The notes under the pieces are model-generated. The model was not told the origin of the DNA. It did no database searches and worked only from the letters and a program-made list of their open reading frames with translations. From a virus: a DNA stretch of 32,593 bases. Of the stretch, positions 1 through 32,593 are shown piece after piece. The stretch covers positions 1 to 32,593 of the IMG/VR virus record IMGVR_UViG_3300042987_001336. One strand, given 5' to 3'. How positions within the stretch are numbered: position 1 is the stretch's first letter; the number at the start of each line of letters is the position of its first letter. The translations under genes and the position numbers were made by a program.

Positions 1-979
1 CGCCCCGTGCCGGATCGACACCGATCACTATCGGCGCCGTTTCGTCCTTGTAGCGCGGTCGTGAGGCTGCGTCGGCTACGTGTGTGGGCGCAATGAACTG
101 ATCGTCGCCGCTTGACGGAAACTCCCCATACACCTCCACCCGCGCTTGGCTGGAGTCCTCGCCGTACTCTTCGATAATCTGCTGGTAGACCTGCTTGTCA
201 GTGTCCTCCACCGTGCGCGCGTCCACCTGCCGGGTCTGCCAGAAGTCGCGCTTGGCGTTGAAACACTCAAAGAAGTACCCCGTATTGCGCCGTGGGTTGC
301 TGAACGCAAACCAATAGCGGTCAAGGATGTTCTCCGTAAAGAAGCCCGCCCCCACTGACCAGATGCCGTCAGGAATACCGCTGGCCTCGTCAAAGATCAG
401 CATCATGCCGTCGTGGTTATGCACACCCGCGTAACTGTCTGGGTTCTCCTCCGACCACAGCTTGCCCTCCGCCGCCCAGTAGCGCGTGCCTTTCTTAAGG
501 TCGCGCTCCACCAAATCACATATCCACTTGGCGGGCTGGAGTTTGGTCGCGCTGATCTCCCACCAGTGCGCGTTGATGATCATCGTAGACCACTTGGTCA
601 GCTCGCCCCATGTCACCGACCGAAGCTGAGCCTCGGAGTTGGCGCTGACGATAACGCTTGACCCAATCCGGGTAGACAGCATCCACAAGATAAGCCATGA
701 GACAAGAGCCGACTTGCCGATACCGCGCCCGGACGCCACCGCCGAACGCAGCGTGTCCATGTCGATCTGGCCTTTGTTCTTCTGAATGTGCGCCTTGAGG
801 TTTCTCAACACCTGGCGCTGCCACATGCGCGGGCCTTTGTACTTCTCCAGCGGTGTGTTCTCCTGCCCCCACGGGAAGGCAAACAACGCAAACGCCTCGG
901 GATCGTCCTTGACCTGCGGCGACCATAGCCGGGTCATCAACAACTGTTCATCATCTGGACTGTAAATGGGCTTCTGCAT
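1..979 (-). CDS. terL: Terminase large subunit, C-terminal part beyond window edge
   Basis: This is the motor and nuclease that packages phage DNA into the prohead. The reading frame is open from an ATG at 979 to the window edge, giving 326 codons that begin MQKPIYSPDD. Residues about 82-90 read ASGRGIGKS, a Walker A ATP-binding loop. Residues about 192-199 read MMLIFDEA, a Walker B strand with the catalytic acid. At the very edge VIGVDPARG (about 318-326) is the first acidic motif of the RNase H-like nuclease domain, so most of the nuclease lies outside the window. It overlaps the end of the upstream gene by 29 bases, typical of paired terminase genes. The ATPase motifs and the order small-then-large make the call firm. 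Confidence 0.95.
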   Translation of the reverse strand, partial: MQKPIYSPDDEQLLMTRLWSPQVKDDPEAFALFAFPWGQENTPLEKYKGPRMWQRQVLRNLKAHIQKNKGQIDMDTLRSAVASGRGIGKSALVSWLILWMLSTRIGSSVIVSANSEAQLRSVTWGELTKWSTMIINAHWWEISATKLQPAKWICDLVERDLKKGTRYWAAEGKLWSEENPDSYAGVHNHDGMMLIFDEASGIPDGIWSVGAGFFTENILDRYWFAFSNPRRNTGYFFECFNAKRDFWQTRQVDARTVEDTDKQVYQQIIEEYGEDSSQARVEVYGEFPSSGDDQFIAPTHVADAASRPRYKDETAPIVIGVDPARG

Positions 980-1415
980 TGGTTGGAATACTGAGTTGGG
1001 TTGGCGGGGCTTCAATCACTTCAGTTACTTGGCCTTCGATGGTGCGCTGTTCCGCCGCGCGCAGGGCGTCGATGACGCTGATGCGCTGATCTACCTCGAC
1101 AGAAATGGACTGCTTGGCTACCCAGCCGTGAGCGTGCTGCAAGATGGCCAGCGCGGCCTTGGCGTCGCCCGCCCGAGCGGCGTCGAGCAAAAGCTGGCTG
1201 CTTTCCATCTCGCTGTCTGCGCGGCCCTTCTGTTCGGCTATTTGGGCTATATGGTCAAACTCTTTCAGTCGCTTGTACTCCACAGGTAGTAAACCTGCTG
1301 CTAATGCTAATGAATCATTCTTTAACCCTAAGTATGCAGCAGCGTATATACGCTCTAACGTCGCCTCGGTGGCGCGCACTTCTCGAACTGTGAGAGGAAG
1401 ACTCTTGAATGTCAT
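951..1415 (-). CDS. terS: Probable terminase small subunit
   Basis: The gene would encode a 154-residue protein starting MTFKSLPLTV. The first half contains a stretch around residues 15-45 that looks like a helix-turn-helix (alternating Ala, Leu and charged residues around YLGLKNDSLALAAGL). The middle is long and helical, compatible with the oligomerising part of small terminases, and the tail is polar. No catalytic motif is present. The call rests mainly on its place directly upstream of, and overlapping, the large terminase. The frame extends upstream to 1541, but the ATG at 1415 is preferred because the extension translates poly-U-rich leader and promoter-like DNA. The family was not identified by a clear motif, so another packaging-associated DNA-binding protein remains possible. 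Confidence 0.65.
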   Translation of the reverse strand: MTFKSLPLTVREVRATEATLERIYAAAYLGLKNDSLALAAGLLPVEYKRLKEFDHIAQIAEQKGRADSEMESSQLLLDAARAGDAKAALAILQHAHGWVAKQSISVEVDQRISVIDALRAAEQRTIEGQVTEVIEAPPTQLSIPTNAEAHLQSR

Positions 1416-1447
1416 TGGGCATAGCCTAAAAGACCTAGACGCGGTTG

Positions 1448-1456
1448 AGTGTAGCA
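1448..1456 (-). promoter_or_regulatory. Candidate extended -10 promoter for the terminase genes
   Basis: On the minus strand the sequence TGCTACACT gives a TACACT -10 hexamer preceded by a TGN extension. It lies just after an A/T tract (bases 1456-1470) that could act as an upstream element. No good -35 box stands 16-18 bases upstream. A start near 1441 would leave a leader of about 26 bases before the small-terminase ATG. The -10 hexamer is the same TACACT used by the two early rightward promoters. This is suggestive only. Confidence 0.35.
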
Positions 1457-1551
1457 AAAAAAATAAAAAATTTGTGCGATACCTCCGGCCCAGAGCCAGC
1501 TCGCCGTCGGCCCTAGCCGGGGGCTTGTTGCAGCGCGGCACGAATCAGTTA

Positions 1552-1653
1552 GCACTCACTAACTATGTGAGCACTCACTAACCAGCTGAGTGAGCACACA
1601 CTAACTAAGTGAGCACACACTAACATTGTCCTGGTTAGTTAGTGCCTACTAAC
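1552..1653. repeat. Five iteron-like repeats, consensus GCACWCACTAAC
   Basis: Copies lie at 1552-1563, 1571-1582, 1594-1605, 1613-1624 and, diverged, 1642-1653. The first four start 19, 23 and 19 bases apart, close to two helical turns. Most are preceded by GTGA. The string CTAACATTGTC follows the fourth and fifth copies. The array lies in non-coding DNA between the terminase promoter and the rest of the control region, so it could be a replication-initiator site or an array for a transcription activator. Neither role is shown by the sequence itself. Confidence 0.75.
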
Positions 1654-1670
1654 ATTGTCTAGGCGAGCAT

Positions 1671-1787
1671 GGGCAATCTGGGCAATCGTAAAACGATAGG
1701 CAATCTAGGCAATCGCGGAAAGCGTGCAGCTTGATGGCGTGCGCCGTTTTGCTGGCGCTGGCTGGCGATAGGCAATCTAGGCAATGT
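1671..1787. repeat. Three pairs of 9-bp tandem repeats, RGGCAATCK
   Basis: Pairs of directly abutting 9-mers lie at 1671-1679 and 1680-1688, at 1698-1706 and 1707-1715, and at 1770-1778 and 1779-1787. The consensus is RGGCAATC followed by T in the first member and usually G in the second. A small palindrome, ATCGT-AAA-ACGAT, at 1685-1697 joins the first two pairs. Related RGGCAA cores recur at 1956-1964 and, inverted, near 1988-2004. This arrangement suggests cooperative binding of one protein, such as an origin-binding or regulatory protein. Confidence 0.75.
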
Positions 1788-1794
1788 TGTCATG

Positions 1795-1818
1795 AAAAAA
1801 AAGTCGCTGGCGGGCGAC
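1795..1818 (-). terminator. Leftward intrinsic terminator in the control region
   Basis: Read leftward, GUCGC, a six-base loop and GCGAC (1818-1803) form a five-pair, mostly G-C stem. Eight uridines follow directly (1802-1795). This has the form of a rho-independent terminator and works only in the leftward direction. No leftward protein gene lies upstream of it. The only transcript it could end is one from the LexA-box promoter about 50 bases upstream. Confidence 0.6.
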
Positions 1819-1854
1819 GATCACAGCGTGGACTCAGCGCGCCACTGTAGCTAC
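1795..1854 (-). ncRNA. Candidate short untranslated RNA between a leftward promoter and terminator
   Basis: A leftward promoter with its -10 box at 1866-1861 predicts a start near 1854. An intrinsic terminator ends near 1795, so the product would be about 60 nucleotides. The RNA could fold into an upstream stem (ACA and GTGG around 1832-1840, with a two-base bulge, pairing with CCACTGT at 1842-1848) followed by the terminator hairpin. No start codon with a ribosome site lies inside. The RNA is inferred from signals alone, and no homologue is recognised. Confidence 0.35.
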
Positions 1855-1871
1855 TGTACGGTTATACAGTA
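1852..1871. promoter_or_regulatory. LexA-type SOS box
   Basis: The 20-base dyad is TACTGTA, then CGGTTA, then TACAGTA. It contains CTGT-N8-ACAG, the LexA-binding pattern of E. coli and many beta- and gammaproteobacteria. It agrees with the E. coli consensus at 16 of 20 positions, with only central bases differing. A further half-site, ACTGTA, lies at 1844-1849. The box covers the -10 region and start of a leftward promoter, where a bound repressor would block transcription. A phage-encoded repressor with the same specificity is an alternative. Confidence 0.65.
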
Positions 1872-1888
1872 TATATTCATTTTTTCAA
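1861..1888 (-). promoter_or_regulatory. Leftward sigma70-like promoter under the LexA-type box
   Basis: On the minus strand TTGAAA (1888-1883) is followed after 16 bases by TATAAC (1866-1861). Each hexamer matches the sigma70 consensus at five of six positions. The surrounding DNA is A/T-rich. The expected start near 1854 lies within the LexA-type dyad. Transcription would meet a terminator about 50 bases later, so the promoter has no evident protein-coding target. Confidence 0.55.
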
Positions 1889-1955
1889 CTAAGAAGAATA
1901 CATGACAATATTACCCAGACTAACAGAATTCCCTTATTAATCAGGCGCGCATCAT

Positions 1956-1993
1956 GGGCAACGACACCCGCGCCACATAGCCAATCGTTGCCC
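1956..1993. repeat. Inverted repeat GGGCAACGA / TCGTTGCCC upstream of the early promoter
   Basis: Two perfect 9-base arms (1956-1964 and 1985-1993) are separated by 20 bases. The arms contain the same RGGCAA core as the tandem 9-mers further left, and another inverted core (ATTGCCTAT) follows at about 1998-2006. The repeat ends about 24 bases before the -35 box of the rightward early promoter. That is suitable for an activator or repressor site. It could also be a hairpin, but no transcript is known to cross it. Confidence 0.6.
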
Positions 1994-2016
1994 AACCATT
2001 GCCTATAAAATATTTG

Positions 2017-2045
2017 TTGACGGATGCAAAAGAATCCCTTACACT
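2017..2045 (+). promoter_or_regulatory. Rightward early promoter P1
   Basis: TTGACG (2017-2022) is separated by exactly 17 bases from TACACT (2040-2045). The start would be near 2052, about 37 bases ahead of the first gene of the small early cluster. The whole 29-base element closely resembles the promoter at 2331-2359: TTGA, ATG, AA, AGAAT and TTACACT are shared in register. Confidence 0.75.
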
Positions 2046-2088
2046 CTTGATCGTAGTATCTAATCCAATCAACTAGGAGCATACAATC

Positions 2089-2334
2089 ATGGCTAAAAAA
2101 GACAACGAACTAACTCAAATCGCGCGCGCTGCGTATGATGGTGGAGCCGCTAGTTACTTGGCAACGTCGGCAGCATGGTACGCGCATCATCTTGGCGTGC
2201 ATCTGTACGTTACCGGGCGCGCTGCGCCGACGGACGTGCGTATGTCACGCGGTAGCAAAATACGCTCAGGTGATCTGGTGTTCGAGCATGTCGGCACGTG
2301 CGATGGAAGGCAGCAATTCCAGCGTATTGCTTGA
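2089..2334 (+). CDS. Unrecognised 81-residue early protein
   Basis: The product is MAKKDNELTQ and onward, 81 residues, soluble, mildly basic, with no membrane segment or cysteine motif. The ATG at 2089 has a good ribosome site, AGGAG at 2075-2079. It is the first gene after the early promoter P1, and its stop codon lies inside the -35 box of a second promoter serving the next gene. No family is recognised. The C-terminal half (from about residue 50, SRGSKIRSGDLVFEHVG) has short beta-like stretches. Its leading position and small size would suit a takeover or anti-host function, but nothing in the protein shows it. Confidence 0.75.
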   Translation: MAKKDNELTQIARAAYDGGAASYLATSAAWYAHHLGVHLYVTGRAAPTDVRMSRGSKIRSGDLVFEHVGTCDGRQQFQRIA

Positions 2335-2359
2335 TCCATGTAAGAGAATGTTTTACACT
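2331..2359 (+). promoter_or_regulatory. Rightward early promoter P2, a homologous copy of P1
   Basis: TTGATC (2331-2336), 17 bases, then TACACT (2354-2359). Apart from the hexamers, the spacer shares ATG, AA and AGAAT in register with P1 at 2017-2045. This makes duplication more likely than chance. The expected start near 2366 lies about 27 bases ahead of the next gene. Confidence 0.7.
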
Positions 2360-2392
2360 ATCCAATTCAATCCAATACAGGAGACACATCAA

Positions 2393-2878
2393 ATGAACAG
2401 AGAAGAAGCAATGCATCAGATACATCAGGAAAACGTATTGATGGCGCTTGGATTTACCCGTGCGGAATCCGATGCGCTGCGCCGTATATCAATGACGCTA
2501 CGCCGATGGTTTGAGCGAGAGTGCAACGGCGAAATACAGCGCGGCGATGATGGCATTGCGCGCGGATACCGCGTAAACGCGCGTTTTCTTGATCCGAACG
2601 ATCCGCGCTACTGGTACCGGGTAGCAGACCGCGAAACCGGCGCACGTAAGAGACTGGCGGCTATTGTGGAAAGGCGCAACGCTAGAATCACAGACGATAG
2701 CAGCAAGGATGCGGAATTAAACATTCACGCTACATGCGCGGCGAAGCTTGCCGGTATCGTATCCGCCTATGTACAACGTGATCCGCGCGGCGCTGCGCTG
2801 TATATCCTGCGCCCCGGCGATGTACCGCCCGGCGCTGATGCGAGCGCACATTATAACCGTGGAATTTGCGTTTATTAA
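2393..2878 (+). CDS. Conserved-looking phage hypothetical protein, 161 residues
   Basis: The ATG at 2393 follows a ribosome site (CAGGAGA) and the P2 promoter. The longer frame starting at 2135 overlaps the preceding gene and is rejected. The protein begins MNREEAMHQIHQ, with a helical N-terminal part around the string LRRISMTLRRWFEREC (residues about 27-42). It then has a basic middle with an RYWYRVADRETGARKRL segment, and ends with the hydrophobic RGICVY. Many Arg and acidic residues suggest a soluble, possibly nucleic-acid-binding protein. No catalytic motif or known domain is recognised. It is second in the rightward small-gene cluster. Confidence 0.75.
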   Translation: MNREEAMHQIHQENVLMALGFTRAESDALRRISMTLRRWFERECNGEIQRGDDGIARGYRVNARFLDPNDPRYWYRVADRETGARKRLAAIVERRNARITDDSSKDAELNIHATCAAKLAGIVSAYVQRDPRGAALYILRPGDVPPGADASAHYNRGICVY

Positions 2879-2950
2879 CGCATGACGTATCTATTTGCGC
2901 CCCTGTGGGCGCAGTAGGATGCGCCAAGCATCACAATCAAATAAAGGAGC
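2879..2950 (+). promoter_or_regulatory. Structured intercistronic leader, copy 1
   Basis: The element opens with CGCATGACGTATC. A seven-pair hairpin follows (TGCGCCC at 2896-2902 with GGGCGCA at 2907-2913, loop CTGT). Next comes a five-pair hairpin GATGC-GCCAA-GCATC (2918-2932), and the element ends with ACAATC, AATAAAGGAGCA and the ATG at 2959. The same layout recurs before the next gene with nearly identical flanks but a different stem sequence. No U-run follows the stems, so an RNA processing or translation-control element is likelier than a terminator. Confidence 0.65.
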
Positions 2951-2958
2951 ATACAATT

Positions 2959-3390
2959 ATGGCAAAATTATCTGCACACGGGCGCGAAGTAGGTACGATT
3001 CACTTTTTGACTAAAGCCAAGCGTTACATGAGTGACGGCGTAGTTCTGAAAAACATCGGCTTTGGATGGAAAATTGCCGGGAAAATTAAGGACGGCATTA
3101 CGCCAGAACAGGCATTTAACAATGCATCCGCGCGCGCGCGCGAATACCGTGCCGATCGTCCGGCGTATGCCGCATACCGCGCGGAATTGCATAACATGGC
3201 CGGGTTATCCAAGCGATGGAAACTTCACGCGGCTATCGAATTGATGCCCGGCGACGCCGACGGCGTATGGAGCGAGTGTTGTGACGGATATGGAGATAAT
3301 ATACATGCCGACATCAACGAAGTCTCGCGCTTGTGCGAACTATACAAGGCATCATTACGCGAGCAGCAAGCGCAGCAAGCGCACGCATGA
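2959..3390 (+). CDS. Unrecognised 143-residue early protein
   Basis: The ATG at 2959 sits ten bases after a strong AAGGAG site. The upstream extension to 2866 would translate the structured leader and is rejected. The product begins MAKLSAHGREVG and is basic and Ala-rich in the centre. An acidic, cysteine-containing stretch (WSECCDGYGDN, about residues 101-111) is followed by a helical tail rich in Gln and Ala. No known domain is recognised. The two cysteines are adjacent and do not form a clear zinc motif. It sits between two copies of a structured leader, so its expression is probably set together with the gene that follows. Confidence 0.75.
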   Translation: MAKLSAHGREVGTIHFLTKAKRYMSDGVVLKNIGFGWKIAGKIKDGITPEQAFNNASARAREYRADRPAYAAYRAELHNMAGLSKRWKLHAAIELMPGDADGVWSECCDGYGDNIHADINEVSRLCELYKASLREQQAQQAHA

Positions 3391-3457
3391 CGTATCCCAT
3401 AGGGCAGTACGCTGCCCTATAAGATGCGCCAAGCATCACAATCCAATAAAGGAGCAA
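3384..3457 (+). promoter_or_regulatory. Structured intercistronic leader, copy 2
   Basis: The opening CGCATGACGTATC contains the stop codon of the preceding gene. A nine-pair stem follows (ATAGGGCAG at 3399-3407 with CTGCCCTAT at 3412-3420), closed by TACG, a UNCG-type tetraloop. The GATGC-GCCAA-GCATC hairpin (3423-3437) and ACAATC, AATAAAGGAGCA lead to the ATG at 3462. Flanks match copy 1 at 33 of 34 positions over the second hairpin and ribosome site, while the first stem differs in sequence but is kept in structure. Confidence 0.65.
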
Positions 3458-3461
3458 TCAA

Positions 3462-3929
3462 ATGGAAGCTAATTTTACTTTTGCAAGTTTTCAGTGGCCG
3501 CGTTTCGTTGTTCGCATGGCTTGCGGGCCTGCGGCACTTCGCAAGAAATGGGCGGGGCGCAAGTTTTGCGGCGAGTATTATCACGCGCCACGTCCTGAGA
3601 ATGCGGGTACCGGGCGAAGTTTTTACCTCAATTCTGATGGCCAGCCGTTTACCCGTTGGCAGTGGTGCGACGAAGTGCCGGATGTACGCATCAAACATAT
3701 TGGATGGTTTGTTGACGAATACGGCGACGGAGACACAATACGGGGCATTGTTGTAGCGTTACCTCATGGCCGGTTTTTGGCCGGATGGTCTATGGGCGAA
3801 GGTATGGCGTCAATCATTGACGCGGATTTGTACGAGTCCGCCAAAGACGCGGCATATGCCGCCGATTCTATGGCCGAAAGCGCTGCGGAGCGCGAACGGG
3901 AATACCAATCCCAGCAAACGGAGGTTTGA
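3462..3929 (+). CDS. Unrecognised 155-residue early protein
   Basis: The product starts MEANFTFASFQWPRF. It is rich in aromatic residues over its first 90 positions (repeated Trp, Phe and Tyr), suggesting a compact globular fold. It has a middle that reads IGWFVDEYGDGDTIRGIVV, and ends in an acidic helix with AERERE. Three cysteines are scattered, and no metal motif or membrane segment is seen. The ATG follows the second structured leader and its GGAG site. The gene is followed after two bases by a small membrane protein gene. No family is recognised. The pattern G(R)FLAGWSMGEGMAS may be a useful signature for searches. Confidence 0.75.
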   Translation: MEANFTFASFQWPRFVVRMACGPAALRKKWAGRKFCGEYYHAPRPENAGTGRSFYLNSDGQPFTRWQWCDEVPDVRIKHIGWFVDEYGDGDTIRGIVVALPHGRFLAGWSMGEGMASIIDADLYESAKDAAYAADSMAESAAEREREYQSQQTEV

Positions 3930-3931
3930 CC

Positions 3932-4084
3932 ATGAACCTATACTATCGCCGCGCCAACAACGGGCGCATTACCACCACCACAATTGCGCCGCGCGAGCCG
4001 GTCAACGTACTTCGTTTGGCAGGCGCGGCTATATCGTCATTCATCGGCCTGTACGCTTTCCTCGTGCTGGTGCTGTCATTATGA
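3932..4084 (+). CDS. Small single-pass membrane protein, 50 residues
   Basis: The ATG at 3932 follows GGAGG at 3920-3924. The first 28 residues are polar and basic (MNLYYRRANN and on). Residues about 29-50 form a hydrophobic segment ending FLVLVLSL, long enough to cross a membrane. With the basic part first, an N-in orientation is predicted. Its stop overlaps the start of a second tiny hydrophobic gene in the arrangement ATGA. The pair may act together at the host inner membrane, but no family is recognised. Confidence 0.6.
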   Translation: MNLYYRRANNGRITTTTIAPREPVNVLRLAGAAISSFIGLYAFLVLVLSL

Positions 4085-4143
4085 TACTCGTACTCGTGGC
4101 GTTATTGATAGCACGCCTGATAATCAAACTGTTAGACTTATAA
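4081..4143 (+). CDS. Tiny hydrophobic peptide, 20 residues
   Basis: The start overlaps the stop of the preceding membrane protein gene as ATGA, a sign of translational coupling. The peptide, MILVLVALLI then ARLIIKLLDL, is almost wholly hydrophobic with two spaced basic residues, like an amphipathic or membrane-spanning peptide. It lies just before a terminator. Such peptides can be membrane-active, but it may also be an untranslated tail of the message, so confidence is limited. Confidence 0.4.
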   Translation: MILVLVALLIARLIIKLLDL

Positions 4144-4169
4144 AAAACGCCCCTTAATCGGGGCGTTTT
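4144..4169. terminator. Bidirectional intrinsic terminator between convergent operons
   Basis: A ten-pair stem, AAAACGCCCC (4144-4153) with GGGGCGTTTT (4160-4169), encloses a six-base loop. The rightward RNA ends in a run of four U and the leftward RNA in six. It lies between the end of the rightward small-gene cluster and the stop codon of the primase-helicase gene, so it can end transcripts from both sides. Confidence 0.9.
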
Positions 4170-6476
4170 CTATTTCACCACTGCCATACGCGGCGGCGGC
4201 GGATCGTCTACCATCCTACGCAGTTCAGACCTAGTGCGACCCGCCAACGAAGGCATACAGAATATATGCTTTTTCGTCGGCAGGTCACTGCTGGCAATGC
4301 GCCCCATATCTACCCATCCGGCCTCCCTAAGCGCGTGCAGTAGCGCAGCCTGCGGTATCTTCACGCCAGCGGGCGCGCTACCTGCTACACGGTCGCACAA
4401 TGAATAGAACGGTGAACCGACCACGCCTTTAGCAAACTCGCCTTGACGCGCGCGTATCATGTCCACGAGGTACGATTCCGCCATGCTCATACCGTGTTCG
4501 ACCAAATTGGCCTTGAATTCAGTCCATGCGGGCGCAGCGGAAGGGTTAAACGCTGACACGTCACGGGCGTGCAACCATCCAGCTATTGCTGCGAAGCCGC
4601 CATTACGGTACCAGTTCCATAGTTCGCGCGCCTTGTTCGCGTCCATACGCGGCGCGTGTGACCATACGCAAAACCAACGCCTGTCCTGCGAATCTATCGA
4701 TATCGGCACGGGATCGTTGCTAAACGCCAACACAAAAGCCCTGTTAACCATATCATACGGGTGCAAGCCCTTTCTGTTAATCGGCAGCATTTCAGGGGGC
4801 GCGGCGATGATAGGCTTGAGTTTGTTCGCCAGCGCACGCCTCGCCGCCGCTTCCGGCTCTTTTAGCTCGTTAATAATCAATACCTCGCACTCTAGCTGGT
4901 ATCCCCACTGCGAGCCAAGCGTATCGTTATCCAGTAGCCCACGGTTCTTCAATCCCGGCCCACACACCGCCCATATCAACGGCGCCCACATAGTATCCTT
5001 ACCGCAGCCCTGCTCACCGCCGTGCAAAACGGCGTGATTGATTTTGACCTCGGGGTGCTGCACCTTGTAGGCCATCACGTTGTATAGATGCTCCCGTTCG
5101 CTATCCTCCGGCACCAGCGTAGCGCAATGCGCCAACCACGGCGCCACGTCGCCGCCCGATATGACAGCGGGCCGGGCGTCGCGCCAGCGGTTGCCATAGA
5201 CGTCGCCGTCGCGCGCCACCAGCACCGACTCGCCCGCCGCGTAGGTCACGCCCACCAAGGTGCGCGCGCCGCTAGCCTGCCTATTCTCGTCAAAACACGT
5301 TGACGCCTCGATACGGCGCCCGTTGTGAATGCTGAGACAAGATACGTGTCTAAAAAGCGCGTCAAACGCACTACGCGCGATTTCGCGCCTATCCTGCATG
5401 TCGAAGTAGGCGTTATCTGCCATCACATACGCGAAGCGCTGATGCCAGATAGCCTTTTCCACGCGCCCCAGTTCCCTGCGCTCTACCTCTTCGATTACTT
5501 TCTTCGCGTCGTCCGAAAAAAAATCGGACGGCTCCAGCTTCTCCAGCGTGGCCTGCATGGTGCTGGCGATCAGGTCTTCGCGGAAGCCCGGCTCATGCTT
5601 AGGCCCGCCGTTGTCCGCTACCCATTGCAGGAAGGTCTTGGTGTCGAAGTCGATGCAATGTGAGTGCAGACAGCAATATGACCTCGTGGTGGGCATGTAA
5701 CGCCCCTCCGGATTGCCGTCGGTGTGTTCCTTGTTGTTGGGGCATACCACGCCCGCCCAGCCCTCCGCGTTGGGCTTGGACAGCACCAGCCCCTTGACCA
5801 TCATCCAGCCGAACACATCATCCTTGCCGGTGTCTTGCACGCGTATGGGCTTGTAGCCGCCGCCGCCGTCCGGCTCGCCCGGCGTCACGCCCAGCGCGGT
5901 GCAGATGTCGGGCAGGGTGAACTCGCGGTCGGCGTGAAACTCCACCAGCCGCGCCGCGAAGTTATCCCGGCCCGGTTTCAGATTTATACTGCCCGGCAGT
6001 CGGAAATTTCTCACGGCGTTGGTGGCGCCGGGGTCGGTGTAGCCCGCGTCAGCGATAGCCTTCACCGCCGCCGTAAATTCGTCCTTGGTCGGCTGTTCCT
6101 CGCTGAATGCGTAACCCCACTGAAAGTTACCCGGCGACGTTTCCATTTTCCACGTCGGTTCCAATGGTGGCGTCTTGCTCTTCGTTCCAATATCATCCAG
6201 CACCAGCGCGAGACAGTATTCACAGTTTGCCGCTGCCGCGCTGACCTTGCCGTTCACGAAGCGATCAATAATAAAAGACGCGGTATTGCCGTACCACGCC
6301 TGATCGGACTTGATACGCTTGATATCCGGCAGGTATGCTGGCCAGGTGCATTTAACCGCCCCGTCGGGGTGAAACTGCATCTGGCCATCTTTTAACTGCG
6401 GCTTCTGCCTGACAAGCAACGCCGTTTCGCCCTCGGGCGCCAATGACTGCAAGAACTCCAGAAAATTACTTACCAT
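4170..6476 (-). CDS. Replicative primase-helicase (RepB-like primase plus SF3-type ATPase)
   Basis: This 768-residue protein probably primes and unwinds DNA at the phage fork. The N-terminal third resembles RepB/AEP-type primases: LVLDDIG (about 91-97) supplies the metal-binding acids, and FRLPGSIN (about 158-165) matches the Arg-Pro-Gly-Asn strand of that fold. A Cys/His cluster (C245, H251, C268, C269, H271, C274) may bind zinc. The C-terminal half has a Walker A loop GGEQGCGKD (about 486-494), an acidic Walker B-like strand VLIINELKE (about 532-540), a FSND sensor strand (about 585-588) and DRR (about 598-600), as in DUF5906 and virulence-E-like helicases. It starts within the last codons of the polymerase gene, so the two are probably translated together. 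Confidence 0.9.
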   Translation of the reverse strand: MVSNFLEFLQSLAPEGETALLVRQKPQLKDGQMQFHPDGAVKCTWPAYLPDIKRIKSDQAWYGNTASFIIDRFVNGKVSAAAANCEYCLALVLDDIGTKSKTPPLEPTWKMETSPGNFQWGYAFSEEQPTKDEFTAAVKAIADAGYTDPGATNAVRNFRLPGSINLKPGRDNFAARLVEFHADREFTLPDICTALGVTPGEPDGGGGYKPIRVQDTGKDDVFGWMMVKGLVLSKPNAEGWAGVVCPNNKEHTDGNPEGRYMPTTRSYCCLHSHCIDFDTKTFLQWVADNGGPKHEPGFREDLIASTMQATLEKLEPSDFFSDDAKKVIEEVERRELGRVEKAIWHQRFAYVMADNAYFDMQDRREIARSAFDALFRHVSCLSIHNGRRIEASTCFDENRQASGARTLVGVTYAAGESVLVARDGDVYGNRWRDARPAVISGGDVAPWLAHCATLVPEDSEREHLYNVMAYKVQHPEVKINHAVLHGGEQGCGKDTMWAPLIWAVCGPGLKNRGLLDNDTLGSQWGYQLECEVLIINELKEPEAAARRALANKLKPIIAAPPEMLPINRKGLHPYDMVNRAFVLAFSNDPVPISIDSQDRRWFCVWSHAPRMDANKARELWNWYRNGGFAAIAGWLHARDVSAFNPSAAPAWTEFKANLVEHGMSMAESYLVDMIRARQGEFAKGVVGSPFYSLCDRVAGSAPAGVKIPQAALLHALREAGWVDMGRIASSDLPTKKHIFCMPSLAGRTRSELRRMVDDPPPPRMAVVK

Positions 6477-8406
6477 ATCGCCTCATTACGTTGACTTCGG
6501 CCTCCAAGGGCAGGCCAATTGCCCAGTCCGGCGGCGTACACATGACACGGTGTAGCGCCGCAGACTCTGATTCGGGAACCTCCAGCACCACTTCGTCATG
6601 CACGTGCAGCACCACGCTATCGAACTGCCGCAGCGTATGGCGCAGCACGTCGTTCGCCGCCGCCTGACAGATATTCTCGCAGGCTAACCCCTTCCACAGC
6701 CGCGCACGGGGCCACTCCTTCGCATCCGCCGCCGGTTTCCACGACGCCTTGGCGTAGGACACGCCATCAGCGTCCAGCCGCGCGTAGGGGTAGCAGAGGA
6801 TACGCTTGGACGGCAGCGCATACCAGAGGTGTTGACCATCATACATATAGGTCACGCGCCCGGCATTAAATTCGCGCCCCTTGTAACGCATGGCGCGGGT
6901 GTAGGCGGATTCCAGCTTCTGCCAGTAGGCGACGGCCCACGGATTAGCTCGGCGCCATGCGTCCACCATGCGGCGGGCGTCCGACTCGGGCAGATGCACG
7001 CCGTAGATGCGGCCCATCGCCGCAAAGGCGCCCACGCCGCCGCCGTAACCACACGCTAATTCTTGAACCTTGCCGATCTGGCGCTGATCCTTGTCGATGT
7101 CGGCCACCGGCACGTGAAAGGTGCGGCTGGCGTTGTGTTTATACACGTCCTCGTTGTTGCGAAACAGGTCTAGCTTGGCCTCCGAGGTGGCCTCATTCGA
7201 TAGCCATGGGTTCATGCGCGCCTCGATAGCGGCCCAGTCTGCTACGATCAGCACATGCCCCGGCGCGGGCATAAGCGCAGGGCGGAGCATTCCCTTCAGC
7301 ACGTCGGTCACGCGCTTGCCGTACTTGGGGACGATCTGATGCCCGCGCACCATCGCGTGCCGCACGTCCTCCGGCGCCGCCGCGACCTTACGGGTAAAAT
7401 TGTGAACCTGGGCGCCGTAGGACGATGCGCGCCCGGTAGCCGACCCTCCCGCGAACACAAACGCGCCACGCACACGGTGATCTTCTTCGTCTGCGAGAGC
7501 AGCAAGGCGGCTGAACTTCGCCACGCTCGACGCCCACAGGTCATCGGCGCACTGGATGACCTCGGCCACGTCCGGCGGCACCTCGTCGGGATTTTCCCCC
7601 GCAAGTGCTAGCAGATTGGCGCGCACGGTCTTGTCAATCGAATACTTCTTCTCGTCGTCCTTGTAGACGGTCATCAGTTTGCGGGCCTCGGGGCCAACGC
7701 GCTCCAGCACCCACTCACGCATCTTGGGCGAGCGCACGCTGGCGACCTCGCCCTTTGTGACCTCAGCCACGATCTCCTCGATCTCGATCAGTTCCGCGCT
7801 GGCGTATTTGACGGCGGCGTTGCATAGGTCAACGTCCACCAGCACGCCACGGTCGTTGATGCGCTCGTTGACATGATAGTCGGTCAACTCATCGGCGGAC
7901 AGGTCACGCATGGCCTTCGATACGGCCCGCATGGCGCGCACGTCCTGCTCGCAGTAGGCCACCATCTCCTGCATAAGCGTAGCGTCCTCGCGGAAGGTGC
8001 CATCGGCCTGCGGTATGGACAGCAGGCGGATCAGTTGCGCCCCACGGTGGTCTTTTTTCATGTTGACCGATGCGAAGCGGCCTACGTCCTCCAAACTACC
8101 CGGCGCACAGTTGGCGCGGGCTTGCGCGGCAGTGCAGTAGAACTGCTCCAGCTTAAAGTCGATCTGTAGGACGTACCAGAATATCAGACGCTCGAAGGCT
8201 GCGTTGTGTGCGCGTATCTGGCCGGTGTGCTTGGCCACGGCCTCGGGGAACGGCTGCGCTGGCGTCCATGTTTGTACGTCCTCATCGTCGAAGGCATACG
8301 ACATGCACAACACCTCGGTGCTGCCGTCCTGCGCGTAGTTGTAGACGCCGCGCGTCTTGAGATCGCAACGACTGCGTGTCTCAAAATCAACCCACATCAC
8401 TTGCAT
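6466..8406 (-). CDS. Family A DNA polymerase with 3'-5' exonuclease
   Basis: The 646-residue protein is the phage replicative polymerase. Exonuclease motifs are DFE (residues 7-9), HN (67-68) and Y151/D155 in YCEQDV. Polymerase motif A is VADWAAIEAR (about 388-397) with Asp390. Motif B includes RQIGK and CGYGGG (about 442-457). Motif C is HDEV (603-606). No 5' nuclease domain is present, as in most phage A-type enzymes. Motif A has Ala-Ala in place of the commoner Ser-Gln. The start could instead be the ATG at 8397 (MWVDFET), which overlaps the stop of an upstream tiny gene as TGATG and suits coupled translation. The primase-helicase follows with an 11-base overlap. Confidence 0.95.
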   Translation of the reverse strand: MQVMWVDFETRSRCDLKTRGVYNYAQDGSTEVLCMSYAFDDEDVQTWTPAQPFPEAVAKHTGQIRAHNAAFERLIFWYVLQIDFKLEQFYCTAAQARANCAPGSLEDVGRFASVNMKKDHRGAQLIRLLSIPQADGTFREDATLMQEMVAYCEQDVRAMRAVSKAMRDLSADELTDYHVNERINDRGVLVDVDLCNAAVKYASAELIEIEEIVAEVTKGEVASVRSPKMREWVLERVGPEARKLMTVYKDDEKKYSIDKTVRANLLALAGENPDEVPPDVAEVIQCADDLWASSVAKFSRLAALADEEDHRVRGAFVFAGGSATGRASSYGAQVHNFTRKVAAAPEDVRHAMVRGHQIVPKYGKRVTDVLKGMLRPALMPAPGHVLIVADWAAIEARMNPWLSNEATSEAKLDLFRNNEDVYKHNASRTFHVPVADIDKDQRQIGKVQELACGYGGGVGAFAAMGRIYGVHLPESDARRMVDAWRRANPWAVAYWQKLESAYTRAMRYKGREFNAGRVTYMYDGQHLWYALPSKRILCYPYARLDADGVSYAKASWKPAADAKEWPRARLWKGLACENICQAAANDVLRHTLRQFDSVVLHVHDEVVLEVPESESAALHRVMCTPPDWAIGLPLEAEVNVMRRYGK

Positions 8407-8474
8407 TTGATGAACGCCATCGCCAGCACTACGACCACAAGCAGAAACAATAGAACATCGTTAAGCCATTCCAT
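8397..8474 (-). CDS. 25-residue single-span membrane peptide
   Basis: The ATG at 8474 has a strong ribosome site, GGAGGAAAACG, immediately upstream. The peptide MEWLNDVLLF then LLVVVVLAMAFIKCK has one hydrophobic helix (about residues 7-22) with acidic residues before it and lysines after it, predicting a cytoplasmic C-terminus. It overlaps the preceding gene by 14 bases and ends as TGATG at a possible polymerase start. The strong site and tight coupling argue that it is real. Function is unknown; anchoring of replication proteins at the membrane is conceivable. Confidence 0.55.
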   Translation of the reverse strand: MEWLNDVLLFLLVVVVLAMAFIKCK

Positions 8475-8673
8475 CGTTTTCCTCCTGCTCCGGTTGCGCT
8501 AGCCGCTCGCGCAGGGCGGTGATTAAGTTAGCGATGTGTGCTGGGGTCGGGTCTTTCTCGTACCGGCACGCCATATCTTCAAGTTCCAGCGCCTCCAGCG
8601 CCATAGTCATCAACTCGCGGTCTGTTGTGTCAACAGCACTCGCGCCGCCTAACTTTCCGTATATCGTGTTCAT
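8461..8673 (-). CDS. Small helical protein, paralogue of the 9815-9991 product
   Basis: This 70-residue product contains TTDRELMTMALEALE early and ITALRERLAQPE late. The protein encoded at 9815-9991 has the same two blocks (TDRELMQQVLEVLE and ILALRERLAQ). The two are therefore diverged copies of one small helical protein within a single operon. Short proteins of this type recur in phages of Burkholderiales, though I know of no assigned function. The start overlaps the stop of the Gly-Tyr-Asp repeat gene as ATGA, and the end overlaps the membrane peptide gene. Confidence 0.7.
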   Translation of the reverse strand: MNTIYGKLGGASAVDTTDRELMTMALEALELEDMACRYEKDPTPAHIANLITALRERLAQPEQEENDGMA

Positions 8674-8918
8674 TCAGACCTCACTCGTCGAGGGTTGTTA
8701 CTGACTGTTGCATGCCCGTCGCCGTCGCCGCTGTGGTATCCGTAGCCGTCGCCGTCACCGTCGCCGTCGCCGCTGTGGTATCCGTAGCCGTCGCCGTAGC
8801 CTTTGCTGTAGCCGTAGCCGTAGCCGTAGCCGTAGCCGTCGCCGTCACCGTAGCCGTCACCGTAGCCGTAGCCGTCGCCGTCACCGTAGCCGCCGTTGCC
8901 TACAGGCTTAAATTCCAT
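8670..8918 (-). CDS. Gly-Tyr-Asp repeat protein
   Basis: After a short unique head (MEFKPVGNGG), about 55 of the 82 residues are GYGDG-type units, with two SGDGDG blocks following YH. The tail HATVSNNPRRVRSE is basic. The frame is held across the repeat, and start and stop both overlap neighbours (TAATG upstream, ATGA downstream), which supports translation. The DNA is built of six-base units with a longer 42-base period in part (8731 and 8773). The segment is expected to be unstructured, or to bind metal through its many Asp and Gly. No function is known. Copy number is expected to vary by slippage. Confidence 0.65.
   Translation of the reverse strand: MEFKPVGNGGYGDGDGYGYGDGYGDGDGYGYGYGYGYSKGYGDGYGYHSGDGDGDGDGYGYHSGDGDGHATVSNNPRRVRSE
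8716..8888. repeat. Hexanucleotide-based tandem repeat tract inside the Gly-Tyr-Asp gene
   Basis: The plus strand reads as near-continuous units of CCGTAG and CCGTCG or CCGTCA, with one interruption at about 8800-8806. A longer unit containing CTGTGGTATCCGTAGCC occurs at 8731 and again 42 bases later at 8773. Six-base and 42-base units keep the reading frame, so length changes would alter only the number of Gly-Tyr or Gly-Asp pairs. Confidence 0.85.
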
Positions 8919-9229
8919 TACAGCCCCCAATCGTCAGCTACCGGCACGCAAAAAATCTCTGCTCCTGCGGGTAGGTCAACGCCATTAGGCATCGGTTTTA
9001 TAGTTACATTTTTACTCTTTGGATCTGCGATTACTCCATGAAACCCTATGGATTCCCACCTCACGACATGCACAGCCCTATCCAGTTTGATGCGGCCATT
9101 TTCACGGGTAACGTCACCCGCAAATATCCATCCACGGTCTACTACAACCACCGCTCTGCTGCCTGTGATGCGTTGCACTGCCTCAGATGCTGGCACGTAG
9201 TCAATTCCATTAACATTAATTTTGTCCAT
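8918..9229 (-). CDS. Unrecognised 103-residue protein, probably beta-rich
   Basis: The ATG at 9229 has GGAG eight bases upstream, and a TTG at 9241 is a weaker option. The product MDKINVNGID and on begins with a beta-hairpin-like NVNGIDYVPASEA, then ITGSRAVVVVDRGWIFAGDV, and ends with alternating hydrophobic strands (GAEIFCVPVADDWGL). The pattern suggests a small beta-barrel or Sm-like fold. No catalytic motif or family is recognised. It sits in the middle of the replication operon and its stop overlaps the next start as TAATG. Confidence 0.7.
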   Translation of the reverse strand: MDKINVNGIDYVPASEAVQRITGSRAVVVVDRGWIFAGDVTRENGRIKLDRAVHVVRWESIGFHGVIADPKSKNVTIKPMPNGVDLPAGAEIFCVPVADDWGL

Positions 9230-9231
9230 TT

Positions 9232-9507
9232 CTAACTCCAATCATAAAAGTTTATAACGCGATCTAAACTATTTGCCCACCGATCAAACTCAGTTAACCT
9301 GCAACTGACATCTACCAAGAAATTATCCGCCCACCAGCGGAAACGGTACGCCCGTCCTCGGTAATGAGATACAGATTCCGTCTTGAAAAAATCACGGACA
9401 ACGCTATGCCCTCGCCGCTTTAGAAAAGTTTTGAGTTCGCTAGGACTCATGCCGCACAATTGAGAGCGAGTAGGACGTTTGGCTTTGTACTTCACAGCCG
9501 CACCCAC
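9232..9507 (-). CDS. Unrecognised basic 91-residue protein
   Basis: The protein is strongly basic, with KYKAKRPTRSQL near its start and KTFLKRRGHSVVRDFF following. It is also rich in Trp, Phe and Tyr in the second half (YRFRWWADNF). This would suit nucleic-acid binding, but no motif is recognised. Two starts are possible: GTG at 9507, or GTG at 9495, which overlaps the previous stop as GTGA. Neither has a clear ribosome site, so translation is probably coupled to the winged-helix gene upstream. It overlaps that gene and is followed after two bases by the next. Confidence 0.65.
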   Translation of the reverse strand: MGAAVKYKAKRPTRSQLCGMSPSELKTFLKRRGHSVVRDFFKTESVSHYRGRAYRFRWWADNFLVDVSCRLTEFDRWANSLDRVINFYDWS

Positions 9508-9818
9508 ATCCTAGCCGTGCTACCGGGTATCCGGCGTGATGACACCAGCCCACACCTACGCATCGTTTGCAGGATGCGAGACACCACCGCCGTCGGGATT
9601 TCCGTCGCGTCACTGATCTGACTGGACAGGCACTCGCCGCCCAGTTCTATCATTGCTTGGTTAATATGACGAACACGTTCTGCGTGAATCATTTCCTTCG
9701 TATGTTTGCTTGCCCACTTGTAACCCGGCTCGTCCGGGTCGGCAAAGCTCACTACACGCGGCGCCTGAAATCCGCTCACGATGGGTTCGGCTGGTATTAA
9801 AACTTCCAACAAATTCAT
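9492..9818 (-). CDS. Winged helix-turn-helix protein
   Basis: The C-terminal half of this 108-residue protein fits a winged helix. A helix runs to IELGGE, then LSSQISDATEIPTAVVSRILQ forms the helix-turn-helix (about residues 64-84), then MRRCGLV leads to a wing with SRRIPGSTARMWVRL. The first 45 residues lack clear structure. A DNA-binding regulator, or a replication accessory protein with a wing, is expected. The target is unknown. Its start overlaps the preceding stop as ATGA. It is the only clear helix-turn-helix in the replication operon and therefore a candidate ligand for the repeats at 1552-1993 or the divergent promoters at 11842-11891. Confidence 0.7.
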   Translation of the reverse strand: MNLLEVLIPAEPIVSGFQAPRVVSFADPDEPGYKWASKHTKEMIHAERVRHINQAMIELGGECLSSQISDATEIPTAVVSRILQTMRRCGLVSSRRIPGSTARMWVRL

Positions 9819-9991
9819 AGCGGCAACTCCAGTTGGTTTGGGTTCGGAACATCAACGACTAGCTGCTGCGCCAGCCTCTCGCGCAAGGCGAGAATGACAC
9901 CGCCTAATTTGTTGTCGTAAGGCGAAAATACTTCGTCAGCAATTTCTTCCAGCACCTCCAGCACCTGCTGCATCAGTTCTCGGTCGGTCAT
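9815..9991 (-). CDS. Small helical protein, paralogue of the 8461-8673 product
   Basis: The ATG at 9991 follows GGAG. The longer frame to 10039 would read through a terminator and is rejected. The 58-residue product starts MTDRELMQQVLEVLE, has ILALRERLAQ in the middle and ends with a proline-containing LELPL tail. The two blocks match those of the 70-residue protein further down the operon. It lies directly after an intrinsic terminator, so its transcription depends on read-through or an unseen promoter. Confidence 0.7.
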   Translation of the reverse strand: MTDRELMQQVLEVLEEIADEVFSPYDNKLGGVILALRERLAQQLVVDVPNPNQLELPL

Positions 9992-10004
9992 GTGATCTCC
10001 AAAG

Positions 10005-10037
10005 AAAAAAAGGGCCACGGCCTTTCGACCGTGACCC
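10005..10037 (-). terminator. Intrinsic terminator inside the replication operon
   Basis: Read leftward, a nine-pair stem (GGGUCACGG at 10037-10029 with CCGUGGCCC at 10020-10012, one G-U pair) is followed by seven U (10011-10005). On the other strand the corresponding pair is an A-C mismatch, so it is directional. It follows the gene at 10046-10690 and would reduce transcription of everything from 9991 to 4170, including the polymerase, unless read through. Confidence 0.8.
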
Positions 10038-10045
10038 AAACACTA

Positions 10046-10690
10046 CTACGCCGCGCGGCGGCGGCGACGGAGAGGCGCTTCTTCAGCGGCAACTTTTTCT
10101 TGTTTTTCCTCTTCTACCTTACCTTCCATACTAACCCATTCCACGATCTCGAACACGGGCGTGAAAATCTTGCCGTAGCTCTTGTGCGTGTAATGGTCTT
10201 TCTTCAGTCTCACCACGGGAACGGGCTTCGACTGATCCTTCTCCACCTGCGCCGCGATGGCCAGCGCAAGGGTCTGGACACTGCGCTTGCCGCCCACGGA
10301 TGTGGTGGCAAAACGCGCTTCCATACCCTCGTCTTCCCCATTCAGGCACTTTAACGACATGCCGATCTGGGTTTCCCACCCGCGCTTGGCACCCGGAGGC
10401 GCGGCGTCGAGTTCCGGCAACGGCTGTGACACCGGCACCATCTTCTCCGCCAGCACCTCGCCGTCCCCCCACGCGATGCTGCCGTGGACGAAGGAGAAGG
10501 GGTTAACCGCCCAGATCGATTCCTCTTCGACTTCGGTCTGGTCGGCGCCAAACACCCAGTGGCCGGTCTTGTCCATCTTGAGCAGCACGACGCCAGCCGG
10601 GCCGACTTCCTTCTCAAGTGAACGCAACGCGGTAGAAAGGCTGGACACCGCAGGTAGGTTTGCTTGGTTAAACGATACTAGATTTGACAT
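10046..10690 (-). CDS. Conserved phage protein, possible single-stranded DNA-binding protein
   Basis: The 214-residue protein begins MSNLVSFNQANLP. Its body has alternating strands (GVVLLKMDKTGHWVFGA, WAVNPFSFVHG, RGWETQIGMSLKCLNG) consistent with an OB-like or other beta fold. The end changes to a charged tail (KVEEEKQEKVAAEEA, then RRRRRAA). It stands next to a DUF2800-type nuclease gene and ahead of the polymerase, the place where many phages carry a DNA-binding recombination or replication protein. That context, not a motif, is the reason for the suggestion. A good AAGGA site precedes the ATG, and a terminator follows the stop. Confidence 0.6.
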   Translation of the reverse strand: MSNLVSFNQANLPAVSSLSTALRSLEKEVGPAGVVLLKMDKTGHWVFGADQTEVEEESIWAVNPFSFVHGSIAWGDGEVLAEKMVPVSQPLPELDAAPPGAKRGWETQIGMSLKCLNGEDEGMEARFATTSVGGKRSVQTLALAIAAQVEKDQSKPVPVVRLKKDHYTHKSYGKIFTPVFEIVEWVSMEGKVEEEKQEKVAAEEAPLRRRRRAA

Positions 10691-10701
10691 GATTGTCTTC
10701 C

Positions 10702-11811
10702 TTATTGGAGTTTAGAAAGGGCCGCAACGAGTTGCGTCCCGATGTTTAACACGGCGGGCCGGGGATCGCTCTCCGGCGCCAACGTGCTGCCGCTCGACAC
10801 TGCCACGACAAGATCGTCGGGCAACGCCAGCTTGCTCTTTTTCAGCACCTTCTCTGCCTGAGCAGGGCTGATTAATTCTTTTTTGTAACGCTCCGTGACA
10901 CCTAAACCCGCAAGCGCCGCGTCGGCTTTCGCCTCGTCCGCCCACTGCCGTGTGGCGCGTTTGGCTACCAGTTTATACCCCGGCACGGGCATACTTTTCT
11001 CAAGCCGCGCCACCGCCAACTTGCGTGCGTCATTGATAAAGGTTTCCAGCTTGTCCGCCATCTGGAGCGCAGCGCCCAACTGATCCGGCTCCAGCGCCTC
11101 CAGCTTCATATGCACGGTGCGGTCAATCTCGCCGGTCATCTGCGGGCAGATGGTCTTGCCGGTACACCAGCGGCACCAGTCGCCAATGGCAAGCGGGGCG
11201 TCGGGCTTCTGGGCCAGCTTAACGGCCTGTTGTAGTTCGGCCTCGAACTGCTCCAGCCGTTGGAAGGATGTCACCCACCGACGGATGTGCGGCGGCTGGA
11301 CAATGACGATCTCGATGTCCATGGTGTCCTCGAACACCCACTGCAAATCTTTGGTGCGCCGCGCGGCGGCGGCGTAGAACAACCCCTGCGGGTTTTCTTC
11401 AGCGTCCACCATCACGCCGTCACCGAATTTCCAGTCCAACACGACAACGCGATCCGCTATGCGACCGATCAGGTCTACGTTACCAAACACACCTTCAAGA
11501 CCTTTAACACCCTCAAAGGCAACCTCCACCTCCTGAGTGAAGACCATCTCTTTATCCGGGTCAATCTCATCGAGCGCGTCGAGCGCGGTGTGTATCTTCA
11601 CCTGCTGCTCGTCGGTGAGATTCATCTTCGCCATCGTAGCGGCAACATCCTCACCCGCGAGCAACTCATCCATGCACGCGTGCAGCAGCGTTCCTTCGGC
11701 TGCGTATTTGCTCTCGATTTGAGGTGGCATCTTCGCCACCAACGCCACGCTGCCAGGGCAGTTGATAACGCGCTTGGCAGTGCTGCCGCCGACTATTTTA
11801 CTGTGTTGCAT
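10702..11811 (-). CDS. DUF2800-type PD-(D/E)XK nuclease
   Basis: The 369-residue protein resembles the Cas4/RecB-like nucleases annotated DUF2800 in phages. The start has an N-terminal signature, GGSTAKRVINCPGS, followed by AAEGTLLHACMDE with the first catalytic His. GNVDLIG and VVLDWKFGDG then supply the Asp and Asp-x-Lys of the core, and ENPQG supplies the following polar helix. Cysteines in WCRWCTGKTICPQ (about residues 217-229) fit the iron-sulfur or zinc cluster typical of these proteins. It probably trims DNA ends for recombination. It is the first gene of the leftward replication operon, about 24 bases from the predicted start of transcription, with GGAG ahead of its ATG. Confidence 0.85.
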   Translation of the reverse strand: MQHSKIVGGSTAKRVINCPGSVALVAKMPPQIESKYAAEGTLLHACMDELLAGEDVAATMAKMNLTDEQQVKIHTALDALDEIDPDKEMVFTQEVEVAFEGVKGLEGVFGNVDLIGRIADRVVVLDWKFGDGVMVDAEENPQGLFYAAAARRTKDLQWVFEDTMDIEIVIVQPPHIRRWVTSFQRLEQFEAELQQAVKLAQKPDAPLAIGDWCRWCTGKTICPQMTGEIDRTVHMKLEALEPDQLGAALQMADKLETFINDARKLAVARLEKSMPVPGYKLVAKRATRQWADEAKADAALAGLGVTERYKKELISPAQAEKVLKKSKLALPDDLVVAVSSGSTLAPESDPRPAVLNIGTQLVAALSKLQ

Positions 11812-11841
11812 CGTTTACTCCATTTGATTGATCGGGCCTCG

Positions 11842-11869
11842 ATGCTAGCATACGAAAAAGAGTTGTCAA
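11842..11869 (-). promoter_or_regulatory. Leftward promoter of the replication operon
   Basis: On the minus strand a perfect TTGACA (11869-11864) is followed after 16 bases by TAGCAT (11847-11842), a four-of-six -10 match. Transcription would begin near 11835 and reach the DUF2800 gene after about 24 bases. The -35 hexamer overlaps that of the opposite promoter by five bases, so both cannot be occupied at once. Confidence 0.6.
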
Positions 11870-11891
11870 GAACTTTTTGACCGTGTATATT
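11863..11891 (+). promoter_or_regulatory. Rightward promoter of the nuclease-methylase-helicase operon
   Basis: TTGTCA (11863-11868) is followed by exactly 17 bases and TATATT (11886-11891), five of six matches each. The start is expected at about 11898-11899, the A of the first ATG, which would make the message leaderless. The spacer also holds TTGAC at about 11878-11882, making an imperfect dyad GTCAA...TTGAC over the region where a regulator could bind. Confidence 0.65.
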
Positions 11892-11898
11892 TCGGGTC

Positions 11899-12180
11899 AT
11901 GGAGAAACACATTGAAGCCTATCTGGTGAAGCGCGTCAAGGCGATGGGCGGGATTGCCTACAAGTTCGTCAGCCCCGCGCATCGTGGGGTAGCAGACCGC
12001 ATTGTGTGCCTGCCGGGCGGCGCTGTGTGGTTCATCGAACTGAAGGCGCCCGGTGGGCGGCTGTCACCGCTACAAAAGGTGTTTGCGGATGACATGAAGC
12101 GGCTGGGGCAGAAGTATGCGTGCCTGTGGTCGCGCGAACAAGTGGACGGGTGGATAGATGAAAGTTCTTGTGGCGTGTGA
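11899..12180 (+). CDS. VRR-NUC domain nuclease
   Basis: The 93-residue protein is a single VRR-NUC domain, a compact PD-(D/E)XK nuclease found in phages and in FAN1. The active-site line is visible: GVADRIV with Asp33, then VWFIELKA with Glu47 and Lys49, then LSPLQK with the conserved Gln. Stand-alone VRR-NUC proteins may cut branched DNA. The start codon lies at or next to the predicted transcription start and has no ribosome site, so it may be translated without a leader. Its last 23 bases overlap the methylase-like gene. Stand-alone VRR-NUC genes are often found next to SNF2-type helicases, as here. Confidence 0.9.
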   Translation: MEKHIEAYLVKRVKAMGGIAYKFVSPAHRGVADRIVCLPGGAVWFIELKAPGGRLSPLQKVFADDMKRLGQKYACLWSREQVDGWIDESSCGV

Positions 12181-12748
12181 GTACAGCGGCGTAGTCAGGG
12201 ATGCGTTTATCGCGGGAGGGCATGACGCCATGTCCTGCGATTTATTGCCAACGGACGCGCCGGGGCCGCACTATCAAGGTAATGTGTTCGACATCATCAA
12301 CGACGGCTGGGACTTGATGGTGGCTCACCCGCCTTGCACTTATTTGTCCGTCAGCGGTATGCATTGGACAGCGCGCGGTCTGCGCGACCCTAAGTTGACT
12401 GAGGACGCGCTGGAGTTCGTGCAACAGCTTATGGACGCGCCAGTTAAGCGCATCGCTATCGAGAATCCTATTAGCGTTATCAGTTCACGTATCCGCAAGC
12501 CGGATCAGATTATCACGCCGTATCAGTTTGGCCATGACGCCAGCAAAAAAACGTGCCTTTGGCTCAAAAACCTGCCGCCGCTTAAACCCACGCAAATGGT
12601 TGAGCCTCGCATTGTCAACGGTCGCAAGCGTTGGGGTAATCAGACCGATAGCGGTCAGAACAAATTGCCGCCAAGCAAAGACCGCTGGAAAATTCGGTCG
12701 GCCACTTATGGGGGCATCGCTAACGCGATGGCAGCGCAGTGGGGCTAA
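12158..12748 (+). CDS. Compact cytosine-C5 methyltransferase-like protein
   Basis: At 196 residues this is about half the usual length for a C5 methylase. Motif I-like VLVACEYSGVV (about 3-13) should bind AdoMet. AHPPCTYLS (about 56-64) carries the catalytic Pro-Cys. IAIENPIS (about 99-106) corresponds to the Glu-Asn motif. The C-terminal RSATYGGIANAMAAQWG resembles the closing motif. There is no clear target-recognition domain between them. Proteins of this short type occur widely in phages; they are annotated as DNA cytosine methylases but their substrate is not settled. It overlaps both neighbours, placing it between a nuclease and a helicase in one translated unit. Protection from host restriction, or marking of DNA for the linked nuclease, are possible roles. 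Confidence 0.8.
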   Translation: MKVLVACEYSGVVRDAFIAGGHDAMSCDLLPTDAPGPHYQGNVFDIINDGWDLMVAHPPCTYLSVSGMHWTARGLRDPKLTEDALEFVQQLMDAPVKRIAIENPISVISSRIRKPDQIITPYQFGHDASKKTCLWLKNLPPLKPTQMVEPRIVNGRKRWGNQTDSGQNKLPPSKDRWKIRSATYGGIANAMAAQWG

Positions 12749-14025
12749 AACTCAGGCCGTATCAAGAGCGCGGCGCCGACTTTCTGTACGAGCACGACCG
12801 CGCGATGGTGCTGGCGCCCGTAGGGGCGGGCAAGACCGCGCTCACGCTGACCGCCATGCGCGAGATGGTCAACGACGGTCACGTCGGGCGCTGGCTGGTG
12901 CTGGCGCCTAAACGCGTCTGCACTGACGTATGGCCCGTCGAGGTTAAGCTGTGGGCGCCCGACCTTGATCTGAAGGTAGCCGTAGGCACGCCCAGTCAGC
13001 GGGCGGCGGCGATGACGGCACAAGTCGTGGTGATCAACTACGACAACCTGCAATGGCTGGCCCAGCAGCCGCTGGACTTTGACGGCATCGTGTTCGACGA
13101 ATTGACGCGTCTGAAGAACCCCTCCGGCGCGCGGTTCAAGGCGTTGGCCCGTGTGCTGGACTGCCCGATCCGCTGGGGGTTGACCGGCTCGTTCACCAGC
13201 AACGGGCTGGAAGATGTGTTTGGCCAATGCAAGATCATAGACCAGAAATTGCTGGGCCGCAGCAAAGGTGCCTTTCGGCAGCAGTATTTCTTACTGTCTA
13301 CTTACGGCGGCTATGACGAGTGGACGCCGCGCTCCGGCGCGCTGGAGTTGGTCATGGAGCGCATCAAACCGGCGACGTTCGTGCTGGAGCCTGGCGACTA
13401 CAAGGACAAGCTGCCGCCGCTGCACACGGTCGAGGTGCGCGTCGATCTGGACGATAGAGCGCCATACGAAACCATGAAGAAGGACTTTGTGGTGCAGTTT
13501 CCTGACGCGCTGGCAGTGGCCCAGAACGCCGCCGTGGTCACGCAGAAGCTGCAACAGATGTCGTCGGGGTTCGTCTACACGCCCGAGGCGCAGTGGTTCA
13601 GCACGCACAAGTTTGACCGGCTGGAAGAACTGCTCGACGAGAACCAGCACGCCAACACCATCCTTGTGTACAACTACAAGGAAGAACTGACCGAACTCAA
13701 GCGCCGGTTCCGCGTCACCACGCTGGATGACGACCGCGCCATCGAGCGGTGGAACGCCGGACAGGTGCGGCTGCTGGCCGTTCACCCGAAATCCGCAGGC
13801 CACGGGCTAAACTTGCAGCACGGCGGATGCCACATGGTGTTCCTGTCCCTGCCATGGAGTCTGGAACTGTATGAACAGACAGTCGGGCGGTTGCATCGGT
13901 CTGGGCAACGCCGCGACGTGTGGGTCTACCTGTTGATGACTAGCAAGACCGTGGACGAGCGCATCTGGGCGGCGCTCCACGATAAACGCGCCCTGAGTGA
14001 CATAGCAATGGAGGAACTGAAGTGA
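12739..14025 (+). CDS. SNF2-type superfamily 2 helicase
   Basis: The 428-residue protein has both helicase lobes. Lobe one has the Q-like LRPYQERGADFL (about 5-16), Walker A APVGAGKT (about 26-33), FDELTRLKN (about 119-127) and GLTGS as motif III. Lobe two has ILVYNYKEEL, then HPKSAGHGLNLQ as motif V and QTVGRLHRSGQ as motif VI, the last typical of SNF2 proteins. It probably translocates on double-stranded DNA. The GTG start overlaps the methylase-like gene by ten bases. Together with the VRR-NUC gene upstream it resembles paired nuclease-helicase systems used in phage recombination or replication restart. Confidence 0.9.
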   Translation: MGLKLRPYQERGADFLYEHDRAMVLAPVGAGKTALTLTAMREMVNDGHVGRWLVLAPKRVCTDVWPVEVKLWAPDLDLKVAVGTPSQRAAAMTAQVVVINYDNLQWLAQQPLDFDGIVFDELTRLKNPSGARFKALARVLDCPIRWGLTGSFTSNGLEDVFGQCKIIDQKLLGRSKGAFRQQYFLLSTYGGYDEWTPRSGALELVMERIKPATFVLEPGDYKDKLPPLHTVEVRVDLDDRAPYETMKKDFVVQFPDALAVAQNAAVVTQKLQQMSSGFVYTPEAQWFSTHKFDRLEELLDENQHANTILVYNYKEELTELKRRFRVTTLDDDRAIERWNAGQVRLLAVHPKSAGHGLNLQHGGCHMVFLSLPWSLELYEQTVGRLHRSGQRRDVWVYLLMTSKTVDERIWAALHDKRALSDIAMEELK

Positions 14026-14192
14026 AACTGTTGAAGGTGAAGTTGAAAGCCGCCTTGGCAGAGCAACGCCAATGGGCCAAGGAGTACAACCGGGCCGAGC
14101 GCGCCATGCTGCGCGTAGGCAAGCAGATCGACGAACTGGAGAAGAAAATTGAATTGGCGGCAATTAAACAAAGAATTAGCGCTGCTCAGTGA
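14022..14192 (+). CDS. Small coiled-coil protein, 56 residues
   Basis: This short GTG-started gene overlaps the helicase stop as GTGA and has GGAGG upstream. The product, MKLLKVKLKA and on, is highly basic in its first half and forms one long predicted helix, with heptad-like Leu and Ile in QIDELEKKIELAAIK. It overlaps the next small gene in another frame. A structural or adaptor role is possible; no family is recognised. Confidence 0.6.
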   Translation: MKLLKVKLKAALAEQRQWAKEYNRAERAMLRVGKQIDELEKKIELAAIKQRISAAQ

Positions 14193-14334
14193 AGAGAGGG
14201 TATTGGCGCTGCTCAACGAAGAGCGCGCAGGAGCGCGGCGCATCTCTATTCTGGAGCGGCTACATCAACGGTATACCTCGCTGCGAGCAGCCCGCGAGCG
14301 CATCGAGATTCTCAAGGAGGCACGCGCACTATGA
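14149..14334 (+). CDS. Small helical phage protein, 61 residues, TTG start
   Basis: The product begins MNWRQLNKELALLSEERVL. It is strongly charged and wholly helical, with LERLHQRYTSLRAARERIE in the centre. Proteins of this pattern are common small early proteins in phages, without known function. The TTG at 14149 is favoured because GGAG lies seven bases upstream. It begins inside the preceding coiled-coil gene and its stop overlaps the next start as ATGA. Confidence 0.65.
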   Translation: MNWRQLNKELALLSEERVLALLNEERAGARRISILERLHQRYTSLRAARERIEILKEARAL

Positions 14335-14522
14335 ACATTGTTGACTTCATCAAGTCGCTGTACAACGCCCCTAGCGCCGAGTCGCTGGCCCTGCGAGAGT
14401 TGGAGAACTCCCGGCGCAGGCTGCTGGAAGCGCAGTCGGCGCAGGAGTACTCATACTCGATGTGCAAATACTACGAATGCAAGATCAAACGCTTGTCAGA
14501 GTTCTTGCGTGTCTCAGAGTAA
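14331..14522 (+). CDS. Small helical phage protein, 63 residues
   Basis: The product MNIVDFIKSLYNAPSAESLA then has an Arg- and Glu-rich helix and a tail with CKYYECKIKRLSEFL. An AAGGAGG site lies about ten bases before the ATG, and the start overlaps the previous stop as ATGA. It is the last gene of the rightward operon. It ends one base short of the stop codon of the oppositely directed holin gene, with no terminator between. Similar small proteins occur in other phages, but no function is known. Confidence 0.65.
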   Translation: MNIVDFIKSLYNAPSAESLALRELENSRRRLLEAQSAQEYSYSMCKYYECKIKRLSEFLRVSE

Positions 14523-14523
14523 A

Positions 14524-14688
14524 TTACTTGCGTTTGTCGTACATCGACCACGCGACGCCCGCCAGCGTAGACACGGCGCCGATAGTGGCGTCCAGCGTGC
14601 TGCCGGACAGGCCGAACGATGCTAGGAAACCGCCGCCGACAGTGGTCAGCAGGTGGCGTACGAGGGATTGAATGATGGTTGCGTCCAT
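14524..14688 (-). CDS. Pam3-gp28-like putative holin
   Basis: The 54-residue protein starts MDATIIQSLVRHLLTTVGGG and has two hydrophobic stretches. The first runs about residues 9-25 with a Gly-rich centre, and the second covers about 33-48 (ATIGAVSTLAGVAWSM). It ends with the basic YDKRK. This is the pattern of the small Pam3-gp28 holin family. An AAGGAG site precedes the ATG. It is the last gene of the late operon, after the lysozyme. Holins make the membrane lesion that lets the lysozyme reach the cell wall. Confidence 0.75.
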   Translation of the reverse strand: MDATIIQSLVRHLLTTVGGGFLASFGLSGSTLDATIGAVSTLAGVAWSMYDKRK

Positions 14689-14697
14689 GATTACTCC

Positions 14698-15210
14698 TTA
14701 AGTTAGCATTCTCTTGGCAGTCTTCGTGCTGCCTTCAATGCGGTTGAGCCATCCCTTACCAAAAATGTAAAAAGTAGGCAGGCGGCGATAAAAGTTTTCT
14801 TTAATGAGTGAAAAATCTTCGATAAGTTGTTTTGCATCAGCTTGTGTTGCGGCCTTCAGTGTAACCGGCCCGATAACCCCATCAGTTCGTATTTTCAATG
14901 CTTGCTGCAAAGTCTTGGCAGAACGAGAGCAACCAGCGTTAACAGCAAAGTCAAACACCAAGTAATCGACACCAGAAGGCATGTCATCGCAACGACACGC
15001 GTCCCAGTATTTCTTGCGGTATAGCGGAGCCACCATTTCTTTTGTGAGGTTCCGCATGTCTTGTTCTGTTGCAGGTTTACCAGAAAACGCCTCCCAAACA
15101 GATTTAGTGACGCCAAGGTTGGTCATCCCGCCGGGGTCAGACGGATGATTGACGAAACCACCCTCGTGCTGCAAAACCGCAGCAAGCGAGGGTTCAAAGT
15201 TGGTTTGCAT
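14698..15210 (-). CDS. Endolysin, glycoside hydrolase family 108
   Basis: The 170-residue protein opens with LQHEGGFVNHPSDPGG (about residues 13-28), the family signature with catalytic Glu16, and MTNLGVT follows. The C-terminal part has a VIGPVTLKAATQAD segment typical of the peptidoglycan-binding part of this family. There is no clear signal peptide, so export depends on a holin. The ATG at 15210 overlaps the upstream stop as TGATG, and the longer frame to 15258 is not needed. It lies between two candidate holin genes. Confidence 0.9.
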   Translation of the reverse strand: MQTNFEPSLAAVLQHEGGFVNHPSDPGGMTNLGVTKSVWEAFSGKPATEQDMRNLTKEMVAPLYRKKYWDACRCDDMPSGVDYLVFDFAVNAGCSRSAKTLQQALKIRTDGVIGPVTLKAATQADAKQLIEDFSLIKENFYRRLPTFYIFGKGWLNRIEGSTKTAKRMLT

Positions 15211-15413
15211 CAATGCTTGCCAAATAAAAAGCCCGCAACGCCTGTAATGACTGACCACAGGCCAATGCCGAGCCAGATGGCGCCTTTGGATCGGTTTGCC
15301 ATGTCGAGCAGTTCTTCCATCTGGCGTTCCATCTTATCCATCTTTTTGTCCATGTCCTGCACTTTTTGCCACAAGACGCCGTATTTTACGGGATCGATTT
15401 CAGTATGTTCCAT
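15210..15413 (-). CDS. XhlA-like membrane protein, candidate holin or lysis accessory
   Basis: The 67-residue product has a coiled-coil region (KVQDMDKKMDKMERQMEELL, about 17-36), a short basic linker (NRSKG) and one hydrophobic helix near the C-terminus (AIWLGIGLWSVITGVAGFLF, about 45-64). This layout matches XhlA-type holin or lysis-accessory proteins. It is translated with the lysozyme through a TGATG junction. It may be a second holin or an antiholin; the sequence cannot decide. Confidence 0.65.
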   Translation of the reverse strand: MEHTEIDPVKYGVLWQKVQDMDKKMDKMERQMEELLDMANRSKGAIWLGIGLWSVITGVAGFLFGKH

Positions 15414-15416
15414 TTT

Positions 15417-17033
15417 TTATCTTGCCAGTGCGTTTTGATTTTGTTGCACAGGGCCGAGCATGTTTAGAACACCACGGCCAAAGAAAACAGGCTCGTTGCG
15501 GAACGGCCCTTCAAGAACTTGGGGCTTTGCTCCGAGCCGCATTTGTTCGCTAAGTCGATTGACTTCGCTTGCGCGGCGGGCTGTTGATATTTCCCGCGCG
15601 GCCAAACCCGCAGCAGCAGTGTACGCACCAAAAGGATTGACAGCCGTAAAAATTGCGGCGGCTGGAGTCATAGGTGTTAACTTGCTTATAACACGCATGA
15701 TTGCTTGCGGCGTATCGCTTTTAGCCGCCGCACGAATCGCTTCTTGTTCTTCTGGTGTAAAGAAGCGCATCTTTTTTTCATTTTTGGCTAACGCCGACAA
15801 CCCTTGAGCGACTGTTGCTTCTTTGCCTCCTTGAGACACTTCGGCGCGGGATACAATGTCTTCAATTAGTTCGGATTTTTTGACTTTGGCGTAGTCGGCG
15901 CGGGCGGCTTTCCACGCTTCCAGAGCAGGTTTATCGGCGGTAATAACCGCGCTTGGCGGCGCGTTTAAAACGTAATTGTCAAAATCATCAAGTAGAATTT
16001 TTCCCATTCTACGTTCTGCCGAATCGGCGCTGCTAGCGGCGTTGCCAATGACTTTACGTAAAGCCGTGATTTCCGCAATATTTTTTGGTCTGTCTGCTTG
16101 CAACCGAGAAAGGGCCGCGTCTACTTTTGGGTATATTCCGGAAACGTATCCTTCCGTGGCTTCTAGATGAGTCGGCAACGAACCCATTCGTTGATTAAAT
16201 TCTTGCTTGTTAAATTGAAGCGACGACTTATCAAGAATTTCATAATTAGCTTTAGATTGCGCAAGCAATTTTTCCGCTGAAGGCGCCGGTTCGCGCTTAG
16301 ACGGACGCAGCCCAGCAGCCATGCTAGTGCCTACGCCAGCGGCCAAGCCCAACAAAGGGTTGTCAGTGGCTTCGGTTACAGTTTGCCCTACTGCGGTGGC
16401 AATCGGCGCCGTGACAACTTGTGCAAGCGGCGCGCGCGAAAATTCGCGTCCGACAGCGGTAAGTCCCGGCGCTACGGAAGAAGGCAAACCCGGCGCCGTT
16501 TTAGCCGCTTGAACAATTTCGCGTCCAGCAGCTACCGATCCGCCCGTGCCTGTTAGCGCGCCGGTGCTGGCTTGCAATACGCGTTCTGCGGGAGTTTCAG
16601 CGCGGGGGCCGGGGATCATTCCGGATATGATTTGAGATGGCAAACGCGCTGATCCACCAAGCAATTTGTTGTAGGCTAAAGTTAATGCGTCAGCGGTGGG
16701 TACCGCAAAGCCGCCAGCCAGCGCGCCAACAGGAACCGCAACCGGCGCGGCGACACCCGTCATTAAGCCAAGGGCTGCGCCACCAAGAGCGCCAGCGGCC
16801 ACTGGGGCCATTGCTTCAGTAGCCCCCCGAACGGCAATACCGCCTTTGCGGATAAACTCTTCGCCCATCGTAAGCTTGGGAGCCAGATAGTCTGCTATCT
16901 CAGCAGGTTTGTATCCGGCTTCAAGCGCTTTAGAAACGCGAGGGTCTTTGTCTTTAAGATAGCTGACTATCTCGTCATCATTGTATCCGGCCCGACGAGC
17001 CGCATTTACTTGATCGCGGAATTGATCTGCCAT
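15417..17033 (-). CDS. Probable ejection (internal virion) protein, 538 residues
   Basis: The first 50 residues, starting MADQFRDQVNAARRAGYNDD, contain two related motifs, AGYNDDEIVSYL and AGYKPAEIADYL, which recur in large virion proteins of podoviruses. A long stretch from about 70 to 240 is rich in Ala, Gly and Pro with hydrophobic helices. The rest is helical and charged. Its position near the end of the structural genes, next to two other long proteins, corresponds to the P22 gp20 and gp16 region. Such proteins are carried in the head and enter the cell with DNA. The assignment is by layout and composition; no enzyme motif is seen. Confidence 0.6.
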   Translation of the reverse strand: MADQFRDQVNAARRAGYNDDEIVSYLKDKDPRVSKALEAGYKPAEIADYLAPKLTMGEEFIRKGGIAVRGATEAMAPVAAGALGGAALGLMTGVAAPVAVPVGALAGGFAVPTADALTLAYNKLLGGSARLPSQIISGMIPGPRAETPAERVLQASTGALTGTGGSVAAGREIVQAAKTAPGLPSSVAPGLTAVGREFSRAPLAQVVTAPIATAVGQTVTEATDNPLLGLAAGVGTSMAAGLRPSKREPAPSAEKLLAQSKANYEILDKSSLQFNKQEFNQRMGSLPTHLEATEGYVSGIYPKVDAALSRLQADRPKNIAEITALRKVIGNAASSADSAERRMGKILLDDFDNYVLNAPPSAVITADKPALEAWKAARADYAKVKKSELIEDIVSRAEVSQGGKEATVAQGLSALAKNEKKMRFFTPEEQEAIRAAAKSDTPQAIMRVISKLTPMTPAAAIFTAVNPFGAYTAAAGLAAREISTARRASEVNRLSEQMRLGAKPQVLEGPFRNEPVFFGRGVLNMLGPVQQNQNALAR

Positions 17034-17035
17034 GA

Positions 17036-18868
17036 TTACCTCTGTGGTTTCCCGCCAAAAATACTATCAAGAGACGGTCTGCCCTGTGGGCTTACTGCGC
17101 CGCCAGTAGGAGTTTTGGAACTGTATTCCCTGAGCGCGGGCGTATCAAACAACGATTTGCCGCCTTCACCCGAGAACCAGGCGTCTTCCGCGCCGTCGTA
17201 GGTTTTGTTTTGTTTTTGCCACTGGTCGTAGAATTTTCGTTGATCAATATCGCGTTGAAGCTGCGCTTTTGCCACGGACAATATAAATTTGTTTGCCTCT
17301 TTGGTATTGCCAAGTTGCGAGCCGGTGTCTTTAATGCGTTGATAGTCGCCTTCAGACTGCGTGCCTTTCTGTTCAAGCTGACGTTGCAACACGGATTGAG
17401 TAGCGTTAGCCAAAAACGTCTGCGAATTAGTCGCAAATTTTTCCGCGTTTTGAACACCCAGCGCGCCCAATACTTTAGCGCCTGCTGCCATAGCTTCTGT
17501 GCCAAAGCCAGTTGTAAAGCCACGATCAAGAATTGCAAGATTGGATTCAAGCGCGGGCAACGTCTTCGACGCCAACTGCGCGGCTTTGGAAATGTCTTTG
17601 TACTGATCGACCAAAAGTTCGTGTCGCTTTTTTGTTTCCGCTTCTGGCCCTGCGCCTGCAACTTCTAGTTGTTTTTTAAATGCAGCCATTCTTTCCGCTG
17701 GATTTGCGGGTATTGGAGCGCCAGTCGGCGCGCCAGCCAGCGCGTTAACTGATGCGCCAGCCAGCGCGTTAGGGACTGATACGCGGGGTTGTGGCGCAGG
17801 AACGCCAGCCTGCCGCCTTGCATTGTCAATTTCAGCCTGTAAAGCAGGATCAACGCGCCCAGCTGCCTGCTGACTGGCAAGCTCTCTCTCTAAGATTGCA
17901 AGACGATCTGTATCGCGTGCCGCCTGAACTTGCGGCGTTACACGAGGAAAACCGCCTGTCTGGTTTTGTTGCGCTTGCACAGGCGCTATTCCCGGCACTA
18001 AAGGCGCAACTCCCGGTTGACCTGCGGGCGTGGCTCCCGGCGATACGGGCTGACCTGTAACTTTGTCTATAAGTAAACCAGTATTGGGGTCAAATACTCT
18101 ATTTCCCGCTATGTCTTTATTTATCTGCGCCTCGATTGCAAGCCGATCAGCACTCCCCACAGGCAACGCATCACGGGCAGCGATTAATCTTGCCAACGGC
18201 GCAGGCGCTGCTGGAGCAGTGTATATTGGTTTGCCACCTTGAATTACAGTGCCGCCAGGTGCCACCGTTGTTGACTTGGACAACTCGTTAATCTGCCCCT
18301 CAACTACTTTCGCCATCGCTTTAGCGCGGGGATCGTTAATTAAACTGAGCGCAGTCAACCGTCGGCGCAAAGCATTGATGTCCGGCGTTTCCGCAGTCAT
18401 TGGGGCTAGCGCATTAGTCGCCGTTTGTGCGCCTGCGCCCGCCGCTGGCGCTGCTGCCGTCGGTGCTGCTGCTGGTGCTGCCGTTGGTGCGCCTGCGCCC
18501 GCCGTTGGTGCTGCCGCTGGTGCTGCCGTTGGTGCTGCGCCGGGCTTAGCAAATAAATCAGGCTCTAAGCTGCGTAGCATACTTTCATTACGCCGAAGTT
18601 CGTCATACCGGCGAAGTCCTTCGTAACCTTTTTCCATGTACTCCGGTTTGCCGGTCTGAATTAGCGCCCGAAAAAATACGTTCGGGTCATCGCTTTGGCC
18701 AGCCGCGCGCATTTTGACTTGCAAGTCTTTAAGCGCTATAGCGTCCTGCTTAAGCTGTTCCAGCTTTATCTGATTTAATTCAGTTTGCTGTTTTGCTTGT
18801 TCTGCTTCGCGGTATGTAGCGCCCGCCAATCCAGGCTTCAGTATCGAAACATCAATAAGTCCGGCCAT
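17036..18868 (-). CDS. Probable ejection (internal virion) protein with Ala-Pro repeat hinge
   Basis: The 610-residue protein starts MAGLIDVSILKPGLAG. A Gln-rich helical part runs to about residue 105. An Ala-Pro-Thr-Gly hinge (about 110-155) is built of repeated APTAAPAAAPTA-type units, and a second flexible region from about 270 to 400 includes a repeated NALAGA. The C-terminal 200 residues are helical and Gln-rich (QLEQKGTQSEGDYQRIKDTG). Such flexible, repeat-bearing virion proteins pass through the narrow tail during DNA entry. It lies between two other presumed ejection genes with two bases of spacing to the next. No family motif is certain. Confidence 0.6.
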   Translation of the reverse strand: MAGLIDVSILKPGLAGATYREAEQAKQQTELNQIKLEQLKQDAIALKDLQVKMRAAGQSDDPNVFFRALIQTGKPEYMEKGYEGLRRYDELRRNESMLRSLEPDLFAKPGAAPTAAPAAAPTAGAGAPTAAPAAAPTAAAPAAGAGAQTATNALAPMTAETPDINALRRRLTALSLINDPRAKAMAKVVEGQINELSKSTTVAPGGTVIQGGKPIYTAPAAPAPLARLIAARDALPVGSADRLAIEAQINKDIAGNRVFDPNTGLLIDKVTGQPVSPGATPAGQPGVAPLVPGIAPVQAQQNQTGGFPRVTPQVQAARDTDRLAILERELASQQAAGRVDPALQAEIDNARRQAGVPAPQPRVSVPNALAGASVNALAGAPTGAPIPANPAERMAAFKKQLEVAGAGPEAETKKRHELLVDQYKDISKAAQLASKTLPALESNLAILDRGFTTGFGTEAMAAGAKVLGALGVQNAEKFATNSQTFLANATQSVLQRQLEQKGTQSEGDYQRIKDTGSQLGNTKEANKFILSVAKAQLQRDIDQRKFYDQWQKQNKTYDGAEDAWFSGEGGKSLFDTPALREYSSKTPTGGAVSPQGRPSLDSIFGGKPQR

Positions 18869-18917
18869 GATTTATCCTTACACTATATCCGTTATAATTG
18901 TGCCGAATATATCAGCC

Positions 18918-19667
18918 TTAATAACCCATTTCTTGCGGGACTTGCGGCGTTCCTCCGCCGCCACCGCCCCCAAAGCCGAACCGTTTGGCAAGCGCGTTCC
19001 AATCGGTGTTAAGCGCCGTGTTTAACGCACTGCCTGCCGTGCCGTATTGACTGGCTCGAATGTTGCCCATACCCAACGCAAGATTACCTTGATTAGCAAC
19101 GTTGGTCATGGCAAGCTGATTGGCTTGATTGGCGTAATTTTGCCCCGCCGCGCCTATTTGCTGTGCAGTCGTTCCACCAATCCCGGCCATCGCCGCCAGC
19201 CGATTGTAGCCGGTGCCTTCACGCTGCACAGCGGCGTTGTATTGCGTCAAGGCGCGATTATAAGCGTTCTGGTATTCCTGCGACGCCAAGTCCTGCCCGA
19301 AGCGTTGCGCGCCCTTAAGCGTGGCCCCGCCTAATAAACCACCGCGCGCTGCTGCGCCGCGCTCCAATGCTTTCATGCCTTCAGACATTCGGAAAGCGTA
19401 GCCGGGGTCTTGGCCAAGGTCTACTTTGCCGGTAAACGCTGCTGGCATATTACCGTACTGCTCTTGCATTTTTGTCAGCGCATTGACGCCAGCCTCGTAA
19501 AAAGGCTTTTGACGCGCGACGCCTTCCTCGTACATGCGTTGCTGGAGCGCAAGCGCTTGGGCTTGCCCCATTGCCGATAGATTGGATGCTTGAGTTGCTG
19601 CATCAGCTTGAATGCTGGCAGGGCCAAAACCAAATATGTCGGCTACACTGCTGACAATATCACCCAT
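18918..19667 (-). CDS. Probable ejection protein, P22 gp7-like position
   Basis: The 249-residue product starts MGDIVSSVADIFGFGPASIQ and is rich in Ala, Gln and Gly throughout. It includes RGGLLGGATLKGAQRFGQDLA and Gln/Asn-rich helices (NYANQANQLAMTNVANQGN), and ends in a run of eight glycines before TPQVPQEMGY. It is the first of three large genes in the block. This is the place of P22 gp7, and its length is similar. The identification is by context and composition. Its start overlaps the end of the acetyltransferase-like gene by eight bases. Confidence 0.6.
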   Translation of the reverse strand: MGDIVSSVADIFGFGPASIQADAATQASNLSAMGQAQALALQQRMYEEGVARQKPFYEAGVNALTKMQEQYGNMPAAFTGKVDLGQDPGYAFRMSEGMKALERGAAARGGLLGGATLKGAQRFGQDLASQEYQNAYNRALTQYNAAVQREGTGYNRLAAMAGIGGTTAQQIGAAGQNYANQANQLAMTNVANQGNLALGMGNIRASQYGTAGSALNTALNTDWNALAKRFGFGGGGGGGTPQVPQEMGY

Positions 19668-20025
19668 AGTTCTTCTCCAATCTAGTGACGCCGTTTTCCC
19701 GGCTTACTTCATTAAACCCAAAATGCCGCGCCAATCGAAGGGAAGGGGAGTTCCGCTCATCGATTCGCACAACGATTTTACCGTGCCGCTGGCCCATTCG
19801 GTCAAGGTAGTTTCCCACCACCGACCGAATGCGCCAGCGCCCTCTTTTTTCTGGTACCACAAACAAATCAAACTCATTGCCGACAGCCACAAACGCGCCC
19901 CCATCGAACAGCTCGATGTCGGTGTTTTGTTCCAATGTGGCCTTAAGTTCATCAGGTGCGTTAAATCCTTTGTATGCGCGCAAATGATCCCGTATAACCT
20001 GCCATACGTTATCAGGTAACTTCAC
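19660..20025 (-). CDS. GNAT-like acetyltransferase-fold protein
   Basis: The region NEFDLFVVPEKRGRWRIRSV resembles the strand and acyl-CoA-binding loop of GNAT enzymes. The helix and strand RIDERNSPSLRLARHFGFNEV match the C-terminal half of that fold, where Asn-x-x-Ser-x-x-Leu-Ala is typical. The GTG start (VKLPDNVW) overlaps the previous gene by 14 bases, and a TTG at 20067 is an alternative. The 121 residues cover only the core, so the full acetyltransferase fold may be trimmed. Comparable small GNAT-like genes lie in structural operons of other phages, with unknown substrate. Confidence 0.6.
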   Translation of the reverse strand: MKLPDNVWQVIRDHLRAYKGFNAPDELKATLEQNTDIELFDGGAFVAVGNEFDLFVVPEKRGRWRIRSVVGNYLDRMGQRHGKIVVRIDERNSPSLRLARHFGFNEVSRENGVTRLEKNYG

Positions 20026-20347
20026 GCCCGCTAACCCGCATATTGATAGACGACGCGGTGCCCGCAATGGTGCTTATAAAGTCGCCTGACCCCAGCACTT
20101 GCCCAACCAGTTCGGGAAACGTGTAAACCTCGGCAGGCTGAAGCGTCTTGGTCTTGGTGATCAAGTTCTGGTCGCCAGCAGAACCGGACACCGTGACCAG
20201 ATTGACGCTGATAGTCGCCGCCGTTGCACCGTAATTCGTTGCCGTAAACTTGTCAATAATGGTCGTAACACCAGTAGAGGTGTACTGTGTGGTCTGGCTG
20301 TTCTCAACAGTTTTAGCTGGAACGAGGACTTTTACTGAGACAGTCAT
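20012..20347 (-). CDS. Conserved virion-region protein, 111 residues
   Basis: The product starts MTVSVKVLVPAKTVENSQTT and is almost wholly beta-strand in pattern: TSTGVTTIIDKFTATN, ISVNLVTVSG, QPAEVYTFPELVGQVL. It has few charged residues and no cysteine. This suits a virion component, perhaps a tail or head-decoration piece. Similar proteins appear beside gp10-type genes in podoviruses, but no role is known. The gene is four bases downstream of the 432-residue tail protein gene and overlaps the acetyltransferase-like gene. Confidence 0.65.
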   Translation of the reverse strand: MTVSVKVLVPAKTVENSQTTQYTSTGVTTIIDKFTATNYGATAATISVNLVTVSGSAGDQNLITKTKTLQPAEVYTFPELVGQVLGSGDFISTIAGTASSINMRVSGREVT

Positions 20348-20350
20348 GGT

Positions 20351-21649
20351 CTACTCCAATTGCAAAGCGTTGTTCGAGTCGTATTGCGTCATTATCCAAT
20401 TTGTGCCGTCAGAAACCAAGGTGGCGTTTGCCCCCGCCACGGCTTCAAGAATGGCCGTGGTCGCCGCCCCACCGGCCAGCGGCACGACGTTACTGGACGC
20501 TGACACCAGCGTCTGAGCCTGGTAGTTCTGAAAGTACAATACCCGTCCAGTATAGCTGGAAGCCGTCGGCAGTGTGACAGTGCAAGACGAGCCAGACTTG
20601 TTGTTGATCAGCCAAGTTTCATTCGCGGCTACCGAAAAGTTGGCGGTCTTGGTTGCCGGAGCGCCGCCCGAACCGGCGATTACAGACGCCGCAGTGACGT
20701 TTTTCCAGTACCCCAGCGCTGAGTCATACTGGATCAGGTCGCCGTTGGCAAGCGTGCCGAACTGCACATTGCTGTCAGTGCCGCCCAGCACAGAACCGGG
20801 AACAATACGAACGTGAATGGAACCAGAACTTCCCGCCCCGGCGTTAGTGACCTCGCCAATGTAAGTCTTTTGGTTTGGCGCTACAGGTTTGTTTTTGGTA
20901 AAACTGCCGACATAGGCAGGATTGTAGTACAGCGGGTCGCCGTCAGCCCACGTTTCACCAACAGCACTGCCAGTGGTGTTAAATCCGCGCAAAGTGCCGC
21001 TAATCTGAATCAGACCAAAACCGTTTAGCGCAATTGTCTCAGCAGCCACGCCAACAATTTGATTGGGGTCAGATAGCGCAAGCGGCGAGGGCGCGACGGT
21101 GATTACACCCGACGCCCCCACCGCGCCGGTGTGGTAGCAGAGCTGCCCCTTGGTGATGGCCGACGATGCCTTTGCGTAAACATACTCCGATTCACCCACA
21201 CGGATAAGCACGCTGGTCGTAGCTTGCACACCCATTGTCGTGCCGCCGTCCCAATACATGCTTCCGACAGCAGTCGGAACTGGGGAAGGCGCAACGTTAA
21301 ACGTCAGCCATGGCACGTTGTCCTGTTGCAGCGCAGCAAGACTGCCAAGGTCGGGCTGGCGTTGAATTTCTACCGCTTGACGCAGCGTATCAATTTGCTG
21401 CTGTAGTTCGCCCGTTTCACTTGACGGTATCAGCCCAACAGTCTGTTCCAGATTTCGCAGCATCTGGTCATAAGACGCAATCAGCGACTCAGAACTGGGG
21501 CCAAGATTGCCGTCGTCAACCGACGCAGCCGTTCGATACAAACTCAAAAAGAACATATACCATGCACGATCAATCAGCCCTGTGCGCGCGTCAATAAACG
21601 GCACACGGGGCGGCGTGATCGGCGTGGGGCTGGCGGATGGGCTAGGCAT
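20351..21649 (-). CDS. Tail structural protein, position of the P22 tail needle
   Basis: The 432-residue product starts with a Pro-rich piece, then PFIDARTGLIDRAWYMFFLSLY (about residues 18-39), a start seen in phage tail proteins. A coiled-coil stretch follows (about 60-98, LQQQIDTLRQAVEIQRQ), then a long beta-rich body. GVAAETIALNGFGLIQISG around residue 205 resembles domains of fibres and decoration proteins, and the end VSDGTNWIMTQYDSN is typical of phage fibres. It directly follows the gp10-type gene, where P22 carries its needle gene. It could be a needle with a distal knob or a fibre; fold prediction would be needed to tell. Confidence 0.55.
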   Translation of the reverse strand: MPSPSASPTPITPPRVPFIDARTGLIDRAWYMFFLSLYRTAASVDDGNLGPSSESLIASYDQMLRNLEQTVGLIPSSETGELQQQIDTLRQAVEIQRQPDLGSLAALQQDNVPWLTFNVAPSPVPTAVGSMYWDGGTTMGVQATTSVLIRVGESEYVYAKASSAITKGQLCYHTGAVGASGVITVAPSPLALSDPNQIVGVAAETIALNGFGLIQISGTLRGFNTTGSAVGETWADGDPLYYNPAYVGSFTKNKPVAPNQKTYIGEVTNAGAGSSGSIHVRIVPGSVLGGTDSNVQFGTLANGDLIQYDSALGYWKNVTAASVIAGSGGAPATKTANFSVAANETWLINNKSGSSCTVTLPTASSYTGRVLYFQNYQAQTLVSASSNVVPLAGGAATTAILEAVAGANATLVSDGTNWIMTQYDSNNALQLE

Positions 21650-23078
21650 TGGTCGGGCTGATCAGCAGTTCAGCGCCCATGACAGCCGTTTTTACCGGGT
21701 CGGTCATAGACAACTCATACACCCGGTCGCGCAGCTTAAGCGTCATACCGAGCCTGCGGAACCACACGCGGCGATAGAACTCACCGATTTTGCCCGCTTT
21801 AGCCCAATGCTCGTTAGACCAAGTGTGACCGCCATCGTCCGACCAGCGCAGCATGACTTCCGGGTCGCTGCCTTGGCCCAGATTTAAGCCAACGCCGGAT
21901 TCCAGATCGATCTGCATCGCGTGCTGCGCGGTGCGCTTCAGATTGTTCTGCCCCGGCGGCAGCGCTCGCCACGTCCGCAGCCATTTTTGTATCTGGCCGT
22001 TGTCGGCGTAGGTGTCCAGGTCAAAAGCGTAGATGTTGCCGTTTTCGTAGTCGCCAACAATGACTTTGTTGTTAAACGCCATTTGACAGTTGCTGCGGTG
22101 GCGGGTAAACGCGCCGTTGCTCCACCCAGCCCGCTCATGCCAGGTTTGCGTGGCGACATCGTAAACCCATGTCGTGTTGGCGCTGGGGAAGATCAGCACA
22201 TAGAAGCTATGGCCGTCCTGCTGGTAAGTGTATGCCAGCGCGTCGGACAGGTTGCCATACTGCTGGATGTGCCACTCCACCGCGTGCGTGCTGATGCGCT
22301 GGCCGGTGTAGCCATTGGCGCGGTAAACCATACCCTGACCTCTGGCGTCCGCGCCCAGCCAGAACAGCCCGTTGTCCATCTTGGCGATAGAGTAGGGCGC
22401 CGCGCAACCTATCTCGTTAAACGCGCCTTGAATGCGCTGAAGCGGGAAGTCGGACGCGCCGGTGTCATACCAGACCTCGACGCTGTTGGTGCCGTAAACC
22501 CATACTTCTCGATGGTCAACAATAAGCCCCACCACGCCGTCCGGGCTACCCTCGGCGCTGGCAAAATCAAGCGGGTCTACGCTCGTGCCGTCGAGCAATT
22601 GCGTAATCCAGATTTTTTGGCTGTTCGGCTCGTTGAAAACAAAGTAGCCATCCAGATAGCCTACGGTCACTGCACCCGGAAAGTCGGGATCAGTAATGGG
22701 CGAAAAAACACTGGTGTTGTTATTGTAGATGTAGCCGTTAGGGTTAGCCGCGATAAACAACTGAATACCGTTGTCAGACATGCTGACCGGCCCGGTTCCT
22801 GCAACCGTGCCAAGCAGCGTGGCGCTGTAACTGGTGTCAATTTTGTATAGGCTGTTGCCCGACACAACAAACGCATGGTTAACGTCGTTGGAAAACGCCC
22901 ACAGCCCCCGGATTGGCCCATTGCCAACAGTGGCAAGGTTGAGCAGCCCAGGACACCGCTGAAGGTAAGCGGCTTCCTTGCCTTCTTGCAGCACTTCGGC
23001 AAAAAGGTTAACCATGCGCGCGTCCGCAGCGTTGACGCTGCGGGCCACATATGTCGAGCCAAGGATCGGCGTTTTCAT
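21642..23078 (-). CDS. P22 gp10-like packaged-DNA stabilisation (tail accessory) protein
   Basis: The 478-residue protein is close to the 472 of P22 gp10. It has a series of beta-propeller-like repeats: GNGPIRGLWAFSNDVNHAFV, DNGIQLFIAANP, DGYFVFNEPNSQ, DHREVWVYGTNSVEVWYD, DNGLFWLGADARG. The later VWRRLG-like string, FYRRVWFRRLGM, and the Trp-rich SDDGGHTWSNEHW also fit this family. In P22, gp10 closes the portal below gp4 and holds packaged DNA. The gene order gp4-type then gp10-type is kept. Start and stop overlap neighbours by one and eight bases. Confidence 0.9.
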   Translation of the reverse strand: MKTPILGSTYVARSVNAADARMVNLFAEVLQEGKEAAYLQRCPGLLNLATVGNGPIRGLWAFSNDVNHAFVVSGNSLYKIDTSYSATLLGTVAGTGPVSMSDNGIQLFIAANPNGYIYNNNTSVFSPITDPDFPGAVTVGYLDGYFVFNEPNSQKIWITQLLDGTSVDPLDFASAEGSPDGVVGLIVDHREVWVYGTNSVEVWYDTGASDFPLQRIQGAFNEIGCAAPYSIAKMDNGLFWLGADARGQGMVYRANGYTGQRISTHAVEWHIQQYGNLSDALAYTYQQDGHSFYVLIFPSANTTWVYDVATQTWHERAGWSNGAFTRHRSNCQMAFNNKVIVGDYENGNIYAFDLDTYADNGQIQKWLRTWRALPPGQNNLKRTAQHAMQIDLESGVGLNLGQGSDPEVMLRWSDDGGHTWSNEHWAKAGKIGEFYRRVWFRRLGMTLKLRDRVYELSMTDPVKTAVMGAELLISPTNA

Positions 23079-23797
23079 TAGAAATTGTTGGCGTATATAT
23101 TATAACGTTGTCTGGTTGCAACTATCGGGTACGGTATAGCCATCAGGTCGCCCGGATTGTTGACGCGCTTGAGGTTGCGCTTGCTGGTCATCGCAATACG
23201 CTGCACTTGCGGCGACGGCTCAACGCCAAACTCCGGCGCCAGTTCCATCGCCAGGTTGTAACGGAAAGCACGCAAGTAACCGGGCGGGAAATAGATGTCC
23301 GTGGCAACGCTGGCAACTTCAGCCAGCGTTTCGACAGAAATGATGTGCCACTCCAGCGCCTTGATAGGCACTGGGTAAATGGTCATCGTCATATCGGGAA
23401 AAGAGTTGTTTACCCACAGCACTTGAGGGTACGTTGACGTGACAGTCTTGAACGCAATGCCGTCATACTGCTGCTGGTTGATCAACTTGACGCCAAACGA
23501 CAGCCCAGATGACGGGTCTTTGAAATACGTAGCGTCATCAATTTCTATCGGACGGTTGCCAACAAAATCGCCAGTCGGGCCGATTGTGCGCGTCATTTCA
23601 TAGGCAGGCCAAGTGAACACTTGATCCTGCGTGCTATACACCGCCAGCCGTTCAGTATCCCAGGACTGAATCATCTGGTTCATCGCCATGATAGAGTCTT
23701 GCATCGTGGCGGCGGACGGCTCTTCGCCCTCGGCCAGCACACCGATCAGGCGCAACGAACCTTTGATGAGTTCACCAGCAGTGGCAGAAGTGGTCAT
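23078..23797 (-). CDS. P22 gp4-like head-to-tail adaptor protein
   Basis: The 239-residue product begins MTTSATAGELIKGSLRLIGV, with EPSAATMQDSIMAMNQMIQSWDTERL, the helical start typical of gp4-type adaptor proteins. The middle is beta-rich, and PPGYLRAFRYNLAMELAPEFG (about 185-205) is the conserved C-terminal helix. It is longer than P22 gp4 (166 residues). Gp4 binds under the portal and receives gp10, whose homologue is encoded next. The start overlaps the preceding stop as ATGA. Confidence 0.85.
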   Translation of the reverse strand: MTTSATAGELIKGSLRLIGVLAEGEEPSAATMQDSIMAMNQMIQSWDTERLAVYSTQDQVFTWPAYEMTRTIGPTGDFVGNRPIEIDDATYFKDPSSGLSFGVKLINQQQYDGIAFKTVTSTYPQVLWVNNSFPDMTMTIYPVPIKALEWHIISVETLAEVASVATDIYFPPGYLRAFRYNLAMELAPEFGVEPSPQVQRIAMTSKRNLKRVNNPGDLMAIPYPIVATRQRYNIYANNF

Positions 23798-23976
23798 TCT
23801 GTAGCCTCTCTAGGACGACGACCGCGACGACGCGGCTGCAATTCGTTGACTACCGGCGGTTCAAAGTTGGTTGGGTCAAACTCTTCCCAGCCATTCTGTA
23901 TATCATACTCGGCTTCCATCTCGGAAATAGCCACTTTTGCGCCGTGCGTGGGGTGTCGTAAGTATATGACTGCCAT
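23794..23976 (-). CDS. Small basic-tailed phage protein, 60 residues
   Basis: The product starts MAVIYLRHPTHGAKVAISEM, then has NGWEEFDP and ends in a basic tail, PRRRGRRPREATE. A short beta-helix head with an Arg-rich tail is common among small proteins encoded between coat and adaptor genes; some may bind DNA or the capsid interior. No clear ribosome site is seen; a UUCG-type hairpin stands 11 bases upstream of the ATG. Function unknown. Confidence 0.65.
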   Translation of the reverse strand: MAVIYLRHPTHGAKVAISEMEAEYDIQNGWEEFDPTNFEPPVVNELQPRRRGRRPREATE

Positions 23977-23986
23977 GATTTAAGTA

Positions 23987-24002
23987 GGGGGCCGAAGCCC
24001 CC
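23987..24002 (-). other. UUCG-type hairpin after the 115-residue head gene
   Basis: In the leftward RNA, GGGGGC-UUCG-GCCCCC forms a perfect six-pair stem with a very stable tetraloop. It lies seven bases after the stop of the upstream gene and 11 before the next ATG. No U-run follows, so mRNA protection or mild pausing is more likely than termination. It is one of three such hairpins in 870 bases. Confidence 0.75.
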
Positions 24003-24008
24003 TGTGGG

Positions 24009-24356
24009 TCATGCTACAACAGCAAACTGCCATTTCGTACCATCCGACACAAACAGCTTACCGGCACCAGTCGCGTTAGACGTGGTTCCGATAGAGCCGT
24101 TAGGCGCGGTGGTAGTGGTGGTGTTGGCGGTAATCGCGGTAGTCAAAAAATACAACCCAGCAGTCGCGTTAGCAATCACGGGGCCAGTAGTTGCCGTTGA
24201 CGTAAACGTCCCCGACACGGTTGCAGTAGTCAACGTGGAGCCAGTTATGGTAGCGCTAGCTACCGTGCCTCCGCTTATTGCAGCGCCGGTAATCGTGGTT
24301 CCCGAAACGAGTTCCGGGTCAGAATACGCAACGCCAACAGGTTTAGTGTTAGCCAT
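24009..24356 (-). CDS. Beta-rich Thr/Ala/Ser protein, probable capsid or fibre component
   Basis: The 115-residue product begins MANTKPVGVAYSDPELVSGT. It continues with quasi-repeated short strands (TTITGAAISGG, TVASATITGS, TLTTATVSGT, FTSTATTG), as in triple-stranded beta fibres. The end, KLFVSDGTKWQFAVVA, resembles the ends of the 135- and 432-residue proteins nearby. It lies two genes after the coat protein and has its own AAGGA site and upstream hairpin. A decoration or head-fibre role is suggested by position and pattern only. Confidence 0.6.
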   Translation of the reverse strand: MANTKPVGVAYSDPELVSGTTITGAAISGGTVASATITGSTLTTATVSGTFTSTATTGPVIANATAGLYFLTTAITANTTTTTAPNGSIGTTSNATGAGKLFVSDGTKWQFAVVA

Positions 24357-24369
24357 ACTGTGTCCTTTT

Positions 24370-24393
24370 AAAAACGGGGGGCCGAAACCCCCC
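24370..24393 (-). terminator. UUCG-type hairpin with short U-run after the 135-residue head gene
   Basis: Leftward RNA forms six G-C pairs plus a U-G pair closed by UUCG (24393-24376). G and five U (24374-24370) follow. This fits a weak intrinsic terminator or attenuator. It starts seven bases after the stop of the upstream gene. The U-run merges into the AAAAGGA ribosome site of the next gene. Confidence 0.65.
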
Positions 24394-24399
24394 TGTGAG

Positions 24400-24807
24400 T
24401 TAGGCTATGCGGTACAACTGCCAGGTGCCGTCGCCGGTCTTACGGCCACGGAACTGAGCAGAAGACAGCTCTTGCACAACAACTGCGCCGCCGGTGGTGA
24501 TAGTCCAGCCAGTACCCGCGACAAGCGTGATGTCATACGAAGAGTTGCTAGCCAAGTTTACGATCACGAAGTCAACAGTGTTGCCGACGTTCGCGCTGGG
24601 CAGCGCGGCTTCAAGCAGCGCGACCGTGGGCAGCGTGTAGCTGGCCGCAGCGGTCGGAGTTGCCAGAATGATCCCGTTCAGCACCTGCGCGGCGGTCAAA
24701 GTCGCCGTGTCGGTTGCAGTTACAGGAGCCGAGGAATAGCCCATAACGGCTTCGCCAAGATTGCCATCGCCAAGCTGATAGCCACCAGTACCATTAGAAA
24801 GTGCCAT
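24400..24807 (-). CDS. Probable head decoration or head-fibre protein, 135 residues
   Basis: The gene immediately follows the coat gene. The product begins MALSNGTGGYQLGDGNLGEA. It contains ATDTATLTAAQVLNGIILAT and then strands with VDFVIVNLASNSSYDITLVAGTGWT, a form common in decoration and fibre proteins whose domains bind the capsid surface. The last residues, RKTGDGTWQLYRIA, are another short strand pair. No cysteine is present. A ribosome site AAGGA precedes the ATG, and hairpins stand on both sides of the gene. Confidence 0.65.
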   Translation of the reverse strand: MALSNGTGGYQLGDGNLGEAVMGYSSAPVTATDTATLTAAQVLNGIILATPTAAASYTLPTVALLEAALPSANVGNTVDFVIVNLASNSSYDITLVAGTGWTITTGGAVVVQELSSAQFRGRKTGDGTWQLYRIA

Positions 24808-24835
24808 GATGATTTCCTTTTAAAAGAGTTTAAAT

Positions 24836-24853
24836 GAGGGGCCGAAGCCCCCC
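24836..24853 (-). other. UUCG-type hairpin after the coat protein gene
   Basis: Leftward RNA folds into a seven-pair stem, mostly G-C with one G-U pair, closed by UUCG. It begins eight bases after the coat stop codon. The following sequence, AUUUAAACUCUUUUAAAAGGA, has no clean U-run, so partial termination or protection of the coat message from exonucleases is possible. Confidence 0.75.
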
Positions 24854-24861
24854 TATACCGA

Positions 24862-26070
24862 TTAGCCCCAGAGGCGGACGCCCATTTGAGGACGAATCAC
24901 GCTGTAGCCGTACAGCACATCGATACGGCAAGGCATACGGTCGTTGTTGATATCGTACTGGCGCACGATACGCATCGAGATACCGTTATGCACCTGACGC
25001 GAGGCCATATCGACGCCTTGCGGCATCATCAGGTCGGCAGTGGCGAAGGTAATCGCATCTTTGTGATACACGAGGTTCTGCGGATACTGAGTAGACGCAG
25101 CGCCCACGAACACCACAGCCTTGCTGTTACCCGGCAGGCTGTCCACGGTCGCCAGAGCGTTGGAGGCCGAGTAGATCGGCGCAACGGTCAGCGTGCCAGC
25201 ACCCGCGCCGCTCAGCGTGACATCAGCCGTCACGACAAACTGGAACAGGGAGCCGGTGGACTCGCGGGTCTGCGGGTTCACAGCGTAGCAGTCCGCTACG
25301 GTGAAAACATCGCCAGTCTTGACGGTGGCGTTGGCGCCAGCGCCGGTGATGGCGATAGAGGTCGCGCCTTCCGTGCTTACCGCAGCGGAAGTCGTGCCGC
25401 CCGTGGCCGTGCGAGAGCCAACCGTGAACTGCTTGATTGACTGAGACATGTTGATTTCATCGAAACCAAGCACGCCTACGCCCATCATGCCGTTCTTGAA
25501 CTGGCGGCTGATCGTGTCCGTCGGGTTGAACAGACCTTTCATGCCTTCCACCAGGCCAGCGTTGGCGGCGGGGTTAACCGTCGCGTAGCGCGGACTCATC
25601 ACAGCCGCGTTTTCGTTCAGCTTCTGCTGGGCTTGCAGCAGGACGAGCGAAGTGGCGGGCGTGGTGCCGGGGGTGCCGACCGAGTTGCCAATGGACTTGT
25701 AGCTGTTGGCCACATCAGCGTCAATGCTGGAGGCCAGTTGGCTGATACGAGGCTTCAGCACACGTTCTGCAAAGTCGTCCAATTGCAAGGTCAATTCGGC
25801 AGACGTGAAGTTCACGCCGATGTGCTTCTGGGAAGCAACAGTCAGGGTCGTGTACTGCTCGTTGTCGCTCTGCACTTGCAGGGCCGCGCCGTCAGTGACC
25901 AGAGCGCGGTCGGGCAGACGGATACGGAGGGTAGAACCAATCTTTGCACCTTCGACAGCAAAGCTGTCGTCATACTGACGGTTTACATTGCGGGTGATTA
26001 CAAGGTTGTTCTCTAAGATTTCAAGAGCCTTCCTCGTGATCATGTCAATTGTTAAGATACTGTTCGCCAC
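24862..26070 (-). CDS. Major capsid protein, P22 gp5 family
   Basis: The 402-residue protein begins MANSILTIDMITRKALEILE. It has the family features of P22-type coat proteins: NNLVITRNVNRQYDDSFA near the start, then KIGSTLRIRLPDRA, QKHIGVNFTSAELTL and RVLKPRISQLASSIDADV in the N-arm and E-loop region. The middle insertion is rich in Ala, Gly and Thr, and the end reads CRIDVLYGYSVIRPQMGVRLWG. A GTG start at 26070 is used, with AGGA seven bases upstream. The scaffold gene is upstream but separated by an antisense homing endonuclease gene, an unusual break in this pair. The copy number of this protein should be the highest in the virion. Confidence 0.93.
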   Translation of the reverse strand: MANSILTIDMITRKALEILENNLVITRNVNRQYDDSFAVEGAKIGSTLRIRLPDRALVTDGAALQVQSDNEQYTTLTVASQKHIGVNFTSAELTLQLDDFAERVLKPRISQLASSIDADVANSYKSIGNSVGTPGTTPATSLVLLQAQQKLNENAAVMSPRYATVNPAANAGLVEGMKGLFNPTDTISRQFKNGMMGVGVLGFDEINMSQSIKQFTVGSRTATGGTTSAAVSTEGATSIAITGAGANATVKTGDVFTVADCYAVNPQTRESTGSLFQFVVTADVTLSGAGAGTLTVAPIYSASNALATVDSLPGNSKAVVFVGAASTQYPQNLVYHKDAITFATADLMMPQGVDMASRQVHNGISMRIVRQYDINNDRMPCRIDVLYGYSVIRPQMGVRLWG

Positions 26071-26071
26071 T

Positions 26072-26100
26072 TTGCATTCCTTTCAAATTTAAGTTAGAAT
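26072..26100 (+). promoter_or_regulatory. Promoter of the HNH endonuclease gene
   Basis: TTGCAT (26072-26077), 17 bases, TAGAAT (26095-26100). Transcription would start near 26107, about 26 bases before the ATG at 26133, with GGAG at 26121-26124. The element lies over the ribosome site and first bases upstream of the coat gene on the other strand. The two opposite transcription directions therefore meet here. Confidence 0.6.
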
Positions 26101-26132
26101 TAAGATTCCTAAATCACTCCGGAGAGTACAGC

Positions 26133-26762
26133 ATGATCAGCATAATTGTAGACGGAATCGAGTACCGATTTTTTGACCACATTTACGCAGTCTCGCGCTG
26201 TGGGAAAGTTCTCAGAAATCATCTTCCCTATACACCCACCAAACACAATATGGGCTATCTGTGTTTGGGTCGCCAACGGCTTATGCACCGAGTTGTTGCG
26301 GCATGTTGGATGGAATCGTTTGACCCCAAAAAGCAAGTCCACCACATTAACGGAGACAAAACCGACAACCGAGTGGAAAACCTTGAGTGTCTTACTCGCC
26401 ACGAACACTTGGCCGAACATGCCGACCAGTTGAGCGAAAACGGTAGATACATTCGCACTCCTGAAACGCGGGAAAAGATTCGTCAGGCTCGCCTCGGAAA
26501 AGTTACTTCCGAAGAAACCAGAGCAAAGCAAAGCGCCGCGTTGAAGGGCCGCAAACGGCCTTACTTCCCCAGAGCCGCACACAGCGCGGAGTCTAAGGCG
26601 AAGCGGAGCGAAGAACATCACCGAAACACGGCTTGCCGAGTTTTTGGGGTTGTATATCGCTCTTTCGTAGAAGCAAGTAAGGCTACCGGCATTCATAGGT
26701 TTACAGTTAGAAAAAGATGCCTTTCTGAGAACTTTCCCGACTTTGAAGTCTTAACTTCTTAG
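26133..26762 (+). CDS. HNH homing endonuclease, antisense in the late operon
   Basis: The 209-residue protein has an HNH motif of the His-Me type: VHHINGDKTDNRVENLE (about 69-85) with the His pair, Asn79 and Asn83. Two NUMOD3-like DNA-binding repeats follow (TPETREKIRQARLGK and SEETRAKQSAALKGR, about 109-140). The C-terminal VFGVVYRSFVEASKATGIHRF (about 170-190) resembles NUMOD1/AP2-like DNA-contacting helices. This is a free-standing homing enzyme that copies itself into empty sites. Its stop overlaps the scaffold stop on the other strand by two bases, and its start region adjoins the coat gene. It is thus neatly fitted between two head genes without breaking either. Confidence 0.92.
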   Translation: MISIIVDGIEYRFFDHIYAVSRCGKVLRNHLPYTPTKHNMGYLCLGRQRLMHRVVAACWMESFDPKKQVHHINGDKTDNRVENLECLTRHEHLAEHADQLSENGRYIRTPETREKIRQARLGKVTSEETRAKQSAALKGRKRPYFPRAAHSAESKAKRSEEHHRNTACRVFGVVYRSFVEASKATGIHRFTVRKRCLSENFPDFEVLTS

Positions 26763-27550
26763 CGGAGTTTGTGTTGAGATTCCCATTTCCGAATCTGCCG
26801 TTGGCGCTCGGCTTCTATCCACTCCGATGTTGACATCTCCTTGATGGAGCGCGGATCGGTGGTGTCCAGAACCCTTGCGTTGCCGCCCCGAGGGGTGACA
26901 GGCGAAATCGGCGTTGGGGCGCTCGACGATTTTTTTACGGGAGGATTTTCGGCCAATTTGGCTTCGATTCTCCCAATCTCTTTTGCTTGCAAGAACGGCG
27001 ACAATCTGGCAATACGGTCGGCCTCCTTCGGATTGGAACCAAGATAGTAAGCCATCTCGGGGCCAATGTCGGACGCTTGGATCGTTTCGGCCATCACTTG
27101 CGTAATCGGAAGACGAGGGTTGTACGCGACCTGTTCGAAGTCTTCGTACTTGTCTCGGGCCTTCTCTTCGCGCTCGTGGTAGCCTTCAAGAACTTCAGCT
27201 TGCTGGCGCTCTGCTTCCCGCCGCGCGACCAGTTCCTGAGCCTTCCGTTCAGCCAGCGCGTCTGCGTAGGCTTCCGGCGACTCAAACTGCTCTTGCGTTG
27301 GGGGCGTAGCGGGCAGCGCAGATGTTGCCATCTTCAGCTTCTGCTCTCGTTCCCATTTGCGTTGCTCTCTTGCAAGGCGCTTGCTGATCATCGCGTCGAT
27401 TTCAGCCTGGGTGAATTTCTTCTCCTCAGCCTGTTGCTCGGCCGCTTGTTCAGCTACTTCCGGCGCGTTTTGTACCTGATCCGGGGTGGCCGTCACCTCG
27501 GGGGTTGACGCGGTTTCAACTTCCGCTAAGTTTTGAGTTTCTTCAGTCAT
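26759..27550 (-). CDS. Scaffolding protein
   Basis: The 263-residue product is highly charged and helical, with a long coiled coil and Glu/Gln/Ala-rich segments. It begins MTEETQNLAEVETASTPEVT. KKFTQAEIDAMISKRLAREQ near residues 44-63 is a start seen in phage scaffolds. The C-terminal end, WIEAERQRQIRKWESQHKLR, is basic and helical, like the coat-binding tail of P22 gp8. It lies just upstream of the coat gene in the transcription order, as expected, except that a homing endonuclease gene is now between them. It guides coat assembly and leaves the prohead. Confidence 0.85.
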   Translation of the reverse strand: MTEETQNLAEVETASTPEVTATPDQVQNAPEVAEQAAEQQAEEKKFTQAEIDAMISKRLAREQRKWEREQKLKMATSALPATPPTQEQFESPEAYADALAERKAQELVARREAERQQAEVLEGYHEREEKARDKYEDFEQVAYNPRLPITQVMAETIQASDIGPEMAYYLGSNPKEADRIARLSPFLQAKEIGRIEAKLAENPPVKKSSSAPTPISPVTPRGGNARVLDTTDPRSIKEMSTSEWIEAERQRQIRKWESQHKLR

Positions 27551-27678
27551 TTCATGTTCCAGTGGAACCCCGGTCTACTGGGCCGGTACAGGGTTTAGCT
27601 TACGCCGGATTGTCTTAGTGTCAATATGATGTTTCATTTTTCTACAAAGCGCTCGGCATAGAATAACATTTCAAATTA

Positions 27679-28653
27679 TCACATTCCAATTGTGAACCAG
27701 TAATAAGCGGGAGTGCCGCCGCTGGAATTTGTAATGGTCGCGGTTGGGCTTGAACCGCTTACGCCAAAAGTAATGCTACCGCCAATATTGTTCGTTCCCA
27801 CGGTTGCCAGCAATACTGCATCACCGTTGTAATTGTTCGTATATAAAGCAACACCCTGCACAAAATGGCCGCTAGTGGTAGAGTGAACAGTCACCCAATA
27901 ATTAGTAATGGCCTCATTCGTTCCGCCTGAACCTTGTCCTGGGAACCCCGACATGGTGATTGTGTATGTGCCAGTTGTACCCGCGCTGGTTCCGTTCGCG
28001 CCGCGATAACCCCAACGTTTTGCGCCTTGTTCAAAATCGCCAGAAGAAACCAAAGTGCCCGAAAAAGTGTTGGTGGCAGTCCCCGCCAAAACCGCAGTGA
28101 AGTTTCCAGCAGCCCTTGTGGTTTGACCGATGCTTACATCGTTGATTGCGCTTGTCCAAGTTGGAGCCGCTGCACCAGCCGATTGCAATAGTTGACCGGA
28201 TGTTCCCGCTGCTGTTACAGCGTAAGCCGTTCCTGTGCCGTAAATCACACCACCGTTGGTTGGCGTAGCAGTGCTGTTTGTGCCACCATTTGCAATTGGC
28301 AACGTGCCTGAAACATGCGTTGTAAGACCAATTTTTCCCCAAGAAGGAGCAACCCCCACTCCACCCGAAATCAAAGCGCTGCCGGTGGCTACATCAGCCA
28401 ATTTAGACAACGCCGTGGTGGTGCTGGCATATAGCAGATCACCAATTGCATAAGACGATTGTCCAGTGCCGCCGCTAGTCGCAGCCAACGGTGTTGTGGT
28501 GAGCGTCAGTGAGGCCGCGCTAACTGCACGACCTGCGGTTGAATCGGCGACGCTGACTTGCTTGGTTACGCCGCTTTGAACAATCGGCAATACCTCGGTT
28601 CCCGCAAGCGGGGTAGTCGCTGCGGTTAACGCGGATATTTTGGTGTCTGCCAT
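27679..28653 (-). CDS. Tail fibre-like protein, 324 residues
   Basis: The start MADTKISALTAATTPLAGTE with VLPIVQSGVTKQVSVAD is a recurrent N-terminal domain of phage fibres. A Gly/Ser/Thr-rich body with repeated SGGTGQSSY and NGGTNST strings suggests a triple-stranded beta shaft. The last 95 residues, from TYTITMS, resemble the end of the adjacent tailspike. The shared block includes GVALYTNNYNGDAVLL and ITFGVSGSSP. It is encoded just downstream of the tailspike with nine bases between. It may carry a second receptor-binding unit. AAGGA precedes its ATG. Confidence 0.75.
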   Translation of the reverse strand: MADTKISALTAATTPLAGTEVLPIVQSGVTKQVSVADSTAGRAVSAASLTLTTTPLAATSGGTGQSSYAIGDLLYASTTTALSKLADVATGSALISGGVGVAPSWGKIGLTTHVSGTLPIANGGTNSTATPTNGGVIYGTGTAYAVTAAGTSGQLLQSAGAAAPTWTSAINDVSIGQTTRAAGNFTAVLAGTATNTFSGTLVSSGDFEQGAKRWGYRGANGTSAGTTGTYTITMSGFPGQGSGGTNEAITNYWVTVHSTTSGHFVQGVALYTNNYNGDAVLLATVGTNNIGGSITFGVSGSSPTATITNSSGGTPAYYWFTIGM

Positions 28654-28662
28654 TTGTTTTCC

Positions 28663-30756
28663 TTAAGTGAGAGGAATTTCTGTTACGACATAATTTGCCG
28701 CATTGCCTGTCGTGTTGGTAATTGCAATAGTCGGGTTTGCACCACTTGAGCCAAACGTAATGGTGCCGTTTACCGCTTGGCTACCCAAAGTACCCAATAA
28801 CAACGCGTTTCCGTTGAAACGATTTGAATAAATTGCCACGCCCCGCAATTCCAAATCGGTGCCATACACGATCACATTCAAAAGCGTGACTCGCTGTTGC
28901 GCTCTTGCGGAACCATTACCCTGGTCAATCATTCCCGATGATACGGTGATAGTGAACGATGCTGCTGAACTACTACCAGATGCAATTTGGTTGCCTTGAA
29001 TGTCACCACGCGTGTTCACAATTCCATCAACGCTGCTGAAAATATTGTTGATTAGGTTTGCGTCACCAATCATGGTGGCGGCTCGTCCTTGGAATGTGTT
29101 GTTGGCAATCAATACGGTGCGCGTCATTGCCCCGTAATAATTCACGTTATTTACAGGGGCCAAAATTGCGTTGTTGTAATCCGCAACCGTACCATCGGTC
29201 TTGATAAAAGTGTTTCCAACAATGCTTACATAAGTGGCACTTCCGGCATTCCCATTCCCAAAGTCAATGCAACTATGTTCCGCGTCTTGTTTAAAGTAAT
29301 TACCCGTGATGGATACATTACTGACAACGGCCACCATTGGCCCACCACTTCCACCAGTAAACTGGTTTCCAGAAATCACGCCATTTGACGTTAAGATAAC
29401 AGCGCTACCAGCCGTCCTACAAGCAAAAAGGTTGTTTGAAATAACACCGCTTGCAGCCACGATTGATTCGCCAAAAAACTCAACAAATCGGCTGTTTGTA
29501 ACCGCAACGCGCCCACCGGCCACAATGCCTTTTTGACCAACCACAATTGCCGATGCCCAAAAATTCACAAAGTCGATTGTAAAATCGCTGGTGGCATCGG
29601 TGTACACGGTCACGCCAAACAAAAATTCGGATGTGCAACCTTTGATGTGCGAATCGCCACCATTGGTGGTTGACGAAATTCCGTACCATCCAGTTGTCAA
29701 CCACAGGTCGCGGAAAGTCACACCGTTAATGTTTTCGCAATTAATTAACGTGATGTTTTGCGCGGTTACTGAATAGTTGCCCGGTCCGCTGAATCCCATG
29801 TTGTAGATATTGGTCGGCGGTCCACCAGTTCGGTACAACTCAAACAGTTTGTAATAACCAACCGATCCAACGTTGTTTGTATTGAAATACGTTGCATCTT
29901 CTTTCCACGTAATAAACGATTCATACGGACCTTCGCCATAAATCGTTTGCTCTTGGCCTTTCATAATCAAAAGACCTTGATACGCGCCTTTGGGAGTGCT
30001 GCTAACAGCATTCATTACGTAAGCGCCGGCTGGAAAATAGGTACTTTTTGCGTTTGCACCTGCATACCACAACGCCAAATTACAACCAATGTAATCCCAA
30101 GTGTCGTCATTCGCAAAAGGTTTTACTCGGGGTGGTTGAAAAGTGCCAGAAGGATTCGCATAAAACGGCGACCAAGATGGATCGTCTTTGAACGGTGTGT
30201 TGTTCCAAGTATTCCAAGACGCATTTGAAATATCATCGCCCGTATCGATAGGTGTTGATCCAGTACCATCACCCAAAGCGCCAAAATCTTTTACGGACAA
30301 AACGTCGCGCATCTTGCTCTGCGCGGATCGAGCGGTTGAAGTGGTGCCGGGTGGTTGATATCCAATCCAGTCCGACCCATCGTCGTCAGCAAGGTCTTGA
30401 ACAGTACCATTTTGGCCCAGAAAGCCCGTAAAAGGTAAACCCGCAGCCGTGGTTGCACTGCTTATGCCACTGATGTTGTCGTATGTGGCAATCGTGACAT
30501 CGTTGGCGTCTTTGAGGATGAACTTGTAGTTAATGCCGTCTGTCAACCAAATCTCACCGCCCGATGGCACGCGGCCAGCAGCATCCAATACAATGGGGTT
30601 CGTCCACGCCGTTGCGCCATTTGACGAAGTGTAGGTAGCCGCAGGCGTTGTAGTGCCAGCCGTGTAGGTGTAGAGTTTGCCGCCGGTCAGCGGGTTGCCG
30701 CTGTTATCGAAAAACTGGGCCGCAACGCCGCCCACGGGGGAAAGGTTGACAGCCAT
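28663..30756 (-). CDS. Tailspike with P22-like head-binding start and beta-helix body
   Basis: The 697-residue product starts MAVNLSPVGGVAAQFFDNSG, then has PLTGGKLYTYTAGTTTPAA, a start common to tailspikes with head-binding domains. IWLTDGINYKFILKD follows. After about residue 150 comes SVKDFGALGDGTG, the opening of pectate-lyase-like right-handed beta helices. Beta-helix rungs with Asn-rich turns follow (ITLINCENINGVTF, VTNSRFVEFFG, VSNVSITGNYF, VSIVGNTF, VLIANNTFQG). The end shares a domain with the next gene. It should bind or cut a cell-surface polysaccharide; catalytic residues were not identified. It stands upstream of the scaffold, not at the end of the late genes. Confidence 0.88.
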   Translation of the reverse strand: MAVNLSPVGGVAAQFFDNSGNPLTGGKLYTYTAGTTTPAATYTSSNGATAWTNPIVLDAAGRVPSGGEIWLTDGINYKFILKDANDVTIATYDNISGISSATTAAGLPFTGFLGQNGTVQDLADDDGSDWIGYQPPGTTSTARSAQSKMRDVLSVKDFGALGDGTGSTPIDTGDDISNASWNTWNNTPFKDDPSWSPFYANPSGTFQPPRVKPFANDDTWDYIGCNLALWYAGANAKSTYFPAGAYVMNAVSSTPKGAYQGLLIMKGQEQTIYGEGPYESFITWKEDATYFNTNNVGSVGYYKLFELYRTGGPPTNIYNMGFSGPGNYSVTAQNITLINCENINGVTFRDLWLTTGWYGISSTTNGGDSHIKGCTSEFLFGVTVYTDATSDFTIDFVNFWASAIVVGQKGIVAGGRVAVTNSRFVEFFGESIVAASGVISNNLFACRTAGSAVILTSNGVISGNQFTGGSGGPMVAVVSNVSITGNYFKQDAEHSCIDFGNGNAGSATYVSIVGNTFIKTDGTVADYNNAILAPVNNVNYYGAMTRTVLIANNTFQGRAATMIGDANLINNIFSSVDGIVNTRGDIQGNQIASGSSSAASFTITVSSGMIDQGNGSARAQQRVTLLNVIVYGTDLELRGVAIYSNRFNGNALLLGTLGSQAVNGTITFGSSGANPTIAITNTTGNAANYVVTEIPLT

Positions 30757-30765
30757 ATCTAATCC

Positions 30766-31254
30766 TTATGCGCTCAATGCAGCAACTTTGTCTTGGAAGG
30801 CTTTAACGCGGGCTTCGTGTGCTGCGACCTGCGCGGCCAGACTGGCGCGCTGCTGTTCGGTTTCGGCTTGCGCCTTGGCTTGGGCGGCTTCGCGGGCTGC
30901 CAGCGACTTCTCGCGGGCGTTTAGCTCTGCGAGCTGCTTCTTGGCTTCTGCCACAGCAGCAGCGGCCTGTGCCGCGTCCTGCTTGGCCTTTGCCGCGTCT
31001 GCACTGGCGTCAGCCTTCAGCTCGTCTGCCGCCTTCTTCGCTTCCGCGCGGATGACCGCAGCGTTGTCCTTGGCAGATTCCAGCTCGGCCTTGGCCTTGG
31101 CGCGGTCAGCAACAGCGTTTTCAACCGCACCCAGCGCGCCCTGACGCTTTGACAGCTCGTCACGCACTTTTAGCAGTTGCACCAAATCCTTGGGCAATTG
31201 CTTGGTAATATACTCAACTGGATCGACAGAAGTGTTTTCGTTGAAGATGTCCAT
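30766..31254 (-). CDS. Long coiled-coil protein, 162 residues
   Basis: The product starts MDIFNENTSVDPVEYITKQL. It then becomes one continuous helix from about residue 25 to the end, with Ala at many heptad positions (KAKAELESAKDNAAVIRAEA, QKVAALSA). Nothing suggests a membrane segment or enzyme. It may be a virion or assembly chaperone protein; a scaffold-like or tape-like role cannot be excluded. It is encoded just upstream of the tailspike with AAGGA ahead of the spike start. Coiled coils of low complexity are hard to assign by similarity. Confidence 0.65.
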   Translation of the reverse strand: MDIFNENTSVDPVEYITKQLPKDLVQLLKVRDELSKRQGALGAVENAVADRAKAKAELESAKDNAAVIRAEAKKAADELKADASADAAKAKQDAAQAAAAVAEAKKQLAELNAREKSLAAREAAQAKAQAETEQQRASLAAQVAAHEARVKAFQDKVAALSA

Positions 31255-31261
31255 ATCGACC

Positions 31262-31567
31262 TCAAGAGTAGTAAGTGACGTTCAGCTTGGCGCCGCCGGT
31301 CTGCTCGATGAACTGAATCTGGGAGAGATCGCCGTCATACTGCAAGGTAACACCGGAAGCCAGAGGCATACCTACACTTGATGTAGGCGCCACGCCATCG
31401 TCACGCCAGCGCACTGCCTGGGCTTCAGCCGTTATAATTGCGATACGGGGCGTGCCAGCCAGCCCGGCCAAGTCTTTTTGAGGCACCGTTAGTTTTGTGG
31501 CCGAGTTCAGGCTCGTAATCTGCTGATACCCCATTACAGAGGTAATTGCTTTGAGGTTGATTGCCAT
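31262..31567 (-). CDS. Conserved-looking phage structural protein, 101 residues
   Basis: The product begins MAINLKAITSVMGYQQITSL. It has beta strands in TPRIAIITAEAQAVRWRDDG and ends with DLSQIQFIEQTGGAKLNVTYYS. The QAVRWRDDGVAPTSSVGMPL string is characteristic of small phage proteins that describe a virion surface or adaptor piece, but no role is proven. It overlaps neither neighbour, and GAGG lies ahead of the next ATG. It stands between a repeat protein and the coiled-coil protein. Confidence 0.65.
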   Translation of the reverse strand: MAINLKAITSVMGYQQITSLNSATKLTVPQKDLAGLAGTPRIAIITAEAQAVRWRDDGVAPTSSVGMPLASGVTLQYDGDLSQIQFIEQTGGAKLNVTYYS

Positions 31568-31568
31568 G

Positions 31569-32441
31569 TCAGAACCTTTCTGTGATAGATCGCAAACGAA
31601 TTATTGTCTCACCCACGCCAATGGTCAAGGTGCCGACGTACATACCGTTTGGGCCGTATTGTACGCCCGCCCGCACATCAGCGGGGTACGGGTACAGCAA
31701 AATGTGATCCGTAGAGCCGCTAACAAGCGCTTCTTGACCCTGCAAATCACCTGTTGCATCAAAAACATGCTCCCGGTCGCCAAACCCCGCAATTTCCGAG
31801 CCGGGGCCGTAAACGTCCCCTGTAGCGTCAAATGCACGATACCGGTTAGCAGACCCAGAAAGCGATGCGCCCGCGCCGACAATGATGCCAGATGTTAAAT
31901 GTGGGATAACCGCCGCTTGTCGGTCTGCGGAGCCAACAATTGCCGCGCCTGGGCCGGTAATTGCCCCCGACGTAGCAAAAGCACGAATGCGGTTAGATGC
32001 GCCGGAAACGGTTGATCCAGCCCCTGTTACCGCACCTGTGGATGTGTGCGGGACAATCAAAGCCTGATGGTCTGCCGCCCCAACAACCGTGCCGTTTTGC
32101 CCTGGCAGCGCTCCGCTAGTAGCAAATGTCCTAAACCTGTTGGCTGACCCTGCTACGGTTGCCGTTTGCCCCGGCAGTGCGCCCGTTGTGGTATGCAGCG
32201 ACTGATGCGCCGCAGTGCCTGCAACGGCCGAACCGGATCCAGTTATGCCTCCTGTGGTGGCGTGCAGGTAAAAATGCGCCGCAGAGCCTGCTACCGTCGA
32301 TCCGGGGCCGGTCAGGCTACCAGTAGTGGCGTGGGCTGCCGTAGCATTGGAAACCAGCGTGGAATCAAACCACGCCTTGATATCGACCGGAAACCAGTCG
32401 GCAACGACTAGTTCGGTGTCGAACCAGCCTTCTGCTGCCAT
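31569..32441 (-). CDS. Tandem-repeat beta protein, 290 residues
   Basis: After MAAEGWFDTELVVADWFPVD, residues about 37-255 form nine repeats of 23-26 residues. Each has a start like HATTGSLTGPG or FATSGAITGPG and then a strand such as AVAGSANR. The end, GVQYGPNGMYVGTLTIGVGE, resembles a short fibre tip. The regular repeat and its Gly, Ala and Thr bias suit a beta-solenoid or fibre shaft. The first tryptophan-rich segment could attach to the virion. AGAGG lies before the ATG, three bases after the upstream stop. Confidence 0.7.
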   Translation of the reverse strand: MAAEGWFDTELVVADWFPVDIKAWFDSTLVSNATAAHATTGSLTGPGSTVAGSAAHFYLHATTGGITGSGSAVAGTAAHQSLHTTTGALPGQTATVAGSANRFRTFATSGALPGQNGTVVGAADHQALIVPHTSTGAVTGAGSTVSGASNRIRAFATSGAITGPGAAIVGSADRQAAVIPHLTSGIIVGAGASLSGSANRYRAFDATGDVYGPGSEIAGFGDREHVFDATGDLQGQEALVSGSTDHILLYPYPADVRAGVQYGPNGMYVGTLTIGVGETIIRLRSITERF

Positions 32442-32444
32442 TGC

Positions 32445-32593
32445 TTAACCTCTGTAGTTAAACAGACGGGCTTGAACGTAGTTGTTCGTACCGGAGAACG
32501 ATGCGCCGCCGTTGAAGCTAACCGACAGATATGAGTTAGCAACTGTGGAGTTAAAACCGCCACCGATAGTTGTTATCTGACCCGTGCCTGATG
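32445..32593 (-). CDS. C-terminal end of a virion-region gene, start beyond window edge
   Basis: The last 48 codons are visible, ending NNYVQARLFNYRG before TAA at 32445. The visible part is Ser, Gly, Thr and Asn-rich with alternating hydrophobic residues (STVANSYLSVSFNGG), as in beta-structured virion proteins. It is three bases upstream of the repeat-protein gene and holds that gene's AGAGG ribosome site. The family cannot be named from this piece. Confidence 0.7.
   Translation of the reverse strand, partial: SGTGQITTIGGGFNSTVANSYLSVSFNGGASFSGTNNYVQARLFNYRG

Follow-up and report, generated by a model that had tools for sequence, protein, structure and literature searches.

A LexA-type dyad in an exchangeable slot of the control hub of a virulent-looking podovirus family

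The window, that is the whole stretch of DNA analysed here, is a 32,593-base IMG/VR virus record encoding a family-A DNA polymerase, a primase with RepB_primase and DUF5906 domains, an exonuclease, an SNF2 helicase and podovirus-type head genes. Its nearest named relative is MW202483, an uncultured podovirus in which the structural genes carry a P22-like annotation. Leftward late genes start from a small-terminase-like gene (TerS) and rightward early genes start at 2089; the ~670 non-coding bp between them, hereafter the hub, contain the dyad studied here. The label TerS rests on the place of the gene before the terminase-large (TerL) frame and its overlap with that frame, and no Pfam or PHROG match was obtained for it. 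A search with TerS led to the identification of more than 580 related IMG/VR records. The features considered in the window are the following.

951-1415, minus strand: small-terminase-like gene (TerS), heading the leftward late block and overlapping the terminase-large reading frame
1667-1788, no strand: ~9-bp GGCAAT units in an array towards TerS; relatives have other 9-mer arrays
1776-1919, no strand: inverted-repeat arms TCTAGGCAATGTTGTCATG (1776-1794) and CATGACAATATTACCCAGA (1901-1919), enclosing promoter, dyad and hairpin
1795-1818, minus strand: terminator-like hairpin GTCGCCCGCCAGCGAC (1818-1803) and eight T (1802-1795); not conserved
1795-1854, minus strand: putative ~60-nt RNA, inferred in the first-pass annotation
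1802-1808, minus strand: AGCGACT motif (AGCGAYT in many relatives), counted in the hubs
1852-1871, no strand: LexA-type operator dyad TACTGTA-CGGTTA-TACAGTA, core CTGT-N8-ACAG at 1854-1869; kept upstream of TerS in relatives
1861-1866, minus strand: -10-like hexamer TATAAC within the dyad; register not conserved across relatives
1883-1888, minus strand: -35-like hexamer TTGAAA, kept in relatives L018 and L019; statistically weak
2017-2045, plus strand: promoter-like TTGACG-17-TACACT for the early genes

The sequence TACTGTACGGTTATACAGTA at 1852-1871 matches 16 of the 20 positions of TACTGTATATATATACAGTA, the E. coli LexA consensus, which may not be that of the host. It has the CTGT-N8-ACAG palindrome, flanking TA and an AT-rich centre of a LexA operator, and it is identical to the core of the E. 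coli sulA operator except for the central four bases; the sulA operator served as positive control of the LexA-box search and was recovered. CTGT-N8-ACAG is the LexA motif of most betaproteobacteria (PMC6595937). Within one window the 8-base core is by itself weak evidence (two copies versus 0.35 expected) and only the symmetric arms are striking there. The second copy, at 13867-13882, lies within the SNF2 helicase gene and is probably due to chance. The box at 1852-1871 is significant because it is conserved in relatives.

We searched for such boxes in the 209 loci whose sequence extends at least 700 bp beyond TerS on its upstream side. Boxes matching at least 14 of 20 positions were found in 65 of the 209 TerS upstream regions versus 1 of 947 other 1-kb segments from the same loci, a count that also includes degenerate copies of a second class, located closer to TerS. 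With a stricter count, restricted to boxes of at least 15/20 in the AT-rich hub slot, 28 of 228 loci remained, representing 16 distinct sequences. The CTGT-N8-ACAG core was present in 15.6% of hubs versus 0.2% of background segments, an enrichment of about 80-fold. The best box in a relative reaches 19/20, and most fully read LexA-type genomes have a single strong box, located at the hub. LexA-type boxes accompany TerS-like proteins 53-97% identical to that of the window. A DNA pattern scan of the whole collection found the element also in more distant members, with TerS proteins 53-67% identical; in every match with a recognised TerS it lay upstream of that gene and on the same strand. Most matches outside the phage family resemble LexA boxes of host-type SOS genes. 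The LexA-type box announced by the first-pass annotation in a phage control region was thus confirmed. The family can do without this box: most relatives lack it, and the close relatives L278 and L280 have a broken version. Degenerate LexA-like repeats (TTTATACAGTGATGTACATGCATACAGTA) are also seen outside the main slot, about 180-350 bp before TerS, in L236, L221 and L258.

In most relatives the hub slot, located between inverted ~9-bp repeat arrays and often before AGCGAYT, holds a different dyad. ATTTCA-N5-TGAAAT was found in 24 loci, TGCYTA-TARGCA in 41 and GTAAGGAATTCCTTAC in 9; further types exist, and the typing left 117 loci untyped. We considered that these other dyads might be LexA motifs of other bacterial groups and rejected this, as none of seven other LexA motifs tested was enriched in the hubs. 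Some of the seven are what we take to be the LexA motifs of such groups. The others are quoted in PMC8565304.

A quick tree of TerS requires 19 changes of the LexA label, at least nine of them forced by well-supported branches, and different dyads are seen in phages with identical TerS. In L320 versus L314 a replaced hub block sits between flanks that are 82-90% identical on either side, and core proteins are 94-99% identical across the shared 13.9 kb. Comparison of G024 with G008 gave 94% identity for the primase, 95% for the polymerase and 99% for TerS, yet their dyads differ. These alignments indicate exchange of what the slot holds, against a background of core proteins with 94-97% identity. 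Since the G024 and G008 core proteins are near-identical and the dyads are not, the binder would not be a core replication or terminase protein, and a core phage protein as dyad-binding factor is in general unlikely. Three dyad types, the LexA type included, occur among relatives as exact reverse complements, so dyad orientation seems to be unimportant, which fits a dimeric repressor and not a fixed -10 element. The reverse-complement versions of the LexA type lie in similar flanks, as expected for a symmetric dimer. A natural flip is seen between ATTTCACATTATGAAAT (12 loci) and ATTTCATAATGTGAAAT (10 loci), for example in the pairs L324/L297, L214/L223 and L216/L283.

The inverted-repeat layout enclosing the dyad recurs in relatives with other repeat sequences. 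In the window ~9-bp units form arrays at 1667-1788, 1901-1919 and 1955-2010; units in relatives include TGTCCACA, TGACCTAA, TAGCCAACA and others, some close to DnaA boxes, and the arrays can swap along with the dyad though core replication proteins stay 94-96% identical. A phage DnaA-like protein was considered as binder of these arrays and rejected, as the Bac_DnaA_C domain was found in MW202483 only and was absent from 24 other records. In that phage (L205, 31423-31719) a 98-aa protein has the DnaA C-terminal HTH domain (PF08299) alone. The motif [AG]GCGAYT gave 132 forward matches in the hubs versus 38 on their reverse strand, and AGCGAYT is often preceded by GGGGTA, in which context its spacing from the dyad is about 4 to 19 nt. 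The longer form GGGGTAnAGCGAYTTAAA lies downstream of the dyad in relatives' hubs (e.g. L210, L214, L297) and is kept across differing dyads and arrays. GC skew gave no clear origin signal. Towards TerS, the window has five copies of a TTAG(T/C)...CTCACTAAC dyad repeat (1547-1659), and a TTAGTGAG..CTCACTAA motif recurs in L020, L024, L032, L061, L189 and L194. Just upstream of TerS, a ~75-bp GC-rich element (1455-1527) made of a G/C run, AGGGCC and then ACAAATTTTTTATTTTT is present in 177 of 228 relatives; it is kept more widely than the dyad and is a candidate packaging site (cos/pac).

A leftward promoter, TTGAAA-16-TATAAC, had been proposed over the box. The hexamers (1888-1883 and 1866-1861) and their 16-nt spacer are as described, and similar TTGATG/TTGATA counterparts of the -35 occur in L023, L032 and L076. 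The statistics are only mild: scored against shuffled flanks, the window promoter gave p=0.21, and 30 elements gave a mean p of 0.31 leftward and 0.46 rightward. In addition, the -10 register is not conserved and moves inside the dyad between relatives. The overlap of LexA operator and promoter thus consists of hexamers that are present but weak and of shifting register. With scores only mildly above shuffled flanks, a leftward promoter at the dyad is plausible.

To ask which protein could act at the dyad, we compared 21 genomes and found no gene separating the LexA-type ones from the others. The integrase (PF00589) and S24 (PF00717) domains were absent in 23 family records, many of which are fragments, and lysogeny genes as in the temperate switches of the GIL01, 186 or Gifsy type were not found in these 23 records. 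This negative result makes a prophage switch unlikely, bearing in mind that many records are fragments, and the idea that an RNA from the hub times a switch loses its object, no lytic/lysogenic switch being seen. Searching bacterial genomes with TerS gave no prophage relatives, and with TerL only three MAG contigs. The contigs with TerL relatives are binned with gamma- and betaproteobacteria and one Patescibacteria MAG, such bins being weak host evidence. The family looks virulent and constitutes a widespread freshwater podovirus group.

The first-pass annotation read the hub as the source of a dedicated SOS-induced RNA of ~60 nt, starting near 1854 and ending at the terminator (1795-1818). 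Such an RNA would be comparable to lambda OOP, a 77-nt transcript of pO made close to the genes for replication; pO itself contains a LexA-binding sequence. In the window itself promoter, box and terminator are all there: the hairpin with eight U just beyond the promoter was found at 1818-1795, and the intervening stretch has no plausible protein gene, both as originally described. The window has five terminator-like hairpins, however, versus 2.9 expected, and the set does not hold up in relatives. Of 31 LexA-type elements searched, only that of the window has a terminator at the expected place, so that a conserved terminator was rejected; 29 of the 30 others have none, the sole other match (L291) is unrelated and about 100 nt off, and the total is no more than in shuffles (1.4). 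In L018, the closest relative, the U-run is already lost and reads CTGAAAAC. The fold of the window transcript is that of shuffles (z=-0.05), no excess structure emerged when the putative transcript was folded for five phages, a Rfam search of the hub matched no family, and no ORF of at least 50 aa lies on the plus strand across 1795-1854 as an antisense target. Neither the conserved terminated RNA nor the antisense gene of an OOP-type RNA was thus found, and relatives have unrelated dyads in place. A dedicated SOS-controlled small RNA is therefore quite unlikely, and a ~60-nt terminated RNA, if made at all, would be peculiar to the window genome.

Three other explanations were weighed. That the LexA-like sequence arose by chance and has no function is very improbable: even though the core is expected 0.35 times per window, chance is contradicted by the strong positional enrichment in relatives (65/209 versus 1/947; 15.6% versus 0.2%). 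The hub could also be a replication origin in which the dyad is a hairpin or cruciform near AGCGAYT, used by the RepB-type primase, with its sequence mattering little. The opposed 9-bp arrays, the AT-rich dyad, the frequent GGGGTA before AGCGAYT, the RepB_primase domain of the primase and the inverted dyads between relatives, as hairpins would give, agree with such an origin. It is a small set of dyad sequences, however, that recurs over distant phages and contexts, which indicates sequence recognition, and with the variable dyad-to-motif spacing and a GC skew that marks no origin we give this explanation little credence. Better placed, although still improbable in our judgement, is an operator for a phage-encoded repressor or immunity protein of varying specificity, its LexA likeness being convergent or mimicry. 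Operators that swap fast while neighbouring genes stay alike are what immunity groups show, and the window codes for a small winged-helix protein at 9492-9818. Yet at the syntenic position L030 and L175 have no room for this gene, comparison of 21 genomes gave no gene that follows the LexA type, S24 peptidase and integrase were not found in the 23 records, and the match to the LexA consensus reaches 19/20.

We therefore favour, with somewhat better than even confidence, the reading of the dyad at 1852-1871 as a host LexA operator in an exchangeable hub slot, probably repressing leftward hub transcription. Host LexA is the economical reading because the motif fits, is stable over distant phages and has no phage-encoded partner that we could find. 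Intact LexA would keep RNA polymerase off the leftward promoter that the dyad overlaps; cleavage of LexA (during SOS, possibly provoked by infection) or its titration by phage DNA copies would release leftward hub transcription. Derepression might serve late-gene timing or origin activation, or the operator might merely silence a spurious promoter. Relatives fit other dyads there, and the slot would allow repressors to be plugged in that, for the most part, seem not to be phage-encoded. Against host LexA, the operators of phage-encoded immunity repressors typically undergo rapid exchange too, and small DNA-binding proteins lacking annotation could have escaped detection.

Phage 186 tum is a LexA-repressed antirepressor gene of a temperate phage. 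Likewise, in Gifsy phages antirepressor genes have a phage promoter under a host LexA box (PMC7067206). The window resembles these systems in its predicted host LexA box at a putative phage promoter, whereas they drive an antirepressor gene in integrated prophages and here no downstream antirepressor or prophage stage is seen. Host LexA also represses promoter P1 of the tectivirus GIL01 (PMC4551915). GIL01, an extrachromosomal linear replicon, has no integrating prophage stage, as seems to hold for the window phage too, and in it LexA sits on a phage promoter, as we infer here. GIL01 is, however, a Gram-positive phage not related to the window phage; it has several SOS boxes and a helper protein, gp7, whereas the window shows a single canonical CTGT-N8-ACAG box and lacks any known helper. 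In lambda, a LexA-binding sequence lies in the pO/oop promoter (PMC5869508). Common to both are a leftward control-region promoter near replication genes with a LexA-binding sequence in it (both predicted here) and a short downstream transcript ending at a terminator (putative here, in one genome). Unlike OOP, the window element is antisense to no gene and its terminator and RNA are unconserved; the window phage has no cII-like switch, integrase or repressor that we found, and in most relatives other dyads take the place of the LexA site. A direct search of the available literature for podovirus LexA boxes found nothing, which does not by itself prove their absence.

That phages use host LexA is known, and host LexA has already been found to control temperate phages; what is new is the context, a family that looks virulent and has a slot with exchangeable operators. 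We tentatively suggest, as a possibility that we would not yet bet on, that a large virulent phage family keeps one swap-in operator slot for different host repressors, LexA being one, and so ties the timing of leftward transcription to host regulators. If this is true, lytic phages too would read or borrow the SOS repressor, with the operator kept, lost or exchanged. The slot provides natural experiments in the form of near-identical phages differing in the hub cassette, and the other dyad types may expose the sites of further host regulators.

Follow-up and report, generated by a model that had tools for sequence, protein, structure and literature searches.

Two intercistronic leaders in the early region of a viral record (32,593 bases, possibly a fragment; this whole stretch is referred to as the window) carry a predicted long irregular hairpin on the sense strand that comprises about two helical turns with conserved mismatches and is situated between early genes, ahead of the next Shine-Dalgarno (SD) sequence. 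The fold recurs, with differing sequences, in about 45 further intercistronic leaders in early operons of related phages. We regard these leaders as a new RNA family of phage early operons that is supported by covariation and lies outside Rfam, and in which one gene junction keeps its fold while the sequence is replaced.

Duplicated leaders between early genes

The early genes of the window are small and lie on the same strand with stop-to-start gaps of 74-83 nt, and their cotranscription is presumed. The genes flanking the leaders and the sequence elements of the leaders are:

2393..2878, + strand: upstream early gene, an ORF of 161 aa with stop codon TAA at 2876-2878, preceding leader 1
2895..2914, + strand: variable apical hairpin of leader 1
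2933..2958, + strand: A-rich single-stranded spacer of leader 1 with the SD AGGAG at 2945-2949, assigned by sequence, composition and predicted accessibility
2959..3390, + strand: middle early gene, 143 aa, no assigned function, stop codon TGA at 3388-3390, between leaders 1 and 2
3399..3420, + strand: variable apical hairpin of leader 2
3438..3461, + strand: A-rich spacer of leader 2 with the SD AGGAG at 3450-3454
3462..3929, + strand: downstream early gene, 155 aa, phrog_33651 (E 3e-56), no assigned function, following leader 2

The duplication of the leader claimed in the first-pass annotation was confirmed, the copies extending over positions 2878-2956 and 3383-3461. The sequence ACGCATGACGTATC is common to both (2878-2891 and 3383-3396, 100% identity), as is a 42-nt block consisting of GATGCGCCAAGCATC, the spacer and the SD (2915-2956 and 3420-3461, 90% identity), and for both segments the offset between the copies is exactly 505 nt. 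Since the variable intervals are equally long (26 nt), the two copies align without gaps. Exact matches of GATGCGCCAAGCATC in the window are limited to these two. The variable stems had been described as seven pairs with a CUGU loop and nine pairs with a UACG loop, respectively; in agreement with this description, copy 1 reads TGCGCCC-CTGT-GGGCGCA (7 bp, or 8 bp with one U-G pair) and copy 2 reads ATAGGGCAG-TACG-CTGCCCTAT (9 bp).

PHROG and Pfam searches with gene 2393-2878 yielded no match, and it was assigned to no family; a protein resembling its product (C-terminal SRGICVY) is found behind a leader-like element of contig L326. The stop codon of this gene occupies the position at which other leaders of the family carry the stop codon that opens the 5′ arm. 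Homologues of gene 2959-3390 are likewise preceded by a leader in L306, L323, L330 and L333, and in many phages they have a leader behind them. The phrog_33651 gene at 3462-3929 is common to the Casjensviridae phages AH2, Nazgul and A18P4, and the terminase encoded in the window is a relative of epsilon15-type terminases. With a gene shared with Casjensviridae beside an epsilon15-like terminase, the early region is an apparent mosaic.

Several other sequence elements were observed in this region. A promoter-like TTGACG-17-TACACT is located ahead of the first early gene at 2017-2045 and a similar TTGATC...TTACACT ahead of the second, and early genes 3 and 4, those with hairpin leaders, are without such a site. 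Five imperfect 23-nt direct repeats of the AGTGAGCACACACTAAC type together with inverted copies at 1547-1659, ahead of the early genes, look like iterons or operator sites; they are also present in L060, a contig of a sister phage. Repeats of GGCAATCTAGGCAAT are found at 1667-1785 upstream of the early operon, and L145 carries related TTGGCAAT-type repeats at the equivalent place. Moreover, AGGAGCATACAATYATGGCWAAA occurs at 2075-2097 and 2945-2967 (91% alike) at the starts of two unrelated genes, so that the SD/start context is duplicated as well. Between convergent genes, a symmetric AAAACGCCCC-TTAATC-GGGGCGTTTT hairpin at 4144-4169 is probably a two-way terminator.

Predicted fold and its recurrence in related phages

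All RNA folds given here are computational predictions. The first-pass annotation had pictured two hairpins per leader, the second one being GATGC-GCCAA-GCATC. This sequence is indeed present in both leaders; however, each leader folds predominantly as a single long hairpin of 23 layers, in which CGCATGACGTATC is paired with GATGCGCCAAGC and encloses the variable stem. The second hairpin is built from the 3′ strand of the long hairpin, and the two folds therefore cannot coexist.

2880..2929, + strand: long irregular hairpin of leader 1 (2 bp, A.A, 2 bp, A.C, 7 bp, 2x2 loop, 8 bp, CUGU; 23 layers; RNAfold MFE -27.2, z -3.36)
3385..3434, + strand: long irregular hairpin of leader 2 (2 bp, A.A, 2 bp, A.C, 6 bp, 2x2 loop, 9 bp, UACG; 23 layers; RNAfold MFE -27.0, z -5.23)
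2918..2932, + strand: alternative hairpin GATGC-GCCAA-GCATC of leader 1 (exact repeat; forms in the isolated 3′ fragment to 2962)
3423..3437, + strand: alternative hairpin GATGC-GCCAA-GCATC of leader 2 (exact repeat; P 1.0 in the 3′ fragment)

In both copies, the bottom of the long hairpin consists of GC, an A.A mismatch, UG/CA and an A.C mismatch, and in leader 2 the hairpin overlaps the stop codon of the upstream gene (3388-3390). Compared with dinucleotide shuffles, the folding energy of the structured cores corresponds to z values of -3.4 (copy 1) and -5.2 (copy 2). The probability of the second hairpin in the predicted ensemble of the full-length leaders is about 0-0.02, and according to these folds it can form only once the long hairpin has been opened or cut. 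Of the translation switch suggested in the first-pass annotation, a form that masks the ribosome site is unlikely: almost all leaders leave the SD region largely unpaired in their predicted ensembles.

Other assignments were considered and rejected. A Rho-independent terminator does not fit, as a T-run is absent after either hairpin and neither is listed by the terminator scan, and the promoter scan did not support a promoter at the leaders beyond chance. Stimulation of readthrough or frameshifting was discarded, since the stop-to-start frame varies among leaders and in-frame stops are common. A strict pseudoknot is possible, yet for most leaders the long hairpin prevails in the predicted ensemble.

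For the comparison with other phages, loci were gathered by primase, terminase and two early proteins, and leaders were recognised by the apical stem, the small hairpin and SD/ATG, the lower stem being left out of the search. Leaders of the family begin with a 5′ arm opening with the upstream stop codon, followed by a short linker, the apical stem, the small hairpin, an A/C-rich spacer (42% A), the SD and the AUG. Their recurring fold comprises the lower stem, a mismatch-2 bp-mismatch motif and the apical stem. In most leaders the 5′ arm starts with the stop codon itself, and the apical stem typically follows this codon at a distance of 8-10 nt; in copy 1 of the window the stop codon lies slightly further upstream than this norm. 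The loop of the small hairpin is complementary to the 5′ arm across the family. Within one genome the copies usually share the arm and the small hairpin with a varying apical stem, as in the window, and the shared part differs from phage to phage. Many of the leaders precede homologues of the same genes, and their sequence types differ there. A clamp-like gene stands behind 15 leaders (L060 and 14 others), and several small genes are also found behind leaders.

The contig L060, whose terminase segment is 100% identical to that of the window, contains a third copy, one only, before the clamp-like gene, and the genes surrounding it differ from those in the window. When positions 6235-7800 of L060 are compared with 2089-4145 of the window, the backbone flanks are alike, the genes between them differ, and the leader is located at the junction of the swapped segment. 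When viral contigs were searched for exact matches to GATGCGCCAAGCATC, 118 stretches were returned, nearly all of them chance matches, with only L060 and L092/L099 being leader-like. The search with the window-type core revealed L060 as the sole real leader, the four other matches being without its hairpins and leader context. A type-specific (type-I) leader pattern matched 14 viral stretches and had no match in bacterial genomes. In the divergent phage L092, a leader with an identical small hairpin (3258-3313, minus strand) follows a stop codon and precedes a clamp-like gene; its apical stem and second hairpin are kept, and its lower stem does not form and pairs differently.

The covariance model R1 scores 39 and 31 bits at the two copies in the window, which belong to its training set. 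It finds no leader in the Casjensviridae AH2, Nazgul, A18P4 and pAEv1812, which share gene 3462-3929, or in DSL-LC05 and two Manatee Spring phages. Model R2, trained without window-type sequences, gave no match above noise at either copy in the window or in L060. The family membership of the window copies thus rests on architecture, length and gene position and not on a sequence-structure score. Together with L060, they show the mismatch-2 bp-mismatch motif and 21-26 layers between an upstream stop codon and a downstream SD; in these three the motif lies five layers further out than in most members. The earlier statement that no known riboswitch or leader is recognised is in keeping with Rfam release 15, which returned no match at the gathering score in the window and in 10 leader-bearing loci.

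As the apical stem and the second hairpin served as search criteria, their pairing counts are inflated. Homologues with an unpaired first stem, named beforehand as the case that would speak against a selected structure, did not appear, the apical stem pairing in every leader; this carries little weight, since the stem guided the search. The lower stem, which was outside the search criteria, provides the stronger test, and covariation is seen there in the compared sequences. Among 43 non-redundant leaders, the pairing between 5′ arm and loop amounts to 10.67 versus 7.06 ± 0.59 after permutation, with 0 of 2000 permutations as high. The central two linker bases are paired with the opposite strand in 16 of 16 distinct cases, and the mismatches flanking these two pairs are kept in 14 of 16 (0 of 20,000 permutations). 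Likewise, 91% of 44 distinct leaders have 21-26 helical layers, compared with 30% when the flanks are shuffled and the apical stem is kept, and the 1x1-2bp-1x1 motif is present in 23 of the 44 versus 1.4% with shuffled flanks. The total helix length is nearly constant while the position of the mismatches shifts among leaders.

In an alignment of 31 sequences, 84.2% of the cells of the long hairpin are paired, versus 60.5% in shuffled and 33-47% in slid controls, with two-sided changes at 20 of its 23 pairs; for the small hairpin, the value is 78.7% versus 60.8%. RNAalifold, run unaided, returns the long hairpin with compensation at 19 of 19 pairs. Both of the mutually exclusive predicted folds therefore show covariation in this comparison. 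In addition, G-U cells exceed A-C cells (82 versus 16), indicating that the sense RNA folds and is selected, and not a DNA palindrome. Taken together, these results support the earlier proposal of a selected RNA structure: pairing is kept despite base changes, and this extends to the leaders found elsewhere.

The same G-U excess speaks against a DNA-level boundary at which early gene cassettes would recombine and to which the RNA structure would be secondary. The window and L060 do share flanks and not the genes between them, with the leader at the junction; however, homologous recombination would need sequence conservation, which is absent between phage types, and we hold this explanation to be very improbable.

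Candidate functions of the leaders

By analogy with T7, we tentatively propose, at somewhat below an even chance, that RNase III-type processing takes place at the leaders, between the genes of a polycistronic early message; a processing site was among the functions suggested in the first-pass annotation. Host RNase III would cleave each hairpin on its 3′ side, at the internal loop beneath the apical stem, and the T7 geometry would place the cuts at about 2917/2918 in leader 1 and about 3422/3423 in leader 2. These predicted positions would coincide exactly with the start of the small second hairpin. The upstream message would have its 3′ end capped by the apical hairpin, and the downstream message would begin with the refolded small hairpin as a 5′ cap before the open A-rich ribosome site. 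Cutting followed by refolding would explain the keeping of two mutually exclusive pairings. The 3′ fragment left by the predicted cut forms the small hairpin at P>0.5 for 46 of the 54 leaders; in leader 1, P is 0.11 when the fragment is extended by 30 nt of coding sequence. On the strength of the T7 geometry and this refolding of the 3′ fragment, we favour processing in which the downstream product caps itself. The low refolding value of leader 1, the failure of R2 to find the window copies and the unfolded lower stem of L092 count against it, as does the fact that irregular hairpins of two turns are also typical of many protein-binding or stability elements.

Hairpins at 3′ ends stabilise mRNA, and the leaders place a strong hairpin directly after stop codons. 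They might accordingly act, in the absence of cleavage, as a passive stability barrier or insulator that stops 3′ exonucleases and shields the next ribosome site from upstream sequence. Such a barrier would have no need for conserved mismatches, a near-constant 23 layers and a covarying lower stem, which makes this function quite doubtful.

A coupling to termination appears similarly improbable. Here, the ribosome ending the upstream gene would cover the 5′ arm and open the long hairpin, the second hairpin would form, and translation of the two genes would be linked. The position of the stop codon at the very beginning of the 5′ arm in most leaders and the two exclusive folds, both with covariation, would suit such a switch. 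On the other hand, neither fold includes the SD, which is largely unpaired in both, leaving no evident output, the stop codon of copy 1 is located a little upstream of the arm, and stop-to-start distance and frame vary.

The leaders could also be operators for a phage-encoded RNA-binding protein that recognises the structure, spreads over the A/C-rich spacer and blocks or helps the ribosome at several early genes, in the way that T4 gp32 acts on its own message. The gene 32 operator has this arrangement of a structure and a subsequent unstructured A-rich SD spacer (PMC535899), and arm, second hairpin and spacer are shared within a genome and differ between phages, as if co-evolving with a phage factor. 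Moreover, the complementarity of the 5′ arm to the loop of the second hairpin would permit a pseudoknot. However, the SSB family (PF00436) was not found in the 32.6 kb of the window, which may be a fragment, and no candidate regulator was found there; nor would a sequence-specific binder obviously need a constant helix length with shifting mismatch position. We consider an operator unlikely. A bistable element at many early gene junctions, alternating between the long hairpin that starts at the upstream stop codon and the small hairpin or pseudoknot, with upstream translation or a phage protein choosing between them and setting the expression of the next gene, is conceivable though rather unlikely.

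Comparison with known systems

The repeated SAS/ESAS elements of cluster K mycobacteriophages are located with a variable spacer before the starts of early non-structural genes, and their consensus varies by phage type (PMC3203893). The leaders resemble them as repeated elements with a variable spacer and type-dependent sequence before early gene starts. For ESAS, that study obtained little evidence of RNA hairpins (PMC3203893), whereas the RNA pairing of the leaders is backed by covariation and strand asymmetry. In the T4/RB69 gene 32 operator, a structured 5′ element, possibly a pseudoknot, precedes a ribosome site that is A-rich and unstructured (PMC535899), and the leaders likewise combine a structured element and a possible pseudoknot with an open A-rich ribosome site. 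In contrast to T4 gene 32, a single autoregulated SSB gene, they precede several unrelated genes, and no SSB family protein was found in the window.

As in the early RNase III sites of T7, the leaders are irregular hairpins of about two turns located between early genes, one per junction, with an internal loop below the upper stem and the next SD and AUG just downstream. When folded alike, T7 R0.3, R0.5, R0.7, R1.1 and R1.3 show about 22-26 layers (for R1.1, 31, or 25 without the outermost 3 bp), and an upper stem of 9-13 bp with the cut immediately on its 3′ side. R1.1 is cleaved at 5887 (PMC8708148). The arrangement 2[1x1]2[1x1]6[2x2]9 in the window resembles 4[1x1]5[2x3]9 of R0.7. The leaders differ from the T7 sites in that there is no sequence match (R1 does not match T7), in having the mismatch-2bp-mismatch motif instead of the asymmetric loop of T7, and in a 5′ arm that includes the upstream stop codon and a 3′ strand that can refold into its own hairpin. 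As their cleavage is predicted only, we do not class them as T7-type processing sites despite the like arrangement. Should they be processing sites, T7-like processing of early messages would also occur in a large phage group that is not related to T7, and would there have the added feature of a cut product able to cap its own 5′ end.
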